Shown: in pieces, positions 1-64,000 of the stretch
Position numbering within the stretch: position 1 is the first letter of the stretch
How the letters are laid out: every line of letters starts with the position of its first letter
Source of the DNA: Microlunatus sagamiharensis
GTDB taxonomy: Bacteria > Actinomycetota > Actinomycetes > Propionibacteriales > Propionibacteriaceae
Reading direction: 5' to 3'
DNA length: 64,000 bases
Assembly: GCF_900105785.1 (NCBI RefSeq)
Contig: NZ_LT629799.1
Span: forward strand, 2,418,001 to 2,482,000
Program-made: the position numbers and the translations under genes
The notes under the pieces: model-generated
What the model saw: the letters and a program-made list of their open reading frames with translations, nothing else
What the model was told of the DNA's origin: nothing
Database searches by the model: none

Positions 1-720
1 GAAGTCGAAGCTGCCGATCCGCACGTACTCGTCCGGGACCGGCACGCCGGCCGCCTCGCAGGCCGCGCGGAACCCGTGCACCCGGGCCTGGTTGTAGGCC
101 GACGACGGGTCGCAGCCGATGTAGGCGACCCGGCGGTGACCGAGGTCGAGCAGGTGCTGCGTGGCGGCGAGGCCGCCGGAGAAGTTCGTCGTGCCGACGC
201 TGGCCAGCTCCTTGCGGGGCGGGCTCAGCGGGTCGATCACCACGAGCGGGATCCCGGCACGCACCAGCGCCGGCAGGTCGCCGTGCCGCGCGTCGTCGAC
301 CACGTCGATCACGCCGCGGCGCCCCAGGTCGGCGAGCTCGCGCGCCCAGGCGGCGGGCCGTAGGGCCCCGGGGGTGGGCTGGCTGCGCGGACGGACGCTG
401 ACGCTGACGCTGACCTTGCGCTCGCCGGCGCCCTCGAGCACGCCCTGCAGGATCTCGGTGGTGTACGCGGTCAGCGGCCCGTGGAACACGAGCTCGACCG
501 TGTGCTGGGACGCCTCGGCCTCGGGGACCTCGGCCCGGCGCGCGACGTAGTCGTGCGCCGCGAGCAGGCTCTCGACGCGGGCGCGGGTCTCGGGACCCAC
601 GTCGGCGCGGCCGTTCAGGACCTTGGAGACCGTGGCCACGGAGACGCCAGCGGACGCCGCGACACGGGCGAGCGTCGTCGTGCGCCCCTCCTGCGCCACC
701 ACGGCCTCCCCCAGCCTCAC
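1..720 (-). CDS. LacI-family transcriptional regulator, 3' part missing (runs off the window)
   Basis: The minus-strand frame is open from a GTG at 720 to the window edge, giving 240 codons. The N-terminus has the LacI helix-turn-helix (TTTLARVAASAGVSVATVSK followed by VLNGRADVGPETR), then a periplasmic-binding-protein-like ligand domain with GGLAATQHLLDLGHRRVAYIG near residues 190-210. The GTG lies 1 nt after the stop of the GH3 gene, so the two are co-transcribed. LacI repressors of this type sit in xylan and cello-oligosaccharide clusters and release DNA when they bind the sugar. The likely targets are the two palindromes in the divergent promoter near 3.2-3.4 kb. Role as the local xylose or xylobiose repressor is inferred from neighbours; the family is certain. 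The sugar-binding C-terminus is outside the window. Confidence 0.93.
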   Translation of the reverse strand, partial: MRLGEAVVAQEGRTTTLARVAASAGVSVATVSKVLNGRADVGPETRARVESLLAAHDYVARRAEVPEAEASQHTVELVFHGPLTAYTTEILQGVLEGAGERKVSVSVSVRPRSQPTPGALRPAAWARELADLGRRGVIDVVDDARHGDLPALVRAGIPLVVIDPLSPPRKELASVGTTNFSGGLAATQHLLDLGHRRVAYIGCDPSSAYNQARVHGFRAACEAAGVPVPDEYVRIGSFDF

Positions 721-721
721 G

Positions 722-3205
722 TCACCGGTGCCGATGACCGTCGTCCTTGGGGCGGTGCTGCTCGACGGTGCTGACGAGGCGCCGGTCGTGCCCCGCGCTG
801 CGGACCGGGCCGGTCAACCGTACCGGGAGCCGGAACGGCAGATCTCCTGCCGACGTGCCGATCTGGACCTCGATCTCCCCCGGCTCGACCCGCCGGCGCA
901 GGTCGCGGCCGGTGAACGAGGTCAGGTCGGCGTGCACGGTGAAGACGACCTCCGCGGACGCCCCTGGCTCCAGGTCGACGCGCGCGAAGCCGGCGAGCTG
1001 GCGCACCGGCCGCACCACCGACGCCACCGGGTCGTGCAGGTAGAGCTGGACGACCTCGGTGCCCCGGCGCAGACCCGTGTTGCGGACGGTCACCGACGCG
1101 GTCAGCTCGCCGTCGGTCGGGATCTCCGCCGCGCTCGCGCGCGCCTCGTCGAGGGCGAAGCTCGTGTACGCCCGGCCGTGGCCGAAGGGGAACAGCGGCG
1201 TGGGGTCGAGGTTGCTCGCCCCCGACTTCACGGCGCCAAGCACCGGCTGCAGGTAGGTGCCCGGCTGCGCGCCCGGCCCCTGCGGCACCTGCACGGGGAG
1301 CCGCCCGCTCGGGTCGACCCGCCCGCCCAGCACACCGGCCAGGGCCGGACCGCCCTCCTCGCCGGGCATGAAGGCCTGCACGAGCGCGGCCGCGCGGTCG
1401 GCGTACGCGCCGAGCGCGTACGGGCGGCCCGAGACGACCACCACGACCACCGGCGTGCCGGTGCCCAGGAGCGCCTCGAGCAGCTCGCCCTGCAGGCCGG
1501 GGAGACGGAGGTCCTCCGCGTCGCAGCCCTCGCCGGAGGTGCCTCGGCCGAAGAGGCCGGCGAGGTCGCCGACCAGCGCGACGCAGACGTCGGCGTCCCG
1601 GGCGGCCGCCACCGCCGCGTCCAGCCCCGAGCGGTCGTCACCGGTGACCGCGCAGCCCTGGGCGTACGCGACCTCGACCCCCTCGAGCTCGGAGCGCAGC
1701 GCCTCGAGCGCCGTCGGGACCGCGACCCCGGTCCCCAGGTCGAGGTCGGGGTAGAGCGGCAGGACGTGGTTGGGGAAGGAGTAGCAGCCCATGAAGGTCC
1801 GCGCGTCGTCGGCGCACGGCCCGACCACGGCGAGCCGGCCCAGCGCCGGACGGCCCTCCCCGGTCAGGGGCAGCGCGGTGCCCGCGTCGAGCAGCACCAC
1901 CGACTCCTCCGCGAGCCGGCGGGCGACGTCGCGGTTGCGCGGGCTGTCGAGGTCGTGGTCGGCGGCGTCGAGGACGGTGGCCTCCGGCGTCCAGCCCTCG
2001 TCCAGCAGACCGAGCGCGACCTTCTGCGTCAGCACCCGGCGCACGGCGGTGTCGACCAGCGCCTCGTCCAGCTCACCGCGGCGGACGCGCCCGACGAGGT
2101 GCTGGCCGTAGCCGGCGGTGTCGGGCAGCTCGACGTCGATGCCGGCCTCGAGCGCCTGCACCCCCGCCTCCTCGGCGTCGGTCGCGACCCCGTGGGTGGA
2201 GGCGAGGAACGGGACCGCCCAGTAGTCGGAGACGACCGTGCCCTCGAAGCCCCACGCGTCGCGCAGCAGCTCGGTCAGCAGCCAGCGGTCGCCGCCGGCG
2301 GGGACGCCGTCGACGTCGCTGTAGGAGTTCATGACCGAGGCCGCCCCCGCCCGCAGCGCCGCCTCGAAGGGCGGCAGCACGACGTCGGCCAGCTCGCGCC
2401 GGCCCATCGGCACCGGCCCGTGGTTGCGGGCGCCCCGCGAGGCGGAGTAACCCGCGAAGTGCTTGAGCGTGGCGAGCACGCCGGCGCCCTGGAGCCCGCG
2501 CACGTACGCGGCCCCCATCAGCGAGACGAGGTACGGGTCCTCCCCCAGCGTCTCCTCGACCCGGCCCCAGCGGTAGTCGCGGACCACGTCGAGCACCGGC
2601 GACAGCCCGTGGTGGACGCCGAGGGCGGCCATGTCGGAGCCGATGGCGCCCGCCATCTCCTGGACGAGGTCGGGGTCGAACGTCGCCGCCCAGGCGAGCG
2701 CGGAGGGGTAGACCGTGGCACCCAGGGTGGTGAAGCCGGTCAGGCACTCCTCGTGCACGACCGCGGGGATGCCCAGGCGGGACTGCCCGAGGACGACGCG
2801 CTGCTGGCGCACCAGCTCGGCCGCCCCCTGGGCCGGGGTCACGGGCGTGCTGCCGTAGATCCGGGTGAGGTGCCCGAGCCCGTGGCGGCTGGCCTCCTCC
2901 AGGCCAGGGCCGGTGGAGAACTGCTCCTGCATCGGGGCGACGTTGCGCGAGGCGTCCGCCTCGTCCGCGCCGTTCGCCTCGTCCGAGTCCGCCGCCGCGC
3001 CGGCCTCGCCGCCCACGGGGGCGAAGTCGGAGTCGTCGGCGTCGTGGTCCTCGCGCCCGAGCCACCGGCTGCCCAGCTGGCCGACCTTCTCCTCGAGGGT
3101 CAGCTCGGCCATCAGCGCGTCGACCCGCTCCGCCACCGGGAGGTCGCTCCGCCGCCAGCGATCCTGGACCTCGGCGGGTGCCGGCACCGTGCTGGTCCGC
3201 GTCAT
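722..3205 (-). CDS. Glycoside hydrolase family 3, probable beta-xylosidase
   Basis: 827 residues with no signal peptide, so probably cytoplasmic. It has the GH3 (alpha/beta)8 domain, the (alpha/beta)6 sandwich domain and a C-terminal fibronectin-III-like domain, the usual three-domain length. The predicted nucleophile is Asp327 in GTVVSDYW. The stretch AGIDVELP that follows is typical of GH3 exo-beta-xylosidases and related arabinofuranosidases rather than classical beta-glucosidases. Start ATG 3205 has an AGGAGGAG ribosome site. The LacI gene follows after 1 nt, and the gene is divergent from a sugar importer that leads into xylose isomerase and a GH120 enzyme. Hydrolysis of imported xylobiose or xylo-oligosaccharides to xylose is the best inference. 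Residues 55-80 are an acidic Ala/Glu/Asp-rich insertion. Beta-glucosidase activity cannot be excluded. Confidence 0.88.
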   Translation of the reverse strand: MTRTSTVPAPAEVQDRWRRSDLPVAERVDALMAELTLEEKVGQLGSRWLGREDHDADDSDFAPVGGEAGAAADSDEANGADEADASRNVAPMQEQFSTGPGLEEASRHGLGHLTRIYGSTPVTPAQGAAELVRQQRVVLGQSRLGIPAVVHEECLTGFTTLGATVYPSALAWAATFDPDLVQEMAGAIGSDMAALGVHHGLSPVLDVVRDYRWGRVEETLGEDPYLVSLMGAAYVRGLQGAGVLATLKHFAGYSASRGARNHGPVPMGRRELADVVLPPFEAALRAGAASVMNSYSDVDGVPAGGDRWLLTELLRDAWGFEGTVVSDYWAVPFLASTHGVATDAEEAGVQALEAGIDVELPDTAGYGQHLVGRVRRGELDEALVDTAVRRVLTQKVALGLLDEGWTPEATVLDAADHDLDSPRNRDVARRLAEESVVLLDAGTALPLTGEGRPALGRLAVVGPCADDARTFMGCYSFPNHVLPLYPDLDLGTGVAVPTALEALRSELEGVEVAYAQGCAVTGDDRSGLDAAVAAARDADVCVALVGDLAGLFGRGTSGEGCDAEDLRLPGLQGELLEALLGTGTPVVVVVVSGRPYALGAYADRAAALVQAFMPGEEGGPALAGVLGGRVDPSGRLPVQVPQGPGAQPGTYLQPVLGAVKSGASNLDPTPLFPFGHGRAYTSFALDEARASAAEIPTDGELTASVTVRNTGLRRGTEVVQLYLHDPVASVVRPVRQLAGFARVDLEPGASAEVVFTVHADLTSFTGRDLRRRVEPGEIEVQIGTSAGDLPFRLPVRLTGPVRSAGHDRRLVSTVEQHRPKDDGHRHR

Positions 3206-3235
3206 CGCTCCTCCTCGTCGAGGCGCTCGTCCTTC

Positions 3236-3248
3236 TCGAAACTTTCGA
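3236..3248. promoter_or_regulatory. Putative LacI-type operator 1
   Basis: TCGAAACTTTCGA is a perfect 6+1+6 inverted repeat, 31 bp upstream of the GH3 start. Its CGAA-N3-TTCG core resembles operators I recall for LacI-type xylan/xylobiose repressors of Streptomyces. Binding by the LacI protein at 1-720 is inferred. Confidence 0.6.
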
Positions 3249-3328
3249 ACCGGCTTCGGCGCCTGACCCCGACCTTAGCCTGAGACCCTGATGAGGGCCA
3301 CGGCCCTGCATCCGCGCGTCGTTTTCCG

Positions 3329-3340
3329 GGGAACGTTCCC
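3329..3340. promoter_or_regulatory. Putative LacI-type operator 2
   Basis: GGGAACGTTCCC is a perfect 12-bp palindrome with the central CG step usual in LacI-family operators. It ends 30 bp before the -35 box of the importer promoter. Its sequence differs from operator 1, so it may bind a second regulator. Confidence 0.55.
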
Positions 3341-3370
3341 AACCGAGCCTGAATCGTGACCGGCCGCTCC

Positions 3371-3399
3371 TTGACAGAGCCCGGAACCGCACCTACGTT
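3371..3399 (+). promoter_or_regulatory. Sigma-70-type promoter of the xylose importer operon
   Basis: A consensus -35 TTGACA (3371-3376) is followed after 17 bp by TACGTT (3394-3399). The start codon at 3512 implies a leader of roughly 105 nt, in which I see no recognised riboswitch. Confidence 0.6.
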
Positions 3400-3511
3400 G
3401 CTTGCGCGGGCTTACGAAAAGCCTGCGAAAGATCAGCGACGCCAGCAACGGGTCCGACCGAGGACCCGACCCACTCCAGCGGCGCAGCCGCTCGCACGCA
3501 GGGAGATCAAC

Positions 3512-4870
3512 GTGGATCCCAGAACGACCCGACGAGGCTTTCTCGGACTGGGCCTGAGCGCTGCTGCGCTCGGGACCCTCGCCGCCTGTGGCGGCTCCGC
3601 CCCGACCCAGACCGGTGCCGGTGGCAGCGGTGCGGGGGCCGGCACCGGCGGCGGTGACGGCAAGAACGCCACCCACTGGTTCCTCACCGGCCAGCCCGGT
3701 CAGGGCATCCGTGAGAACACGGTCAAGCGCTTCAACGAGGCGAACCCCGACACCAAGATCGACTACACCGAGTTCCAGAACGACGCGTACAAGACCAAGA
3801 TCAGCACCGCCATCGGTGCCGGGCAGGGCCCTACGATCATCTGGGGCTGGGGCGGCGGCACGCTGCGCGGCTACGCGGAGAACAACGAGGTCGAGGACCT
3901 GACGTCGTGGTTCGACCAGAACCAGGCGGTCAAGGACCGGCTGTTCCCGTCCGCCTTCCCGGCGGGCACCGTCGACGGCAAGATCTACGCGATGCCGGCC
4001 GAGACCGTCGCGCCGATCGTCATGTACTACAACAAGCAGGTCTTCGAGAAGGTCGGCGCGCAGCCGCCGGCGACGTGGAACGACGTCATGGCCCTCGTCG
4101 ACAAGTTCAACGGCGCGGGCATCGCCCCGTTCTCGCTGGGCGGCCAGTCGCGCTGGACCAACATGATGTGGCTGGAGTTCCTCCTCGACCGCATCGGCGG
4201 CCCGGAGGTCTTCGAGCGCGCGTTCAAGGGCGAGACCGACGCCTGGTCCGACCCGTCCGTCACCGACATGCTGACCAAGATCCAGGACCTGGTGAAGGCA
4301 GGAGGCTTCATCAAGGGCTTCTCCTCGATCACCGCCGACTCCAACGCCGACCTCGCCCTCCTCTACACGGGCAAGACCGCGATGATGCTGCACGGTGCGT
4401 GGACCTACGGGACGATGAAGTCCGACGGCGGCAACTTCGTCAAGGACGGCCACCTCGGCTTCATGAACTTCCCGACCGTCGACGGCGGGAAGGGCGACCC
4501 GAGCAACACCGTCGGCAACCCGGGCCAGTACCTCTCGATCTCCTCCAAGGCGACGGACGCGCAGAAGGAGACCGCGAAGAAGTTCTTCGCGACCGCCGTG
4601 CTGTCCGACGCCGAGGTCGGCGAGTGGGTCGAGAACGGCAACGTGCCGATCGTCAAGGGCGCGGACTCCAAGTTCACGGGTAGCGACACCGAGTTCCTGA
4701 AGTTCATCTACGACACCGCCAGCAACGCCAAGGTGTTCGCCCAGTCGTGGGACCAGGCGCTGCCGCCGTCGGCCGCCGAGACCCTCCTGGACAACATCGC
4801 GAAGCTCTTCCAGCTCTCGATCACCCCCGAGCAGTGGGTCGAGAGCATGAACAAGGCCACCAACAAGTGA
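3512..4870 (+). CDS. Sugar ABC transporter substrate-binding lipoprotein (probable xylo-oligosaccharide)
   Basis: 452 residues. GTG 3512 is chosen because GGGAG lies 6 nt upstream and the product then begins with a Tat lipoprotein signal: twin arginine in TTRRGFLGLG and a lipobox LAAC ending near residue 22, followed by a Gly/Ser-rich linker. The mature part is a family 1 extracellular solute-binding protein (FNEANPDTKI near the N-terminus, PGQYLSISSKAT near the C-terminus). It would capture the sugar outside the membrane and deliver it to the two permeases that follow. Its stop overlaps the next start by 4 bp. The substrate is inferred from xylA and the two xylosidase genes; a BxlE-like xylobiose binder is the closest known concept. 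Confidence 0.9.
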   Translation: MDPRTTRRGFLGLGLSAAALGTLAACGGSAPTQTGAGGSGAGAGTGGGDGKNATHWFLTGQPGQGIRENTVKRFNEANPDTKIDYTEFQNDAYKTKISTAIGAGQGPTIIWGWGGGTLRGYAENNEVEDLTSWFDQNQAVKDRLFPSAFPAGTVDGKIYAMPAETVAPIVMYYNKQVFEKVGAQPPATWNDVMALVDKFNGAGIAPFSLGGQSRWTNMMWLEFLLDRIGGPEVFERAFKGETDAWSDPSVTDMLTKIQDLVKAGGFIKGFSSITADSNADLALLYTGKTAMMLHGAWTYGTMKSDGGNFVKDGHLGFMNFPTVDGGKGDPSNTVGNPGQYLSISSKATDAQKETAKKFFATAVLSDAEVGEWVENGNVPIVKGADSKFTGSDTEFLKFIYDTASNAKVFAQSWDQALPPSAAETLLDNIAKLFQLSITPEQWVESMNKATNK

Positions 4871-5802
4871 CCGCGCTCGCCGCGCCGGCCGCGGTGCAGG
4901 CAGCACCAGCGCGGCCGGCCGGCGGGAGCGGCGGCATCAAGGGAGCGAACCTCACCTGGATGGCGCTGCCCGCGTTCGTCTTCTTCCTGCTGTTCGGCAT
5001 CGTGCCGCTCCTGGGCGTGCTGGCGCTGTCCTTCACCACCTGGGACGGCATCGGCCCGATCACCTTCAGCGGGGCGACGAGCTGGCGGACGGTGCTGAGC
5101 GACCCGGGGCTGCCGCACTCGCTGTGGATCACCTTCCTGGTGATGGCGCTGAGCTGGCTGGTCCAGACGCCCATGAGCATCCTGCTCGGGACGTTCCTGG
5201 CCGGCTCGCAGCGCTACCGGGCCGTCCTGGCGGTCCTCTACTTCGTGCCGCTGCTGCTCAGCTCGGCGGCCATCGCCATCACGTTCAAGGCGCTGGTCGA
5301 CCCGAACTTCGGCCTCGGCGCGGGCCTCCACGTCGACGCCCTCGCGCAGGACTGGCTGGGTCGTCCGGTGCTGGCCATCGGGACGCTGATCTTCGTCGTC
5401 TCCTGGCAGTACATCCCGTTCCACTCGCTGATCTACCAGGGCGGCGTGCGGCAGATCCCGGCCTCGCTCTACGAGGCGGCGCTGATCGACGGGGCCGGCC
5501 GGGTGAAGCAGTTCTTCAACATCACCCTGCCGCAGCTGAAGTACACGATCATCACGTCCTCGACGCTGATGGTCGTCGGGTCGCTGACCTTCTTCGACCT
5601 GATCTTCGTGCTGACCGCCGGCGGCCCGGGCGACGCCACCGAGGTGCTCGCGCTGAGCATGTACAAGACCGGTTTCCAGGCCCACCTCATGGGCCCGGCC
5701 TCGGCCATCGCCGTGATCCTCGTGCTCGTCGGGCTCGCGCTCGCCCTGCTGCTGCGGCGGCTCGGCGGCCGGGGCGACGAGAGCCAGCTGGAAGGGGCCT
5801 GA
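4867..5802 (+). CDS. Sugar ABC transporter permease (MalF/UgpA type)
   Basis: 311 residues with about six membrane segments; the first is LPAFVFFLLFGIVPLLGVLAL. The EAA loop that contacts the ATPase is visible as YEAALIDGAGRVKQFFNITLP near residues 200-220. GTG 4867 shares the GTGA overlap with the stop of the binding-protein gene, so translation is coupled. The N-terminal ~35 residues are Ala/Pro/Gly-rich and precede the first helix. No ATPase is encoded in the operon. Many actinobacterial CUT1 importers use a shared MsiK-type ATPase encoded elsewhere, which is the likely arrangement here. Confidence 0.92.
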   Translation: MTALAAPAAVQAAPARPAGGSGGIKGANLTWMALPAFVFFLLFGIVPLLGVLALSFTTWDGIGPITFSGATSWRTVLSDPGLPHSLWITFLVMALSWLVQTPMSILLGTFLAGSQRYRAVLAVLYFVPLLLSSAAIAITFKALVDPNFGLGAGLHVDALAQDWLGRPVLAIGTLIFVVSWQYIPFHSLIYQGGVRQIPASLYEAALIDGAGRVKQFFNITLPQLKYTIITSSTLMVVGSLTFFDLIFVLTAGGPGDATEVLALSMYKTGFQAHLMGPASAIAVILVLVGLALALLLRRLGGRGDESQLEGA

Positions 5803-5803
5803 G

Positions 5804-6730
5804 ATGGCGACGATCGCCTCGGAGAACGTCCAGACCCGCGACACGGCCAAGAGCTCCCGCTCTGGCCGTCACGGTCGCGGTGCTCCCGAGCGGGGCGCGG
5901 CCCTGCGCGGGACCACCCGTCCCAACTGGCTCGGCGGCGTGCTCAGCTTCGTCTGGCTCGCCATCGTGATCATCCCGATCTACTGGATCGTGGTCACGAG
6001 CTTCAAGAGCCAGAGCGTGTACTTCCTGGCCAACCCGCTCGCGCCGCCGACGGAGCCCACGCTCGAGAACTACCAGCTGGTGATCGAGAACGACTTCATC
6101 CGCTACTTCGCCAACAGCGTGATCGTGACGGTGGGGGCGATCGTCCCGGCCGTCCTGCTCAGCTTCCTGGCCTCGTACGCGATCATCCGCAACGCCCACC
6201 GCCGCAGCCTGCGCTTCATGAACTCGCTGTTCCTGATGGGCCTGGCCATCCCGCTGCAGGCGACGATCATCCCCGTCTACCTGTTGATCATCAAGCTCGG
6301 GCTCTACAACACGCTCGCGGCGATCATCCTGCCGTCGATCGCGTTCGCCATCCCGCTGTCGGTGCTCGTGCTGAGCAACTTCATCCGCGACGTCCCGAAG
6401 GAGCTCTTCGAGTCGATGCGCACCGACGGGGCGACCGAGTGGGGCACGCTGTGGCACCTCGCCTTCCCACTCACGCGGCCGGCGCTCGTCACCGTGACGA
6501 TCTACAACGCGCTCGCGGTGTGGAACGGCTTCCTGCTGCCGCTGATCCTGACCCAGGACCCCGACAAGCGCCTGCTCCCTCTGGCACTGTGGACGTTCCA
6601 GGGGCAGTACGGCGTCAACGTCCCTGCGGTGCTCGCCTCGGTGATGCTGACGACCCTGCCGATCCTCGTGCTCTACGTGGTCGGTCGGCGCCAGCTGCTC
6701 AGCGGCCTGACCGCGGGGTTCAGCAAGTAG
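5804..6730 (+). CDS. Sugar ABC transporter permease (MalG/UgpE type)
   Basis: 308 residues. A basic, Ser/Arg-rich N-terminus of about 45 residues precedes the first membrane segment ([19 protein letters not shown]). The EAA loop appears as [23 protein letters not shown] near residues 200-222. The start ATG is 1 nt after the stop of the first permease, with AAGGGG upstream. It pairs with that permease to form the membrane channel. The gene ends in GFSK, followed by a 155-bp gap with a long inverted repeat before xylA. Confidence 0.92.
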
Positions 6731-6748
6731 CTCGTCGCCCGACGCCGT

Positions 6749-6805
6749 CCGAGCCTGTCGAGGGAGCCCCGGCTGCACCACGCCGCGCGGCCCCGACAGG
6801 CTCGG
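6749..6805. repeat. Inverted repeat between permease gene and xylA; REP-like family
   Basis: The arms CCGAGCCTGTCG (6749-6760) and CGACAGGCTCGG (6794-6805) are perfectly complementary over 12 bp around a 33-nt loop. No T-run follows. It may dampen or stabilise the transcript between importer and xylA. The arm belongs to a word seen twice more in the window (11358-11374 and 47323-47346). Confidence 0.6.
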
Positions 6806-6885
6806 GGCACGTCGCCGGCCGTGCAGGCCGACGGCCCCCGTACCCATCCCGCCCTCGCCCGAGGGCACGAGAGGAGATCCTCACC

Positions 6886-8109
6886 ATGGAAGCCGCAGCA
6901 CCGGAAGCGTCCGAGCTGGACCGCACCCCGAAGCGCGAGGACAAGTTCAGCTTCGGCCTGTGGACCGTGGGCTGGCAGGCCCGCGACCTGTTCGGCGAGG
7001 CCACCCGCCCCGTGCTCGCCGGCGCCGAGGCCGTCCACGAGCTGGCCAAGCTCGGCGCGTACGGCATCACGTTCCACGACGACGACCTCGTCCCGCCGGG
7101 CAGCGGCGCCGCCGAGCGCGACCGGATCATCGGTGAGTTCAAGCAGGCCCTCTCCGACACCGGCATGGTCGTGCCGATGGTGACGACGAACCTGTTCAGC
7201 GACCCCGTCTTCAAGGACGGCGGGTTCACCAGCAACGACCGCTCGGTGCGTCGTTACGCGCTGCGCAAGGTCATGCGGAACATGGACCTGGCCGCCGAGC
7301 TCGGCGCCCAGACCTACGTCTTCTGGGGCGGCCGCGAGGGCTCCGAGGTCGACTTCGCCAAGGACATCCGCGCGGCGCTCGACCGGTACCGCGAGGGCAT
7401 CGACATGCTCGCGCAGTACTCGATCGACAAGGGCTACGGCCTGCGCTTCGCCATCGAGCCCAAGCCCAACGAGCCCCGCGGCGACATCCTGCTGCCCTCG
7501 ATCGGGCACGCGCTCGCCTTCATCAACGAGTGCGAGCACGCCGACATGATCGGCATCAACCCCGAGACCGGCCACGAGCAGATGGCCTCGCTCAACTACA
7601 CGCACGGGATCGCCCAGGCGCTGTGGTCGGGCAAGCTCTTCCACATCGACCTCAACGGCCAGAAGGGCCCGCGCTACGACCAGGACCTGGTCTTCGGCTA
7701 CGGCGACCTGCTGCAGGCCTTCTCGACGGTGGACCTGCTCGAGAACGGCGGGCCGAACGGTGGCCCGACGTACGACGGCCCGCGCCACTTCGACTACAAG
7801 CCGCTGCGGACCGAGAGCATGGTCGGCGTGTGGGAGTCGGCCCGCGCCAACATGGAGCTCTACATCCGGCTGCGGGAGAAGTCGAAGGGCTTCCGCGCCG
7901 ACCCCGAGGTCCAGGAGGCCCTCGAGGCGGCCCGCGTCGCCGAGCTGTCGCAGCCCACGCTGAACGAGGGCGAGTCCTACGACGCCCTCCTCGCCGACCG
8001 GTCGTCGTTCGAGGACTACGACATCGACACCGCACGCGAGCAGAACTACGGCTTCGCGCGCCTGCAGCGCCTCGCGATCGAGCACCTGCTCGGGACCCGC
8101 GGCGCCTGA
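6886..8109 (+). CDS. xylA: Xylose isomerase
   Basis: 407 residues; converts D-xylose to D-xylulose in the cytoplasm. All family signatures are present: catalytic His64 and acidic neighbours in TFHDDD, the metal and substrate loop [19 protein letters not shown] and [16 protein letters not shown]. It is of the shorter actinobacterial class, with an N-terminal extension of about 20 residues. ATG 6886 has GAGGAG nine bases upstream. It is downstream of the sugar importer and upstream of the GH120 xylosidase. The next step, xylulokinase, is not in this unit; the only candidate in the window is at 38.6 kb. Confidence 0.97.
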
Positions 8110-8121
8110 GCGCTCCCTCGT

Positions 8122-8173
8122 CCGTCGCCGCGGGTGGCCCTGTCCGGAGGGTCGCCCGCGGCGACGGTCTTTT
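8122..8173 (+). terminator. Rho-independent terminator after xylA
   Basis: A perfect 13-bp stem (CCGTCGCCGCGGG at 8122-8134 with its complement at 8155-8167) is followed by TCTTTT. The loop holds a small CCCT/AGGG hairpin. It separates xylA from the GH120 gene, which may therefore rely on read-through or its own promoter. Confidence 0.8.
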
Positions 8174-8231
8174 CCGGACCTCCCGCGTCTCCCTGACGCA
8201 CCCACCCCACCCAGAACGAGGAACCTGCACC

Positions 8232-10214
8232 ATGACGACCTTCCACGTCGCGACCACCGGCGACGACGCCGCCGACGGCTCGGCCGAGCGACCCTTCCGC
8301 ACGATCGACCGCGGGGCGCGCGCGGCGCACCCGGGCGACACGGTGCAGGTCCACGCCGGGGAGTACCGCGAGTGGGTCGTCCCCCGCCGGGGCGGGCTCG
8401 GCGAGAACCGTCGCATCACCTACGAGGCCGCCCCCGGCGAGCACGTGGTGGTGAAGGGCTCCGAGCGCGTGACCGGGTGGGAGCAGGTCGCCGGGCCGGT
8501 GTGGCGCGTACGGGTGCCGAACGCCCTCTTCGGCGACTTCAACCCCTACGTCGAGGAGATCGACGGCGACTGGATCGTGCGCCCCGAGCGCGACTCGCCG
8601 CGCCGCCACCTCGGCGAGGTCTACCTGGACGGCGTCGCCTCGACCGAGGTCGCCACCGTCGCGGAGGTCGGGCAGCCCGAGCGCCGCACCGAGGTGACCG
8701 ACCACTGGACCGGCATCGCGCAGCCGGTCGAGGACCCCGACCAGACGCAGCGCGTCTGGCACGCCGAGGTCGACCACGCCCTCGACGGCGGGGTCACGAC
8801 GATCACCGCCAACTTCGGCGACGCCGACCCCAACGCGCACCTGGTCGAGATCAACGTGCGCCGCTCGGTCTTCTACCCGCTGCAGCACCACCTGGACTTC
8901 ATCACCGTGCGCGGCTTCGAGCTCGCGCAGGCGGCGTGCCCGTGGACCCCGCCGACCGCCGACCAGCCCGCGCTCATCGGCCCGAACTGGGCCCGCGGCT
9001 GGGTCATCGAGGACAACGACATCCACGACGCCAAGTGCTCGGCGGTCTCGCTGGGCAAGGAGGCGTCGACGGGCCACAACTGGTCGACGACGCGGCTGGA
9101 CAAGCCGGGCTACCAGTACCAGCTGGAGTCGGTCTTCTCCGCCGAGCAGATCGGCTGGGACGCCGAGCACGTCGGCTCGCACGTGGTGCGGCGCAACCAC
9201 ATCCACCACTGCGGCCAGAACGGTGTCGTCGGCCACCTCGGCTGCGTGTTCTCGACCATCGAGGACAACCACATCCACCACATCGCCGACCGCCGCGAGT
9301 TCTACGGCTACGAGATCGGCGGCATCAAGCTGCACGCCGCGATCGACGTCGAGATCCGCCACAACTACATCCACGACTGCTCGCTGGGCACCTGGCTCGA
9401 CTGGGAGACCCAGGGCACCCGGGTGTCGCGCAACGTGTTCGCGCGCAACAGCCGCGACCTCTTCGTCGAGGTCAGCCACGGCCCGTACGTCGTCGACCAC
9501 AACGTCTTCGGCTCCCCCGTCTCGGTCGAGTCCTTCAGCCAGGGCGGGGCGTACGTGGGCAACGTCCTGTGCGGCTCGCTGCGCCTGGAGAAGGTCATGG
9601 ACCGCGCGACGCCGTACCACCGCGCGCACAGCACGCAGGTCGCCGGCTACGCGGTGATCTACGGCGCCGACGACCGCTGGGTCGCCAACCTGTTCCTCGG
9701 CGGCCAGGGCCAGGAGTCGTACGGGCACGGGGCGGAGTTCAACCCGCGCTTCGGCTACGGCACCGCGCTCTACGACGGCCACCCGACGTCGTTCGCCGAC
9801 TACCTCGCACTGGTCGACGCGCAGCCGCCCGGCGACCACGACCGCTACCCGTCGGTGCCGCAGCCGGCGTACGTGCGCTCGAACGTCTACGCCGACGGCG
9901 CGACGGCCTTCGAGGGCGAGCCCGACGCGCTCGTGCTCGACGGCCCCGTCGCCGTGCGCGTCGTCACCGAGGGCGAGGAGGTCTACCTGGAGACCGAGCT
10001 GCCCGAGGCCTTCCTCGGCACCGGGGTCGGCGTCGTGACCGGCGCGGACCTGGAGCACGTGCGCTTCGCCGGGCTCGAGTTCGAGGAGCGCGACGGCAGC
10101 CCCGTCGTCATCGACGTCGACCTGCTCGGCGAGCGCAAGGAGGCCGGGCAGACCTACCCCGCGTTCCCCGTCGCCGGGATCTCGACGGGCACCTCCCGCA
10201 CGCGGGTCTGGTGA
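8232..10214 (+). CDS. GH120 beta-xylosidase (right-handed beta-helix)
   Basis: 660 residues without signal peptide. The N-terminus (HVATTGDDAADGSAERPFRTI) and long colinear stretches such as PPTADQPALIGPNWARGW and GSHVVRRNHIHHCGQN match what I know of Thermoanaerobacterium saccharolyticum XylC, the founding GH120 enzyme. Its two catalytic residues, Asp382 and Glu405, correspond here to Asp390 (TWLDWETQGTR) and Glu413 (FVEVSHGP), with the same 23-residue spacing. It would release xylose from non-reducing ends of xylo-oligosaccharides in the cytoplasm. It follows xylA after a terminator, and ATG 8232 has a weak GAGGAA upstream. Automated annotation would probably call it only a right-handed beta-helix protein. 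Family call is strong; substrate range is inferred. Confidence 0.9.
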   Translation: MTTFHVATTGDDAADGSAERPFRTIDRGARAAHPGDTVQVHAGEYREWVVPRRGGLGENRRITYEAAPGEHVVVKGSERVTGWEQVAGPVWRVRVPNALFGDFNPYVEEIDGDWIVRPERDSPRRHLGEVYLDGVASTEVATVAEVGQPERRTEVTDHWTGIAQPVEDPDQTQRVWHAEVDHALDGGVTTITANFGDADPNAHLVEINVRRSVFYPLQHHLDFITVRGFELAQAACPWTPPTADQPALIGPNWARGWVIEDNDIHDAKCSAVSLGKEASTGHNWSTTRLDKPGYQYQLESVFSAEQIGWDAEHVGSHVVRRNHIHHCGQNGVVGHLGCVFSTIEDNHIHHIADRREFYGYEIGGIKLHAAIDVEIRHNYIHDCSLGTWLDWETQGTRVSRNVFARNSRDLFVEVSHGPYVVDHNVFGSPVSVESFSQGGAYVGNVLCGSLRLEKVMDRATPYHRAHSTQVAGYAVIYGADDRWVANLFLGGQGQESYGHGAEFNPRFGYGTALYDGHPTSFADYLALVDAQPPGDHDRYPSVPQPAYVRSNVYADGATAFEGEPDALVLDGPVAVRVVTEGEEVYLETELPEAFLGTGVGVVTGADLEHVRFAGLEFEERDGSPVVIDVDLLGERKEAGQTYPAFPVAGISTGTSRTRVW

Positions 10215-10218
10215 CGTC

Positions 10219-10308
10219 CCCTGAGATCCGACGTCTCGATGTGCTGCTGACGAGCAGCGCGAGCGTGGACGACACCGCTCGCGCGCGTCGAGCCGTCGGA
10301 TCTCAGGG
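10219..10308. other. Three-stem inverted-repeat structure between GH120 gene and pdxS
   Basis: The outer arms at 10219-10239 and 10288-10308 pair over 20 of 21 positions. Inside are two independent hairpins: GTGCTGCT/AGCAGCGC (10241-10248 with 10253-10260, GACG loop) and GCGAGCG/CGCTCGC (10259-10265 with 10276-10282), whose stems share two bases. The outer arm starts 4 nt after the GH120 stop codon. There is no T-run. It could be a terminator, a structured RNA or a small palindromic mobile element. Confidence 0.6.
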
Positions 10309-10422
10309 CTGTCGCCGACGCCCGGCTCCGTCCATGCCTGCGGGCACGACCTCGCATCCCTCGTGCCGGACTAGGCTGAACGATGGTCCGGACACGGGCG
10401 AGCGACGAAGAAGGACACAGGG

Positions 10423-11325
10423 ATGAGCGACATCAGCACGCAGGCCGCGACAGGCACCGACCGCGTCAAGCGGGGCATGGCCGACATGCTCAAGGGCGGC
10501 GTGATCATGGACGTCGTCGACGTCGAGCAGGCCAAGATCGCCGAGGACGCCGGTGCGGTCGCCGTGATGGCGCTCGAGCGCGTCCCCGCCGACATCCGCG
10601 CCCAGGGCGGGGTGGCCCGGATGAGCGACCCGGACATGATCGACGGGATCATCGACGCCGTCTCCATCCCCGTGATGGCCAAGGCCCGCATCGGCCACTT
10701 CGTCGAGGCGCAGGTCCTGCAGTCGCTCGGCGTCGACTACATCGACGAGTCCGAGGTGCTGACCCCGGCCGACTACGCCCACCACATCGACAAGTGGGCG
10801 TTCACCGCCCCGTTCGTCTGCGGCGCGACCAACCTCGGCGAGGCGCTGCGCCGCATCTCCGAGGGCGCGGCGATGATCCGCTCCAAGGGCGAGGCCGGCA
10901 CCGGCGACGTCTCCAACGCCACCACCCACATGCGCACGATCCGCGCGGAGATGCGCCGCCTGGCGGGTCTGTCGAAGGACGAGCTCTACGTCGCGGCCAA
11001 GGAGCTCCAGGCCCCGTACGCGCTCGTCGCCGAGGTCGCCGAGACCGGCAAGCTGCCCGTCGTCCTCTTCACCGCGGGCGGCATCGCCACCCCGGCCGAC
11101 GCGGCGATGATGATGCAGCTGGGCGCCGAGGGCGTCTTCGTCGGCTCGGGCATCTTCAAGTCCGGCAACCCGGCCCAGCGCGCCGCCGCCATCGTCGCGG
11201 CGACGACCTTCCACGACGACCCGGGCATGATCGCCAAGGTCTCGCGCGGCCTCGGCGAGGCCATGGTCGGCATCAACGTCGACGACGTCCCCGAGCCGCA
11301 CCGCCTCGCCCAGCGCGGCTGGTGA
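10423..11325 (+). CDS. pdxS: Pyridoxal 5'-phosphate synthase, lyase subunit PdxS
   Basis: 300 residues; forms PLP from ribose 5-phosphate, glyceraldehyde 3-phosphate and ammonia as a dodecameric TIM-barrel core. Signatures are [17 protein letters not shown], the Schiff-base Lys87 in VMAKARIGH and the second lysine, Lys155, in [10 protein letters not shown]. Length is typical. ATG 10423 follows an AGGGA ribosome site. Its stop overlaps the start of pdxT by 4 bp, so the glutaminase partner is co-translated. It is independent of the xylose unit upstream, from which it is separated by the three-stem structure. Confidence 0.98.
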
Positions 11326-11942
11326 CGACGACCGTCCTCGGGCCTGACGCACTCGCCCCGAGCCCGTCGAAGGGTCCCCTGGTCGGCGTCCTCGCCCTCC
11401 AGGGCGACGTCGTCGACCACCGGCGGGTGCTGGGGTCGGTCGGCGCGCGGACGCGGACGGTGCGCCGGCCCGAGGAGCTCGTCGGGCTCGACGGGTTGGT
11501 GATCCCCGGCGGGGAGTCGACGGTCATCGACCGGCTCTCGCGCCGGTTCGGGCTGCGCGAGCCGCTCGTCGCCGCGCTCCGGGCGGGCCTCCCGGCGTAC
11601 GGGTCGTGCGCGGGGATGATCATGCTCGCCGACACGCTCGTGGACGGGCTGGGTGACCAGCAGACGTTCGGCGGGCTCGACGTCACCGTGCGCCGCAACG
11701 CGTTCGGACGTCAGGTCGACTCGTTCGAGACCGACCTCGACCTCGCCGGCCTCGACTCCCCCGTGCACGCGGTCTTCATCCGGGCGCCCTGGGTCGAGCG
11801 GGCCGGAGCGTCCGTCGAGGTCCTGGCCTCGGCGCACGGCCACCCCGTAGCGGTGCGGCAGGGCTCGTTGCTCGCCACGTCCTTCCACCCGGAGGCGACC
11901 GGGGACCACCGGGTGCACGGGCTGTTCGTCGACTCCCTCTGA
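11322..11942 (+). CDS. pdxT: Pyridoxal 5'-phosphate synthase, glutaminase subunit PdxT
   Basis: 206 residues; hydrolyses glutamine and channels ammonia to PdxS. The conserved core starts at [13 protein letters not shown], with the oxyanion loop IPGGESTV, nucleophile Cys96 in [10 protein letters not shown] and [13 protein letters not shown] at the C-terminus. The only start fitting the operon is GTG 11322 (GTGA overlap with pdxS). It leaves an unusual N-terminal extension of about 18 residues before the normal start point. That extension contains the REP-like word CCGAGCCCGTCGAAGGG at 11358-11374, so a repeat seems to have been absorbed into the coding sequence. Confidence 0.96.
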
Positions 11943-11970
11943 CGAGGCCGAGAGCGAGGTCCGGACGGGA

Positions 11971-12014
11971 ACGGGAGGGGCCTGACCGCGCTGCAGCGGT
12001 CAGACCCCTCCCGT
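11971..12014. terminator. Bidirectional hairpin between convergent pdxT and hydrolase genes
   Basis: ACGGGAGGGG-C-CTGACCGC (11971-11989) pairs with 11996-12014 over 18 of 19 positions around a 6-nt loop. It lies 28 bp after the pdxT stop. Confidence 0.75.
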
Positions 12015-12019
12015 GGTCA

Positions 12020-12043
12020 GGGGAGTCCGGTGCCGGACTCCCC
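12020..12043. terminator. Second hairpin at the 3' end of the CocE-type hydrolase gene
   Basis: GGGGAGTCCGG (12020-12030) and CCGGACTCCCC (12033-12043) form an 11-bp perfect stem 5 bp beyond the hydrolase stop. It makes a tandem with the hairpin at 11971-12014. Confidence 0.7.
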
Positions 12044-12048
12044 CGGCG

Positions 12049-13965
12049 TCACTTCTTCGGTGCCTTCACGGTGAACGTGCCACCACCGACGGTGTCCAGG
12101 GCGATCGTGTTGCTCGCCTTGTAGCCGTCCAGGTAGGCGGACTTGTCGCCCTGGGTCGGCTTGTCCTTCGCCGGCGACTGGCTCTCGAGCGAGAGGAAGG
12201 CGCCCTTGACGGTGACCACCTGCTGGCTCGGCTGCGGCCGCCAGTAGCCCGAGGCGATCGTCCCGACGCTGACCGCGACCTGGTGCCCGGCCGCGAGCTC
12301 CCAGTCCATGGCCTTGAGCTCGAACGAGGTCTGCCCCTTCTGCAGGCGCGCCACGTTCTCGTTGATCAGGGTCGCCTGCTTCGTCGCCGGGTCGACCTCC
12401 CAGAGCCGCACGGCGACGTCACCCGTGCCGCTGGTCTGCAGCCGCACCTGGGGCGTCGCCGTCAGCCGCGTGGCCCGGACGACCGGCTTCGAGAAGACCA
12501 GGTACGAGCTCGGCACGGCGTCGGCCGACCGGGCCGCCTTCGAGGAGGGCACGCTCTCGAGGTGGCTGCGCACCTGCCGGTCCATCTGCCCGCCGTCGCT
12601 CTGCACCTCCTGCTGGACGCGGGGCGCCGGCGTGGTCCCGCCGGCCGTGGTGCCCGCCGCCGCGGGGGTCGTCGTGCGCACCGGACCGGTGTCGGTGTAG
12701 CGACCGCGGCCGAGGCTCACGGTGCTCGGCGTCGACCGGCCCGGCCAGCTCGCCTGGGCCCGCCAGACCCCGTCGCTGCCCTGGATCGCGAAGCGCGGGT
12801 CCTTGACCGCGGACGGCTCGTCCTTGAGGTAGCGGTCGTAGAACCGGATCACCTCGTCGAAGAAGCCGGCGCGGCCCTGGAGGAGCTGGCCCGTGGTCGG
12901 GTCCTGCTCGTTGCCGCGGACGTGCTCCCAGGGACCCATCCAGCCGTGCTCGTAGCCCTGGTGGTTGGCCAGGAAGGTCTGCATCTGCTCGGGCTTGGTG
13001 TTGGACTCGGTGAAGCCCTGGGTGAAGAAGAGCGGGGTTCGGGTGCCCTTCGCCGCGCTGATGTTGTCCCGGTCGCGCCAGTAGTCGTCGTCGGGGCTGG
13101 TGTTGTCGGTGCCCGCGGTCAGGTTGCGGCTCAGGCACTCGGGGTGCGTCTGCTCGTAGGTCGCGTTCGCCTTGTAGCGGTCGCTGTCGCCCGTGGTGCC
13201 CGGGATCTGCGCGATGCCGTTGTACGCCCGTGGCGTGCCGGTGTTGTTCGGGCGGGCCACGCCGTTGCTGTAGTAGTAGTTGTAGCCGTTCCAGAGCGGC
13301 TCCTGGCTGACGACGGCCTCGAGGCCCTTGGGCTTCAGGTTGTTGGCCCACAGCCCGGTCTGGGCGTCGTACGACTTGCCGTACGTGCCGACCTTGCCGT
13401 TCGACCACTTCTGGGCGGCCGCCCACTCGATCGAGCGCTTGATGTCGGCCTGCTCGCCCGGACCGTTCCAGTCCAGGCAGCCGGTGCTGCCGCCGTAACC
13501 GCGCAGGTCGACCAGCACCACCGTGTAGCCACGGTCCATCAGCTTGGCGCCGGTGATGAGGTCCTCGAAGCGCTGGGACGGACCGGTCTGGTCGGTCTCG
13601 ACCCCGGTCTGGCCCGCGTGGGAGAAGTACGGGCCGACGGACAGGACCACCGGGGTCCGGGCGCCCTTGCGCAGACCCGTCGGGCGCAGCACGTCGGCGT
13701 GCAGCTCGACCTTGGTCGGCGAGTCCTTCTGCGGCGAGGAGAAGTAGTGCTCGGTCCACGAGGCGCCGGCCGGGACGAGCGCGTTCTGGTCGTGGGTCAC
13801 GCCGTGGTCGACGTCGCCCGCGCGGGCGGCGCTCGTCGCGGGGGCCGGGGCCGGGGCCGTAGAGGCCAGCGGGTCAGCGCTGGCCGGGGCGGCGCCGGCT
13901 CCGACCAGGCCGGCGCTGACCAGCGCCAGCCCGGTCAGGGGTGTGAGGAGTCTGGGAAGTGGCAT
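12049..13965 (-). CDS. Secreted CocE/NonD-family hydrolase (X-Pro dipeptidyl-peptidase-like)
   Basis: 638 residues. ATG 13965 is preferred because GGAAGG lies 8 nt upstream; a TTG two codons earlier is possible. A Sec signal peptide of about 28 residues ends at APASA-DPL. The alpha/beta hydrolase domain has VVLVDLRGYGGSTG and the nucleophile elbow GKSYD with Ser198; the DD..YW region and HGWMGPWEHVRG probably give the acid and His. The C-terminal half is the jelly-roll domain of the S15/CocE family. It acts outside the cell on esters or X-Pro peptides; the substrate cannot be told from sequence. It is monocistronic with a 5' hairpin in its leader. Confidence 0.85.
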   Translation of the reverse strand: MPLPRLLTPLTGLALVSAGLVGAGAAPASADPLASTAPAPAPATSAARAGDVDHGVTHDQNALVPAGASWTEHYFSSPQKDSPTKVELHADVLRPTGLRKGARTPVVLSVGPYFSHAGQTGVETDQTGPSQRFEDLITGAKLMDRGYTVVLVDLRGYGGSTGCLDWNGPGEQADIKRSIEWAAAQKWSNGKVGTYGKSYDAQTGLWANNLKPKGLEAVVSQEPLWNGYNYYYSNGVARPNNTGTPRAYNGIAQIPGTTGDSDRYKANATYEQTHPECLSRNLTAGTDNTSPDDDYWRDRDNISAAKGTRTPLFFTQGFTESNTKPEQMQTFLANHQGYEHGWMGPWEHVRGNEQDPTTGQLLQGRAGFFDEVIRFYDRYLKDEPSAVKDPRFAIQGSDGVWRAQASWPGRSTPSTVSLGRGRYTDTGPVRTTTPAAAGTTAGGTTPAPRVQQEVQSDGGQMDRQVRSHLESVPSSKAARSADAVPSSYLVFSKPVVRATRLTATPQVRLQTSGTGDVAVRLWEVDPATKQATLINENVARLQKGQTSFELKAMDWELAAGHQVAVSVGTIASGYWRPQPSQQVVTVKGAFLSLESQSPAKDKPTQGDKSAYLDGYKASNTIALDTVGGGTFTVKAPKK

Positions 13966-13993
13966 GCACAAGACCTTCCGGGTCCGAGGGGAC

Positions 13994-14016
13994 GACGGCC
14001 CGGCTGCCGGGCCGTC
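13994..14016 (-). promoter_or_regulatory. Strong hairpin in the 5' leader of the secreted hydrolase
   Basis: GACGGCCCGG (13994-14003) and CCGGGCCGTC (14007-14016) form a 10-bp stem with a 3-nt loop, 28 bp upstream of the start codon. It could be an attenuator, an mRNA stabiliser or a site for a protein. The rest of the 174-bp gap to 14139 shows no other clear element. Confidence 0.45.
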
Positions 14017-14139
14017 GGGGTGCAGCCCCAGCCTTGCTATGGATCACCTGTGTAGTCGAGACCTTCGGCGGACTTTCTCACCGGAGCCGCCATATCTGCT
14101 CCGGGCAGGCCTCTGACCCGTGGCCCGGGCCACCGGCAG

Positions 14140-15906
14140 TCAGAGCAGCGTCGCCCGCCGCCACCCGCGGACGCTGTTCATGCACAGCAACGCATCCCGA
14201 GCGGCGGCCTCACGCACCTCCGCGATGGTGAGCACCCGCTCCCGCAGCCGCCCGTCGGCGAGCGCCAGGCCGCGCTCGACGCCCGGCAGCAGCCCGCAGG
14301 ACACCGGCGGGGTCCACCAGCCGTCCTCGTCGCGCAGCGCGACGCTGCCGATCGTGGTCTCGGTGACCTGGCCCTGGCGGTTCCGGAGCAGGGCGTCGTC
14401 GGCCCCGGCGGCGTCGGCCTGAGCGCGGTGAGGCGCGTACACCTCGCGCCAGGTCGTCTTGTGCGCGAGGAAGACGTCCCGCTCGTCCACCGGCTCGGTC
14501 GCGAGCACGAGGGTGACCGGACCGTCGGGGTTCGGAGGGAGCGGCTGCACCGAGGTCGACGCGCGACCCTGCTCGTCCACGGTGAGCCGGACCCGCCAGC
14601 GACCGTCCGGGTGCGCCGCGGCCACCTCGCCGAGCGCCTCCCGTGCGGCGACGAGCGGGTCGTCGCGGTCGAAGTAGGCGGCCGACGACCCGAGGCGACG
14701 CAGGTGCTCCTCGAGCGCCCACCACGACCCGTCCTCCAGCCGCAGCGTCTCGAGCAGGTCGAAGGGTGGCCTCGGCGTCGCGGTGAGGACCGCCGCCTTG
14801 GCCAGCAGCTCGTCGTGCTCGCCCGCCGCCGTCGAGTCGACGGTCACGCCGCTGCCCACGCCGTACGTCGCCGTCCCGCCCCGGGTGTCGGCCACGAGCG
14901 TGCGGATCGCCACGCTGAAGGTCGCGTCCCCGCCCGGCGCCACGACCCCGACCGCACCGCAGTAGAGGCCGCGGGCGTGCGGCTCGACGCGGCTGATCAG
15001 CCCGGCCGTCGACACCTTCGGCGCACCCGTCACCGAGCCGCACGGGAACAGCGCGCCGAACAGGTCGGCCAGCGTCGTCGACGGCGGCACCTCCGCGGTC
15101 ACCGTCGACGTCAGCTGCCACACCGTCGGGTAGCGCTCGGGCACGCAGAGCGCCGGCACCGCGACGGTGCCGGGCACGGCGAGCCGGCCGAGGTCGTTGC
15201 GCAGCAGGTCGGTAATCATGACGTTCTCGGCGCGCTCCTTGTCGCTGGCCAGCAGCGCCGCGAGCCGCTCCTCGTCCTCCGCGCTCGACCGTCCCCGCCG
15301 CGCCGTGCCCTTCATCGGCCGGGTCGTGACGGTGCTCCCCCGCCGCGCGAAGAACAGCTCCGGCGACACCGACAGCACGTGGTGACGTCCGAGGTCGAGG
15401 TACACGCCGAACGCCCGCCCCTGCGCGGCCAGGAGCGCCTCGTGGCGCGCGAGGTCGTCGGCGCTGTCGTCCCAGTCCGCCACCAGCGGCAGGGTGAGGT
15501 TGGTCTGGTAGGTGTCGCCACGTCGGATCGCCGCCTGCACCTCGGCGAACGCCCGCCCGTACGCCTCGCGCCCGACCCGCTCGCGCCACGGACCCGGCAC
15601 GCCCACCCCGTCGGATGGACGCTCGGGACCGGGGACCGGACCCTCGTGCAGCCCGAACCAGACCAGCGGCAGGTCGTCGGCGCCCCGCTGTCCTGGGACC
15701 GTCAGTGCCCGGTCGAGGGCCGGAGCCGCGTCGTACGCGACGAGGCCAACCGCCCACAGCCCGGCCGACGCGGCTTCGTCGACCCTTCGGAGCGCCGGCA
15801 CGACCTCGTCCAGCGACGACGCGACCACCGTCCGGACCGGCTCGCCGAACCACGACGGCCGCTCCGAAGCGTGGGGCTCACCGGGGTGGAAGTCGACGCG
15901 CTGCAC
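14140..15906 (-). CDS. pabB: Fused aminodeoxychorismate synthase component I and 4-amino-4-deoxychorismate lyase (PabB-PabC)
   Basis: 588 residues. Residues ~1-370 are a chorismate-binding PabB domain (GDTYQTNLTLPL, the catalytic-region TRPMKGTARRGRS, LFGALFPCGSVTGAPK, YGVGSGVTVDS). Residues ~380-588 are a class IV aminotransferase-fold PabC domain (LLETLRLEDG, LAHKTTWREVY, VTETTIGSVAL, CGLLPGVERG). Together the protein makes 4-aminobenzoate for folate; the amidotransferase PabA must be elsewhere. Such fusions are known in actinobacteria. GTG 15906 is the first start of the conserved frame. The gene is 45 bp downstream of the TagC-like gene on the same strand, which is probably incidental. 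Confidence 0.95.
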   Translation of the reverse strand: MQRVDFHPGEPHASERPSWFGEPVRTVVASSLDEVVPALRRVDEAASAGLWAVGLVAYDAAPALDRALTVPGQRGADDLPLVWFGLHEGPVPGPERPSDGVGVPGPWRERVGREAYGRAFAEVQAAIRRGDTYQTNLTLPLVADWDDSADDLARHEALLAAQGRAFGVYLDLGRHHVLSVSPELFFARRGSTVTTRPMKGTARRGRSSAEDEERLAALLASDKERAENVMITDLLRNDLGRLAVPGTVAVPALCVPERYPTVWQLTSTVTAEVPPSTTLADLFGALFPCGSVTGAPKVSTAGLISRVEPHARGLYCGAVGVVAPGGDATFSVAIRTLVADTRGGTATYGVGSGVTVDSTAAGEHDELLAKAAVLTATPRPPFDLLETLRLEDGSWWALEEHLRRLGSSAAYFDRDDPLVAAREALGEVAAAHPDGRWRVRLTVDEQGRASTSVQPLPPNPDGPVTLVLATEPVDERDVFLAHKTTWREVYAPHRAQADAAGADDALLRNRQGQVTETTIGSVALRDEDGWWTPPVSCGLLPGVERGLALADGRLRERVLTIAEVREAAARDALLCMNSVRGWRRATLL

Positions 15907-15951
15907 CGGTCGATCGTCCCAGGACCGGACGGGTCGACCGACCGGTCGCGA

Positions 15952-16965
15952 TCAGCCGAAGACGTTCTTGTAGGCGATGCTGATCGGCCGGTCGATGCCG
16001 TCGGGCTGGCTGGAGCTCTTCGCGCCGCTGTGGCCGACGAAGCCGAAGTAGAGCCGGTGCTCCCCGTCGGCCTTGATGTAGCCCGCCATGCCCTCCGGCT
16101 CGCGCGACACCATGGAGCCGAAGGCGTTGCTGTGGACCGCGGTCTGCTCGAACGCGCCGGTGGTGAGGTTCAGCTTGCTCAAGGTGGTGTTGCCGGGCTT
16201 GGGGTTCGTGCTGCTGTAGGCCGTGCCGAAGAGCAGGTAGGCGTAGCTCCCGAAGATCGTCCACCCCTGGAACGTGCCCCCGAGCGTGGGCTGCGTGCAC
16301 TGCAGGAGGACCTGCGAGAAGTCGCCTTCGCTCGCGCGGTCGAGGTCGTAGACGCGGAAGCGCGACTGCCCGCCGGCCGCGTACTTGAGGGCCAGCAACC
16401 GGTTCCAGTGGTCGACCGAGGGGGTGACGTTCACGCCGCCCTCGTCGGCGACCGGGTTGCCCTTGTACGTCGGGCTCGCCGACGACGCGCCGTCGACGAA
16501 CTTGAACCGCTGGATCCCGCGGCCGCGGTCGGTGGCGGCGTCGTAGTTCCACTCCGTCCACAGGTAGGTGTCCGTGCCCGAGCGCTCGGCCGCCATGGAG
16601 ACGCCGTGGCCGAGCTTGCCGAGCTTCATGTGCCCGTTCACGGTGCCGGAGTAGCTCATCCGTGTCACCGCCAGCTCCCCGGTCGTCCCGCCGTTCGGCT
16701 CCGAGATCGTGAAGAGCCGCTGGTTGTTCGGGTCGAAGCAGAACGACTGCATCGTGTGGTGGGTGTCGGCCGTGAGCTTGCCCTCGAGGAAGGGCAACGA
16801 GCCCGCGGTGAGGTCGAAGGACCCGACGGCGGGCACGGCCGCGGAGGCGGTGGCCCCGCCGAGCAGGTTGGCGCCGAGGGCGAGGGAGGCACCCCCGGCC
16901 GCGCCGAGGAACGTGCGGCGGGAGAGCGTCAGCCGGCGGCTGGGGCGGGTCGGGTGCTGGGGCAT
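15952..16965 (-). CDS. Tat-exported TagC-like beta-propeller protein
   Basis: 337 residues. A twin-arginine signal (SRRTFLGAAGG) ends at ATASAAVPA near residue 43. The mature part, with MQSFCFDPNNQRLFTIS, DTYLWTEWNYD, DHWNRLLALKY and MSYSGTVNGHMKL, resembles the P68 phage receptor-binding / teichoic-acid TagC-like propeller fold common in secreted actinobacterial proteins. No catalytic motif is obvious; the fold suggests binding of a wall polymer or glycan. ATG 16965 has AAGGA 6 nt upstream. It lies downstream of a GH25 muramidase on the same strand, which supports a surface role. Fold assignment is from memory of the family and is moderately sure. Confidence 0.65.
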   Translation of the reverse strand: MPQHPTRPSRRLTLSRRTFLGAAGGASLALGANLLGGATASAAVPAVGSFDLTAGSLPFLEGKLTADTHHTMQSFCFDPNNQRLFTISEPNGGTTGELAVTRMSYSGTVNGHMKLGKLGHGVSMAAERSGTDTYLWTEWNYDAATDRGRGIQRFKFVDGASSASPTYKGNPVADEGGVNVTPSVDHWNRLLALKYAAGGQSRFRVYDLDRASEGDFSQVLLQCTQPTLGGTFQGWTIFGSYAYLLFGTAYSSTNPKPGNTTLSKLNLTTGAFEQTAVHSNAFGSMVSREPEGMAGYIKADGEHRLYFGFVGHSGAKSSSQPDGIDRPISIAYKNVFG

Positions 16966-17038
16966 CAGAGGTCCTTGTCGTCTCGTCGGTCCGTACGGGC
17001 GGGTGGTGGCGGGTGCTGCGGCGGTGCGTGCTGCGGTG

Positions 17039-18130
17039 TCAGTCCCAGCGGTCCTCGTTGAGGAAGGTCGCGAGGGCGCGGTAGGTGGCCGGGCCCGGGT
17101 CGCCGTCGATCGGGCCCGTGTAGCCGTAGTGGGCGGCCTGGCGCTGCCAGGCCTGGTAGGTGGCGGTGCCGGGGACGCCGTCGACCGGCCCGCGGTAGCC
17201 CCAGTGCGCGGTCAGGTCGCGCTGGAGCGCCTGGTAGGTGTTCACGCCCGGCTTCCCGTCGATGGGGCCGGTGTAGCCGTCCTCGATCGCGAGCCAGTGC
17301 TGGGCGCGCTGCCAGAACACGGTGCCGGGGACACCGTCGCTCTGCGTCGTGGTCTTGGGCAGCGTCGGTGCCGGGCTCGGTGTGGGCGTCGGGCCCGGCG
17401 ACGCGGCCCCGGCGCTGAACGCGCTGGCGAAGGCCCGGTCGCGGTCGAGCTTCGCGACGCCGTAGAGCGCGGCCGTCGAGGTGTACTGGTGCGCCGCGTA
17501 CGACGGGTAGGCCGACCCGATGTCGGGCGTCTGGTGGTAGGTGCCGTCGTTCACGCCGTACGAGGCGACCCACAGCTTGGCGCCGGTCGCGATCGTCGAG
17601 GTCCACGGGCCCTTCGTCCGCAGGTTGTCGGCTCCCGTGTAGAACCACAGCACCGCGGTGGGGACGCGGCTCTTCACGCGGTTGAGGAACGTCGCGACCT
17701 TGGCGTCGTCCCACAGGACCTTCGAGGTGTCGAGGACCTCGTCGTCCACCGCGAGGACGTCGCCGGCGACGTAGCCGTGCAGGTGGTCGACGAAGTAGTC
17801 GGCCGCGGCCGTGGGCGTCTGGTAGTCGCCGGTCAGCCAGTAGTGGCCGACCTTCATCCCCGCCGAGCGCGCGCTGTCCACCTGGCGCGTGTAGTAGGGG
17901 CTGACGTACGGGCTGCTGACGATCTGCGAGCCGCCCGCCTTCACGATCGCGAAGGCCACGCCGGCCCGCCCGGCCGCGGCGAAGTCCAGGTCGGCCTGCG
18001 ACGTGCCGACGTCGATGCCCTCGAGGGTGGTCTCGGCCGAGCTGGCCGGCAGGGCGCGGACGCCGAGCACGGCGGCGGCCAGCAGGAGCACTGCGAGCAG
18101 CACGGCGACGGGCCGGGAACGGGTGTGCAC
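17039..18130 (-). CDS. Secreted GH25 muramidase with three C-terminal wall-binding repeats
   Basis: 363 residues. GTG 18130 is set by an AGGAGG seven bases upstream. A signal or anchor segment (VAVLLAVLLLAAAVLG) precedes the GH25 lysozyme domain: GIDVGTSQADLDF at the N-terminus, the acidic catalytic motif AVDDE with Glu131, and LWVASYGVND. A Pro/Thr linker near residue 240 is followed by three tandem modules, each with G-Y-x-G-P-[IV]-D-G-x-P-G-x-x-T-Y. The same module closes the protein at 20292-21188. It would cleave peptidoglycan or remodel the wall. It is divergent from the histidine kinase gene, with which it shares the 26-bp promoter element. Confidence 0.88.
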   Translation of the reverse strand: MHTRSRPVAVLLAVLLLAAAVLGVRALPASSAETTLEGIDVGTSQADLDFAAAGRAGVAFAIVKAGGSQIVSSPYVSPYYTRQVDSARSAGMKVGHYWLTGDYQTPTAAADYFVDHLHGYVAGDVLAVDDEVLDTSKVLWDDAKVATFLNRVKSRVPTAVLWFYTGADNLRTKGPWTSTIATGAKLWVASYGVNDGTYHQTPDIGSAYPSYAAHQYTSTAALYGVAKLDRDRAFASAFSAGAASPGPTPTPSPAPTLPKTTTQSDGVPGTVFWQRAQHWLAIEDGYTGPIDGKPGVNTYQALQRDLTAHWGYRGPVDGVPGTATYQAWQRQAAHYGYTGPIDGDPGPATYRALATFLNEDRWD

Positions 18131-18205
18131 GGGTCGACCTCCTGGGTGCCGCCGGGCGGCTCGGGGTGGGTCCTGCCCACGCTGCCCGCTCGTCCTCGGT
18201 CGCAC

Positions 18206-18231
18206 ACCCCACGAATCCGCGGACTTCGCCC
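18206..18231. promoter_or_regulatory. Putative operator of the surface two-component system, copy A
   Basis: A 26-bp element (ACCCCACGAA, then CGCGGACTTC, ending CCC) lies between the divergent GH25 and histidine kinase genes. It matches 23 of 26 bases of the element at 21280-21305 in inverted orientation. It contains GAA-N9-TTC half-sites around a CGCGG core. The likely ligand is the response regulator at 19556-20269. Confidence 0.6.
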
Positions 18232-18275
18232 GAGGCCGTCGTCACCCACCCGGAGACGCGCCCCGGACCGGGTCC

Positions 18276-18290
18276 TACATTGACCGCGTG
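18276..18290 (+). promoter_or_regulatory. Leaderless-type promoter of the histidine kinase gene
   Basis: A -10 hexamer TACATT (18276-18281) is followed by 6 nt and the GTG start at 18288, so transcription probably begins at the start codon. No ribosome site precedes the GTG. The core TACNNTGACCNCGTG recurs at 21316-21330. Confidence 0.55.
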
Positions 18291-19559
18291 ACAGGGCTGC
18301 CGCTGCCGTGGCGCGACCTCGGGGCGACGGCGCAGGACCCCTCCGCCGCGCGGGCGGGCCACTCCGGCACGCCGCCCGAGGCACGCCGTACGACGACGAC
18401 CGCCGCGCTCGTCGAGCAGGCCGCCGCGGTGGGCGTCGCCGCGCTGCGGCTCAGCCTGGTCGTGCAGATGGTGCCCGCCGTCGTGTCGGGCACCCACCTC
18501 TCGCCGCACCCGCGCTGGTACGTCGCCATGTGGACCGTGGCCGTCGTGGTCGTCCTGGTCGGCGCGGTCGCGGCGCTGGTCCGCCGTCGCCCCCTGCCCG
18601 CACCGGCGGTCTACGTCGACGTCGCGATCGCGGTCGTCCTGCTGGTGCTGTCGTCGACCGCCGTGCCGGTCGAGGACCGTACGGGGTCGTGGGTCGGGTG
18701 GACGGCCGGCTACGCCCTCACCATCGCCTGCACCTCGGGCACGTTGCGCTCGACCCGCGCCTGGCTGTCGTGCCTGGGTGCCGTCGTCACCGGCTACGTC
18801 GTCTACGCGGGCCCGCTCGCGGACGGCCCCGAGCTGCCCAGCGTCGTGGCGAACACCCTCGGCTACGTGGTCCTCGCCGGAACGGTGCGGCTGATCATCT
18901 GGTACCTGCGCCGGATCTCGGGCATCGCCGACGACGCGCGCGCCGAGGTCGCCCGCCTCGCCCGGCTGGAGGAGGAGCACCGCGCCCAGCTCGCCATGCA
19001 CGACGCGACGACCGTCATGCAGCTGCTGGCCGACCCGACGCTGCCGACCGGTCTCCGCGCGCAGCTGCAGTCCCAGGCGGTCGGCGAGGTACGACGGATG
19101 CGCAGCTACCTACGGGGCGAGCCGGGACGCGACCTACCGCTGGACGGGGCCGACGATACCCGCCTGCGGTCCGTCGTCGACGAGGCCTGCGAGGGGTTCG
19201 CCGACCTGGGTGTGGAGGTCTCGACCGACCTGCTCGACGAGGTCGCCGTCGAGCGGGACTGCGCCACCGATCTCGTCGCGGCCCTCAGGACGGTGCTGCA
19301 CAACGTGCGCCGCCACGCCCGCGCGAGCCGGGTGGTGGTGCACGGCGACGCCTCCCCGCCCGGTCTGGACGGCGTACGGCGGTGGACGATCTGCGTCAGC
19401 GACGACGGGTGCGGCTTCGAGGTCGCCACGACGCCGCTCGGGGTCGGCCTACGTTCGCAGGTCGTGGACCAGCTCGCGCTGCACGAGGTGGCAGCGGCCA
19501 TCCGGTCGTCGCCCGGCCGAGGAACCCGCGTCGAGCTGACGGGCTCGGCCGCCGCGTGA
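18288..19559 (+). CDS. Two-component sensor histidine kinase (NarL-partner type)
   Basis: 423 residues. The N-terminal half has five or six hydrophobic segments (for example WTVAVVVVLVGAVAALV and TLGYVVLAGTVRLIIWYL) and little extracytoplasmic sequence. The linker RLARLEEEHRAQLAMHD carries the candidate phospho-acceptor His238 with the following Asp. The HATPase_c domain has the N box HNVRRHARAS near residue 345, the G1 box SDDGCGF and a GLG-like GVGLRSQV. The dimerisation box is divergent, so the subfamily is uncertain. GTG 18288 fits a leaderless start. The response regulator overlaps by 4 bp. Signal unknown; the neighbouring muramidase and Tat protein suggest the cell envelope. Confidence 0.85.
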   Translation: MTGLPLPWRDLGATAQDPSAARAGHSGTPPEARRTTTTAALVEQAAAVGVAALRLSLVVQMVPAVVSGTHLSPHPRWYVAMWTVAVVVVLVGAVAALVRRRPLPAPAVYVDVAIAVVLLVLSSTAVPVEDRTGSWVGWTAGYALTIACTSGTLRSTRAWLSCLGAVVTGYVVYAGPLADGPELPSVVANTLGYVVLAGTVRLIIWYLRRISGIADDARAEVARLARLEEEHRAQLAMHDATTVMQLLADPTLPTGLRAQLQSQAVGEVRRMRSYLRGEPGRDLPLDGADDTRLRSVVDEACEGFADLGVEVSTDLLDEVAVERDCATDLVAALRTVLHNVRRHARASRVVVHGDASPPGLDGVRRWTICVSDDGCGFEVATTPLGVGLRSQVVDQLALHEVAAAIRSSPGRGTRVELTGSAAA

Positions 19560-20269
19560 GCACACCCGTGTCCCCCGACGGTCCGGCCCCCGAGCCGAGC
19601 CCGGCCCGTCCACGGGTCGTGCTGGTCGACGACATCGCGGCGCTGCGCGTCGCGCTGCCGGCGCTGCTGCCCGGCCTCGACTTCGTCGCCGTCCACGCCG
19701 ACGCGGAGTCCTTCCTCGCGGAGCGACCGGTGGCCGACCTCGCGCTGCTCGACCTCAAGCTCTCCAACGCCAGCCAGCCGGACGCGGCCCAGGGTCTCGA
19801 GCTCGTGCAGCTGGTCGTCGCCGCGGGCTACCGGGTCTGCCTCTACAGCCAGGAGGAGCGGCGGTTCGTGCTGGCCGCGTGCATCGCGGCCGGCGCGTCT
19901 GGCCTCGTCAGCAAGTCCGACCCCGTCGACGTGGTCGCCGCCACCGTCGCGCGCGTCCTCGCCGGGGAGGTCGTGCTGCCGGACGGCCTGGCCGGGCTGG
20001 CCGAGACCCTCGTCCGGCGCGGCAACCTGCGGCTGCTGAGCCCCCGTCAGCGCGAGCTGCTGGCCGGACGCGCGCGGGGCAAGACGTACGCCGAGATCGC
20101 CGGCGAGCTCTACCTGTCGGAGTCGACGCTGCGCGGCTACTGGGCCGACCTCAGCGCCGTCGTGGCCGAGCACCTGCAGAGCACCTCCGCCGCCGACATC
20201 GAGCAGGCGATGGGCCTCGCGCCGGGCGACCTCCTCTGGCCGAGGACGGCGCCGGGGCGGCGGCCCTAG
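19556..20269 (+). CDS. Response regulator, receiver plus LuxR/NarL-type helix-turn-helix
   Basis: 237 residues. The receiver domain has the acidic pair in VVLVDD, phospho-acceptor Asp66 in ALLDLKLS and the conserved Lys in GLVSKSD. The C-terminal domain has LSPRQRELLAGRARGKTYAE and ESTLRGYWADL, a LuxR-like helix-turn-helix that is more divergent than usual (ARGKTYAEIA where many have ARGLSNKEIA). GTG 19556 overlaps the kinase stop (GTGA). It is followed by a hairpin that covers its TAG stop. It probably binds the repeated 26-bp element in the two adjacent divergent promoters. Confidence 0.87.
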   Translation: MSTPVSPDGPAPEPSPARPRVVLVDDIAALRVALPALLPGLDFVAVHADAESFLAERPVADLALLDLKLSNASQPDAAQGLELVQLVVAAGYRVCLYSQEERRFVLAACIAAGASGLVSKSDPVDVVAATVARVLAGEVVLPDGLAGLAETLVRRGNLRLLSPRQRELLAGRARGKTYAEIAGELYLSESTLRGYWADLSAVVAEHLQSTSAADIEQAMGLAPGDLLWPRTAPGRRP

Positions 20270-20282
20270 ACCGCCGCCCCGG
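20252..20282. terminator. Bidirectional hairpin at the 3' end of the response regulator gene
   Basis: CCGGGGCGGCGG (20252-20263) and CCGCCGCCCCGG (20271-20282) form a perfect 12-bp stem whose 7-nt loop contains most of the TAG stop (20267-20269). It serves two convergent genes in a 22-bp gap. Confidence 0.7.
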
Positions 20283-20291
20283 GTCCTGCGC

Positions 20292-21188
20292 TCAGGGGCG
20301 TTCGAGCCCCAGGGCGAAGCCCGACCACGAGTTCGGGCCGAGCACGCTGTCCACGGGACCGGTGTAGGAGCCGAACTTCTTCGCGTAGACCTGCACGTAG
20401 TGGCAGGTGTTCGGCCCGGGCTTGCCGTCGACCGGCCCTGTGTAGCCGACGTTCTGGCAGGTGGTCTGGATGCCCTTGACGGAGTTGACGCCCCACTGCC
20501 CGTCCTGCGGTCCGCTGTAGCGGTTGCGGTCGGCCAGTGCCACCTGGACCCGCTTCTGCGTGGCGGAGTCGGGGGCGTTCCAGGCCCAGTCACTGGTGGG
20601 CGTGTCGTCGCCACCCGGCGACCAGGCCTGCACCGGGATCTGCGGGTTGACGCCGTTCCGGTAGGTCCAGCCCTGGTAGGCCCCGACCTTGTAGTCGGCG
20701 AGCCTGCTGATGTAGAGGTTCTTGGCGAACGTGTGGAAGTGCGTCCCGTTGGCGAGCGGTGACGTGTTGATGCAGTAGCCGTTGCCGATGTTGGTCACGA
20801 CGTGGCCGGAGGACGACGCGTTGAACCACGAGAACGACCCGGCCGGCGCCGACGCCATGTCGGAGTGCAGCGTGCCGCTGGCCACCCTCGCGGCGTTGGC
20901 CGTCGGGTAGTCCTGCTTCAAGCCCCCCACCGCTGTCTCGGCCCAGGACTGCGCGGCCTGGCACTTCTCCGCCCACGTCCAGCCGGACCCGTGGTAGTTC
21001 ACGGCGAGCTGGTTGAGGCGTTCGCCGAGCGTGATGGCGTCGATGGTCTCCGCCCAGGCCAGCCCGGGCAGGCCGACGGAGAGGCCGGCGACGCCCACCC
21101 CGCCCGCGCCGACGAGGCCGAGGAAGCGGCGACGGCCGAGGGCCTTGCCGAGAGGGTTCTGGTCGCGGTCCGAGCTCGAGGTGCGCAT
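20292..21188 (-). CDS. Tat-exported wall protein with GPVDG-type repeats and an uncharacterised N-terminal domain
   Basis: 298 residues. The signal RRRFLGLVGAGG...GLAWA is Tat-type. Residues ~50-200 form a domain I cannot place with certainty; EKCQAAQSWAE, PAGSFSWFN, SSGHVVTNIGNGYCIN suggest a CHAP- or NlpC-like cysteine peptidase fold with candidate Cys and His. The C-terminus holds three repeats (RYSGPQDGQWG, GYTGPVDGKPGPNT, SYTGPVDSVLGPNS) like those of the GH25 muramidase at 17039-18130. Probably a secreted wall hydrolase or wall-binding protein. Start ATG 21188 has GGAAGG upstream. Its promoter region carries copy B of the 26-bp element. Confidence 0.7.
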   Translation of the reverse strand: MRTSSSDRDQNPLGKALGRRRFLGLVGAGGVGVAGLSVGLPGLAWAETIDAITLGERLNQLAVNYHGSGWTWAEKCQAAQSWAETAVGGLKQDYPTANAARVASGTLHSDMASAPAGSFSWFNASSSGHVVTNIGNGYCINTSPLANGTHFHTFAKNLYISRLADYKVGAYQGWTYRNGVNPQIPVQAWSPGGDDTPTSDWAWNAPDSATQKRVQVALADRNRYSGPQDGQWGVNSVKGIQTTCQNVGYTGPVDGKPGPNTCHYVQVYAKKFGSYTGPVDSVLGPNSWSGFALGLERP

Positions 21189-21214
21189 GGGGTGGGCCTT
21201 CCTGGTCGGGGTGA

Positions 21215-21243
21215 TGCTCGGACGCTAGGTCGGCGTCCGAGCA
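21215..21243 (-). promoter_or_regulatory. Hairpin in the 5' leader of the Tat wall protein
   Basis: TGCTCGGACGC (21215-21225) and GCGTCCGAGCA (21233-21243) form an 11-bp perfect stem with a 7-nt loop, 26 bp upstream of the start. No ydaO-type or other known riboswitch consensus is visible. Confidence 0.45.
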
Positions 21244-21279
21244 CCCAGCAAGACCCATAGGCCGACAATTGGTCGGAAG

Positions 21280-21305
21280 GGGTGAAGTCCGCGATTTCGT
21301 GGGGT
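21280..21305. promoter_or_regulatory. Putative operator of the surface two-component system, copy B
   Basis: Reverse complement of the element at 18206-18231 with three mismatches in 26 bases. It lies between the Tat wall protein and the small membrane protein genes, 10 bp upstream of the -10 box of the latter. Confidence 0.6.
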
Positions 21306-21315
21306 CGGGGATCCG

Positions 21316-21330
21316 TACGCTGACCTCGTG
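21316..21330 (+). promoter_or_regulatory. Leaderless-type promoter of the small membrane protein
   Basis: TACGCT (21316-21321), 6 nt, then GTG 21328. The stretch TACGCTGACCTCGTG differs from the kinase start region TACATTGACCGCGTG at only three positions. Confidence 0.5.
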
Positions 21331-21546
21331 CGCACCCCCTGGCGACGTTTCGCGGTGTTCGGCGTCGCCTTCGTCGTCCTGGGAGCGGTGAACCTCGCAC
21401 GCGTCGTCGGAGGCATCGTCTCCGCGACCGGCCTCGACGCCCTGTCCCTCGTCGGCACGGGTCTGATGAGCGTGCTCGCGGTCCTGTTCCTGCGCCAGGC
21501 GGTCCTCCGCCGGCGGGCGAACGGTGGTCGTCGGCGGTCGCCCTAG
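21328..21546 (+). CDS. Small two-helix membrane protein, unknown function
   Basis: 72 residues with two hydrophobic helices (FGVAFVVLGAVNLARVVGGIV and LVGTGLMSVLAVLFLRQAVL) and a basic tail RRRANGGRRRSP. I do not recognise the family. GTG 21328 has no ribosome site but sits 6 nt after a -10 box, like the kinase gene. The shared 26-bp element suggests it belongs to the two-component regulon. Its TAG stop shares the tetranucleotide CTAG with the TAG stop of the convergent monooxygenase gene. Confidence 0.65.
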   Translation: MRTPWRRFAVFGVAFVVLGAVNLARVVGGIVSATGLDALSLVGTGLMSVLAVLFLRQAVLRRRANGGRRRSP

Positions 21547-22841
21547 GAGGTCTGGAGCGACGGGGCGTCACCACTGATCGACCCGCCGTCGGCCGACACC
21601 ACCGCGGGGTCGGGCGGCAGCGGCCAGTCGCCGCCCCGGTCCGTGGTGGCGCGCCTCGCCAGGAGGTCGGGGACGTGCAAAGCCGTGGCGACGGCGGCGC
21701 CGACCTGGACGGCGGCGACCCCGACGCGGGTCCTCGGGAGACCCAGCTTGAGCAGACCGGGCTTGACGCTCGCCTGCACGACTTCGACGAACGGCCGCAG
21801 CTCGGCGTCGTACGCCGCCAGCGCGGTGGGCAGGTCGTCGGCATGGGCGTTGACCTGCCGGGCCAGCACGTGGGCGCCGACGAGGCCGGCCGAGATCCCC
21901 ATGCCGCTGTACGGCGAGGCGCAGTGCGCCGCGTCGCCGAGCAGCACGACCCGGCCCCGCGACCAGGTCGAGGTCCGCACCTGCAGCGCCTCGGAGGAGT
22001 AGAAGCCCGGGCTGGTCCGCATGCCCTCGACGAACCGGTCGGCCTGCCAGCCCGCGCCGGCGAAGCGGCCGGCCCAGAAGGCCTGCTGGACCTCGAGCGG
22101 TGCGCGGTGGACCGCACGCGCCTCGTCGGAGTCCTCGCGCAGGATGAAGTAGGCCTGCGTCCAGTCCGGGTGGTGGCTCCGGCGCATGATCATCCGGCCG
22201 CCGGGCGCCACGTAGGTGTCGCGGACCGGCCCGTCGGTGGCGATCCGCGGGACGAACCAGTACCCCAGGTGCAGGCCGAACCGCCGGTACGGGTCCTCAC
22301 CCTCGGGCAGGAGGGCCTGGCGGATCCGCGAACCCTGCCCGTCCGCCGCGACCATCAGGTCGAACTCCCCGCTCGAGCCGTCCGCGAACCGGGCGACCAC
22401 GCGCTCCTCGTCCTGCTCGAAGCCCGTGACGGCCGCGTCGAAGACGTGCTCGACGTCGCCCTCGACGGCCGCGTGGAGGATCCGGACGAGGTCGCCGCGC
22501 ATGATCTCGTACTCCGAGGTGAGGGTCTGGCGCCCCTGGCCCGAGGTGTTGGCCATGACGGTGCCCCACCGCCTCCCGCGCGCGTCCACGAACGCGACCC
22601 CCGGCTCGTCGACCCGTGCCGCCCGCACCTGCTCCAGCAGGCCCATGCGCCTGACCGCCTCGATGCCCTGGCCGCGCAGGTCCACCTGCGCCCCGCTGGC
22701 GCGCAGGGCCGGGAACCGCTCGACCACGACCACCTCGTGCCCGCCGCGCGCCAGCCAGTACGCGACCGCCTCCCCTGCCACCCCGCCTCCGGCCACCAGC
22801 ACCCGCAGCCGCCTGCTCGTCGTCCTCGTCGTCCCCGTCAT
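21543..22841 (-). CDS. FAD-dependent aromatic monooxygenase (PHBH/TetX type)
   Basis: 432 residues. The Rossmann motif VLVAGGGVAGEAVAYWLARGG opens the protein, YEIMRGDLVRIL and VAADGQGSRIRQ occupy the mid region, and the second FAD motif GDAAHCASPYSGMGI lies near residue 300. Such enzymes hydroxylate aromatic or polyketide substrates with NADPH and oxygen; some inactivate tetracyclines or rifamycins. It is divergent from a TetR-type repressor with two tetO-like operators in the 69-bp gap, the classical layout of a drug-inducible gene. That makes detoxification of a tetracycline-like or other aromatic compound a fair guess; the substrate itself is not proven by sequence. Confidence 0.85.
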   Translation of the reverse strand: MTGTTRTTSRRLRVLVAGGGVAGEAVAYWLARGGHEVVVVERFPALRASGAQVDLRGQGIEAVRRMGLLEQVRAARVDEPGVAFVDARGRRWGTVMANTSGQGRQTLTSEYEIMRGDLVRILHAAVEGDVEHVFDAAVTGFEQDEERVVARFADGSSGEFDLMVAADGQGSRIRQALLPEGEDPYRRFGLHLGYWFVPRIATDGPVRDTYVAPGGRMIMRRSHHPDWTQAYFILREDSDEARAVHRAPLEVQQAFWAGRFAGAGWQADRFVEGMRTSPGFYSSEALQVRTSTWSRGRVVLLGDAAHCASPYSGMGISAGLVGAHVLARQVNAHADDLPTALAAYDAELRPFVEVVQASVKPGLLKLGLPRTRVGVAAVQVGAAVATALHVPDLLARRATTDRGGDWPLPPDPAVVSADGGSISGDAPSLQTS

Positions 22842-22856
22842 GACCCGCTCCGCTCT

Positions 22857-22869
22857 CTATCGGTGATAG
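22857..22869. promoter_or_regulatory. tetO-like operator 1
   Basis: CTATCGGTGATAG keeps the tetO half-sites CTATC and GATAG with a 3-bp centre. It lies 16 bp upstream of the monooxygenase start. Confidence 0.7.
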
Positions 22870-22888
22870 GTACGAGGTCGAGCATGCT

Positions 22889-22901
22889 CTATCGCTGATA
22901 G
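22889..22901. promoter_or_regulatory. tetO-like operator 2
   Basis: CTATCGCTGATAG, centred 32 bp from operator 1, close to the spacing of tandem tetO sites. It overlaps the -10 box of the tetR-like gene, predicting autorepression. Confidence 0.7.
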
Positions 22902-22913
22902 GTTGGCAACGTG
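22899..22913 (+). promoter_or_regulatory. Leaderless-type promoter of the TetR gene
   Basis: TAGGTT (22899-22904), 6 nt, GTG 22911. The -10 box overlaps operator 2. Confidence 0.5.
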
Positions 22914-23561
22914 ACGCGAGCGACACGGCTGAACCGCGAGGTGGTGGCGGAGGCCGCCCTCGACCTGCTCGACGAGGTCGGGCTGGACGCGGTCAGCACC
23001 CGCCGGCTCGCGCAGCGCCTCGGCGTCGAGCAGCCGTCGCTGTACTGGCACTTCCGCGACAAGGGCCGGCTCCTCGCGGCGATGGCCGAGGCGGCGATGG
23101 CCCCGCACGCGGCGGCACCGCTCCCCGCTCCGGACGACGAGCCGCTCGCGTGGTTCCGGGAGAACGCGCGCAGCCTGCGCCGTACGCTCCTGCGGCGCCG
23201 CGACGGCGCCCGCCTCCACGCCGGGTCTCGTCCCGCGGGCGACGACCTCACCCGCATCACCCACAAGGTCACCTTCCTGACCGCGCACGGCCTGCCCGAA
23301 CCGGTCGCACGGATGGCGCTGCTGGCCGCCGGGCGCTTCACGGTGGGCAGCGTGCTGGAGGAGCAGGCCGACCTCGCGCAGGGCGAGGCCGGGACCGGCC
23401 CCGAGGAGGCGGTCGCGCCCGCCGTCGACCACGACGCCGCCTTCGAGGCCGGCCTCGGGTTCCTCACCGACGGCCTCCGACGGCACCTGGACCCGGGATC
23501 CACAGCGTGGGCGGGGACACTCGGGAGGCCAGGAACGGCCGACGAGAGGAACGAGCGATGA
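22911..23561 (+). CDS. TetR-type repressor, close to the tetracycline-resistance TetR group
   Basis: 216 residues. The DNA-binding region [45 protein letters not shown] follows the class TetR pattern (LNRESVI...EQPTLYWHVKNK) residue by residue, unlike the AcrR-type regulators elsewhere in the window. The C-terminal part ([32 protein letters not shown]) fits a TetR_C ligand domain. It should repress itself and the divergent monooxygenase through the two tetO-like sites, and be released by a drug-like ligand. Its stop overlaps the following SDR by 4 bp, so that SDR belongs to the same regulon. Confidence 0.88.
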
Positions 23562-24313
23562 CCGACTTCGAGGGCAGGGTGGCGATCGTCACCGGCGGTG
23601 GGTCCGGGCTGGGCGAGGCGATCAGCCTCGAGCTGGCGGCCAAGGGCGCCTCGGTCGTGGTCACCGACATCAACCTCGCCGGCGCCGAGCGCGTGGTGCG
23701 GGCGATCGCCGACGCCGGGGGCACCGCGTCGGCGCTGCAGCAGGACACCGCGTTCGCGGCCGACTCCGAGCGCGCGGTGCGGCACGCGGTGGAGACGTAC
23801 GGCGGGCTGCACCTCGCCGTGAACAACGCCGGGATCGGCGGGCCGCAGGCACCCGCCGGCGAGACCGACCTCGAGGCCTGGGACAGGGTCATCGCCATCA
23901 ACCTGAGCGGCGTGCTCTACGGCATGCGCCACCAGATCCCGGCCATGCTCGAGACGGGCGCGGAGCGGTGCGCGATCGTCAACATGGCCTCGATCCACGG
24001 CACCGTCGCCGCGCTCGGGAACGGCGCCTACACCGCCGCCAAGCACGGCGTCGTCGGCATCACCAAGAACGCCGCCGCGGAGTACGGACCGCAGGGCCTG
24101 CGCGTCAACTGCGTCGGCCCGGCCTACATCGACACCCCGCTCCTCGCCGGCCTGCCCGACGAGTTCCGCGACGCGCTCGTCGCGCGGCACCCGCTCGGAC
24201 GCCTCGGACGACCCGAGGAGGTCGCGCACCTCGTCTCCTTCCTGCTGTCGGACGAGGCGTCCTTCATCACCGGCGGCTACTACCTGGTCGACGGCGGCTA
24301 CACCGCCGTCTGA
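23558..24313 (+). CDS. Short-chain dehydrogenase/reductase, co-translated with TetR
   Basis: 251 residues. Classical SDR: cofactor motif [11 protein letters not shown], Asp after beta-2 (VVTDIN, suggesting NAD), NNAGIGG, catalytic region with Ser of NMASIHGT and YTAAK, and the C-terminal [16 protein letters not shown] 23558 overlaps the tetR stop (ATGA) with GAGAGGA upstream. Being under the same repressor as the monooxygenase, it may act on the hydroxylated product or on the same xenobiotic. Substrate unknown. Confidence 0.9.
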
Positions 24314-24324
24314 CCGCTGCGGCC

Positions 24325-24957
24325 TCAGGCCGCGTAGGCCCGGATGAGCTCGATCATCGAGTCCAGCGCCGCCTCGAGCGGCACCGTGGTGCGACGCGTC
24401 TGGGTGAGGAGCAGCCCTCCCTGCAGCGCCGCGAGCAGCGCCAGGGCGAGACGGTCGGTGTCGGTGTCCGGACGCAGGAGGCCCCGGTCCCGCATCGTCG
24501 CCAGCCCGGAGCGCAGCGGCGCCTCCCACTGCTCGAACCCGGCGACCAGGTCGGCCCTCGCCTGCGGGTCCTCGTCGGCGACCTCCGCGGCGATCGAGCC
24601 GATCGGGCACCCGCCGACGCAGTGCCGTGACCGCTGAAGGGTGACGAGCCGGTCGCGCCACCGCAGCAGCGCCTCGAAGGTGTCGAGGGAGTCGAGCTCG
24701 GGCCGCTGCGCGGCGAGGACCGCCTCCGTCTGGTGCGCGATGACCGCCCGCATGAGGGTCTGCTTGTCGCCGAAGTAGTGGTAGAGCTGCGACGCGCTGA
24801 CGCCTGCCTCGCGCTGGATGTCCTCCACCCCCGTGCGCGTGACGCCGTGGGCGAAGACCAACGACGAGGCGGCGTCGACGATCCGCGCGCGCGTCGCCTC
24901 CCCCTTGGCCGTGAGCCGGCGGGTGGAGCCGGGGGTCGAGGTGGTCGTGGCGCTCAT
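24325..24957 (-). CDS. TetR/AcrR-family regulator
   Basis: 210 residues. The helix-turn-helix is RIVDAASSLVFAHGVTRTGVEDIQREAGVSASQLYHYFGDKQTL near residues 25-68. The C-terminal domain contains SRHCVGGCPIGSIAAEVADEDP, the CxxGCP(I/L)G pattern seen in regulators of this subgroup near SDR or reductase genes; the cysteines may sense electrophiles, which is inference. It is divergent from the SDR at 25045, with a large dyad in the gap as the likely operator, and convergent with the SDR at 23558. Confidence 0.9.
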   Translation of the reverse strand: MSATTTSTPGSTRRLTAKGEATRARIVDAASSLVFAHGVTRTGVEDIQREAGVSASQLYHYFGDKQTLMRAVIAHQTEAVLAAQRPELDSLDTFEALLRWRDRLVTLQRSRHCVGGCPIGSIAAEVADEDPQARADLVAGFEQWEAPLRSGLATMRDRGLLRPDTDTDRLALALLAALQGGLLLTQTRRTTVPLEAALDSMIELIRAYAA

Positions 24958-24977
24958 GCTGCGAGCCTAGCTGATTT

Positions 24978-25026
24978 TGGAGTGGTGTATCCAGAAACTT
25001 CGGGTCATTCTGGTGCGACCACTCCA
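24978..25026. promoter_or_regulatory. Large dyad between TetR and SDR genes, putative operator
   Basis: Arms 24978-24996 and 25008-25026 match at 15 of 19 positions: outer TGGAGTGGT/ACCACTCCA and inner CCAGAA/TTCTGG are perfect, separated by an 11-bp centre. It sits 20 bp from the TetR start and 18 bp from the SDR start. Confidence 0.6.
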
Positions 25027-25044
25027 TTCGAGGGAAGGAACCTC

Positions 25045-25794
25045 ATGACCACCGACCTCACCGGCCAGACCGCGCTCGTCACCGGCGCCACCAGCGGCAT
25101 CGGGCGCGCCGTCGCGCTCACCCTCGCCGCCCGCGGCGCCCACGTCGTCGTCTCCGGCCGGGATGCCGCGCGCGGCGACGCGACGGTCGCCGACATCCGG
25201 GCCGCAGGGGGGCGGGCCGACTTCGTCGCCGCCGACCTCGTGGACGCCTCGAGCGCCCGCGCGCTCGCCGACCGGGCGACCGAGCTGGGCGACGGCCACG
25301 TGGACGTGCTCGTGAACTGCGCCGGCATCTTTCCCTTCGGCCCGACGGCCCAGACGACGCCCGAGGACGTCGAGCGCGTCCTGGCCGTCAACGTCACCGC
25401 GCCGTACTTCCTCGTCGCCGCCCTCGCGCCGGCCATGGCCGACCGCGGCCAGGGGGCGGTCGTGAACGTGACGACGATGGTGGCGGAGTTCGGCGCGGCG
25501 GGCATGGGCCTCTACGGCGCCAGCAAGGCAGCGCTGGTCCTGCTCACCAAGTCCTGGGCCGCGGAGTTCGGCCCGGCCGGCGTACGGGTCAACGCCGTCA
25601 GCCCCGGCCCGACCCGCACCGAGGGCACGGCGGCCATGGGCGAGGCTCTCGACCAGCTCGCCGCAGCCGGACCGGCCGGACGCCCCGGTCAGCCGGAGGA
25701 GGTCGCCGAGGCGATCGCCTTCCTCGTCAGCGACGCGGCGAGCTTCGTGCACGGCGCCGTGCTGCCGGTCGACGGGGGACGCATCGCGGTCTGA
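25045..25794 (+). CDS. Short-chain dehydrogenase/reductase, TetR-controlled
   Basis: 249 residues. Motifs: VTGATSGIGRAVA, SGRDAARG after beta-2 (Arg suggests NADP), VNCAGIFPFG, VNVTTMVAEFG and YGASKAALVLLTK as catalytic Ser and Tyr-x3-Lys, SPGPTRTEG, and PVDGGRIAV at the end. ATG 25045 has AAGGAA 5 nt upstream. It is the single target of the divergent TetR at 24325-24957. Physiological substrate unknown. Confidence 0.92.
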   Translation: MTTDLTGQTALVTGATSGIGRAVALTLAARGAHVVVSGRDAARGDATVADIRAAGGRADFVAADLVDASSARALADRATELGDGHVDVLVNCAGIFPFGPTAQTTPEDVERVLAVNVTAPYFLVAALAPAMADRGQGAVVNVTTMVAEFGAAGMGLYGASKAALVLLTKSWAAEFGPAGVRVNAVSPGPTRTEGTAAMGEALDQLAAAGPAGRPGQPEEVAEAIAFLVSDAASFVHGAVLPVDGGRIAV

Positions 25795-25838
25795 GGGCCC
25801 GGTCGCCACCGCCCGGCCGGGTCGCCCGACCCGGCCGG

Positions 25839-26546
25839 TCAGGTGCCCGGCACGACCGACGCCCGGCGGGTGACGCCGAGCCGGGCGGCCACCCGTCGCG
25901 CGACGACGAACGTCACCGCGAAGTGCAGGGCGAACGTGAGGTTGGCCCCCACCTGCACGGCGGCCAGGGCGGCCGGCTCGTCGGCGCGGTAGAACGCGAC
26001 CCGGACGACGAGGTTGGCCGCCGCGAGGAGCAGCGCGACGAGCGTGCTGACCAGGTAGGTGCGGCGCAGCGCGCGTTGACGCCGCCAGTCCCGGGGTCCG
26101 CCGGCCAGCGGGTTGACCAGCAGCCCCATCAACGGCCGGCCGGCCACCAGGGACACGAGGTGGGCGAGGACGAAGAGCGGCGGGACGACCAACGTGGGCA
26201 GGAAGAAGGCCCGGGCCTCGCCTGCGAGAGCGGCGACCGCCGCGCAGAGCCCGGCGACGACGAGACCGGCCAGCGCCGCGCCCGGGGACTCACGCCGCAG
26301 GAGGCGTACGGCGCAGGCCAGGACCGCGGTGGCCCCCAGGGCGACGAAGGCCGGCCCGAGCCCTGCCGCGGCGTCGGTCGCCACGAAGGCGACGGTCGGC
26401 GCCGCCGCGGCCACCAGCCCGACCCCTCCGCCGACCCGCTCCAGCGCTCGGTCGGCGGCGACCCGGACCGCCCCGCGCTCGACGTGTTCACCCCGCCCGA
26501 GCACCTCGCGCACGACGGCGCTCCAGCCGCCGGCGGGCGCGCTCAT
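25839..26546 (-). CDS. DUF3159-family membrane protein
   Basis: 235 residues with about six hydrophobic segments. The sequence order [38 protein letters not shown] and [19 protein letters not shown] fits the actinobacterial DUF3159 integral membrane family, whose role is unknown. Its ATG overlaps the stop of the upstream SDR by 4 bp, so the two are one operon. The association is unusual because DUF3159 proteins usually sit near housekeeping genes. Confidence 0.75.
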
Positions 26547-27484
26547 GCGCCCGCGAAGGAGGTCCGGGTGAGCCGCTCGGAGACGTCCCAGACGCGCCGG
26601 GCCTCCTCCGCGTCGCGCAGCGTCGGGTAGATCGCCTGCTCGGCGGGTCGGCCGCCGAGGTGACCGGGCCCGCTCGGACCGTAGAAGGCGCCGCCGCGGG
26701 CGTCGGCATCGGTCGCGGCCAGCAACGCCGGGAGGCCGGCCGACTCGACGGTGCCGAGCAGGATGCCGCGGCGCGAGAGGGCCTTGATGATGCGACGTCC
26801 TGCCGTCTCCTGGGTCCGGCCCAGCTCCGGACGTGCGGCGAGCAGGTTCGTGGGGGCGACGCCCGGGTGCGAGAGGACGCTCGTGATGCCCCAGCCGTGC
26901 GCCTGGCTGCGGCGGTCGAGCTCCAGGGCGAACAGGCCGAACGCGATCTTCGACTGCGAGTAGGCCTTCATCCCGTCGTACGACCGCTCCCAGTTCAGGT
27001 CGTCCCAGTTGATGCGGCCGCTGCGCGCGGCCACGCTGAGCTGCGACACGACCCGGGCCCGGCCGGCCCGCAGCAGCGGCAGCAGGTGCGCGACGAGCGC
27101 GACGTGGCCGAGGTGGTTGGAGCCGAGCTGCAGCTCGAAGCCGTCCGCGGTCTCCTGACGCTCGGGCGGCGTCATGACCCCGGCGTTGAGGACGAGCAGG
27201 TCGACGGGGTTCCCCTCGCGGTTCAGCGTCTCGCCGAGCGCGGCGAGGGAGGCGAGCGAGGACAGGTCCAGGTCGCGGAGCGACACGTCCGCGTCGGGCG
27301 TGGTGCGGCGGATGGCGGCGAGCGCGGCCTCGCCCTTCGTACGGTTGCGGACGGGCATGACCACCTCGGCGCCGGCGGCCGCGAGACGGCCCGCGATGCG
27401 TAGGCCCATCCCGTCACTGGCGCCGGTGACCACGACGCGTCGGCCGCTCAGGTCGGGAAGGGTGATGTCGATCGTGCGGGGCAT
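26543..27484 (-). CDS. SDR-family oxidoreductase, retinol-dehydrogenase/WW-oxidoreductase-like
   Basis: 313 residues. ATG 27484 is chosen because AGGAG lies 8 nt upstream; an in-frame start 10 codons earlier lacks one. Motifs: [34 protein letters not shown] and [18 protein letters not shown] as Ser and Tyr-x3-Lys, plus the long C-terminal extension [15 protein letters not shown] typical of this larger SDR branch. The beta-2 segment [11 protein letters not shown] suggests NADP. Its partner in the operon is a DUF3159 membrane protein; an XRE/MmyB-type regulator is divergent and may control it. Confidence 0.9.
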
Positions 27485-27674
27485 GGCGGGCACTCCTGTC
27501 GGGGTTCGGTGCAACCACCCTCGCCCCGGACAGCCACGCCGTGAAGGACCCGGTCATCCACGGATCGCCGGTCCCAGGGTGGGCGCCACGCCGGGCAGCA
27601 GAGGGGGATCGGCAGGCCGTGGTTCCGAGCGCCCCTCGCAGGTAGACAGGACCTCGAACGACGCTCGGTGAACG

Positions 27675-27701
27675 GGACGAGCAGGACGAGCAGGACGAGA
27701 A
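27675..27701. repeat. 9-bp tandem repeat before the XRE regulator
   Basis: GGACGAGCA is present in two exact copies (27675-27683, 27684-27692) and a third with one change (27693-27701). It ends within the AAGGAG ribosome site of the gene at 27711, so copy number could alter expression. The rest of the 27485-27674 gap shows no clear promoter. Confidence 0.6.
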
Positions 27702-27710
27702 GGAGATGTC

Positions 27711-28553
27711 GTGGCGATCGACCGGGCCGGGCTCGCCGAGTTCCTGCGCCGACGACGCGAGTCGCTGCAGCCCGAGGACGTCGGGCTCCCCCGCGGTCAG
27801 CGGCGGCGGACCAGTGGCCTGCGGCGCGAGGAGGTCGCCTCGCTGTGCCACATGTCCACCGACTACTACTCCCGCATCGAGCGCGAGCGCGGACCCCAGC
27901 CGTCGGAGCAGATGATCGCCTCGATCGCGCAGGGCCTGCACCTCTCGCTGGACGAGCGCGACCACCTGTTCCGCCTCGCCGGCCACCAGGCGCCCTCGCG
28001 CGGGACGACCAGCGAGCACGTCAGCCCCGGCCTGCTGCGCATCCTCGACCGCCTCGAGGACACCCCGGCCGAGGTCGTCACCGAGCTCGGCGAGACGCTG
28101 CGCCAGACGACCCTCGGCGTCGCCCTCGTCGGCGACCTGACCCGCTACACCGGGCCCTCGCGCAGCCTCGGCTACCGCTGGTTCACCGACCTCGGGACCC
28201 GCGCCCGCTACGCCTCGGAGGACCACGCCTTCCTCGGCCGCCTCTTCGCCTCCGGCCTGCGCAGCATCGCGACGCTCCGTGGCCCGGACTCGCGCGCCGC
28301 GCGGTACGCCGAGCTGCTGCTGCCGCAGAGCGAGGAGTTCCGCACCCTGTGGGAGACCCACGAGGTCGGCGTGCGCCCGCACGAGGTCAAGCACTTCGTC
28401 CACCCCGAGCTCGGCGTGCTCGAGCTGACCTGCCAGTCGCTCCTGGACCCCGACCAGTCCCACCGCCTGCTCGTCTACACCGCCGTCCCCGGCAGCGAGA
28501 GCCACGAGAAGCTGCAGCTCCTCTCCGTGATCGGGAGCCAGGCCCTGGCCTGA
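27711..28553 (+). CDS. XRE-family regulator with MmyB-like ligand domain
   Basis: 280 residues. The N-terminus FLRRRRESLQPEDVGLP...RTSGLRREEVASLCHMSTDYYSRIERERG is the helix-turn-helix of the MmyB group. The C-terminal half (EHVSPGLLRILDRL, VALVGDLTRYTGPSRSLGYRWF, HPELGVLELTCQSLLDPDQSHRLLVYTAVPGSES) is the MmyB PAS-like domain, in some relatives a fatty-acid-binding pocket. GTG 27711 has AAGGAG upstream. In actinobacteria these regulators are very often divergent from an SDR gene, as here, and presumably control it. Confidence 0.92.
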   Translation: MAIDRAGLAEFLRRRRESLQPEDVGLPRGQRRRTSGLRREEVASLCHMSTDYYSRIERERGPQPSEQMIASIAQGLHLSLDERDHLFRLAGHQAPSRGTTSEHVSPGLLRILDRLEDTPAEVVTELGETLRQTTLGVALVGDLTRYTGPSRSLGYRWFTDLGTRARYASEDHAFLGRLFASGLRSIATLRGPDSRAARYAELLLPQSEEFRTLWETHEVGVRPHEVKHFVHPELGVLELTCQSLLDPDQSHRLLVYTAVPGSESHEKLQLLSVIGSQALA

Positions 28554-28578
28554 GTCACGCCCGGGCTGACCAGCCCGG

Positions 28579-29490
28579 TCACCGCGCAGGCGCGCCGTCG
28601 CCGGTCAACGCCTCGGCCTCGCGGACCAGCGCGGCCAGGACCGCGGCGACCGTACGCCGCAGGGCCCGCTCGGGCCGGACCAGCGCGTCGACGTGGCGGG
28701 CCAGCGCGAGGTCGCGCAGCGGTCGCAGGACGAGCCCGGGTGCTGCCGGCGCGGTGTGGCGCGGCATCAGCGCCACCCCCGCCCCGGCGGCCACGAGCGC
28801 CGCGACGACCGAGAGCTCGTTCACCCGGTGGGCCATCGTCAGCGACCGCCCGCTCGTCGTCGCGATCGCCTCGAGCGGGGCGAGCAGCGGGAAGCCCTCG
28901 TGGACCGCGACCCAGGGCTCCCGGCTGACCTCCTCCGCGGTGACCTCGGACCGGTGCGCCAGCGGGTGCTCGGCCGGGAGGGCGACGTCCAGCGGTTCGT
29001 GGAGCAGGCGGGTCACCGTGACCGTCCTCGGCCACGGCGGGCTGTGGTCGAGGCGGTGGGCCAGGACGACGTCGTGCTCCGCGCACAGCGCGGGGAAGGC
29101 GGACTGGGCCACGTCGCGCTCGGCGCACTCGACGCCCGGCCCGCCCGCCGCGGCCACCCGGACCAATGCGGGGAAGAAGGCCGCGCCCGCGCTCGAGAAC
29201 GCCGCCACGCGGACCAGACCGCCCGGGTCGGCCAGGAAGTCCTCGACCGCACCCTCGGCGCGGGACAGCGCGGCGGCCACGTCCGCCGCGGCCGCCGCGA
29301 GGGCCTCGCCGGCGTCGGTGAGGACGAGCCGCCGGCCCTGACGCCGCGTCAGCGGGACGCCGACGCCGCGCTGCAGCGCGGCGAGCTGCTGGGACACCGC
29401 CGACGGTGTGATGAACAGCGCCTCGGCGACGGCGGTGACGCTCCCCCGGTCGCCGAGCTCGCGCAGCACCGCGAGCTGGCGTACGTCCAT
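28579..29490 (-). CDS. LysR-family regulator
   Basis: 303 residues. N-terminal winged helix (LAVLRELGDRGSVTAVAEALFITPSAVSQQLAALQRGVGVPLTRR) followed by a substrate-binding domain with LVRVAAFSSAGAAFFPALV and PWVAVHEGF. The ATG is 63 bp from the divergent EamA exporter gene, the common LysR/exporter arrangement. The gap contains GAAC-N8-GTTC (29517-29532), a plausible LysR box. It most likely activates the exporter when a metabolite or toxin is bound. Confidence 0.92.
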   Translation of the reverse strand: MDVRQLAVLRELGDRGSVTAVAEALFITPSAVSQQLAALQRGVGVPLTRRQGRRLVLTDAGEALAAAAADVAAALSRAEGAVEDFLADPGGLVRVAAFSSAGAAFFPALVRVAAAGGPGVECAERDVAQSAFPALCAEHDVVLAHRLDHSPPWPRTVTVTRLLHEPLDVALPAEHPLAHRSEVTAEEVSREPWVAVHEGFPLLAPLEAIATTSGRSLTMAHRVNELSVVAALVAAGAGVALMPRHTAPAAPGLVLRPLRDLALARHVDALVRPERALRRTVAAVLAALVREAEALTGDGAPAR

Positions 29491-29553
29491 GAAGCGACGC
29501 TACAACGACGCTTGACGAACTGGTCATTGTTCTTCATCCGCCGGCCGGTCACG

Positions 29554-30510
29554 GTGGTCCCCGTGCAGCCCCTCCGCCCGCGCCCCGGCCTCGCCACCGA
29601 CCTCGTGCTCATGGGCGTCGCCCTGGTCTGGGGCAGCAGCTACCTCGTGGCCAAGGACCTGACGCTCGCCGCGCCGGTCCTCGTCGTCCTCGCGCTGCGC
29701 TACGTGATCTCCGCCGTCGCGCTCGGGCTGGTCTGCCGCGGCACCCGTACGCCGCTCCCCCGCCGCCCGGAGCTCGCCGCGGGAGTCCTGCTCGGGCTCA
29801 CGCAGGCGGCGGTGCTGACGCTGGAGACGTTCGGGGTGTCGGGGACGACGGCCACCAACGCCGGGCTGATCATCAGCCTGACCGTGGTCCTCACGCCGCT
29901 GCTCGACGGGGTCTGGCGCCGCTCCCGGATGCCCGCGCCCTTCTTCGCCGCGACCGCGCTCGCCGTCGTGGGCGTGGCCCTGCTCGTGTCCGGCGACGGG
30001 TTCCGTGCGCCCGGCTGGGGAGACGGGCTGATGCTCGCCGCCGCCGTCGTCCGCGCGGTGCACGTGAGCCTCATCGGCCGCCTCACCGCCGGCCGTTCCT
30101 CCAACTCGCTGGCGCTCACGGCGGTGCAGGCCGCCGTCGGTGCGGTGGCCCTCTCCGCGGCGGCCGCCCCGGCGCTCGGCACCGCCGTCCCCCGCCTGCC
30201 GCTGTCGGCCTGGGCGCAGCTCGTCTACCTCGCGCTGGCCTGCACCGTGTTCGCCTTCCTGGCCCAGACCTGGGCGATCCGGCGCACCTCGCCGAGCCGG
30301 GCGAGCCTGCTGATGGGCACCGAACCGGTCTGGGCCGTCCTCGTCGGCGTCAGCCTGGGCGGCGAGCGCCTGACCCTCGTGGCCGCGGTCGGCGCGGTCC
30401 TGGTCGTCGCGGCCACCTACTACGGCCAGCACGTCGAGCGGGTCCACCGGCTCGGCTCGGTCGCACTGCCCGAACCGGCCGAGGCGGCGCGTCGGCTGAC
30501 GTCCGCTTGA
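29554..30510 (+). CDS. EamA/DMT-family exporter
   Basis: About 318 residues with ten predicted membrane helices in two EamA repeats (LVLMGVALVWGSSYLVAKD and GLMLAAAVVRAVHVSLIGRL start the halves). The signature LMGTEPVWAVLVGVSLGGERLT ends the second repeat. Candidate starts are GTG 29554, GTG 29563 and an upstream TTG 29527; none has a clear ribosome site, and 29554 is provisional. It would export a small metabolite such as an amino acid or purine. Control by the divergent LysR is inferred. Confidence 0.88.
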   Translation: MVPVQPLRPRPGLATDLVLMGVALVWGSSYLVAKDLTLAAPVLVVLALRYVISAVALGLVCRGTRTPLPRRPELAAGVLLGLTQAAVLTLETFGVSGTTATNAGLIISLTVVLTPLLDGVWRRSRMPAPFFAATALAVVGVALLVSGDGFRAPGWGDGLMLAAAVVRAVHVSLIGRLTAGRSSNSLALTAVQAAVGAVALSAAAAPALGTAVPRLPLSAWAQLVYLALACTVFAFLAQTWAIRRTSPSRASLLMGTEPVWAVLVGVSLGGERLTLVAAVGAVLVVAATYYGQHVERVHRLGSVALPEPAEAARRLTSA

Positions 30511-30540
30511 TGTTCGCGTCGCAGGGGCGCCCCGTCGCTA

Positions 30541-30562
30541 ATCACTTAACGGCATAAGTGAT
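30541..30562. terminator. AT-rich dyad between convergent exporter and SDR genes
   Basis: ATCACTTA (30541-30548) and TAAGTGAT (30555-30562) flank a 6-nt loop. The low GC content is out of character for the region. It may be a bidirectional terminator; there is no T-run. Confidence 0.45.
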
Positions 30563-30609
30563 GAGCGAAGGCGGCGAGGCTCTCGTCTGCGCATCGAGTC
30601 GCAGCCGAG

Positions 30610-31335
30610 CTAGACCAGCGTGTACCCGCCGTCCATCAGCAGCTCGCTGCCGCAGAAGTAGCCGGCCTCGTCGGACAGCAGGAAGGCGACCGTGGCCGCG
30701 ACGTCCTCGGGCGCGCCCATCCGGCGCTGCGGCGTGTGCGCGAACCACTGCTCGAACTGGTGGGTCTTGCGCGCCAGCAGCTCGGTGGCGATGTAGCCCG
30801 GCGCGACCGCGTTCACCCGCACGCCGCGGTCGGCCCACTCCGCGGCGAGCGAGCGGACGAGCGCCGACACCCCGGCCTTGGAGGCGTTGTACGCGCACTG
30901 GCGCTGCGGGGTGTTGACGGTGTGGTTGCCGCTCATCGAGCTGATCGCCACGCACGACCCCGAGCCCTGCTCGAGCATGATCCGGCCCGCGCTGGTGAGG
31001 GTGTGGAAGACGCCGGTGAGGTTGACCGCGAGCACGGCGCCGAACTGCGCCGAGCTCATCGATTCCGCCGCGACGTCGTCCTCGACGATGCCCGCCCCGG
31101 CGACGACCGCGTCGAGACGGCCCTCCTGCTGCCGGACGTGCGCGAAGCCCTGCTCGACCGAGTCGGCGTCGGTGACGTCGACGGCGACGGCGACGCCGTT
31201 CGGTCCCTCCGGCTGCCGCAGGTCCATCGCCCAGACGCTCGCCCCGTCGCGGCGCAGCCGCTCGCAGACCGCCTGGCCGATCCCGCCGGCCGCGCCGGTG
31301 ACGGCGACGACCCTGCCCTCCTGCGAGGTGCTCAT
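30610..31335 (-). CDS. Short-chain dehydrogenase, probable sugar or polyol dehydrogenase
   Basis: 241 residues. Motifs: VTGAAGGIGQAV, MDLRQPEG after beta-2 (Asp suggests NAD), VVAGAGIVEDD in place of the usual NNAG, SSMSGNHTVNTPQRQCAYNASKAG as Ser and Tyr-x3-Lys, and LLMDGGYTLV. ATG 31335 is 10 bp after the permease stop, so it is the last gene of the GntR-ABC operon. The SxSGxxxNxPQxQxAYNASKA pattern recalls the xylitol, arabinitol and sorbose reductase group. Oxidation of an imported polyol or reduction of a ketose is therefore likely; direction and substrate are inferred. Confidence 0.9.
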   Translation of the reverse strand: MSTSQEGRVVAVTGAAGGIGQAVCERLRRDGASVWAMDLRQPEGPNGVAVAVDVTDADSVEQGFAHVRQQEGRLDAVVAGAGIVEDDVAAESMSSAQFGAVLAVNLTGVFHTLTSAGRIMLEQGSGSCVAISSMSGNHTVNTPQRQCAYNASKAGVSALVRSLAAEWADRGVRVNAVAPGYIATELLARKTHQFEQWFAHTPQRRMGAPEDVAATVAFLLSDEAGYFCGSELLMDGGYTLV

Positions 31336-31345
31336 GCCCCGCCCC

Positions 31346-32356
31346 TCAGTGCCGGGTCTGGCGACGGCGGACGCGGACGGCGTCCACGACCACGGCGAGG
31401 AAGATCATCACGCCGCCGGCCATCGCCACGTAGTAGGCGGAGATGTTCGTCAGCTGCAGACCGACCTGGACGATGGTCAGCAGCAGGACGCCGCCGAGCA
31501 TGCCGAGGACGCGACCGCGCCCGCCGGTCAGCGACACCCCGCCGATCACCGGGGCGGCGACGGCGTAGAGCAGCAGGTCGGAGCCCATCGTCGAGTTGAC
31601 CCCGGAGAGGTAGGAGGTCGCGAGCCAGCCCGCGGCGCCGGCCAGCAGCCCGCCGAGGGTGTAGGTGCCGATGACGAGCCGGTCGGTGTTGATGCCGGCG
31701 GCATACGCGGCCCGGCGGTTGCCGCCGGTGGCGTACACCTTGCGGCCCCAGGGCGTGCGGTAGAGCACGACGGCGATGACGACGAAGAGCAGGACGAGCG
31801 CGAGCGGCATGATCGGCCAGCCGAGGAGCTGGCCCTGCCCGATCCAGGTGTAGCCCGTGTCGGAGATCGTGATCGTGCGGCCCTTGGTCACCGCGAGCAC
31901 CGCTCCGCCGAGCACGAGGCCCATGGCGAGGGTCTCGATCAAGGACGTCATGCGCAGCTTGGCGATGCAGAAGCCGTTGATCAGGCCGATGACCGCGCCG
32001 ATCGCGAGGACGACGAGGATCGCGACGCCGCCGGGCAGCCCACGCTCCATGAGCGTGGCGCCGATCGCGCCGCTGAAGCCGAGGATGCCGACGACCGACA
32101 GGTCGATCTCGCCCAGCAGCATGGCCAGCGCGATGGCGACGGCGAGGAAGCCGAGCGTCGTGGTCTGGACCAGGATGTTCTGGAAGTTGGCCAGGCTCAG
32201 GAAGAACGGGTTGAGGGCCGTGGCGAGCAGGACGAAGACGACGAGCAGCAGCCAGACGATGTTGTCGAGCGCGAGGTCGGCCCAGCGGCCGCGGCCGCGC
32301 AGGGTCGCGGTCGGCGTCTCGGCTCCTGCCGCCGGAGCGGTCTGAAGGGTGGTCAC
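31346..32356 (-). CDS. Ribose-type (RbsC) sugar ABC transporter permease
   Basis: 336 residues with about nine membrane segments. The conserved LNPFFLSLANFQNILVQTT, GEIDLSVVGILGFSGAIGA and GGNRRAAYAAGIN (the cytoplasmic loop contacting the ATPase) are typical of the CUT2 family. GTG 32356 has AGGGAG upstream. It pairs with the ATPase and binding protein upstream in the operon to import a monosaccharide or polyol. The gap before it contains a 9-bp tandem repeat. Confidence 0.93.
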   Translation of the reverse strand: MTTLQTAPAAGAETPTATLRGRGRWADLALDNIVWLLLVVFVLLATALNPFFLSLANFQNILVQTTTLGFLAVAIALAMLLGEIDLSVVGILGFSGAIGATLMERGLPGGVAILVVLAIGAVIGLINGFCIAKLRMTSLIETLAMGLVLGGAVLAVTKGRTITISDTGYTWIGQGQLLGWPIMPLALVLLFVVIAVVLYRTPWGRKVYATGGNRRAAYAAGINTDRLVIGTYTLGGLLAGAAGWLATSYLSGVNSTMGSDLLLYAVAAPVIGGVSLTGGRGRVLGMLGGVLLLTIVQVGLQLTNISAYYVAMAGGVMIFLAVVVDAVRVRRRQTRH

Positions 32357-32373
32357 GATGGTCTCCCTGGTGA

Positions 32374-32400
32374 GGGCGGAACGGGCGGAACGGGCGGGAC
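32374..32400. repeat. 9-bp tandem repeat upstream of the RbsC-type permease
   Basis: GGGCGGAAC occurs at 32374-32382 and 32383-32391, then as GGGCGGGAC at 32392-32400. It lies 17 bp upstream of the GTG start in a 94-bp gap within the ABC operon. Confidence 0.6.
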
Positions 32401-32450
32401 GGGGTCGAGCAGGGCGGCCGGGTTCGCGCCGGGTGGCGCGCTGCGGCCGG

Positions 32451-33953
32451 TCAGGCGTCGGCGAGCGCGGTCTCGTGGTGCAGCCGGCCGAGGATCGCGT
32501 CGGCCGTGACCTCGGTCCCGACGAGCTCGCCCACGACGCGGCCGTCGGAGAAGGAGACGACGCGGTCGACCATGCGCACCATCTCGTCGGTGTCGTACGC
32601 GAGCAGGATCACCGCCAGCCCCGAGCCGGTGAGCTCGTCGATCAGGCGGTGCACCTCCTCCTTGGTCGCGACGTCGACGCCGAGGGTGGGCTCGTCGAGG
32701 ATGAGCACCTCCGGCTGACGGGCCAGCAGCCGGCCGAGGATGATCTTCTGCTGGTTGCCGCCCGACAGCTCCTCGATCGGCTGCTCGGGCCCGGCGACGC
32801 GGAAGTGCATGCGCGCGTGGTACTTCTCGTATGTCTTGGTGATCTCGCCGTCGGCGAGCAGCCCGCCGCGCGACGGCCAGTTGCCGAGGCGCAGGCTCTC
32901 GCGCACCGACATCGGGCCGACGATGCCCTCGCCGTGCCGGTCGTTGGTGAGGTAGACCATCCCGCTGTCCAGGGCGCCGCGCACGTCGGCCGTGCGCAGG
33001 GCACGCCCGTCGAGCTCGACCGTCCCGGACTGCACCGGGCGCAGCCCGGCGACCGCCCGGGCCGACTCCTGGGCGCCCGAGCCCGGCAGCCCGACGAAGC
33101 CGACGATCTCGCCGGCCCCGACGCTGAAGGAGACCGGGCCGACGCCCTCGGTCACGAGGTCGCGGACCACGAGCCGCTCCCGCTCGGCCACGCGCGGCAC
33201 GCGCACGAACTCGTCGACCGCCGAGCCGACGACGAGCTCGGAGATCTCCGCCGAGCCCATCGCGCGGGGGTCGGCGCCGTCGGCGACGACCCGGCCGTCG
33301 CGCAGGACGGTGGCGCGGTCGCAGATCGCCTGGATCTCGTTGTTGAAGTGCGAGATGAAGACGAAGGTCTGCCCGGCGTCGTTCAGCGAGCGGACCCAGT
33401 CGAAGAGCGACGAGCGCTCCTCCTGGCTGAGCGCGGTGGTCGGCTCGTCGAGCATGACCAGCGCGCTCCCCTCGACCAGGGTCCGCACGATGCCGAGCCG
33501 GCGCTGGTCGGGCGCGCTCAGCGCGCCCGCCGGCTGGTCCACCGCGAAGGGCACGTCGTAGCGCTCCAGGAGCGCGCGCGCCTTGGCGTGCATCGCCCGG
33601 ACGTCCACGAACGGCCCTCGCCGCGGGTAGTCGGGCAGCAGCAGGTTCTCCGCGACCGACAGGTCGGCGACGACCTCGGCGTGCTGGCTGAGCAGGTGGA
33701 TGCCCAGCTGTCGGCGCCGTACGAGGGGCAGGCCGGTGATGTCCTCGCCCTTGAACAGGATCTGCCCGGCCGTCGGCCGCTCCGAGCCGGCGATGAGCTT
33801 GACCAGCGTCGACTTGCCGGCGCCGTTCTTGCCCAGGAAGCCGTGGATGGAGCCGGCCCGCACGGTGATGTCGGTCGGGTGCAGCGCGGTGAAGCGCCCG
33901 TAGACCTTGCTGAGCCCGCGGGTCTCCAGCAGCGGGGCGTCGGGGTCCGTCAC
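32451..33953 (-). CDS. Ribose-type (RbsA) sugar ABC transporter ATPase, duplicated
   Basis: 500 residues with two nucleotide-binding domains. Domain 1 has Walker A GKNGAGKST and Walker B VMLDEPTTAL, but its signature motif is LSAPDQRR rather than LSGGQ-like. Domain 2 has a degenerate Walker A region GLPGSGAQE, an intact signature ELSGGNQQK and LILDEPTLGVD. This division of labour is normal for CUT2 ATPases. GTG 33953 overlaps the binding-protein stop (GTGA). It powers import with the permease that follows. Confidence 0.94.
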   Translation of the reverse strand: MTDPDAPLLETRGLSKVYGRFTALHPTDITVRAGSIHGFLGKNGAGKSTLVKLIAGSERPTAGQILFKGEDITGLPLVRRRQLGIHLLSQHAEVVADLSVAENLLLPDYPRRGPFVDVRAMHAKARALLERYDVPFAVDQPAGALSAPDQRRLGIVRTLVEGSALVMLDEPTTALSQEERSSLFDWVRSLNDAGQTFVFISHFNNEIQAICDRATVLRDGRVVADGADPRAMGSAEISELVVGSAVDEFVRVPRVAERERLVVRDLVTEGVGPVSFSVGAGEIVGFVGLPGSGAQESARAVAGLRPVQSGTVELDGRALRTADVRGALDSGMVYLTNDRHGEGIVGPMSVRESLRLGNWPSRGGLLADGEITKTYEKYHARMHFRVAGPEQPIEELSGGNQQKIILGRLLARQPEVLILDEPTLGVDVATKEEVHRLIDELTGSGLAVILLAYDTDEMVRMVDRVVSFSDGRVVGELVGTEVTADAILGRLHHETALADA

Positions 33954-35056
33954 TGCTTGAGGCCCCACTTCTGCACCACGACGTTGCCCCACTGACGCGG
34001 GTCGTCGACGTTGGACTCGTCGATGAAGAAGGGCGGCACCACGCAGCTCGGGCCCTGCGGGGTCGAGGTGATCGGAGCCTTCTCCCAGTAGTAGGCCGCG
34101 TTGGCGTAGTCGCCGGTCGGGATCGGCTTGCCCGCCGCGAGGTCGCTGAGCATCTGGACGCAGATCTCGCCGTACGCGACCGGGTCCTGGCTGACCTCGG
34201 CGTCGACGAGGCCGTCCTTGATCCACTGCAGCGACTGGGGCTCGCCGTCGATCGAGGTGAGGAAGACGTGGTCGGGGTCGTCCTTGGGGAGCGCCTTGTT
34301 CTTGCTGCGCAGCGCGGTGATGACGCCGCGGGTGATCGAGTCGCTCGGGGCGTGCGCCGCGTCGAGGTCGGGGAACTCGGCCAGCGTGGCGCCGGTGACG
34401 CTGACGGCCGTGGCCTCGTCGCCCTCGGTCGGGCGCGAGATCAGCTTGATGTCGGGGTACTTGGCCAGCACGCCCTCGAAGCCCTCCTTGCGCGCCCGCC
34501 ACGCCGACGAGGACAGCGCCCCGTAGCCGTTGAGCACGGTGCCCTTCTCGCTGCCGTACTTCTTGCGCAGCAGCTCGACGATCTTCTCCGCGGCCATCTC
34601 GCCGCCGCGGAGGTTGTCGAAGGCGATGGTGAAGTCGACCTCGCCCTTGGTCAGCGGGGTGTCGATGATGCCGGTCGGCACCTTCTGGGTCTTGGCCTTC
34701 TGCGCCAGCGGCGCGAGGCCCTCGGAGTCGATCGGGTCGGCGATGAGGAAGACCGGCTTGGCGATCAGCAGCGAGTTCCAGTTGTCGAACTGCGCGCTGG
34801 AGTCGAACTTCGCGTCGGTGGTCTTGAAGGTGTGGCCGAGCTCCTCGCTCTTGCGCTTGACCGCCTCGCTCTGCACGACGAAGAAGAAGTAGTTCATCCC
34901 CTTGTTCGCGTACGCGGCGGTGCCGCCACCACCTCCCCCGCCGGGAGCGGCGCTGGTCGAGCGGCCGCAGGCGGCCAGGGCCGCGGCCGCGCCGAGGCCG
35001 AGGGCCCCTCGACCGAACGAGCGCCGGCTGAAGACCGTGCTGGGCGATGTCGTCAT
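33950..35056 (-). CDS. Sugar-binding lipoprotein (RbsB-like, periplasmic-binding fold type 1)
   Basis: 368 residues. Tat lipoprotein signal (FSRRSFGRGALGLG, lipobox LAAC near residue 30), then a run of seven glycines as linker. The mature part has FDNWNSLLIAKPVFLIADP, FDNLRGGEMAAEKIVELL, and a C-terminal SLQWIKDGLVDAEVSQDPVAYGE typical of CUT2 ribose/xylose/polyol binders. ATG 35056 has AGGAGG 8 nt upstream, inside the end of the gntR gene. The ligand is unknown; the downstream catabolic genes suggest a pentose, pentitol or related compound. Confidence 0.9.
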   Translation of the reverse strand: MTTSPSTVFSRRSFGRGALGLGAAAALAACGRSTSAAPGGGGGGGTAAYANKGMNYFFFVVQSEAVKRKSEELGHTFKTTDAKFDSSAQFDNWNSLLIAKPVFLIADPIDSEGLAPLAQKAKTQKVPTGIIDTPLTKGEVDFTIAFDNLRGGEMAAEKIVELLRKKYGSEKGTVLNGYGALSSSAWRARKEGFEGVLAKYPDIKLISRPTEGDEATAVSVTGATLAEFPDLDAAHAPSDSITRGVITALRSKNKALPKDDPDHVFLTSIDGEPQSLQWIKDGLVDAEVSQDPVAYGEICVQMLSDLAAGKPIPTGDYANAAYYWEKAPITSTPQGPSCVVPPFFIDESNVDDPRQWGNVVVQKWGLKQ

Positions 35057-35059
35057 TGT

Positions 35060-35902
35060 TCATGCCTCCTGGACAGGGGTGTGCGTGGTGGTGGTGGGGG
35101 TGTGCGAGGTGGGGGTCTGAGAGGTCTGACGCCGGCGAGCGGCCTCCGCGTCGGTGGTGGAGCTCATCTCGCGGATGCTCGGCGCGACGGCGCCGTCGGT
35201 GGGGGTCTGCCACTTGCGCAGCAGCCGCCGCAGGTGCTCCTCCGACGCCTTGCGGGCGCCGTAGGTGTCCCGCCGTCGGAGGTTGGTGAGGATCTCCCCG
35301 TGCTCGGCGAGCGTGAGCGACGGGTTGGACGGGTAGCCCTCGCGGTACTGGTAGTGCGTCCGGAGGAAGCTGTTGATCGGGCGGCAGACCAGGTCGAAGA
35401 ACGGGTTGCCGCTGGCCCGGGCGAGCGACTCGTGGAAGTTCATGTCGGCGTCGAGGAAGGCCTCTGCGTCGACGGTCCCGTCGGCGGCCACCGCGGCCTC
35501 CCCCTCGGTGATCGAGGCGGCGAGCCGCTCGAGGTCCTCGGGCCCGGCCGACTGGGCGGCGGCCGTGCTGACCTGCAGCTCGAGCGCGAGCCGGAGCTCG
35601 AGCAGGTGGCCGAAGGTGCCGTCGCTGGCCAGCATGAGGATGGAGAACTGCTCGGCGATGCGCGCCCCGTCGAACTCGGCCACGACCATGCCGCGGCCCG
35701 GGGCGACGCTGACCAGGCCCCGCTGCTCGAGCAGCTTGGCGGCCTCGCGCACCACGGTGCGGCTGACGGAGTAGCGCTCCATCAGCTCGACCTCGGTGGG
35801 CAGGCGCAGGTTCGGCACGAGGCCACCGCGGAGGATCTCGGTCTGGAGCTCGTCCGCGATGCGCTCGGACAGTCGGCTCCGACCGTCTCGCCATTGAGTC
35901 AT
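35060..35902 (-). CDS. GntR-family regulator, FadR subgroup
   Basis: 280 residues. The winged helix (RIADELQTEILRGGLVPNLRLPTEVELMERYSVSRTVVREAAKLLEQRGLV) is followed by an FCD ligand domain with DADMNFHESLARASGNP and the histidines LAEHGEILTNL and EEHLRRLL, probable metal and acid ligands. The last ~30 residues are a Thr/His/Pro-rich low-complexity tail. It heads the ABC operon and is divergent from the catabolic operon. Three CGTACGA-containing sites in the 221-bp gap are the likely operators, one immediately upstream of its own start. Confidence 0.92.
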   Translation of the reverse strand: MTQWRDGRSRLSERIADELQTEILRGGLVPNLRLPTEVELMERYSVSRTVVREAAKLLEQRGLVSVAPGRGMVVAEFDGARIAEQFSILMLASDGTFGHLLELRLALELQVSTAAAQSAGPEDLERLAASITEGEAAVAADGTVDAEAFLDADMNFHESLARASGNPFFDLVCRPINSFLRTHYQYREGYPSNPSLTLAEHGEILTNLRRRDTYGARKASEEHLRRLLRKWQTPTDGAVAPSIREMSSTTDAEAARRRQTSQTPTSHTPTTTTHTPVQEA

Positions 35903-35906
35903 GGGC

Positions 35907-35917
35907 CGAACGTACGA
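35907..35917. promoter_or_regulatory. Putative GntR site 1
   Basis: CGAACGTACGA, 4 bp upstream of the gntR start codon; identical over 11 bp to the left part of site 2. Predicts autoregulation. Confidence 0.5.
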
Positions 35918-36014
35918 TGATTGGGTTCCGTCCGCAACCCCCAGTTCGCGTGACTATGGGCTACTCGCGCTCAGGGCAGGAGCCGTGAGACCTCGGCACC
36001 CCGGTTGACCGACG

Positions 36015-36036
36015 CGAACGTACGACGTTACGTTCG
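36015..36036. promoter_or_regulatory. Putative GntR site 2
   Basis: CGAACGTA (36015-36022) and TACGTTCG (36029-36036) form a perfect inverted repeat with a 6-bp centre, in the middle of the divergent promoter region. Confidence 0.6.
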
Positions 36037-36068
36037 CTGGGCAGCCCTGCGGCGAAGGGAAACTTTCG

Positions 36069-36076
36069 TCGTACGA
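36069..36076. promoter_or_regulatory. Putative GntR site 3
   Basis: TCGTACGA palindrome sharing CGTACGA with sites 1 and 2; 25 bp upstream of the leader ORF of the catabolic operon. Confidence 0.5.
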
Positions 36077-36100
36077 TTCGAACCACCCCAGGAGGCACCG

Positions 36101-36127
36101 GTGCCACACCTGCAGCACGCCGCATGA
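36101..36127 (+). CDS. Possible 8-residue leader peptide overlapping the first catabolic gene
   Basis: GTG at 36101 is preceded by AGGAGG (36090-36095) at ideal spacing and encodes MPHLQHAA, ending with TGA that overlaps the ATG of the dehydrogenase gene (ATGA). The dehydrogenase has no ribosome site of its own and no in-frame start near the AGGAGG. Coupled initiation through this tiny ORF would explain both facts. No codon-based attenuation is obvious; two His codons are present. Confidence 0.45.
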   Translation: MPHLQHAA

Positions 36128-37179
36128 CCATCCCCATGACGAGCCAGCCGAGCGACCCCACGACCGGGCGCACGACGCGCTTCGTCGTCACCGACCACGC
36201 CTTCGTCGAGACCGCCCACGAGGCGGCCGCCGCGCAGGGCGTGGGCGCCGCCTTCGCCGTGCACCAGTGCGCGGAGGCCGCCGAGACGACCGAGGTCGTG
36301 CGGGACGCCGACGTCGTGTTCGTGAACTTCGCCCCGATCGGCGCCGAGCAGCTCGCGGCGATGGCCCCCGGCGCGACGGTCATCCGCTACGGCGTGGGCT
36401 ACGACAACGTCGACGTCGAGGCCGCGCACCGCCTCGGCGTCCAGGTCGCCAACGTCCCGGACTACGGCGTCGACACCGTCGCCGACCACGCGGCGGCGCT
36501 CCTGCTGTCGCTGCTGCGCCGCATCCCGCTCTACGACCGCGGCATCCGTGGGAGCACCTGGGTCGCCCCCGGCGACGCCGGCCCCGTCCCGTCGTTCGCG
36601 ACGACGACCGTGGGCCTGCTCGGCGCCGGGCGGATCGCCTGCTCGCTGGCCGACCGGCTGCGCCCGTTCGGCTTCCGGCTCCTCGCCCACGACCCGTACG
36701 CCGACGCCGACGTCGTCGCGACGCACGGGCTCACGCTCGTCGACCGCGACACGCTCCTGGCCGAGTCGCACGCGATCTCGCTGCACCTGCCGGTGACGCC
36801 GGAGACGCGCCACCTCGTCGACGCCGACCTGCTCGCCCGCGTACGCCGTGGCTGCGTCGTCGTGAACACCGCGCGCGGGGCCCTCGTCGACGAGGCCGCG
36901 CTGGCCGAGGCGCTGGTCGACGGGCGGGTCGGCGGCGCCGGCCTGGACGTCTTCGACCCCGAGCCCCTCGCCGCGGACTCCCCCCTGCGGAGCGCACCCA
37001 ACGCCCTCTTCACCCCGCACGCCGCCTTCTACTCCGAGACGTCGCTGGACAACCTGCAGCGCCTCGCCGCGGAGGAGGCCGTGCGGGCCGCCCGGGGAGA
37101 GCCGCTGCGCTGCCCCGTGACCCCCGTGGGCCGGCCCGACGCCGGTGCCCAGACCAGCGAGACCGGAGACCCGAAGTGA
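36124..37179 (+). CDS. D-isomer-specific 2-hydroxyacid dehydrogenase
   Basis: 351 residues. The substrate-binding part has VIRYGVGYDNVDVEAAHRLG; the NAD domain has VGLLGAGRIACSLADRL followed by AHDPYAD (Asp, NAD preference). The catalytic Arg is in NTARGALVDEAAL and the His in FTPHAAFYSE. A CtBP-like branch is likely. It would interconvert a 2-hydroxyacid and a 2-ketoacid, for example glycolate/glyoxylate or a sugar acid. It opens the nine-gene operon; the next gene overlaps by 4 bp. Its start is discussed under the leader peptide at 36101. Confidence 0.9.
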   Translation: MTIPMTSQPSDPTTGRTTRFVVTDHAFVETAHEAAAAQGVGAAFAVHQCAEAAETTEVVRDADVVFVNFAPIGAEQLAAMAPGATVIRYGVGYDNVDVEAAHRLGVQVANVPDYGVDTVADHAAALLLSLLRRIPLYDRGIRGSTWVAPGDAGPVPSFATTTVGLLGAGRIACSLADRLRPFGFRLLAHDPYADADVVATHGLTLVDRDTLLAESHAISLHLPVTPETRHLVDADLLARVRRGCVVVNTARGALVDEAALAEALVDGRVGGAGLDVFDPEPLAADSPLRSAPNALFTPHAAFYSETSLDNLQRLAAEEAVRAARGEPLRCPVTPVGRPDAGAQTSETGDPK

Positions 37180-38636
37180 CGGCGATGTCCACGATGTCCA
37201 CGAAGTCCGAGATGCCCGAGCCCCGCAACCTCGTCGCCGGCCGCTGGGTGAGCGGCGGCGAGCCGAGCGTCGCCGTGGTCAACCCGGCCGACGGCCAGGT
37301 GCTGACGACCATCCCCGACACCGCGGCCGAGGGCGTCGACGAGGCCGTCCGCGCCGCCCGCGCGGCCCTGCCCGCCTGGCGCTCGACCACCCCGTTCCAG
37401 CGCGCCGCGGTCCTGCACCGCCTCGCGACCGCGGTCCGCGGTGACCTCGAGCCGCTCGCCCGCCTGATCACGCTGGAGATGGGCAAGCCGATCGGCGAGG
37501 CCCGCGGCGAGACGGCCAAGCTCGCCGACGCCTTCGACTACTACGCCGAGGAGGGCGTCCGCGTCTACGGCGAGACGATCCCCAACGAGCAGGCCGGCGT
37601 GACGAGCATCGTCCGCCACGAGCCCGTCGGCGTCGTCGGGGCGATCACCCCGTGGAACTACCCGCTCGAGCTGATCGGGTGGAAGCTCGCCGCCGCGCTC
37701 GCCGCCGGCTGCACGATCGTGGTCAAGCCCTCGGAGTACACCCCGTCGAGCGCCGTCCGCCTCTTCGGGCTGCTGGCCGGCGCGGGCGTGCCCGACGGCG
37801 TCGCCAACCTGGTGCTCGGCGCGGGGACCGCGGGCCGAGCGCTGGCCTCGCACCCCGACCTCGACAAGCTCGCCTTCACCGGCTCGGGGGCCACGGGCGC
37901 GGCGATCACGCGCTCGCTGGCCAAGGCGATCCTGACCTCGATGGAGCTGGGCGGGTCCTGCCCGCAGATCGTCACCGCGAGCGCGGACCTCGACGAGGCC
38001 GTCGCGGGCTGCGCGCGCCGCGGCTTCCGCAACGCCGGGCAGATCTGCATCGCGATCAACCGCGTCTACGTGCAGCGCGAGGTGCACGCCGCGTTCGTCG
38101 ACAAGCTGACCGCGGCCGTCGCCGCGCTGAGCGTCGGCCCGGGCCTCGACGACCCCGACGTCGGCCCGGTCACCAACGCCGAGATCCGCGACCGTTGCGC
38201 CGCCCACGTCGAGGACGCCGTCGCCCGTGGTGCGCAGGTGCGCGCCGGCGGCCACAGCCCCTCCGACCTCGAGGGCACGTGGTTCTCCCCCACCGTCGTC
38301 GACGACGTGCCCCCGGACAGCCTGCTCGGCAGCCAGGAGACCTTCGGCCCGGTCGTCGGCGTCACGCCGTACGACACCGCCGAGGAGGCGATCGCGCTGG
38401 CGAACGGGACCGACGCCGGCCTCGCGGCGTACCTGTACGCCCGCGACCTCGGCGAGGTCTTCTCGATCGGCCACGCGCTCGAGTTCGGCAACGTGGCCGT
38501 GAACAACCCCGACGCCGGGATCATGAACGCCCCGTACGGCGGGCGGAAGGGTTCGGGTCACGGTTCCGAGCACGGCCGTGAGGGCCTGCACGCCTACCTG
38601 CAGGTCAAGCACCTGCGGATCCGGTACGGCCAGTGA
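37176..38636 (+). CDS. NAD(P)-dependent aldehyde dehydrogenase
   Basis: 486 residues from GTG 37176 (GTGA overlap); ATGs three, six and twelve codons later are alternatives. Conserved ITPWNYPLELIGWKLAAALAAG, general base Glu257 in MELGG, catalytic Cys291 in NAGQICIAINR and QETFGPVVGV. Close in pattern to succinate-semialdehyde, glycolaldehyde and lactaldehyde dehydrogenases. In this operon it could oxidise an aldehyde released by one of the two aldolases; glycolaldehyde to glycolate fits the neighbouring 2-hydroxyacid dehydrogenase. The preference is not visible from sequence. Confidence 0.93.
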   Translation: MTAMSTMSTKSEMPEPRNLVAGRWVSGGEPSVAVVNPADGQVLTTIPDTAAEGVDEAVRAARAALPAWRSTTPFQRAAVLHRLATAVRGDLEPLARLITLEMGKPIGEARGETAKLADAFDYYAEEGVRVYGETIPNEQAGVTSIVRHEPVGVVGAITPWNYPLELIGWKLAAALAAGCTIVVKPSEYTPSSAVRLFGLLAGAGVPDGVANLVLGAGTAGRALASHPDLDKLAFTGSGATGAAITRSLAKAILTSMELGGSCPQIVTASADLDEAVAGCARRGFRNAGQICIAINRVYVQREVHAAFVDKLTAAVAALSVGPGLDDPDVGPVTNAEIRDRCAAHVEDAVARGAQVRAGGHSPSDLEGTWFSPTVVDDVPPDSLLGSQETFGPVVGVTPYDTAEEAIALANGTDAGLAAYLYARDLGEVFSIGHALEFGNVAVNNPDAGIMNAPYGGRKGSGHGSEHGREGLHAYLQVKHLRIRYGQ

Positions 38637-40129
38637 CGGGTCACTGGCTCGGTGTCGACCTCGGCACGTCCGGGGTCAAGGTCGTCGCGGTCGACGACGC
38701 CGGCGACGTCGCTGCCACCCACACCTGCTCATACCCGCTCCAGACCCCGCGCCCGGGCTGGACCGAGCAGCACCCCCAGGACTGGTGGGAGGGCACGCTC
38801 GAGGCCGTCCGCACCGTCGTCGCGGCGCTCGACGCCGCCGATGGCACGGTCACCGGCGTCGGCCTGTCCGGGCAGATGCACGGCATGGTCGCCCTCGACC
38901 GCCACGGCGAGGTCCTGCGCCCGGCGATCCTGTGGAACGACAACCGCAACGCCGCCGAGTGCGAGCTCCAGGTCGAGCGCGTCGGCGGGCTCGACGCCCT
39001 CGTCGGCCTGACGAACAACGCCGCGCTGCCCGGCTACACCCTCGGCAAGATCCTCTGGCTGCGCCGCCACGAGCCCGAGGTGTTCGCGCGCACCGAGGTC
39101 GTGCTCAACCCCAAGGACTTCCTCCGCCTCCGCCTGACCGGCGAGCGCGCCACCGACGTCTCCGACGCCTCGGGGTTCGGCGCGCTCGACGTACGGCGGC
39201 GCCGCTGGAGCGACGACCTGCTCACCGCGCTCGAGCTGCCCGGTTCGCTGCTGCCGCCCGTCCTCGAGTCCGACGCCCCCGCGGGGCGGATCACCGCCGA
39301 GGCCGCGGCGCTGACCGGCCTGCCCGCCGGCACGCCGGTCGTCGCCGGCGGCGGGGACTCGGTCCTGCAGACCACGTCGATGGGCATCGTGGCCCCGGGC
39401 ACCCTGGGCATCACGCTGGGGACGGCCGGCATCCTCGGTGCCGCGCTCGAGCGCTGCCCCGACAACGTCGGCGGGCGGCTCCAGATCTCGTGCGGCAACG
39501 AGGCCGGGCGCTGGCACGTGATGGGCGTCGCCCTGTCGACCGGCGGCGCGCTGCAGTGGTGGGCGAAGGCCCTCCGCGCGCTGGTGCCCGACGCCGACGC
39601 CGCCACGGTGACCGAGCTCGCCGGCCGCTCCCCCGTCGGGTCGCGAGGCGTCCGGTTCCTGCCGTACCTGGTCGGCGAGCGCGCGCCGCACGTCGACCCC
39701 GACGCCCGCGCTGGCTTCGTCGGGCTGGACCTCTCCCACGACCTGACCGACCTCTCGCGCGCCGTGCTCGAGGGCGCGCTGCTCAACCTGCGCGAGATCC
39801 GCGACGTCATGGCCGCCGCCGGGGTGGCGACCGACGACGTCCGCATCTCCGGGGGCGCGTCCGCCTACCCGGTGTGGCGCCAGACCCTGGCCGACGTGCT
39901 CGGCACCGAGGTGCACCTGGTGACCGGCGGCGAGCAGGGGGCCGCGTACGGTGCGGCTCTGCTCGCCGGCGTCGGTGGCGGGCGGTGGTCGAGCCTCTCG
40001 GAGGCGCTCGGCCACGTCGTCGTCACCGACCGGGTGAGCCCCGACCCGGCCTCGGTCGCGGTCCACGACGTCGGCTACGACGAGTTCCGCCGGATCTACC
40101 CGGCCCTGACCACGACGAGGACACCATGA
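38633..40129 (+). CDS. xylB: Xylulokinase-like FGGY kinase
   Basis: 498 residues. N-terminal LGVDLGTSGVKVVAVD, the XylB hallmark GLSGQMHGMVALD, ILWNDNRNAAECE, catalytic-base region GGGDSVLQTTSMG and C-terminal RISGGASAYPVWRQTLADVLG. Length and motifs match xylulokinases that phosphorylate D-xylulose at C5. GTG 38633 overlaps the ALDH stop by 4 bp. It is the only xylulokinase candidate in the window and could also serve the xylA unit at 6.9 kb. A relative acting on another ketose cannot be excluded because the operon has a second FGGY kinase. Confidence 0.88.
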   Translation: MTGHWLGVDLGTSGVKVVAVDDAGDVAATHTCSYPLQTPRPGWTEQHPQDWWEGTLEAVRTVVAALDAADGTVTGVGLSGQMHGMVALDRHGEVLRPAILWNDNRNAAECELQVERVGGLDALVGLTNNAALPGYTLGKILWLRRHEPEVFARTEVVLNPKDFLRLRLTGERATDVSDASGFGALDVRRRRWSDDLLTALELPGSLLPPVLESDAPAGRITAEAAALTGLPAGTPVVAGGGDSVLQTTSMGIVAPGTLGITLGTAGILGAALERCPDNVGGRLQISCGNEAGRWHVMGVALSTGGALQWWAKALRALVPDADAATVTELAGRSPVGSRGVRFLPYLVGERAPHVDPDARAGFVGLDLSHDLTDLSRAVLEGALLNLREIRDVMAAAGVATDDVRISGGASAYPVWRQTLADVLGTEVHLVTGGEQGAAYGAALLAGVGGGRWSSLSEALGHVVVTDRVSPDPASVAVHDVGYDEFRRIYPALTTTRTP

Positions 40130-40809
40130 CCGGCTACCGCAGCGTCGTCTTCGACCTCGACGGCACCCTGGTCGACTCCACCGTCGACATCGCCGGGGCG
40201 CTCAACCTCGCCCTCGTCCCGCTCGGGGGGCGGCCGCTGCTCCCGGCCGAGGTGGCGCCGATGCTCGGCGACGGCGTGGCCGCCCTCGTCTCCCGGGCCG
40301 CCGGCCTGTCCGGCGTCGACGGGACCGACGGAGCCGACGGAGTCGACCTGGCCGCCGTCGCCCAGCACTACCTGGCGGAGTACCGGAGCCGACCCGTCGT
40401 CGACTCGACCCTCTTCTCCGGCGTGCAGGACGCCCTCGCGGCGCTGCACGCGGCCGACGTCCCCATGGCCGTGTGCACCAACAAGCCCGAGGCCATCGCG
40501 CGCCAGGTGCTCGACGGCCTGTCGGTCGCGCAGCACTTCCCCGTCGTCGTCGGCGGCGACCGCATCGAGCGCAGCAAGCCGTACGCGGACCACCTCTGGC
40601 TCGCCCTGTCCGAGCTCGGGGCCGACCCGACGACGTCGGTCCTCGTCGGCGACTCCCCCGTCGACGAGCAGTGCGCGCGGGCCGCCGACGTCGCCTTCCT
40701 CGCCGTGCCCTGGGCACCGCCCACCGTGGTCGGGCAGCGCCTGGCCTCCTTCGAGGCCCTCCCCGACCTCGTCCTCGTTGACACCGTCCACCCAAGGAGC
40801 CGTGCATGA
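40126..40809 (+). CDS. HAD-superfamily phosphatase, phosphoglycolate-phosphatase-like
   Basis: 227 residues. Motif I VFDLDGTLVDST, motif II VCTNKPEA, the Lys of motif III in RIERSKPYADH and motif IV VLVGDSPVDEQCA. The cap is small and alpha-helical, as in Gph. A short insertion GVDGTDGADGVDL in the cap is repetitive. ATG 40126 overlaps the kinase stop (ATGA). It may dephosphorylate 2-phosphoglycolate or a sugar-phosphate dead end. The operon has a second HAD enzyme of a different branch. Confidence 0.88.
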   Translation: MTGYRSVVFDLDGTLVDSTVDIAGALNLALVPLGGRPLLPAEVAPMLGDGVAALVSRAAGLSGVDGTDGADGVDLAAVAQHYLAEYRSRPVVDSTLFSGVQDALAALHAADVPMAVCTNKPEAIARQVLDGLSVAQHFPVVVGGDRIERSKPYADHLWLALSELGADPTTSVLVGDSPVDEQCARAADVAFLAVPWAPPTVVGQRLASFEALPDLVLVDTVHPRSRA

Positions 40810-41573
40810 CCGCCACCACGCCCATCGCCACGAGCAGCGACCAGGACCGCGCCAAGCTCGCCGCCGGCCGCTTCGCGGCCGACAGGTACTGCTTCGACGG
40901 GGCACGCCTCGGCCTCGGCTCGGGCACGACGTCGCACTACTTCGTCCGCGCGCTCGCCGAGAAGGTCCGCGACGGCCTGCAGGTCGTCGGCGTGCCGACG
41001 TCCAACGGCACCCGCGACCTGGCCCTCTCGCTCGGCATCACGCTGGTCGACCTCGACGACATCGACCAGCTCGACGTCTGCATCGACGGGCCCGACGAGA
41101 TCGACCCGGACGGCTCGATGATCAAGGGCGGCGGTGCCTGCCTGCTGTGGGAGAAGCTCGTCGCCCGCACCAGCGCCCGCATGGTCGTCGTCGCCGACCA
41201 CACCAAGGCCGTCGCCGGTCTCGGGGCCTTCCCGCTGCCGGTGGAGATCGTCCAGTTCTCCTGGGGCACCACGACCAAGGCCGTCCGCGCCCTGCTCGTC
41301 GAGCACGGCTACCCCGCCGACCTGCGGATCGTCCGCCGCGAGCGCGACGGGTCCCCGGTCGTCACGGACAACGGCAACTTCATCATCGACGTCCAGCTCG
41401 ACGAGGCCCGCGACGCCGCCGCGCTGACCGTCGAGCTCAACCAGATCCCCGGCGTCGTCGAGAACGGCTTCTTCGTCGGCATCGCCGACGAGGTCGTCTT
41501 CGGCTGGCCGGACGGCTCCGCGGGCGCCTTCGACTTCCCGCTGACGCTGCCGCTCACCCAGCCCGCCCGCTGA
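40806..41573 (+). CDS. rpiA: Ribose-5-phosphate isomerase A or RpiA-like sugar-phosphate isomerase
   Basis: 255 residues. RpiA motifs are present: GLGSGTTSHYFVRAL, VPTSNGT in place of the usual PTS, DVCIDGPDEIDPDGSMIKGGGACLLWEKLVA with the catalytic acid and lysine region, and VTDNGNFIIDV. It interconverts ribose 5-phosphate and ribulose 5-phosphate, or an analogous aldose/ketose phosphate. ATG 40806 overlaps the HAD stop. The C-terminal GWPDGSAGAFDF tail is a slight extension. An actinobacterium normally has its housekeeping RpiB elsewhere, so this copy is probably dedicated to the pathway. Confidence 0.9.
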   Translation: MTATTPIATSSDQDRAKLAAGRFAADRYCFDGARLGLGSGTTSHYFVRALAEKVRDGLQVVGVPTSNGTRDLALSLGITLVDLDDIDQLDVCIDGPDEIDPDGSMIKGGGACLLWEKLVARTSARMVVVADHTKAVAGLGAFPLPVEIVQFSWGTTTKAVRALLVEHGYPADLRIVRRERDGSPVVTDNGNFIIDVQLDEARDAAALTVELNQIPGVVENGFFVGIADEVVFGWPDGSAGAFDFPLTLPLTQPAR

Positions 41574-41629
41574 CCCGCACCTGACCCACGTCCGAGACCC
41601 ACGCCCGAGACCCAGAGGAACCCACCGCC

Positions 41630-42490
41630 GTGACCTTCGTCCCGCTCAACGCCGTGCTCGCCGACGCCCTCGCCGGCGGCTACGGCGTCCCCGCCTTCAA
41701 CATCGTCAACGACGTCAGCACCGAGGCGGTGCTGGAGGCGGCCGCCGAGGAGCGCTCGCCGGTGATCCTGCAGACGTCGGTCAAGACCGTGCGCATGTAC
41801 GGGCGCAAGAAGCTCTACACGATCCTCGCCGGGCTGGCCGAGGACGCGGCCGTGCCGGTCGTGCTGCACCTCGACCACTGCCCTTCCCGGGAGGTGATCA
41901 GCGACTGCCTGCGCGGTGGCTGGACCTCGGTCCTGTTCGACGCCCACGAGCTCGAGGTGGCCGAGAACCTGCGCCAGACCGTCGAGGTCGTCGCCGAGGC
42001 CCACGCGGTCGGCGCCAGCGTCGAGGGCGAGATCGAGGGCATCCAGGGCGTCGAGGACGGCATCGGCTCCGACGACGCCTCCGCGCAGCAGACGATCGAG
42101 GTCTCGGTCGACTTCATCCAGCGCACCGGCGTCGACTGCTTCGCCCCGGCGATCGGCAACGCCCACGGTCAGTACAAGGCCGCCCCGGTCCTCGACCACC
42201 AGCGCGTCTCCGACCTGCTCGCCGCGACCGGCGTGCCCATGGCCCTGCACGGCGGCACCGGGCTCTCGGCCGAGCAGTTCCAGGACCTCGTCAAGCGCGG
42301 CTGCGCCAAGGTCAACATCTCCACCGCGCTCAAGGAGGTCTACATGCGCTCGAGCCTGGAGTCGCTGAAGCGCTCCGAGGAGAAGGGCTCGTGGGACCCG
42401 CCCACGCTGTTCCGCGACCAGAAGGAGGCCGTGACGGCGATGGCCCGCGAGCACATGCGCACCTTCGGCAGCTCGGGCCAGGTCCGATGA
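41630..42490 (+). CDS. Class II (zinc) ketose-bisphosphate aldolase, FbaA/GatY-like
   Basis: 286 residues. Zinc ligands and substrate loops: LHLDHCPSREVISDC, SVLFDAHELEVAEN, GEIEGIQGVEDG, IGNAHGQYK, and ALHGGTGLSAEQF, followed by KVNISTALKE. It cleaves a ketose phosphate to DHAP plus an aldehyde. The usual FDASH before the metal region is FDAHE here, so specificity may differ from fructose- or tagatose-bisphosphate. GTG 41630 has GAGGAA upstream and is the only gene of the operon with a real gap (56 bp) before it. A ketose-1-phosphate giving DHAP and glycolaldehyde would fit the dehydrogenases. Confidence 0.9.
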   Translation: MTFVPLNAVLADALAGGYGVPAFNIVNDVSTEAVLEAAAEERSPVILQTSVKTVRMYGRKKLYTILAGLAEDAAVPVVLHLDHCPSREVISDCLRGGWTSVLFDAHELEVAENLRQTVEVVAEAHAVGASVEGEIEGIQGVEDGIGSDDASAQQTIEVSVDFIQRTGVDCFAPAIGNAHGQYKAAPVLDHQRVSDLLAATGVPMALHGGTGLSAEQFQDLVKRGCAKVNISTALKEVYMRSSLESLKRSEEKGSWDPPTLFRDQKEAVTAMAREHMRTFGSSGQVR

Positions 42491-43278
42491 GCGCCCTGGT
42501 CTTCGACTGCGACGGCGTCCTCGCCGACACCGAGCGCTACGGCCACCTGCCGGCCTTCAACCTCACCTTCGAGCACTTCGACCTGCCCGTGCGCTGGGAC
42601 GTCGAGGAGTACGCCCGGCGGCTGAGGATCGGCGGCGGCAAGGAGCGGATGGCGAGCCTCTTCGCCGACCCCGGCTTCTCCGAGGCGGCGCACGTCCCGG
42701 ACGACGAGGACGCCCGGCGCGCGCTGCTGGCGGAGTGGCACCGCTACAAGTCGGCCGCCTTCCGCGACCTCGTGCAGAGCGGGCAGCTGCCCGCTCGGCC
42801 CGGCATCAGCCGGCTGATCCCGGAGGCGCTGGCCGCGGGCTGGACGGTGGCCGTCGCGTCCACCTCGGCCGAGGCGTCCGTCCGCGCCGTGCTCGAGCAC
42901 GCGGTCGGGACCGAGGTCGCCGCCGGCGTGCCGGTCTTCGCCGGCGACGTCGTGCTGGCCAAGAAGCCCGACCCGGCGATCTACGACCTGGCCGTGCGCG
43001 AGCTCGGGCTCGACCGCGACGACACCCTCGTCGTCGAGGACTCGCGCAACGGACTGCTCGCGGCCACCGGCGCCGGGCTCCCCTGCCTGGTGACGGTCAA
43101 CGGCTACACCCGCGAGGAGGACTTCGGCGAGGCCGTCCTCGTCGTGTCCGAGCTGGGCGACCCCGACCGCGGTCCGGTCGAGGTCCTGGCCAACCGCGGC
43201 CCGGCGACGCCCGGGGCCTACCTGACCCTCGACGACCTCTCGGCGTGCCTGGGCACCCGGACCGGAGCGACCCGATGA
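42487..43278 (+). CDS. HAD-superfamily hydrolase, CbbY/beta-phosphoglucomutase-like
   Basis: 263 residues. Motif I LVFDCDGVLADTERYGH, cap GGGKERMASLF, motif II VASTSAEASV, motif III Lys in LAKKPDPAIYDLA and motif IV VVEDSRNGLLAA. The DCDGVLADTE start and GGGKER match the CbbY group, which includes xylulose-1,5-bisphosphate phosphatase in plants and Rhodobacter. ATG 42487 overlaps the aldolase stop. In a pathway with pentulose kinases, removal of a xylulose bisphosphate by-product is an attractive, unproven role. Confidence 0.9.
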   Translation: MSALVFDCDGVLADTERYGHLPAFNLTFEHFDLPVRWDVEEYARRLRIGGGKERMASLFADPGFSEAAHVPDDEDARRALLAEWHRYKSAAFRDLVQSGQLPARPGISRLIPEALAAGWTVAVASTSAEASVRAVLEHAVGTEVAAGVPVFAGDVVLAKKPDPAIYDLAVRELGLDRDDTLVVEDSRNGLLAATGAGLPCLVTVNGYTREEDFGEAVLVVSELGDPDRGPVEVLANRGPATPGAYLTLDDLSACLGTRTGATR

Positions 43279-44192
43279 ACCCTCTGCTGACCGGCGTCAT
43301 CGTCCCGGCCACGACCCCGTTCGACGACGCCGAGGACCTGCGCCTCGACTGGCTCGAGCACAACCTGCGCCGCTGGAGCACCACCGCCGTGCGCGGCGTG
43401 ATGGTCCTCGGCACCAACGGCGAGTTCCGCTCGGTCGACGACGACGAGGCCCGCGCCGTGGTGGCTACCGCCGCCGCGCACCGCGGCGACAAGACCCTGA
43501 TCGTCGGGGCCGGGCGCGAGTCGACGCGGCTCACCGTGCGGTTCATCGAGAGCATCGCCGAGCACGCCGACGCGATCGACTACGTCTCCGTGCTGCCCCC
43601 GCACTACTTCAAGGGCGCCATGACCCCCGAGGCGCTGCGGCAGCACTACGTCGCCGTGGCCGACGCCAGCCCGGTCCCCGTGCTGCTCTACGTCGCGCCG
43701 AGCTACGCCAACGGCGTGCTCATCCCGCCCGCGGTGGTCGCCTCCCTGGCCGACCACCCGAACATCGCCGGGATCAAGGACACCTCGAACGACCAGATCA
43801 CCGCCTACCTGCTGGCCGCGGGCGGGCGCGACGACTTCTCGGTGCTGGCCGGGACGATGAACACGATCATGACCGGGCTGCTCTTCGGCTCCCCCGGCGG
43901 CGTGGTCTCCGCGGCGAACTTCTTCCCCGACGAGTGCGCGGAGGTCGTGCGCCTGGCGTCCGACGGCAAGCAGGCCGAGTCGCTCGCCGCGTACGCCGAC
44001 CTGCAGCGCCTGATCAAGGTCACGGGCGGGCGGCGCGGGGTGGCGAGCCTGAAGGGCACCATGAACCTGCTCGGCTACCGCGCGGGCGTCCCGCGCGGGC
44101 CGGTGCGGGCCCTGGACGCCGACGAGACCGCCGCCGTGCGCGAGGCGCTCGAGGCCCACGGCAAGGTCGTCGACGAGGGAGGGACGCGCTAG
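43275..44192 (+). CDS. DapA-family (class I, Schiff-base) aldolase or dehydratase
   Basis: 305 residues. DHDPS/N-acetylneuraminate lyase fold: VPATTPFDDAEDL, MVLGTNGEFRSVDDDE, the tyrosine region VLLYVAPSYANG, Schiff-base lysine in IAGIKDTSND and GSPGGVVSAANFFP. The GTNGE and YVAPSYANG variants differ from true DapA, so it is more likely a 2-keto-3-deoxy sugar acid aldolase or 4-hydroxy-2-oxoacid aldolase yielding pyruvate and an aldehyde. ATG 43275 overlaps the HAD stop. It offers a second aldehyde-producing route in the operon besides the class II aldolase. Confidence 0.88.
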   Translation: MNPLLTGVIVPATTPFDDAEDLRLDWLEHNLRRWSTTAVRGVMVLGTNGEFRSVDDDEARAVVATAAAHRGDKTLIVGAGRESTRLTVRFIESIAEHADAIDYVSVLPPHYFKGAMTPEALRQHYVAVADASPVPVLLYVAPSYANGVLIPPAVVASLADHPNIAGIKDTSNDQITAYLLAAGGRDDFSVLAGTMNTIMTGLLFGSPGGVVSAANFFPDECAEVVRLASDGKQAESLAAYADLQRLIKVTGGRRGVASLKGTMNLLGYRAGVPRGPVRALDADETAAVREALEAHGKVVDEGGTR

Positions 44193-45532
44193 TGCACGCC
44201 TTGTCCATCGACTTCGGCACGTCGTCGGTCAAGGTCGCCGTCGTCCAGGCGGCGGACGACGGCGGCCTGCAGATCGTGGAGACGGCGACCGCGCCGTACC
44301 CGAACATCCTGCTGCCCGGGGAGAAGAACGAGATCGACCCCGACGAGCTGTGGGCCGGCTGCTACGCGGCCTGCCAGCAGCTCGACCCGGCGCTGCGGGA
44401 GCGGGTCGAGGTGCTCTGCTACGACACCTTCTCCCCGTCGCCGGTCTTCGTGCGCCGCGACGGGACGCTCTCCTACCCGAACATCGTCACGCACCTCGAC
44501 CGCCGCAGCCGGGCGCAGAGCGCGTACATCGACGCGGTGGTCGGCAACGAGCGCTTCCTCGAGATCGCGGGCATCCTGCCCTTCGCCGGCGGCGCCGGGG
44601 CGATGACCTTCATCTGGTTCGCGCAGAACGCGCCGGAGGTCCTCGACGACGCCCACCGGATCGGGCACCTGCCGACCTACGTCCACCACCGCCTGACCGG
44701 CGAGTGGGCGACCGACCTCGTCAACGCCTCGATGACCGGCCTGTACGAGACCACGACGCAGGGCACCTGGTCCGAGGAGCTGCTCACCGCTTTCGGCATC
44801 GACCGCGGGCTGCTGTGCGACATCGTCGACCCGGGCACGTCGCTCGGCACGCTCCGCCCCGAGGAGGCCGAGCGGCTGGGCCTGCGCGCGGGCATCCCGG
44901 TCGCCGTCGGCACGAACGACATGGCCGCGGCCCAGTGCGGCGCGGGCAACGTCGAGGCGGGCCGGGTGATGAACACGGCCGGCTCGAGCGACATGGTCAG
45001 CGTCCTCACCGACCGCCCGGTCACCAGCCACGGCTACTACCTGCGCAACGCCGCCCTGCCGGGTCTCTGGCAGATCTACGCGACGACGGCCGGCGGCTTC
45101 GCCCTGGAGTGGTTCTGGGCGCAGCTCTGCCAGGACATGACGCGCACGGAGTTCTACGAGCAGTTCGTGGGGCGGGCGCTGGAGGCCTGGCCGACCGACG
45201 GCGAGGTCACGTTCGCGCCCTACCTGACCGGCGACCGGCAGTCGCTGGAGAAGCGCACGGGCAGCTGGGACGGGCTCACCCTGGCCACCACCCGCGAGGA
45301 GATGCTCGCGGCGGTGCTCAAGAGCATGAACCGGGTGCTCGCCGCGACGCTGCGCCAGGCGGCGGAGGTGGTCGAGCTCGACCCGGTCGTCAAGCTGACG
45401 GGTGGGATGTCGGACGCCACGTACGTCGCGCTCAAGCAGCGCGAGATGCCGGGCTTCGAGTTCGAGGGCGTCGACAACTGCCCGATCCTGGGCAACGTCT
45501 GGCTCGCGCGCCGGGGCCTCGGGCTCGTCTGA
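44192..45532 (+). CDS. Atypical FGGY-family carbohydrate kinase
   Basis: 446 residues, about 50 shorter than XylB. It keeps the ATP fold at the N-terminus (SIDFGTSSVKVAVVQ), GTNDMAAAQCGAGNVEAGRVMNTAGSSDM as the second phosphate region and VKLTGGMSDATYVALKQ near the C-terminus. The xylulokinase hallmark GQMHG is replaced by CYDTFSPSPVFVRRDG. The sugar-binding part is therefore unlike known xylulose, glycerol or ribulose kinases. GTG 44192 shares one base with the TAG stop of the DapA-like gene. Last gene of the operon, followed by a strong terminator. Substrate unknown. Confidence 0.85.
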   Translation: MHALSIDFGTSSVKVAVVQAADDGGLQIVETATAPYPNILLPGEKNEIDPDELWAGCYAACQQLDPALRERVEVLCYDTFSPSPVFVRRDGTLSYPNIVTHLDRRSRAQSAYIDAVVGNERFLEIAGILPFAGGAGAMTFIWFAQNAPEVLDDAHRIGHLPTYVHHRLTGEWATDLVNASMTGLYETTTQGTWSEELLTAFGIDRGLLCDIVDPGTSLGTLRPEEAERLGLRAGIPVAVGTNDMAAAQCGAGNVEAGRVMNTAGSSDMVSVLTDRPVTSHGYYLRNAALPGLWQIYATTAGGFALEWFWAQLCQDMTRTEFYEQFVGRALEAWPTDGEVTFAPYLTGDRQSLEKRTGSWDGLTLATTREEMLAAVLKSMNRVLAATLRQAAEVVELDPVVKLTGGMSDATYVALKQREMPGFEFEGVDNCPILGNVWLARRGLGLV

Positions 45533-45559
45533 CCGTCCGCCGACCACCCGGACACGCGA

Positions 45560-45593
45560 ACGGGGTCGCGCGGCTCACGCCGCGCGACCCCGT
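45560..45593. terminator. Bidirectional terminator of the sugar operon and csbD-like gene
   Basis: ACGGGGTCGCGCGG (45560-45573) pairs perfectly with 45580-45593 over 14 bp with a 6-nt loop, in the 70-bp gap between convergent genes. Confidence 0.8.
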
Positions 45594-45602
45594 GGACCAG
45601 CG

Positions 45603-45776
45603 TCAGTCCTGGACGGCGTCCTTGGCCTTCTCGGTCTCCATGCGAGCCTCGCCCATGGCCTGGTCCTTGTGACCCTGCGCGGTGAGCTCGGCGTCGTCGG
45701 TCTTCTTGCCGACGGCCTCCTCGGCCTTGCCGGCCGCCTTCTGGACGGCGTCCTTCGCCTTGTCTCCGATCGACAT
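45603..45776 (-). CDS. CsbD-like stress protein
   Basis: 57 residues from ATG 45776 (AAGGAG 6 nt upstream); an upstream in-frame start would add 23 residues without the family pattern. MSIGDKAKDAVQKAAGKAEEAVGKKTDD, then AQGHKDQAMGEARMETEKAKDAVQD: a highly charged, Ala/Lys/Glu-rich, partly disordered protein with two GKA/GEA-type repeats, as in the CsbD family. CsbD proteins are general-stress (sigma-B-type) products without known biochemical activity. Its promoter must lie in 45777-45887; no clear boxes seen. Confidence 0.88.
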   Translation of the reverse strand: MSIGDKAKDAVQKAAGKAEEAVGKKTDDAELTAQGHKDQAMGEARMETEKAKDAVQD

Positions 45777-45887
45777 GCGTGTCTCCTTCGCTCGAACGTC
45801 TGAGGTGCCGACCCTAGCCAGGGCCACCTGTGCGTCCGAGGGCACTCCCCCTCCGGTCCCCGACGAGGATCGAGGCCCTATGGGGTC

Positions 45888-46619
45888 TCAACCGGCCGCG
45901 GCCGCCAGCCCCGCGATCTGCTCACCCAGCCAGGGGTAGAGCTCCTCGCCCGGGGTGTTGAGCCGGGCCTTGAGGTCGCGGGTGGTCTCGTCGGCCAGCA
46001 CCTCCAGCGAACCGTCACCGACCGCGTCGTACGCCTGCGCCACGACGCTCGCCGCGCTCACCTTGGGCACGTCCCAGCGCGTGGTCATCGGCGTGTCGAT
46101 CATGCCCACCAGGAGCCCGACGACCTGCGTGCCCTGGCCCTGCAGCGCGAGGCGGAGCGCGTTGGTCGCCGACCACATCGCCGCCTTCGACGCCGCGTAG
46201 CCGGTGGGCATGCTCACCCAGGCGGCCGCCGACAGGATGTTCAGCAGGGTGCCGCCGCCGTTGCGCGCCAGCACCGGCGCGAACGCGTTGCTGAGCCGCA
46301 GCGTGCCGAAGAAGTTCGTCTCGAAGACCCGGCGCAGCTCCTCCTCCGGCCCGGTGATCAGGTCACCTGCCGGCGCGATCCCGGCGTTGTTGATCAGCAC
46401 GTCGACGTCCGGCGCCGCGGCGACCGCGCGGGCCGGCGCCTCGGGGTCGGTCAGGTCGAGGTCGAGCGGGACGACGCGCTGGTCGTGCCAGTCCCGCGTC
46501 GAGCGCGCGGCGGCGTAGACCTTGGCCGCGCCCCGCTCGAGGCCCTGCGCGACGAACTGCTCGCCGAGCCCGCCGTTGGCCCCGGTGACCAGGACGTGCC
46601 GGCCCTGAAGTGACTGCAT
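45888..46619 (-). CDS. Short-chain dehydrogenase/reductase, TetR-controlled
   Basis: 243 residues. Motifs: VTGANGGLGEQFV, AAARSTRDW after beta-2 (Arg, NADP type), LINNAGIAPAG, NILSAAAWVSMPTGYAASKAAMW as Ser and Tyr-x3-Lys. The long C-terminus LADETTRDLKARLNTPGEELYPWLGEQIAG is typical of the YciK/KR-like branch found beside TetR regulators. ATG 46619. Divergent from the TetR gene at 46701, with two palindromes in the 81-bp gap. Confidence 0.9.
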   Translation of the reverse strand: MQSLQGRHVLVTGANGGLGEQFVAQGLERGAAKVYAAARSTRDWHDQRVVPLDLDLTDPEAPARAVAAAPDVDVLINNAGIAPAGDLITGPEEELRRVFETNFFGTLRLSNAFAPVLARNGGGTLLNILSAAAWVSMPTGYAASKAAMWSATNALRLALQGQGTQVVGLLVGMIDTPMTTRWDVPKVSAASVVAQAYDAVGDGSLEVLADETTRDLKARLNTPGEELYPWLGEQIAGLAAAAG

Positions 46620-46636
46620 CTAGACTCCTCGTGTAA

Positions 46637-46679
46637 GTGGGGAACTCCCCCGGATCCAGTATGTGGGGATGCTCCCCAC
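46637..46679. promoter_or_regulatory. Pair of TetR-type operators
   Basis: GTGGGGATGCTCCCCAC (46663-46679) is a perfect 7+3+7 palindrome. GTGGGGAACTCCCC (46637-46650) is a shortened copy with the same GTGGGGA half-site. They lie between the divergent SDR and TetR genes; centre spacing is about 27 bp. Confidence 0.7.
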
Positions 46680-46700
46680 TTGTTCAAGGAGGGTCGGCGT

Positions 46701-47276
46701 ATGGCGTCCGCCACAGGTGCGACCCGACCGCTGCGGGCCGACGCGCGCCGCAACCGCGACGCGATCCTGGCCGCGGCGCGCGAGGCCTTCGACGCCGACG
46801 GGGTCCTGACGCCGCTCGACGCCGTCGCCACCCGTGCGGGCGTCGGCAACGCGACGCTCTACCGCAACTTCCCCACGCGCGACGACCTGCTCGCCGAGGT
46901 CATGCAGGCCAGCCTGGTCGACGCGCTCGCCGAGGCCGACGAGCTGGCACGCACCCTGCCGCCGCGCGAGGCGCTGACCGAGTGGCTCGTACGCCTCGCC
47001 TGGCAGCTGCGCCTCTGGCACGACCTGCCCTACTGCCTGGCCAACGCGCACGCCGGCACCGACTCCCCCGTCAGCTCGACCTGCAACCCGGTGCACCTGC
47101 GCCTCGACGCCTTTCTCGACGCCGCCCGCGCCTCCGGCGACCTGCAGGCCGAGGTCGACGGGCCCTCGCTCTACGAGCTCGTCCTCGCGCTCTCGTGGGC
47201 GACGGACCGCTTCCACGACGACCGGGACGCCGCCCGGCGCCGCGTCCTCCTGGCCAGCGCCGGCCTCTTCGCCTAG
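46701..47276 (+). CDS. TetR-family regulator
   Basis: 191 residues from ATG 46701 (AGGAGGG upstream). The helix-turn-helix is ARRNRDAILAAAREAFDADGVLTPLDAVATRAGVGNATLYRNFPTRDDLLAEV. The ligand domain with PPREALTEWLVRLAWQLRLW is of the common SDR-associated type. It probably represses the divergent SDR and itself through the GTGGGGA palindromes. A hairpin terminator follows 47 bp after the stop. Confidence 0.93.
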   Translation: MASATGATRPLRADARRNRDAILAAAREAFDADGVLTPLDAVATRAGVGNATLYRNFPTRDDLLAEVMQASLVDALAEADELARTLPPREALTEWLVRLAWQLRLWHDLPYCLANAHAGTDSPVSSTCNPVHLRLDAFLDAARASGDLQAEVDGPSLYELVLALSWATDRFHDDRDAARRRVLLASAGLFA

Positions 47277-47322
47277 GCCTGCCGGGTCCGACAACCCGCC
47301 TGCGCCCGCACCACCCGGCACC

Positions 47323-47346
47323 CGAGCCCGTCCGTGGACGGGCTCG
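47323..47346. terminator. Hairpin after the TetR gene (REP-like family)
   Basis: CGAGCCCGTCC and GGACGGGCTCG form an 11-bp perfect stem with 2 nt between the arms. It shares CGAGCC[CT]GTC with 6749-6760 and 11358-11374. Probably terminates tetR before the transporter promoter. Confidence 0.65.
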
Positions 47347-47420
47347 AACAGGCCTGCGCACCGACCCGCAGCGCGGACGCCTGCGGCCCGCGAGTTAACA
47401 GAACGGAAACGACGAGGGCA

Positions 47421-47449
47421 TGGACGAGGCATGCCTGGCGCCGTAGTGT
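47421..47449 (+). promoter_or_regulatory. Putative promoter of the Pot-like transporter operon
   Basis: TGGACG (47421-47426), 17 bp, TAGTGT (47444-47449). The implied leader is about 50 nt and contains the direct repeat at 47457-47489. Confidence 0.4.
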
Positions 47450-47456
47450 CATCACC

Positions 47457-47489
47457 ACTGAACGAGAGCGCACTACCACTCAGTGAGAG
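47457..47489. promoter_or_regulatory. Direct repeat, possible IclR binding region
   Basis: ACTGAACGAGAG (47457-47468) and ACTCAGTGAGAG (47478-47489) match at 9 of 12 bases with a 21-bp period (two helical turns), just downstream of the putative -10 box. The IclR protein encoded within the operon is the obvious candidate ligand. Confidence 0.4.
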
Positions 47490-47504
47490 TCGAGGCGGCA
47501 GATC

Positions 47505-48554
47505 ATGATCTCGGACGTGCAGGACGCCGTGCTCGACGGCGTGACGAAGGTGTACGCGGGCGACGTCCGCGCCGTCGACGACGTCTCGCTGTCGGTTCGC
47601 CAGGGCGAGTTCTTCTCGATCCTCGGGCCCTCGGGCTGCGGGAAGTCGACGCTGCTCCGGATCCTCGCGGGGATCGAGACCCACTCCGAGGGCCGCGTGC
47701 AGATCGGAGGCCAGGACGCCTCGCGCATGCCGGCGAACAAGCGACCGACGAACCTGATCTTCCAGCGGCTCGCGCTCTTCCCGCACCTGAGCGTCGCCGA
47801 GAACGTCGCTTTCGGACCCCGTGTGCAGAGGCGGCCGGCCAAGGACGTCCGCTCGACCGTCGAGGAGATGCTCGCCCTCGTCGAGCTGGAGGGGTACGGC
47901 GCCCGCAAGCCGTCCCAGCTCTCCGGGGGTCAGCAGCAGCGGGTCGCCATCGCCCGGGCCCTCGCCTGCGGCCCCCGTGTGCTGCTGCTCGACGAGCCCC
48001 TGGGAGCCCTGGACCTCAAGCTGCGGGTGCAGATGCAGGTCGCGCTCAAGAAGATCCAGCGCGACTCGGGCACCACCTTCGTCTTCGTCACGCACGACCA
48101 GACCGAGGCGCTGGCCATGTCGGACCACGTCGCCGTGATGAACGCGGGCCGGGTCGAGCAGGTGGGCACACCGGAGGCGCTCTACCACCGTCCCACCACC
48201 CGGTTCGTGGCCACGTTCCTCGGCGACACGAACCTGCTGCCGGCCGAGCACGCCGCGTCACTCGTCGGCGGCGCTGCCGGCGGCGATCGCGTCGTCCCGC
48301 GCGGCACCCTCAGCGTCCGTCCCGAGGTCCTCGCCGTCGCCCCGTCCGACGCAACCCCCGGCCGTCCGGCCACCGTGGTCGAGCGGACGTTCGAGGGCGC
48401 CAGCGTGCGGCTGGTCGTGCGTACCGAGCCGGGCGCGCCCGACCTCGTCGCCCGGGTCCCCTCCCGCGGCGCGTTCGTGCCCGAGGTGGGCGATCCCGTC
48501 CGGGTCTCCTGCCGGGCCGAGGACGCCGTGCCCGTGGCCGACCTGCCTACCTGA
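47505..48554 (+). CDS. ABC transporter ATPase, PotA/FbpC type
   Basis: 349 residues. Walker A GPSGCGKST, Q-loop with FQRLALFPHLSVAENVAF, signature LSGGQQQR, Walker B VLLLDEPLGALD, switch His in FVTHDQTEA, and a C-terminal TOBE-type domain. The usual FQSYALFPH is FQRLALFPH here, a minor change. It powers import through the fused permease encoded at 49.8 kb. ATG 47505 follows GAGGCGGCAG. First gene of the cluster. Confidence 0.93.
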   Translation: MISDVQDAVLDGVTKVYAGDVRAVDDVSLSVRQGEFFSILGPSGCGKSTLLRILAGIETHSEGRVQIGGQDASRMPANKRPTNLIFQRLALFPHLSVAENVAFGPRVQRRPAKDVRSTVEEMLALVELEGYGARKPSQLSGGQQQRVAIARALACGPRVLLLDEPLGALDLKLRVQMQVALKKIQRDSGTTFVFVTHDQTEALAMSDHVAVMNAGRVEQVGTPEALYHRPTTRFVATFLGDTNLLPAEHAASLVGGAAGGDRVVPRGTLSVRPEVLAVAPSDATPGRPATVVERTFEGASVRLVVRTEPGAPDLVARVPSRGAFVPEVGDPVRVSCRAEDAVPVADLPT

Positions 48555-48644
48555 CCGCTCAGACCTGCACCGCTCGTCCGTCGACGCCCGTCGAACCCCT
48601 CCGCCCGAACCCTCCGCCGCACCGTCCGCCCGAAAGGTCCCGCC

Positions 48645-49748
48645 ATGACCCTCCCTCGCACGAGCCCGGCCTCGCTGAGCCGCCGCGGCTTCCTCGGACT
48701 CGGGGCCGCAGCCGCCGCCGCGAGCACTCTCGCCGCCTGCGCCTCGGCGCCGAGGTCGGCGTCCACCGGCGGAGCCGGGAACAAGCTGCAGATCGTGATG
48801 ACGCCCTTCGCCGGCGCCGACCTCGGGGTGATGCCGCGGGAGTTCGCGAAGGACTACATGGACCGCCACCCGAACGTCGAGATCAAGATCGACGACACGC
48901 TGAACCTCGCGAAGCAGACCGCGGCCTACCAGGCCGACCCGAAGGCCCCGCTCAACAACCTCGTCTTCTCCAACGGCGGCGGGACCGCCGGGGGCAAGGC
49001 CACCGGCATGTACGCCAAGATCGACTACAGCCGCATCCCCAACACCGACGGCCTCGACGAGACGTTCGTCGAGAAGGACCACGTCGGCGTCGTCTTCGGG
49101 GCGGACCAGCAGGGCATCGTCTACAACACCGAGAAGTACCCCGACGGGTTCGGCGACTGGTCGCAGCTGTGGGACCCCGCCCAGCTGGGCACCCTCTGCT
49201 TCTTCACGGTGCCGTGGTGGGCGATCGGGATGGCCAGCAAGCTCAACGGCGGGAGCTGGGAGGACATGGACCCGGGCTTCGCGGTGTGGAAGGAGCACGC
49301 GAAGAACATCCGCACGATCGTCAGCGCCAACCCGCAGTTCCTCAACGTCCTCTCCACCGCCGAGGCGCCCCTCACCTCGCACTACTTCGGCACGAGCAAC
49401 GCCTGGAAGAACACCGGGGCCCCGATCGGCTACCGCGCGCCCGAGCAGGGCGTCTTCTTCGACCCCGTCGGGGTCAACATCAACTCCGGTTCCTCTGACG
49501 ACCAGGTCGAGGTCATGCACGACATGATCAACGAGATGCTGTCCCCGACCTGGAACCAGCGCTGGGTCGACACCTCCATCCAGATCCCTGCGGTGACGGC
49601 GACGCAGCTGACCGACAAGCTCCAGGCGCTCAAGCCGATCGCCGACCGGTCCTCGCAGACCTTCGTCGACGTCGACTACGCGGTGGTGGGGAAGAACCTC
49701 GCGGCGTGGACCGAGCGGTGGAACACCGAGATCGTCCCCAACATCTGA
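48645..49748 (+). CDS. Polyamine/thiamine-type substrate-binding lipoprotein (PotD-like)
   Basis: 367 residues. Tat lipoprotein signal (LSRRGFLGLG, lipobox LAAC near residue 33). The mature domain resembles family 2 binding proteins of the putrescine/spermidine/Fe(III) group: IVMTPFAGADLGVMPREFAK, GVVFGADQQGIVYNTEKYPDGFGDWSQLWDP, GYRAPEQGVFFDPVGVNI. The acidic polyamine-site residues cannot be assigned confidently. The downstream gamma-glutamyltransferase, peptidase and deacylase genes point to an amino-acid conjugate or peptide-like ligand rather than free polyamine. Confidence 0.87.
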   Translation: MTLPRTSPASLSRRGFLGLGAAAAAASTLAACASAPRSASTGGAGNKLQIVMTPFAGADLGVMPREFAKDYMDRHPNVEIKIDDTLNLAKQTAAYQADPKAPLNNLVFSNGGGTAGGKATGMYAKIDYSRIPNTDGLDETFVEKDHVGVVFGADQQGIVYNTEKYPDGFGDWSQLWDPAQLGTLCFFTVPWWAIGMASKLNGGSWEDMDPGFAVWKEHAKNIRTIVSANPQFLNVLSTAEAPLTSHYFGTSNAWKNTGAPIGYRAPEQGVFFDPVGVNINSGSSDDQVEVMHDMINEMLSPTWNQRWVDTSIQIPAVTATQLTDKLQALKPIADRSSQTFVDVDYAVVGKNLAAWTERWNTEIVPNI

Positions 49749-49798
49749 TCCCCCGCGCGAGCGCTGCGTGAGACCGACCGCGTGAGAGAGGTGCACCG

Positions 49799-51559
49799 AT
49801 GACGACCAGCCCGCTGGTGGCCCTGCGGCCGCGGAGGCCACGAGGGGTCGAGCGACGCCCCGACTGGCGCCGCGTCGCGCTGCTCGCACCCAGCGTGGTG
49901 CTCTTCCTGGCCGTCTTCGTCACGGCGATCGAGTCCGCGGTGGAGTACTCGTTCCAGCTCTACTCGCCCGACGGTGCGTACGAGCTCAACACCGTCGCCT
50001 CCTGGACGAAGTTCCTCACCAGCCGCTACTACCTCTCGGTCATCGCGGACACCCTGGTCATCGGGCTCCTGGTCACGGTGATCACGGCCGTGCTCGGCTA
50101 CCTGACCGCCTTCACCATCTACTCGATGCGCAGCCGGGTCGGGCGGGCGGTGCTCAACGCGGTGGTGTTCTCGTCGCTGATCTTCTCCGGGATCGCGAGC
50201 GTCTACTCCTGGCAGCTCGTGCTCGGCGAGGCCGGCTTCCTGAACCAGCTCCTGCGCTCCGTGGGCCTCGCCCCGGTCCGGCTGCTGTACGAGCGCTCCG
50301 CCGTCGTGCTCGCCCTCGTGCACACGCTCCTGCCGATGATGATGCTGCCGATCCTGACCAGCCTGAACCAGGTCGACGGCAGCTACGACGAGGCCGCCCT
50401 CGACATGGGTGCCTCGCGGGTGCGGCGGTTCCTCAGGATCACCCTGCCGCTGAGCTGGCCCGGTCTGGTCGCGGGCGCCCAGCTCACCTTCGCGCTGGCC
50501 ATCTCCAGCTTCACCGCGCCCGCGCTGCTCGGCGGCGGCCGGGTCTCGACGCTGTCGACATCGGTCTACAACCTCGTGGGCACGGCCGACTTCCCGCTCG
50601 CCTCGGTCGCGGCGATCGTGCTGCTTGTGCTGGCCCTCGCCTCCACGGGTCTGTTCGTCCTGGTGCACCGGCGCGTCGGGGAGGTGAGCCAGGGCGGCTC
50701 GACCTTCGTCCCCGCCCGGCCGAAGGGGGTGCGCTGGCTGTCGACCTGGGTCGTGCTCGTCACCGTGTTCCAGGTGCTCCCGGCCGCGATCGTCGTGATC
50801 AGCTCGTTCTCCTCGGTCCCGTACGGCGTCTGGCCCCCGCCCGGCTACTCGACGCGCTGGTACACCAACCTGCTTCAGCAGGACGAGGTGCTCGGCGCCG
50901 CCGGCCGCAGCCTGGTGGTCGCGACCGTCGTGGCCGTGCTCGCGGGCGTCTTCGGCACCGCGGCCTCGCTGGTCTTCAGCCGTCGCCGGTTCCGGGGGGC
51001 CGGTGCGGTGCAGTCGATGCTCTTCACGCCCGTGATCGTGCCCAAGATCGCCTTCGGCTTCGCCGTGTTCATGTTCCTCGGCCGGCTCGGGCTGTCGGGC
51101 GGGCCGGTGGGTGTCGTCCTCGCCCACACGGTCGCCGCGACGCCCTTCGTCATCTCGCTCGTGATGGCGGCGCTCGCCCGCAGCGACCGCACCCTCGACG
51201 ACGCCGCGCTGGACCTGGGGGCGTCGCCGCTGACGGTCTTCCTCCGCTCGACGCTGCCGCAGGTCTTCCCGGCGGCGATGCTCGGCGTCGTCTTCGCCTT
51301 CCTCATGAGCTTCAACGAGGTCGACCTGTCGATCTTCCTGCTGAGCAGCGACAACCAGACGCTGCCCGTGTGGATGTTCGGTTACCTGAACAACTACCAG
51401 GACCCCACCCCGGCCGCGCTCTCGACGCTCATGAGCGTGTTCTCGCTGGTCCTCGTCGCCGTCCTCGTCGGCGGGGCCAGCCTGCTCGGGCGCCGACGCC
51501 GCTCGGCGTTCGGCGGGGTCGCCGACGTCGCAGGAGGACCCGCCCGTGCCGATGCCTGA
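49799..51559 (+). CDS. Fused double ABC permease (PotB-PotC in one chain)
   Basis: 586 residues with about twelve membrane helices. The first half (to ~residue 295) carries the EAA loop YDEAALDMGASRVRRFLRITLP; the second (from ~310) carries LDDAALDLGASPLTVFLRSTLP. Each half corresponds to a complete PotB- or PotC-type permease, so the channel is one polypeptide, as in FbpB-type iron transporters. ATG 49799 has GAGAGG upstream. The 3' end overlaps the next gene by 14 bp. The fused form argues for the ferric/2-aminoethylphosphonate/thiamine branch rather than classical spermidine systems. Confidence 0.92.
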   Translation: MTTSPLVALRPRRPRGVERRPDWRRVALLAPSVVLFLAVFVTAIESAVEYSFQLYSPDGAYELNTVASWTKFLTSRYYLSVIADTLVIGLLVTVITAVLGYLTAFTIYSMRSRVGRAVLNAVVFSSLIFSGIASVYSWQLVLGEAGFLNQLLRSVGLAPVRLLYERSAVVLALVHTLLPMMMLPILTSLNQVDGSYDEAALDMGASRVRRFLRITLPLSWPGLVAGAQLTFALAISSFTAPALLGGGRVSTLSTSVYNLVGTADFPLASVAAIVLLVLALASTGLFVLVHRRVGEVSQGGSTFVPARPKGVRWLSTWVVLVTVFQVLPAAIVVISSFSSVPYGVWPPPGYSTRWYTNLLQQDEVLGAAGRSLVVATVVAVLAGVFGTAASLVFSRRRFRGAGAVQSMLFTPVIVPKIAFGFAVFMFLGRLGLSGGPVGVVLAHTVAATPFVISLVMAALARSDRTLDDAALDLGASPLTVFLRSTLPQVFPAAMLGVVFAFLMSFNEVDLSIFLLSSDNQTLPVWMFGYLNNYQDPTPAALSTLMSVFSLVLVAVLVGGASLLGRRRRSAFGGVADVAGGPARADA

Positions 51560-53111
51560 GCCCACGCCACGTCCCGACGCCCGGCTGAGGCGCGTCGCCG
51601 ACCTCGACGCGAGCTACCTGCGCGAGTACTCGGGCCTGCACGAGGAGTACGACGGCCGTGTCGCCGACCTGTCGCCCGCCGGGGTCGAGGCGATGCTCGG
51701 CCGGCTCGGGGGTCCCGCGTACGCCGACCCCGTCGACGAGCGGCAGGTCGCCGCCACCGAGCACGCCATGAGCGTCCGCTTCGGCCGGCTGCAGCAGCAC
51801 CGTCGCGACCCCTGGGTCCACGTGGAGGCGCTCGACCTCTCGCAGTACGAGCGCGGGTACGCCCCGGCCGAGGACCGGCGACGCGCCCGGGAGGAGCACC
51901 TGGGCCACTACCCCGACCTCGTGTCGGCCGCGCTCGCCTCGCTCGACCTCGTCCCCGCGCCGGTCGCCGGGATCTTCGCGCCGGCCGTGCGCGGGCTGGC
52001 GGCGGGGCTCGCGGACGACGACGGCGACACCGCGAGCCGGGCGCGCACCGCGCTCGCCACGCTGGGTCGACGGCTCGAGGAGCTCGCGACGGGCTCCGAG
52101 GTGCCCGTCGGCATCGGCCCGGAGCTGCTCGAGGAGCTGCTGTCGTGCGAGGACGAGGTCCGTCTGGACACCGGCACCCTCGCGGACCTCGCTCGGAGCG
52201 AGTACGACCGGATGGAGCCGGTGCGCGTCGAGGCGGAGGAGCGGCTCGCCCGCGAGCTCGGGGTCCCGCAGGACCGGGTCCTCGCGGCCGTCCTCGACGA
52301 CCACGGCGACTTCGACGCCGTGCTCGCCGACACCGCGACCATGGTCGCGCGCGCCGCCCGGTTCGCCGCGGAGCGGGAGCTCATCGCGCGGGTGGAGGAC
52401 GACTGCCGCGTGGAGGCGTCCCCGCCGGCGCGCCGCTTCGCCGCCGGCCGCGTGAGCTGGCGGGCGCCCTGGGAGTCCTGCGGCGGCTCCTACTTCCACA
52501 TCACGCCGCCCAGCCCGGCGTTCACCCCGGCCGAGGTCGACCGGTGGCTCTCCCGCTTCAACCGGCCCGCCATGACGGTGATGGCCGTGCACGAGATCGC
52601 GCCCGGGCACGCCAGCCACGCGCTGATGATGGCCGACGCCGCGACCACGGTGCGCCGCACCCTCTGGTCGGAGCTCTTCTTCGAGGGCTGGGCCCACTAC
52701 GCCGAGGAGATGGTCTGGGAGGAGGGCTACGGCGCCGGCTCCGCGGCCTACCAGCACGCGATGGCGCTCGACGCGCAGATGCGGGCCGTCCGGGTCGAGG
52801 CCGTGCTGGCGATCCACGCCGGCGGGGCGTCCGTCGCGGAGGCCACCGCCCTGTTCGAGGAGCGGACCTTCCTCTCCGGGCCCGCGGCGCACGCGGAGGC
52901 GCTGCGCTGCGCCTGGGAGCCCAGCTGCACGCGCTACACGGTGGGCAAGGTCGCCTTCCGCAACCTCCGGGAGTCCGCCTCGCGGAGCGCGGGCCGTCCC
53001 ACCCTCAGGGCGTTCCACGACCAGCTGCTGGCCCTGGGCTCGCCCCCGGTGGGGCTGGCCGCCGACGTGCTGGGTCTCGACTGCGGGCTGCCCCGCCGGG
53101 GCGCGGCGTGA
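51546..53111 (+). CDS. DUF885-family zinc peptidase/carboxypeptidase
   Basis: 521 residues, no signal peptide. GTG 51546 is preferred because GGAGG ends 8 nt upstream; ATG 51552 is an alternative. The DUF885 active site is HEIAPGHASHA (His349, Glu350, His355) with the downstream Glu380 in LFFEGWAHYAEEM, the expected HExxxGH...E metal site. Other family stretches are YFHITPPS and VEAVLAIHAGG. Members are thought to be metallo-carboxypeptidases or amidases. In this cluster it likely trims the imported compound in the cytoplasm. Confidence 0.85.
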   Translation: MPMPEPTPRPDARLRRVADLDASYLREYSGLHEEYDGRVADLSPAGVEAMLGRLGGPAYADPVDERQVAATEHAMSVRFGRLQQHRRDPWVHVEALDLSQYERGYAPAEDRRRAREEHLGHYPDLVSAALASLDLVPAPVAGIFAPAVRGLAAGLADDDGDTASRARTALATLGRRLEELATGSEVPVGIGPELLEELLSCEDEVRLDTGTLADLARSEYDRMEPVRVEAEERLARELGVPQDRVLAAVLDDHGDFDAVLADTATMVARAARFAAERELIARVEDDCRVEASPPARRFAAGRVSWRAPWESCGGSYFHITPPSPAFTPAEVDRWLSRFNRPAMTVMAVHEIAPGHASHALMMADAATTVRRTLWSELFFEGWAHYAEEMVWEEGYGAGSAAYQHAMALDAQMRAVRVEAVLAIHAGGASVAEATALFEERTFLSGPAAHAEALRCAWEPSCTRYTVGKVAFRNLRESASRSAGRPTLRAFHDQLLALGSPPVGLAADVLGLDCGLPRRGAA

Positions 53112-54823
53112 CGTCCTCCGAGCCGCGTCCGGCGACCGCGCTCGAGCAGGGCCCGAAGCCGACGGCGACGGGGTCGTCGGGGGTCGTCTCGGCCTCGCAC
53201 CCGCTGGTCGTCGAGGCGATGGCCGACGCGCTGCGCGCCGGGGGCAGCGCCGCCGACGCCGTGACCACCGGCGTGCTGCTCCAGACCGTCGTCGAGCCGC
53301 AGATGACGAGCCTCGCGGGCGGTGTCGGCATCCTCAGCCACGACGCCCGGACGGGGGCGTACGCGTACCTCGACGGCGAGCTGGCCCACACCCGCTCCGG
53401 CGCGCCGGTCGCGCGGACCTGGCGCGAGTACGACGTCGTCCAGGCGGCGCTGGGCGACGGGGACGGCCGCCGCATCGCGGTCCCCGGCCTGGTCCGCGCG
53501 CTCGCCGAGCACCACCGCCGGCACGGGCGGCTGTCGTGGGCCCGGTGCCTGGCCCCGGCCGAGGAGGTCGCCCGCGACGGCTTCGCGATGTACTCCTTCC
53601 TCTACGGCGAGACCTACCTCGCCCAGGAACGGCTGGCCCGCTACGCCTCCGGGCGCGCCGAGTTCCTGCCCGACGGCCACGTCCCGCCCGTCGGCACGCG
53701 GGTGCGCCGCCCCGCCCTCGCCGAGACGCTGCATGCGCTGGCGACGGAGGGCCCCGACCACATGGCGCAGGGGGCCTGGGCCGCGGCGTTCGTGGAGGCG
53801 GCGCGCTCCACCGGGGCCGACCTCGGGGTCGACGAGCTGCGCGACCACGGCCCGGTCGACGCCGAACCCCTCACCTTCCGCGCCTTCGGGGCCACCGTGC
53901 GCAGCGCCCCGCTGCCCGCCACGGGCGGCGCGCTGGTCGCCCTGGTCCTGCGGGTGGCCGAGCGCTGCGGCGTCGACCTGCTCCGCGACTTCCGCACCGA
54001 CGCGGCCGCCCTGGCCCGGCTGCGCGCGGTCGTCGGGCTGGCCGAGCACGTCAGCGACCTCGTCGCCGCGAACGCGGGCGGCAGCACCGAGGCCCTCGCG
54101 GCGGTGCTCGACGACGGCGCCTCGGCCGTCCTCGGAGACCTGTCCCGGGCGGTCGGCGTACGCCGCGGACCGGAGCAGCCGCCGGCCCCCGGACCTGCGG
54201 CTCCCGCCACCACCCGGGCGCCCGCGAGCTCGGTGAACACCTCCCACCTCGTCGCGGTGGACGCCGAGGGCAGCAGCGTCTCGGTCACCCACAGCGTCTG
54301 CGGGACGACGTTCGGCACCGGGCTCGTCGTGGGCGGCGTGAACGTCAACAGCGGCAACGGCTTCCCGGGCGAGGTCGGGGTGCGCGGCGGGCGGGTCGTG
54401 AGCCCCTTCCCGCCGACGATGGTGAGCCGCACGGACGCCGCGCCCGACATCGTCACCGGCTCGCCCGGCCTCGCGGCCCGCGCGGTCGCGCACGTCCTGC
54501 TGGGCCGGCTCGGGTTCGGGCTCTCCATGACCGAGGCGATCGACGCGCCCCGGTTCCAGGGCTCCGGCCTGGACGACACCCTGCACGTCGAGGCGCGCGT
54601 CGAGCCCACGGTGCTCGACGAGCTGACCCGGACGTGGCGCGTGCCGGTGAGCGCGGTGGCCCCGTACCACTGGCACTTCGGCGACGTCCACACCCTCGAG
54701 CGGGGCGAGCACGGCATCACCGGGCACGCCGACCCGCGCCGGCCGGGATCGGTCGTCGCGCTCGAGGCGCCGGGGCCGAGACTCGAGCCGCGGACGGTCC
54801 ACCCGACGGAGGGAGCACCATGA
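53108..54823 (+). CDS. Gamma-glutamyltransferase-family Ntn hydrolase without signal peptide
   Basis: 571 residues. GGT fold: ASHPLVVEAMADALRAGGSAADAV at the N-terminus, and the autocleavage site NTSHLVAVDAEGSSVSVTHS with nucleophile Thr378; the second Thr of the usual TTH is Ser. FGTGLVVGGVNVNSG and SPFPPTMV follow. No signal peptide is present, although classical GGT is extracytoplasmic. It should cleave gamma-glutamyl or related acyl amides inside the cell; such cytosolic members include cephalosporin-acylase-like and capsule-type enzymes. GTG 53108 overlaps the DUF885 stop by 4 bp. The subunit linker is a Pro/Ala-rich stretch just before the cleavage site. Confidence 0.88.
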   Translation: MTSSEPRPATALEQGPKPTATGSSGVVSASHPLVVEAMADALRAGGSAADAVTTGVLLQTVVEPQMTSLAGGVGILSHDARTGAYAYLDGELAHTRSGAPVARTWREYDVVQAALGDGDGRRIAVPGLVRALAEHHRRHGRLSWARCLAPAEEVARDGFAMYSFLYGETYLAQERLARYASGRAEFLPDGHVPPVGTRVRRPALAETLHALATEGPDHMAQGAWAAAFVEAARSTGADLGVDELRDHGPVDAEPLTFRAFGATVRSAPLPATGGALVALVLRVAERCGVDLLRDFRTDAAALARLRAVVGLAEHVSDLVAANAGGSTEALAAVLDDGASAVLGDLSRAVGVRRGPEQPPAPGPAAPATTRAPASSVNTSHLVAVDAEGSSVSVTHSVCGTTFGTGLVVGGVNVNSGNGFPGEVGVRGGRVVSPFPPTMVSRTDAAPDIVTGSPGLAARAVAHVLLGRLGFGLSMTEAIDAPRFQGSGLDDTLHVEARVEPTVLDELTRTWRVPVSAVAPYHWHFGDVHTLERGEHGITGHADPRRPGSVVALEAPGPRLEPRTVHPTEGAP

Positions 54824-55611
54824 CGACGAAGCCGGCCACGGCCGAGCCCAGGACGAGCTACATCGAGCGCACGCTGCGCCTGCTGGAGCTCGTCTCGACG
54901 CTCCCCGTCCAGGGACGCACGGCGACGGTGATCGCCCGCGCCGGCGACGTGCCGCTCTCCACCGCGGCCCGCCTACTGTCCAACCTGTGCGCGTGGGGCT
55001 ACCTCCGCGCCGACCACCAGGGCTGGTACGTGCCCGGGCCCCGGCTGGTCGCGATGTCGGTCATGGTGCGCTCGACGCTGCCCGCGCTCGACCAGCTGGA
55101 GGCGGCGGCCCGCCGGCTGACGGCCGAGATCGGCGAGTCGGTGACCGTGGGCCAGCTCGTCGGCGACAACCTCTACATCGTCGCCCGCGCCGAGTCCGAG
55201 CACGCCGTGCGCGCCGTGAACCGGCTCGGTGAGCCGATCAGCCCGTCCACCTCCGCGCTCGGCAAGGCGGTGATGGCGCTGGTGCCGCCCTGGCGGCGGC
55301 TCCAGCTGCTCGACGCGGCCGGCGAGACCGACCCGCAGGCCGCGCTCGCCGCGGTCGGCCCCGAGCTCGAGCTCGCTGCGGTGCAGGGCTACGCCAACGA
55401 CGAGGAGCAGTTCGCCCCGGGCCTGCGCTGCCGGGCCGTGGCCGTGCTCGACGCCGACCAGGTGCCGTACGGCGGCCTATCCGTCGGTGGGCCGGCCGCG
55501 CGCTTCACCGCGTCCATCGCCGACTCGGTGGTCCCCCTGCTGCAGGACGCGGCCGAGCAGCTGAGCCTGGCCAACCCTGCCCACGGGCCGGACCGGCACC
55601 AGGCCTCCTGA
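54820..55611 (+). CDS. IclR-family regulator
   Basis: 263 residues. Winged helix (YIERTLRLLELVSTLP, then VIARAGDVPLSTAARLLSNLCAWGYLRADHQGWYVPGPRL) and an IclR effector domain (SVTVGQLVGDNLYIVARAESEH, STSALGKAVMALV, GYANDEEQFAPGLRCRAVAV). ATG 54820 overlaps the GGT stop (ATGA). It sits in the middle of the cluster and probably senses the imported substrate, acting at 47457-47489 and perhaps at the gap before 55700. Confidence 0.92.
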   Translation: MTTKPATAEPRTSYIERTLRLLELVSTLPVQGRTATVIARAGDVPLSTAARLLSNLCAWGYLRADHQGWYVPGPRLVAMSVMVRSTLPALDQLEAAARRLTAEIGESVTVGQLVGDNLYIVARAESEHAVRAVNRLGEPISPSTSALGKAVMALVPPWRRLQLLDAAGETDPQAALAAVGPELELAAVQGYANDEEQFAPGLRCRAVAVLDADQVPYGGLSVGGPAARFTASIADSVVPLLQDAAEQLSLANPAHGPDRHQAS

Positions 55612-55655
55612 CCCACGCCGCCACCGCGGCCGACCGACCGACCGACGCACGACAC

Positions 55656-55675
55656 CCACCCGCACCCGCGGGTGG
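55656..55675 (+). promoter_or_regulatory. Hairpin in the gap after the IclR gene
   Basis: CCACCCGC (55656-55663) and GCGGGTGG (55668-55675) with a 4-nt loop, 25 bp before the next start. It is preceded by four tandem copies of GACC/CGAC from 55630. May be a regulator site or a weak terminator. Confidence 0.4.
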
Positions 55676-55699
55676 CGCACCACGACGAAAGGACCCACC

Positions 55700-56653
55700 G
55701 TGCCGTTCGCGCACACCATCGAGCGCCTGGACGTGACCCGAACCTCCACCGGCGCGACCGCCGAGCTGGTCGTGCACCGGCTGACGGGCGACCGGCCCGG
55801 ACCGACGCTGGTCATGTTCGGCGGGATCCACGGCGACGAGGCGATGGGCGTGGAGGCGGTGCGCCGGGTCCTCACCTCGCTCGAGGGGGCCGAGCTGAGC
55901 GGCACCGTCGTCGCGGTGCCGGTCGCGAACCCGTTCTCCTTCGAGACGATGACGCGGCACACCGTCCAGGACGGGCTGAACCTCAACCGCATCTTCCCCG
56001 GCGACGCCGGCGGGTCGATCACCGAGCAGCTGGCGGCCGCGCTCGTGGGCGTCCTCGAGGGCGCCGACCACTTCATCGACTTCCACTCCAGCGGCCTCTA
56101 CTCGACCGTGGACTACGCCTACCTGCACGAGAACGGGCGGGAGATGGCCGAGGCGTACGGGACGCCCCTGCTCTACCACCACGACTCCTACTCCGGCTCG
56201 GCCACGGCCTGGGCCCTCGAGCACGGCATCGGGGCGATGGTGAGCGAGCTGGGCGGCGGCGGGCAGCTGACCGAGCAGTTCCTCGACCGCGCGGTGACGG
56301 GCGCGACGAACGTGCTGCGCGCGCTCGGGATGCTGACCGGCGAGGTCTCCCCCGCGACGGCGGAGCAGGTCGTGATGACCGCGCTCGTGACCCTGCGCCC
56401 GAGCAACGGCGGGACGCTGCTGTCCGACTTCGGGCCCGAGCACCTGGGTGAGCGCATCCCGCAGGGGACCGTGCTGGGCACCGTGGTCGACGCCGGCACC
56501 TTCGAGGTGCTCGAGACCCTGCGTGCGCCGTTCGACCCGAGCATCCTCGTGCTCACCCGCGAGTCGACCTCGCGCGTCGCCCCGGGGGACTACGGGTTCA
56601 TGGTCGGCGACGGTGCGACCACGAGCACCGTCGCCGAGGAGCTCGCCGGGTGA
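55700..56653 (+). CDS. AstE/AspA-family zinc deacylase (succinylglutamate desuccinylase/aspartoacylase-like)
   Basis: 317 residues. M14-type metal site: GGIHGDEAMG (His and Glu), NPFSFETMTRHTVQDGLNLNRIFPG (Arg for carboxylate), FHSSGLYSTVDY (third ligand His), and the catalytic Glu in SELGGGGQL. The C-terminal beta-domain (GTLLSDFGPEHLGERIPQGTVLGTVVD) is of the AstE/ectoine-DoeB type. It hydrolyses an N-acyl amino acid or amide. GTG 55700 has AAAGGA upstream; the next gene overlaps by 4 bp. Together with GGT and DUF885 it makes the cluster a serial amide-hydrolysis pathway. Confidence 0.9.
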   Translation: MPFAHTIERLDVTRTSTGATAELVVHRLTGDRPGPTLVMFGGIHGDEAMGVEAVRRVLTSLEGAELSGTVVAVPVANPFSFETMTRHTVQDGLNLNRIFPGDAGGSITEQLAAALVGVLEGADHFIDFHSSGLYSTVDYAYLHENGREMAEAYGTPLLYHHDSYSGSATAWALEHGIGAMVSELGGGGQLTEQFLDRAVTGATNVLRALGMLTGEVSPATAEQVVMTALVTLRPSNGGTLLSDFGPEHLGERIPQGTVLGTVVDAGTFEVLETLRAPFDPSILVLTRESTSRVAPGDYGFMVGDGATTSTVAEELAG

Positions 56654-57900
56654 GCGGACCTGCCCTGCCCGAGGTCCCCCGGGGCTCCCTGCGCATCCGC
56701 CACGTCACCCTCGTCGACGTCGCCGGGCGCCGTACGGTCCGCGACGTGGCCGTCGTCGTCGAGGACGGGACGATCCGCTCGGTCGGCCCCGACGACGGCT
56801 CCCCCGTCACCGACGGCGACCGGGACGCGACCGGGCTCTTCGCCCTGCCCGGGCTCGTCGACGCCCACGTGCACGTGACGGCCTCGACCGCCGACGAGTG
56901 GGCGCTCACCGGGATGCCGATGTCCTACGTCGCCGCCGGAGCCTTCGCCGAGCTCCGGGCCACGCTCTCGCGCGGCTTCACCCTGGTACGCGACGCGGGC
57001 GGGGCCGACGAGGGCCTGTCCCGGGCGCTGGCCCACGGGCTCGCCGTCGGCCCCCGGCTGGTCCGCTGCGGGCACGCGCTGTCCGCGACGGGCGGGCACG
57101 GCGACCTCCGTCCGCGCGGGCGGCACGCGCTGGAGGACCAGCGCCTCGCGCCGGGCATCGGCCTCGTGGTCGACGGCGTGGACGCGATCCGCACCGCGGT
57201 GCGGAAGGAGGTGCGGGCGGGGGCCGGCTTCGTCAAGCTGATGCTCTCGGGCGGCGTCTCGAGCCCGACCGACGCGATCGACGACCTCCAGCTCGCCGAC
57301 GAGGAGATCGCCGCGGCCGTCGACGAGGCCGCCCGTCACGGGCTCCCCGTGGCGGCCCACGCCTACACCGCCGCCAGCATCGAGCGGGCCGTGCGGCTGG
57401 GCGTCAGCACGATCGAGCACGGGAACCTGCTCGACGACGCGACGGCACGGCAGATGGCGGAGGCGGGCACCGTCTACGTCCCGACGCTGTCCACGTACGA
57501 GGTTCTCGCCGAGCAGGCGGGCCCGGACGGCCTCGGCCCGGCCAGCGTGGCCAAGCTCGCCGAGGTCAGGACCCGGGGTGCCGAGGCCGTCCGCACGGCG
57601 GCCAGGCACGGCGTCGCGATCGCCTTCGGGACCGACCTGCTCGGCTCGGCCCGGGACCGGCAGAACGGCGAGTTCGCGCTGCGGGCACCGCTCCAGCCGG
57701 CGTGGGACGTGCTGGCGTCGGCCACGGTGGTCGCCGCGCGGGCGCTCGGCCTGGCCGGGCGCGCGGGCGAGCTCGCGCCCGGCGCGGCCGGCGACGTGCT
57801 GCTCTGCCGGCGGGACCCCTCGACGGACCCGGCTGCGCTCGCCGACCCGTCGGACCTGATCGAGGCCGTCGTCCTCGCCGGCCGGGAGGTGGCGCGGTGA
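56650..57900 (+). CDS. Metal-dependent amidohydrolase (imidazolonepropionase/Xaa-Pro dipeptidase-like)
   Basis: 416 residues. Amidohydrolase-superfamily barrel: PGLVDAHVHVTAST (two His), KLMLSGGVSSPTDAIDD with Lys, VAAHAYTAASIERAVRLGVSTIEHGNLLDD (two His) and FGTDLLGSARDR (Asp). Close to the prolidase/carboxypeptidase group (Sgx9260-like) that cleaves N-acyl or dipeptide-like amides. GTG 56650 overlaps the deacylase stop. The ASATVVAARALGLAGRAGELAPGAAGDVLL end is normal. Substrate unknown. Confidence 0.9.
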   Translation: MSGPALPEVPRGSLRIRHVTLVDVAGRRTVRDVAVVVEDGTIRSVGPDDGSPVTDGDRDATGLFALPGLVDAHVHVTASTADEWALTGMPMSYVAAGAFAELRATLSRGFTLVRDAGGADEGLSRALAHGLAVGPRLVRCGHALSATGGHGDLRPRGRHALEDQRLAPGIGLVVDGVDAIRTAVRKEVRAGAGFVKLMLSGGVSSPTDAIDDLQLADEEIAAAVDEAARHGLPVAAHAYTAASIERAVRLGVSTIEHGNLLDDATARQMAEAGTVYVPTLSTYEVLAEQAGPDGLGPASVAKLAEVRTRGAEAVRTAARHGVAIAFGTDLLGSARDRQNGEFALRAPLQPAWDVLASATVVAARALGLAGRAGELAPGAAGDVLLCRRDPSTDPAALADPSDLIEAVVLAGREVAR

Positions 57901-58745
57901 GCGTCCACGGACCGCGTGCGGTCGGCGACACCGAGGTGCACCCCGTCGCCCTCGGCGGGATGCTGCTCTCCATCGAGGGACGGCCTCCGACGGAGCGGGC
58001 GGTCGCCACGGTCCGGGCGGCGCTGGAGGCCGGAGCCACCCTCGTCGACACGGCCGACGCCTACCACGCGGGCGCCGACGAGGTCGGGCACAACGAGACG
58101 CTCGTCCGCCGGGCGGTGGACGGCGTGAGGCCTGCACCCATGGTGGCCACCAAGGGCGGGCGGGTCCGGCCCGGCGACGGCCGCTGGCTGACCGACGCGT
58201 CGCCGGCCCACCTCCGTGCGGCGGCGCAGGCCTCGTACGAGCGGCTCGGCGGCGTCGGGATGGACCTCTACCAGCTGCACGCGCCCGACCCGGAGGTCCC
58301 CTACGCGCAGTCGCTGCTCGCGCTGCGCGACGTGGTCGACGAGGGCCTGGCGCGCCAGGCGGGGGTGTCCAACGTCGACGCGGGCCAGCTCGAGCTCGCC
58401 GTGGAGGTGCTCGGCGACCGGCTCGTCAGCGTGCAGAACCAGTTCTCCCCCACGCACCGTGGGACCGAGGACACCCTGCGGCTCAGCGAGCAGGCCGGGC
58501 TGGCCTTCCTCGCCTGGCGTCCGCTGGGAACCGTCAGGGACCCGGGCTCACCGGTCGGCGCCGCCTTCGCGCGGACGGCCCGGGAGCGTGGGGTGTCGGT
58601 GCCCCGGCTCGTCCTCGCGTGGCACCTCGCGACCTCGCCGGCCCTCGTGCCGCTGGTCGGTGCCACGCGGCCCGAGACCGCCGCCGACTCCGTCGCCGCT
58701 GCCGACCTGGACCTGTCGGCCGAGGAGCTGGGCCGCCTGGGCTGA
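57897..58745 (+). CDS. Aldo/keto reductase
   Basis: 282 residues. AKR tetrad: Asp in DTADAYHAG with the Tyr, Lys in VATKGGRV, His in YQLHAPDP; NADP-site residues in VPLVGATRPETAADSVAAADLDLS. GTG 57897 overlaps the amidohydrolase stop (GTGA). Last gene of the cluster. It would reduce an aldehyde or ketone freed from the imported compound, or belong to its salvage. No specificity can be read. Confidence 0.9.
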   Translation: MSVHGPRAVGDTEVHPVALGGMLLSIEGRPPTERAVATVRAALEAGATLVDTADAYHAGADEVGHNETLVRRAVDGVRPAPMVATKGGRVRPGDGRWLTDASPAHLRAAAQASYERLGGVGMDLYQLHAPDPEVPYAQSLLALRDVVDEGLARQAGVSNVDAGQLELAVEVLGDRLVSVQNQFSPTHRGTEDTLRLSEQAGLAFLAWRPLGTVRDPGSPVGAAFARTARERGVSVPRLVLAWHLATSPALVPLVGATRPETAADSVAAADLDLSAEELGRLG

Positions 58746-58929
58746 GGGGTCCTGCGGCGGTGCCCGGCCCTGCGGACGCGGGGTCGGGCGCGGCCGGGGC
58801 GCTGACCCGGTCCGTCCGTCTCGGTCGGCCGGTCGACGCGGAGCCCCTGGCTACACTCGGCCCGCCGCTCGCAGCCGTGGTCGGCAGAAGGAGTCGGTGA
58901 CTGATGCCCCACCTCGGCGGAGGTGCCCG
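58746..58929. other. Intergenic region before crtU
   Basis: 184 bp. TACACT at 58852-58857 is a possible -10 box for crtU; no good -35 partner is visible. No terminator with a T-run is seen after the aldo/keto reductase. Confidence 0.4.
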
Positions 58930-60495
58930 GTGAGGCGCGCCTGGATCCCCGGTCGCGACGTCAGAGCCGAACGCCACCCCGGCCACGCCGGGCTGGCCAA
59001 GGCCCCGCACGACGGGGCGCGACCGACGGCCCTCGTCCTCGGTGGCGGGATCGCCGGCATCGCCGCCGCGGTCGGCCTGGCCGAGCGCGGGGTCGGCGTC
59101 ACCCTGGTCGAGCGCGAGGCGCAGCTGGGCGGTCGCGTCCGCGCCTGGCCCGTCGAGCAGGCCGACGGCAGCACCACGACCATGAGCCGCGGCTTCCACG
59201 CCTTCTTCCGCCAGTACTACAACCTCCGGGCGCTGCTGCGCCGCGTCGACCCGGCGCTCGAGGGCCTGACCCCCGTCTACGACTACCCGCTCGTCCTCGC
59301 TGGCGGGCACCGCGACTCCTTCGCCAAGGTCCCGAAGACGCCGCCGCTCAACATGGCGGCCTTCGTCGCGCAGAGCCCGAGCTTCAAGGCCTCCGACCTG
59401 GCGAACATCGACAAGGTCAAGGTCTGGGAGCTGCTCGACGTCGACTTCCCCCGGACCTTCTCCGACCACGACGGCGAGAGCGCCGCCGAGTTCCTCGACC
59501 GGCTCGGCTTCCCCGACGCGGCACGGCACCTGGCCCTCGAGGTCTTCGCCCGCAGCTTCTTCGCCTCCCCCGACGAGTTCTCCGCCGGTGAGTTGGTCGG
59601 CATGTTCCACAGCTACTTCCTCGGCTCGTCCGAGGGCCTGCTCTTCGACGTCCCCGTCGACGACTACGACACCGTCTTCTGGGCGCCGCTGGCGCGCTAC
59701 CTGGAGCGGCTCGGGGTCGAGGTCCGCACGGGCGAGTCCGTCGAGGCGCTCGACCTCACGTCGGGCGACGGGCAGGTCCGGGTGACCACGGACGCCGGCG
59801 GCCTCACCGCCGACACCGTCGTCCTCGCGACCGACCTGCGTACGACGCGCCGTCTCGTCGAGGCGACGGAGAGTACCACGGACGACGCCGAGTGGCGCAG
59901 CCGGCTCCTCGAGACCACGAACGCGCCCCGCTTCGCCGTCTGGCGCCTGTGGCTCGACCGCCGGGTCGACGCCGACCGGCCGCCCTTCCTCGGCACCAGC
60001 GGCTACGGCCCGATGGACAACATCACCGTGCTGGAGCGCTTCGAGGCCGGCGCCCGCCGCTGGTCGGACGACCACGACGCCTCCGTCGTCGAGGTGCACG
60101 CGTACGCGCTGCAACCCGAGGACGGCGACGACGAGCAGGTCCGCGCCACGCTGCGCGCCGAGCTGGCCCGCGTCTACCCCGAGACCGCCGACGCGCAGGT
60201 CGTCGCCGACGAGTGGCTCGTGGAGGACGACTGCCCGCTGGTCGGCACCAGCCCCTGGCTGCGGCGCCCCGAGGTCGGCACGCCCGACCCACGGCTCGTC
60301 CTCGCGGGCGACGGCATCCGGTGCGACTACCCCGTGGCCCTCATGGAGCGCGCGGCGACCACCGGCCTCCTGGCCGCGAACACGCTGCTCGGGCGCTGGG
60401 GCCTCGCGGGGCACGACCTGTGGACCGTCCCGACCAGCACCCGGCAGCCGCGGCTGCTGGGGGCTCGGACTCTCCTGGAGCGCGTCGGGTCCTGA
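58930..60495 (+). CDS. crtU: Carotenoid phi-ring synthase (isorenieratene synthase type), FAD-dependent
   Basis: 521 residues. FAD motif VLGGGIAGIAAAVGLAERGV, then MSRGFHAFFRQYYNLRALLRR, EVFARSFFASPDEFSAGELV, GLLFDVPVDDYDTVFW, LGTSGYGPMDNITVLERFE and VLAGDGIRCDYPVALMERAATTGLLAANTLLGRWG, which match the CrtU desaturase/methyltransferase that turns a beta-ionone end into an aromatic phi-end. The N-terminal ~30 residues precede the Rossmann fold. GTG 58930 is chosen for GGAGG 6 nt upstream; GTG 58897 has poorly spaced AAGGAG. It acts in carotenoid synthesis in the membrane, with crtI and a CruF-like gene nearby on the other strand. Cyclase and phytoene synthase genes are not in the window. Confidence 0.87.
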   Translation: MRRAWIPGRDVRAERHPGHAGLAKAPHDGARPTALVLGGGIAGIAAAVGLAERGVGVTLVEREAQLGGRVRAWPVEQADGSTTTMSRGFHAFFRQYYNLRALLRRVDPALEGLTPVYDYPLVLAGGHRDSFAKVPKTPPLNMAAFVAQSPSFKASDLANIDKVKVWELLDVDFPRTFSDHDGESAAEFLDRLGFPDAARHLALEVFARSFFASPDEFSAGELVGMFHSYFLGSSEGLLFDVPVDDYDTVFWAPLARYLERLGVEVRTGESVEALDLTSGDGQVRVTTDAGGLTADTVVLATDLRTTRRLVEATESTTDDAEWRSRLLETTNAPRFAVWRLWLDRRVDADRPPFLGTSGYGPMDNITVLERFEAGARRWSDDHDASVVEVHAYALQPEDGDDEQVRATLRAELARVYPETADAQVVADEWLVEDDCPLVGTSPWLRRPEVGTPDPRLVLAGDGIRCDYPVALMERAATTGLLAANTLLGRWGLAGHDLWTVPTSTRQPRLLGARTLLERVGS

Positions 60496-60539
60496 GACCG
60501 ATCTTGGCGTCCATCCTGCTCAACCGGGGTCAAGTTGTC

Positions 60540-60568
60540 GTTACGGCCGAGCGGTCAAGGGCCGTAAC
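60540..60568. terminator. Dyad after crtU, at the left edge of the lower-GC insert
   Basis: GTTACGGCC (60540-60548) and GGCCGTAAC (60560-60568) form a 9-bp perfect stem with an 11-nt loop, 45 bp after the crtU stop. It may terminate crtU or mark the insert boundary. Confidence 0.45.
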
Positions 60569-60659
60569 CTCCCACCTCACGATTAAGTCGTCCGGATGCT
60601 CATCGAGGCTGCGCCTGTGTGCTCCGTACGAGGGTCGGCCAACGCGCTAGCGTCTTGTC

Positions 60660-61397
60660 ATGGCTGAGTTGAACACGGAGTGGGCGCTCGAGAAGCTACG
60701 CGGGTTCCTTCGCGTTCTTGAGCTTCGCTACGTACCGGATGGGCCCAATACGTTCGGCTTCGCCCACTACGCGCTTGCTAATCCGAAAGAGGAGGTCCAA
60801 GCGGCAGCGCAGGTCGCGGAGCAAATTCTTGACCGGATCGTCCTCGACTGGCGAACGGCAGATTGGATTGCGCCTGCCAAGCAGGCCTGGTGGCGTCACC
60901 GCGAGGCAACTCACAGGGCGATCGCCCAGCTTGAGGCACAAGAGGAGCTTGAGGCAAACCTTGGCAGCGTCGGACCCAAATTATCTGCGGCCAGCCTGCA
61001 CCCTTGGGTGTGGGGAAGCATCGCCGGCCTGTGGGGCAGCGGTCACTTCGGCGAAGCCGTGGGCGCAGCCGCTCGGGCGATCAACGCGCAAGCTCAGTCG
61101 AAGCTCGGCCGACGGGACGCCTCTGAGTGGGCGCTCCTAAGTGACGCGTTTTCGCCTAACCGGCCGATCGAGGGTCACCCACGCTTGAGGCTCTCCGAGG
61201 ACGACGGCGGCGACACTTTTAGAAATCAGCACGCAGGAGCTGGCGACCTGGCGCGTGGGCTTTATAGGGCCGTGCGTAACCCGCTTTCTCACGAGGAGAC
61301 CGAAATCGCAGAGAACGTCGCGCTCGAGTACGTCGCAGCGTTCAGCGTTCTCGCGCGGTGGGTCGACGCCGCCGAGGTTCTTCCGGCCGACAACTGA
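60660..61397 (+). CDS. TIGR02391-like protein in a lower-GC insert
   Basis: 245 residues. The C-terminal half (SDAFSPNRPIEGHPRLRLSEDDGGDTFRNQHAGAGDLARGLYRAVRNPLSHE) has the conserved RNxxxHE and preceding Gly/Phe pattern I associate with the TIGR02391 (Ymh-type) family, often found near mobile or defence genes. The N-terminus is helical with AAAQVAEQILDRIVLDWRT. Codon use (AAT, AAA, TTT, GCT, CTT, AGA) is clearly unlike the neighbours, supporting horizontal transfer. ATG 60660 has no strong ribosome site. RNase-like (HEPN-type) activity is conceivable from the RNPLSHE motif but not shown. Confidence 0.6.
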   Translation: MAELNTEWALEKLRGFLRVLELRYVPDGPNTFGFAHYALANPKEEVQAAAQVAEQILDRIVLDWRTADWIAPAKQAWWRHREATHRAIAQLEAQEELEANLGSVGPKLSAASLHPWVWGSIAGLWGSGHFGEAVGAAARAINAQAQSKLGRRDASEWALLSDAFSPNRPIEGHPRLRLSEDDGGDTFRNQHAGAGDLARGLYRAVRNPLSHEETEIAENVALEYVAAFSVLARWVDAAEVLPADN

Positions 61398-62044
61398 GTC
61401 TCTCATCCCGTCGCTCCCCCATTTGCGGCGCAGCGGACACCCTCGGTGACCTTCACTAGGGGTCGTGTGTGGCTTAGGGCGATTCGCTGGACGCGCTCCG
61501 CACGTGGGTCCTAGCCGACCATCAGGATGCGGGGCGAAGAGTCGACAAGCCCACGGGGTCTAAGTGCACCCATAGGTCGCCTCATCAACTCGTTGTGCGG
61601 ACTGTATGGGTACTTGGGCCAGCGAGCCGACGTCGAGCGATCCGCCTCGCTCGGGAACTGACACGACGAACGTCAGGTAGTACACAGCGACCTCGCCGAG
61701 CGTGCTCAGATCGGAGAGGACGGGCGTCTTCCTCCAAGCATCTCAGGTGCGCCACAAGTCCATAGGTCCGAGCACAGGAGCACCCTACGGGCATGAACTC
61801 GACCAACCGTGGATGGCGTCGGGCAGCAGTTGGGGCCTGCCTACTCCAGGTGTCCCGCACGCGGGTCCTCTTACTGCGGCGGACTGCAGCCTTCGCCAAA
61901 TCAACTATCCGCGAGCGGCTCGGCGTGCGGGTTCAACGAGTTCGTGAGAAGCGAGACGGCCGCACACCTTATCGTCGGCTTGGCTAAACAAGGGCACTAC
62001 GACAAGACGATCGACTCCTGCGTTAGAAGCTCGTCGCGACGGCC
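61398..62044. other. 647-bp lower-GC stretch without a supportable gene
   Basis: Composition is lower in GC than the flanks and stop codons occur in all frames. Short open frames (for example 61585-61899 minus) lack family resemblance, ribosome sites and codon bias. No tRNA, inverted terminal repeats or target-site duplication could be seen. It looks like the decayed remainder of an inserted element. Confidence 0.5.
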
Positions 62045-63562
62045 TCAAACCGGCAGGGGCCCGCTGCTGGTGTCGCCGATGATGCGCTTGTAGGCGAGCT
62101 CGGCCGAGATCAGGCAGATCGGCATCCCGATGCCCGGGTTGGTGCTGGCGCCGACGTAGTAGAGGTTCGACAGCCTCTTGCTGATGTTGTTCGGGCGGAA
62201 CGCCGTCTGCTTCATCGTGTGCGCCAGCCCCAGGGCAGAACCGCCGTACGCGTTGTAGTCGGCGGAGAAGTCCCGCGAGGTGTAGGTGCGCTCGAAGACG
62301 ATCCGCGACTCGAGGTCGGGGACGTCGAAGTCGGCCGCCAGCAGGTCCAGGGTGCGGCGACGGTAGGTGGCGATGTCGGCGTCGCTCATCGGCAGCCCCG
62401 GCGCAACCGGCACCAGCACGAAGAGGTTCTCGTGGTCCTCGGGCGCCGTCGACTCGTCGGTCCGGCTGGGCGCGCAGACGTAGTAGGACGGGTCGTCGGG
62501 CCAGGCCGGGCTGTCGAAGATCTGGCCGAAGCTGCGCTTCCAGTCCTGCCCGAAGGCCAGGTTGTGGTGGGTCAGGCTCGGCACCCGCCCCTTCAGCCCG
62601 AGGTAGAGGATGAACGCGCTCGGCGCGAGCGTCTTCTTCGACCAGTAGCGGGCCGAGTAGGTGCGGTCCTGCTTCTCCAGCAGCTCGGTCTCGGTGTGCG
62701 CCATGTCGGCGTTGGAGATGACGAGGTCGGCGTGCAGCACCTCCCCCGACTCGAGCCGTACGCCGGTCGCCTTGCCGCCGTCGCTGAGGATCTGCGCCAC
62801 CGGCGCCCCGGTGCGGTAGGTGACGCCGTGCTTGGTGCCGATCGCCTCGAGCGCCTGGATGATCGAGTAGATGCCGCCCCTGGGGAAGAACACGCCCATG
62901 TTGAAGTCGATGTGGCTCATGATGTTGTAGAGCGCCGGGGTGTTGTACGGCGAGGAACCGAGGAAGACCAGCTGGTACTCCAGGATCTTCTGCACCGTGT
63001 CGGTGGAGAAGGACCGGCTGATGTACTTGTGCATGTTCTCGAAGACGTGCAGCTGACGGCCCTGCACCGCGGTCTTGCGGTCGATGAAGTCGAAGAAGCT
63101 GTCGTGGTTGCGGTACATGAACTGGTCGATGGCGATCGCGTACTGCTCCGCCGAGCTGTCCAGGTAGGTCCGCAGCGCCTGCCCGCTGCCGGGCTCCAGC
63201 CGCTCGAAGGTCTCCACGTCGCGGTCGAGGTCGGAGAACATGTCGACCTCGAGGTCGGTGCCCCGGAAGGCGATCCGGTACGACGGGTCGAGCCGCTGCA
63301 GGTCCAGGTGGTCCTCGACCCGCTCGCCAAGTAGCGCGAAGAAGTGCTCGAAGACGTCGGGCATGAGGTACCAGGACGGGCCCATGTCGAAGCGGAAGCC
63401 GTCGGCCTCGAAGTAGTTGGCCCGCCCACCCAGCAGGGCGTTCTTCTCCAGGACGGTGACCTCGAAGCCGCGCTTCCCGAGGAGCGCCGCGCTGCCCAGG
63501 CCTCCGATGCCGCCGCCGACGACGAGTGCTGTGCTCTTGGGGCTCACAGGACTGGGGCTCAC
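62045..63562 (-). CDS. crtI: Phytoene desaturase-family enzyme (CrtI/CrtD-type)
   Basis: 505 residues from GTG 63562 (GTGA overlap with the CruF-like gene). FAD motif VVGGGIGGLGSAALLGKRGFEV, ALLGGRANYFEADGFRFDMGPSWYLMP, GGIYSIIQALEAIG, and the C-terminal YYVGASTNPGIGMPICLISAELAYKRI are typical of bacterial carotenoid desaturases. It introduces double bases in acyclic carotenes; whether it is the phytoene desaturase proper or a 3,4-desaturase (CrtD) for end-group modification cannot be decided here. It is transcribed with the CruF-like gene, convergent to crtU. Confidence 0.9.
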   Translation of the reverse strand: MSPSPVSPKSTALVVGGGIGGLGSAALLGKRGFEVTVLEKNALLGGRANYFEADGFRFDMGPSWYLMPDVFEHFFALLGERVEDHLDLQRLDPSYRIAFRGTDLEVDMFSDLDRDVETFERLEPGSGQALRTYLDSSAEQYAIAIDQFMYRNHDSFFDFIDRKTAVQGRQLHVFENMHKYISRSFSTDTVQKILEYQLVFLGSSPYNTPALYNIMSHIDFNMGVFFPRGGIYSIIQALEAIGTKHGVTYRTGAPVAQILSDGGKATGVRLESGEVLHADLVISNADMAHTETELLEKQDRTYSARYWSKKTLAPSAFILYLGLKGRVPSLTHHNLAFGQDWKRSFGQIFDSPAWPDDPSYYVCAPSRTDESTAPEDHENLFVLVPVAPGLPMSDADIATYRRRTLDLLAADFDVPDLESRIVFERTYTSRDFSADYNAYGGSALGLAHTMKQTAFRPNNISKRLSNLYYVGASTNPGIGMPICLISAELAYKRIIGDTSSGPLPV

Positions 63563-64000
63563 GGGACGCGACGATAGGCGGGCGACAAAGCCACGATGGT
63601 GACGACACCGACGCCGACCGCGAGCCAGTGTCCCTGCCAGGCGTTCACGGCGGTCCAGAAGACCAGGACGAGCCAGAGGTTGCGCGCGAACAGGCCCGGC
63701 AGCGGCTGCGGCAGCCGCAGCCGGCGCAGGACCAGCACCGCGATCCCGGCGGACAGGACCCAGCCGAGGAAGTTGACCAGCGGCACCCCGTAGTAGCGGC
63801 CGGGCTCGTCCCAGGCCCAGAAGCCGAGCCCGACCGCGGCGGGGTCGAGGACGAGGTCGCAGACGACCGCCAGGACGACGGCCTGCCACCAGCGCCGGGT
63901 GCTGGCGAGGCTGCCGAGCAGCAGCGGCGTCCAGGCCAGCAGCACGGTCGGCGGCGCCAGCCCGAGCAGCGGCGGACCCAGGATCCCGCTGTAGTGGAAC
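63559..64000 (-). CDS. CruF-like carotenoid biosynthesis membrane protein (DUF422), 5' part outside window
   Basis: The frame is open to the right window edge; 147 codons including the stop are visible. Membrane segments include FHYSGILGPPLLGLA and a conserved DLVLDPAAVGLGFWAWD followed by YYGVPLVNFLGWVLS, the pattern of the CruF/bisanhydrobacterioruberin-hydratase family. Family members hydrate the acyclic end of gamma-carotene or C50 precursors at C-1'. A GTG at 63945 lies inside the domain and is not the start. With crtU it predicts a hydroxylated aromatic carotenoid. It is co-transcribed with crtI (GTGA overlap). Confidence 0.72.
   Translation of the reverse strand, partial: FHYSGILGPPLLGLAPPTVLLAWTPLLLGSLASTRRWWQAVVLAVVCDLVLDPAAVGLGFWAWDEPGRYYGVPLVNFLGWVLSAGIAVLVLRRLRLPQPLPGLFARNLWLVLVFWTAVNAWQGHWLAVGVGVVTIVALSPAYRRVP

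Follow-up and report, generated by a model that had tools for sequence, protein, structure and literature searches.

A solo Ymh-family HEPN gene acquired between two convergent carotenoid-type genes of Microlunatus sagamiharensis

In Microlunatus sagamiharensis, 1,549 bp separate the stop codons of two convergent genes, both of which are intact, with the plus-strand gene ending at 60495 and the minus-strand gene at 62045 (positions in the window, i.e., the whole stretch of 64,000 nucleotides that was analysed). The features of this intergenic insert are collected in Table 1. The GC content of the insert is 0.632, as compared with a mean of 0.728 (standard deviation, 0.028) for window stretches of equal length, only 1 of 1,250 of which has a GC content as low. 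The two flanking genes have GC contents at the third codon position (GC3) of 0.967 and 0.966, far above that of the insert gene. The contrast in composition is one of codon use, because GC3 differs while the crtI-like right-flank gene, with its host-like GC3, also has a lowish plain GC content (0.667). Elsewhere in the window, a strong AT skew (down to −0.42) is seen at 50000–51750, where GC is normal, and the window contains no tRNA.

Table 1. Features of the insert and its flanks (positions in the window)
Feature	Position	Strand	Basis
Left flank, FAD-dependent amine-oxidase-fold gene	58930..60495	+	PF01593, 125.2 bits
Foreign insert between two convergent genes	60496..62044	.	Low GC; blastn breakpoints against relatives G018 and G014
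Perfect inverted repeat, 9-bp arms, 11-nt loop	60540..60568	.	91 bp before HEPN gene, just after left flank
TAGCGT, leaderless-type −10 box, 6 nt before ATG	60648..60653	+	A at −11, T at −7
Solo Ymh-family HEPN gene, 245 aa	60660..61397	+	PF09509, 81.8 bits; GC3 0.707
N-terminal helical region, residues ~1–101	60660..60962	+	Helices 6–19, 43–60 and 78–101 in full-length model
HEPN (Hypoth_Ymh) domain, residues 112–235	60993..61364	+	Pfam match; domain model pLDDT 88.8
Predicted active site R206-N207-P-L-S-H211 (Rx4H)	61275..61292	+	Motif identical across alignments
Non-coding tail of insert	61398..62044	.	647 bp; stop count as in shuffles
Right flank, crtI-family phytoene desaturase	62045..63553	-	TIGR02734, 512.5 bits (cut-off, 238.1)

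The sequence-only reading of this DNA, made before the present analysis, had named the flanking genes crtU and crtI. The crtI label agrees with the TIGR02734 score of the right-flank gene, but the name crtU is absent among the 25 profile matches listed for the left-flank gene, the best of which, HpnE (156.7), lies under its own cut-off. A second homologue of the left-flank gene is present elsewhere in the genomes of two relatives, G018 and G014 (L033 and L034; 65–67% identity), and is lacking in the window genome (E ≤ 1e-60). In the same two relatives the junction itself could be read. Their left-flank proteins are 87% (G018) and 81% (G014) identical to that of the window, and their right-flank proteins 92% and 90%; the gene order is kept over both flanks and one gene further on (86% and 83%). 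The blastn alignment with G018 breaks at 60496 and restarts at 62042, and that with G014 breaks at 60495 and restarts at 62033, with only 24 and 27 unaligned bases, respectively, in the junction, as against ~1.54 kb in the window. The junction is therefore empty in 2 of the 2 relatives where it is readable, and the gene is not a feature of this place across the genus. It was likewise absent from all of 15 further genus stretches downstream of left-flank homologues, 11 of which hold only distant crtI-like genes (31–38%). The insert is a real, acquired, single-gene insert. The earlier claim of a foreign, lower-GC insert is upheld by its GC and GC3, by the empty site in both readable relatives, and by the position of the closest protein on a Streptomyces plasmid, whereas the term island overstated what is a single gene. 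The simplest account, across these three genomes, is a single gain in the M. sagamiharensis lineage, with a Streptomyces plasmid or phage probably being the source pool. A single Ymh-branch HEPN gene would have been acquired and have settled in the short convergent gap, with neither neighbour broken.

Transposon-type ends were looked for and rejected, as neither a target-site duplication nor terminal repeats were found. The longest exact word shared by the two ends of the insert is 6 nt (reached by 170 of 500 shuffles), the best 12-mer has 9 matches (128 of 500), and in the inverted comparison 497 and 357 of 500 shuffles reach the observed values. The 647-bp tail is non-coding, with 35 stops in six frames (36.0, standard deviation 5.1, in shuffled sequence) and GC contents by codon position of 0.61, 0.60, and 0.68, i.e., at most a weak rise at position 3. 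The same stretch had been described as ~650 bp of decayed sequence; its non-coding nature is borne out by the stop count, but decay is not, an intact counterpart not having been found. No plasmid counterpart was found by blastn, all 4 hits of which fall within the gene; the 95 other relatives gave only four short matches of 22–33 bases (in 4 of 95), which chance can explain in a GC-rich setting; and tblastn gave only weak matches (E, 0.016 and 0.031). The possibility that the tail is a remnant of a known gene was rejected, with no meaningful match in any of these three comparisons. The insert holds no second supported open reading frame and no match to Rfam. A structured RNA or type III antitoxin was also rejected, on the missing Rfam match and on folding no better than that of shuffled sequence for both the 164-nt 5' stretch (z, −0.26) and the tail (z, 0.16; 20 shuffles). 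A very short antitoxin or RNA beside the HEPN gene is possible.

The gene is the sole copy in its own genome by protein search, and also the only match there to PF09509 (Hypoth_Ymh), which it matches well above the cut-off of 25 bits and over profile positions 2–119 of 119. It had been called TIGR02391-like. The NCBIfam model TIGR02391 covers the same domain as PF09509, and relatives on plasmids are annotated as TIGR02391 family proteins; however, the gene is not filed under TIGR02391, because its score of 22.7 bits is below the cut-off of 39.45, and it is the PF09509 assignment that stands. Ymh (PF09509) is described in a part of Anantharaman et al. 2013 (PMC3710099) as a family of the HEPN superfamily with a conserved Rx4–6H motif, and the gene has this motif as R206-x4-H211, within the RNPLSHE word (residues 206–212) that had been picked out from the letters alone. 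All 17 rows of the alignment, the window protein among them, share R206, N207, and H211, as do 15 of 15 and 9 of 9 rows of two other alignments; Glu223 is likewise invariant. Seven sequences left out of the 17-row alignment (L005–L010 and L016) all show RNx3H, and the motif count is exclusive of L011 and L012 (unextracted) and L013 and L014 (motif unread). The N-terminal region (residues ~1–101) gave no Pfam match, and may be a sensor or control part.

Structures were predicted as monomers, for the full-length protein (m12f2fdb2dcd1) and for the HEPN domain alone (m0388d7ac792b). The full-length model (pLDDT, 81.3; pTM, 0.53) resembles the HEPN RNases Csm6 (Z-score, 5.6), RnlA (5.0), and LsoA (4.9) only amid a crowd of helical folds. 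Because these PDB relatives are weak, the domain was predicted alone, giving a pTM of 0.82 (for pLDDT, see Table 1). The top two VIA-align rows for the domain model are the HEPN domain of sacsin (3o10; Z-score, 9.2; 2.9 Å over 105 residues) and an archaeal HEPN protein (2hsb; Z-score, 8.3; 3.7 Å over 109 residues), and 13 of rows 1–19 name HEPN, Csm6, or LsoA, with the caution that helical bundles with Z-scores under about 13 can represent a common arrangement. The titles in these rows without such naming are those of 3mfn, 1ufb, 2q00, 7bxo, and 2jpu, and the same rows contain 5yep, termed a HEPN toxin in a passage of PMC11087260; a plainly unrelated structure, a designed protein, first appears at row 20 (Z-score, 5.0). 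Besides the HEPN domains in this list, others are possible. Foldseek alone returned no structure at E ≤ 0.001 for either model, and the BFVD fold search with the full-length model nothing at the same threshold. The PDB sequence search with profile A1 gave 6 sequences up to E 1, the best (0.021) being RD3 and none being named HEPN. The predicted model keeps a nuclease-like site, and the fold, motif, and family taken together give good support for the HEPN fold. The earlier suggestion of a HEPN-type RNase is thus backed by the family (PF09509, as treated in the pertinent part of PMC3710099), the invariant motif, and the domain fold, and the protein is very likely a HEPN RNase, as predicted.

Relatives are held by 48 of 72,556 plasmid records, 34 of them from Streptomyces, with the best being 64–65% identical. 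The neighbourhoods of 16 of these 48 were compared by product name only; no partner product recurs among them, 15 are not R-M operons, and 8 list an integrase, recombinase, or transposase, a raw count that leaves aside the background rate for plasmids at large. The nearest relative, in S. cynarae, adjoins a Tn7-like operon of TnsA, transposase, ATPase, and TniQ genes; HEPN genes carried by Tn7-like elements are mentioned in a passage of PMC8649781. On the Rhodococcus plasmid pDF03 (L038:6769–11824), a relative lies within a type I R-M operon of the order hsdM-hsdS-ymh-hsdR, with overlapping gene ends; SprT-like, TIR, and HIT genes follow this operon. Among viral sequences, two profile scans gave the same 7 contigs with relatives, one of which (L056) is apparently the linear plasmid L044 again, leaving 6 distinct contigs, while a scan with the single protein gave no match, and none was found by tblastn in 50,697 named phage records. 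The nearest relatives in predicted proviruses show 57% identity, with neighbours including terminase (L054 and L055), DNA-clamp and Sak4-like genes (L058), a C5 methylase (L059), a phage integrase (L060), and a D5_N protein (L057). In the predicted proviruses L058 and L059, the gene occupies comparable places between genes of similar length, as if at a fixed cargo site. The link to mobile and defence genes proposed at the outset is therefore borne out for the relatives, in the Tn7-like operon, the R-M operon, and the proviruses. These settings also bear on an alternative that we regard as unlikely, namely that the same HEPN RNase serves as cargo in competition between mobile elements (superinfection exclusion or element maintenance), with the chromosomal copy being a leftover or co-opted. 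The 48 plasmid records, the 6 viral contigs besides the apparent L044 plasmid, and a patchy spread in the class (16 of 393 genomes and 11 of 122 genera by profile, own genome included) speak for it; on the other hand, no partner gene for maintenance was seen by product name in the 16 of 48 neighbourhoods, and the chromosome-type R-M operon on pDF03 fits defence of the host or of the plasmid equally.

Phylogenetically, the window gene is sister to the S. cynarae gene (support, 95/92), and the two group with three further Streptomyces plasmid genes (96/91), in a tree with good support for only 5 of its 18 inner branches. The branch of the window copy is long (0.52, as against 0.094 for its sister), which could reflect relaxed constraint. 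PF09509 at large occurs in 38 of the 149 genomes searched in the family and in 0 of 14 controls; protein search in the genus finds the gene in 2 of 20 genomes, own genome included. The second genus copy, in G012 (contig 16; L002:1282–2000; L107), is broken by several in-frame stops; CHAT-domain, GntR, and FtsK/SpoIIIE-type genes lie near it, in what looks like an integrated conjugative element. The long branch and the broken state of this other full-family genus copy, the only one besides that of the window to come out of the protein search, would suit a passenger heading for loss, or a HEPN protein with a role outside defence, such as the non-catalytic RNA binding proposed for MtlR in a section of PMC3710099. 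We consider this very improbable, as the frame is intact and the active-site residues are kept. Moreover, the differences from the nearest relative are biased to the third codon position (71, 46, and 137 at positions 1, 2, and 3 over 244 codons), and, among positions on which 13 or more of the 16 other rows agree, the window copy deviates at 4, a value inside the span of 1 to 25 seen in intact relatives.

Upstream of the gene, a scan for an E. coli-type sigma-70 promoter found nothing. The TAGCGT word resembles the TANNNT element ~12 bp ahead of the start that, according to a passage of PMC3160421, marks leaderless genes and is common in Actinobacteria. Among 21 solo genes, position −11 is A in 16 and position −7 is T in 16, and the box (both bases) is present in 15, including that of the window, as against 15 of 122 control genes (Fisher p, 5e-8, a value that is too small, since related rows such as L036 and L044 are not independent). 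SD-like sites are rarer in the solo genes (4 of 21) than in the controls (55 of 122). The set of 21 is exclusive of L056 (apparently the L044 plasmid), L048 (a fragment), L117, and L118, and the controls come from 12 plasmid loci, without the genes that were truncated at the start. Start codons of plasmid genes follow the records, and those of L015, L054, L055, and L057–L060 were chosen by us; L057 shows the box with either of two start codons one codon apart. Among the 6 solo genes that lack the box at this exact spacing, three (L049, L050, and L015) carry a comparable word shifted by one base, and L038 belongs to an operon. From this box, the mobile unit seems to bring its own promoter, putatively of leaderless type. 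The inverted repeat between the left flank and the gene could be a terminator without a T-run or an operator; a repeat of equal size but different letters occurs upstream of 1 of 21 other genes (L049).

These observations also weigh on the idea that the gene is the orphaned toxin of a toxin–antitoxin pair, or an R-M coupled nuclease of the PrrC kind, whose partner was lost in the 647-bp tail. The relative located between hsdS and hsdR (L038), the non-coding tail, and the PrrC/RloC-like action proposed for a Ymh–paraMORC fusion in a part of PMC3710099 are in its favour. Nevertheless, it appears improbable to us: the 16 of 48 plasmid neighbourhoods compared show no recurrent partner by product name, the leaderless box owned by 15 of the 21 solo genes argues for a stand-alone unit (with the operonic L038 being among the 6 others), and the searches gave no intact counterpart of the tail.

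The family itself was already known, Ymh having been predicted as a HEPN RNase in 2013, and nothing sets the gene apart from it as a family. The gene shares with Ymh the profile match, the Rx4H motif, and the solo architecture, as well as relatives in an R-M operon and on mobile elements. In passages of PMC3710099, Ymh is described as occurring solo, fused to paraMORC, AbiJ-NTD1, or AbiTii, and in an operon with R-M genes, the last link being mentioned also in a part of PMC3506569. In the open-access literature, we found only computational treatments under the accession PF09509, and tests elsewhere may exist. The closest tested analogue found is Tha of Staphylococcus phages, described in a portion of PMC11087260 as a prophage-borne single protein with a C-terminal HEPN motif, RNSIMH, and an RNase activity triggered by a phage tail protein. 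Tha and the window protein are alike in being single proteins with a C-terminal RNx3H (RNPLSH in the latter) and an N-terminal part without a known domain. Kinship was rejected, as hhalign of A1 against the 301-aa protein of phage 80alpha gave a probability of 0.1 (E, 0.57), and Tha matches DUF4145 and HepT-like under the cut-off in Pfam and has no PF09509 match; Tha may therefore serve as a functional model only, not as a family member. RnlA/LsoA and Csm6, which rank among the upper VIA-align matches of either model, have the HEPN fold in common with the gene product but differ in their N-terminal parts and in having a dedicated antitoxin or a CARF sensor, and show no sequence match. PrrC and RloC follow a similar HEPN RNase logic, and one relative of the gene lies in a type I R-M operon, whereas the window gene has no ATPase domain and the window locus no R-M genes. 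Remote HEPN similarity is reported, in a section of PMC9519451, for 6 of 21 systems of an E. coli selection.

Altogether, we lean, somewhat above an even chance, towards an abortive-infection type of HEPN RNase gene that was acquired as a self-contained unit; a role in phage defence or abortive infection is plausible, and we infer RNase activity, sensing, dimer formation, expression, and defence. At the insert, whose neighbours are carotenoid-type genes, neither R-M genes nor any other defence partner turned up; PHROGs gave no match to the gene, and PADLOC-DB 2023 gave no confident system, its weak matches having E-values of 0.0052 (PD-Lambda-3_B, residues 185–239) and 0.013. In the proposed mechanism, the leaderless-type promoter of the gene would provide constitutive low-level expression wherever it lands. 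The protein would form a homodimer, in which the C-terminal HEPN domains build a metal-free RNase site from R206, N207, and H211, with Glu223 as a candidate acidic residue, and the N-terminal helical part would keep the protein silent or sense infection. A phage or other invader might then trigger the protein, so that RNA is cut and growth stops, i.e., abortive infection.

The new elements are the insertion at the crt-gene junction, which is empty in the two readable relatives, the occurrence of close relatives of the gene in proviruses and in a Tn7-like setting, and the leaderless-type box. A broader view, offered tentatively and with more doubt than confidence, is that solo actinobacterial Ymh proteins represent a minimal one-gene anti-phage unit, consisting of a HEPN RNase and a sensor within ~245 residues and a built-in leaderless promoter, and moving without a partner between plasmids, prophages, Tn7-like elements, R-M operons, and chromosomes. 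The compact, intact single-gene copy with clean empty sites is a convenient object for testing stand-alone phage defence by Ymh, and the leaderless-type box is a checkable prediction on the expression of the gene wherever it has landed. If the broader view is true, leaderless translation might permit synthesis of the protein when phage or stress impairs normal initiation.
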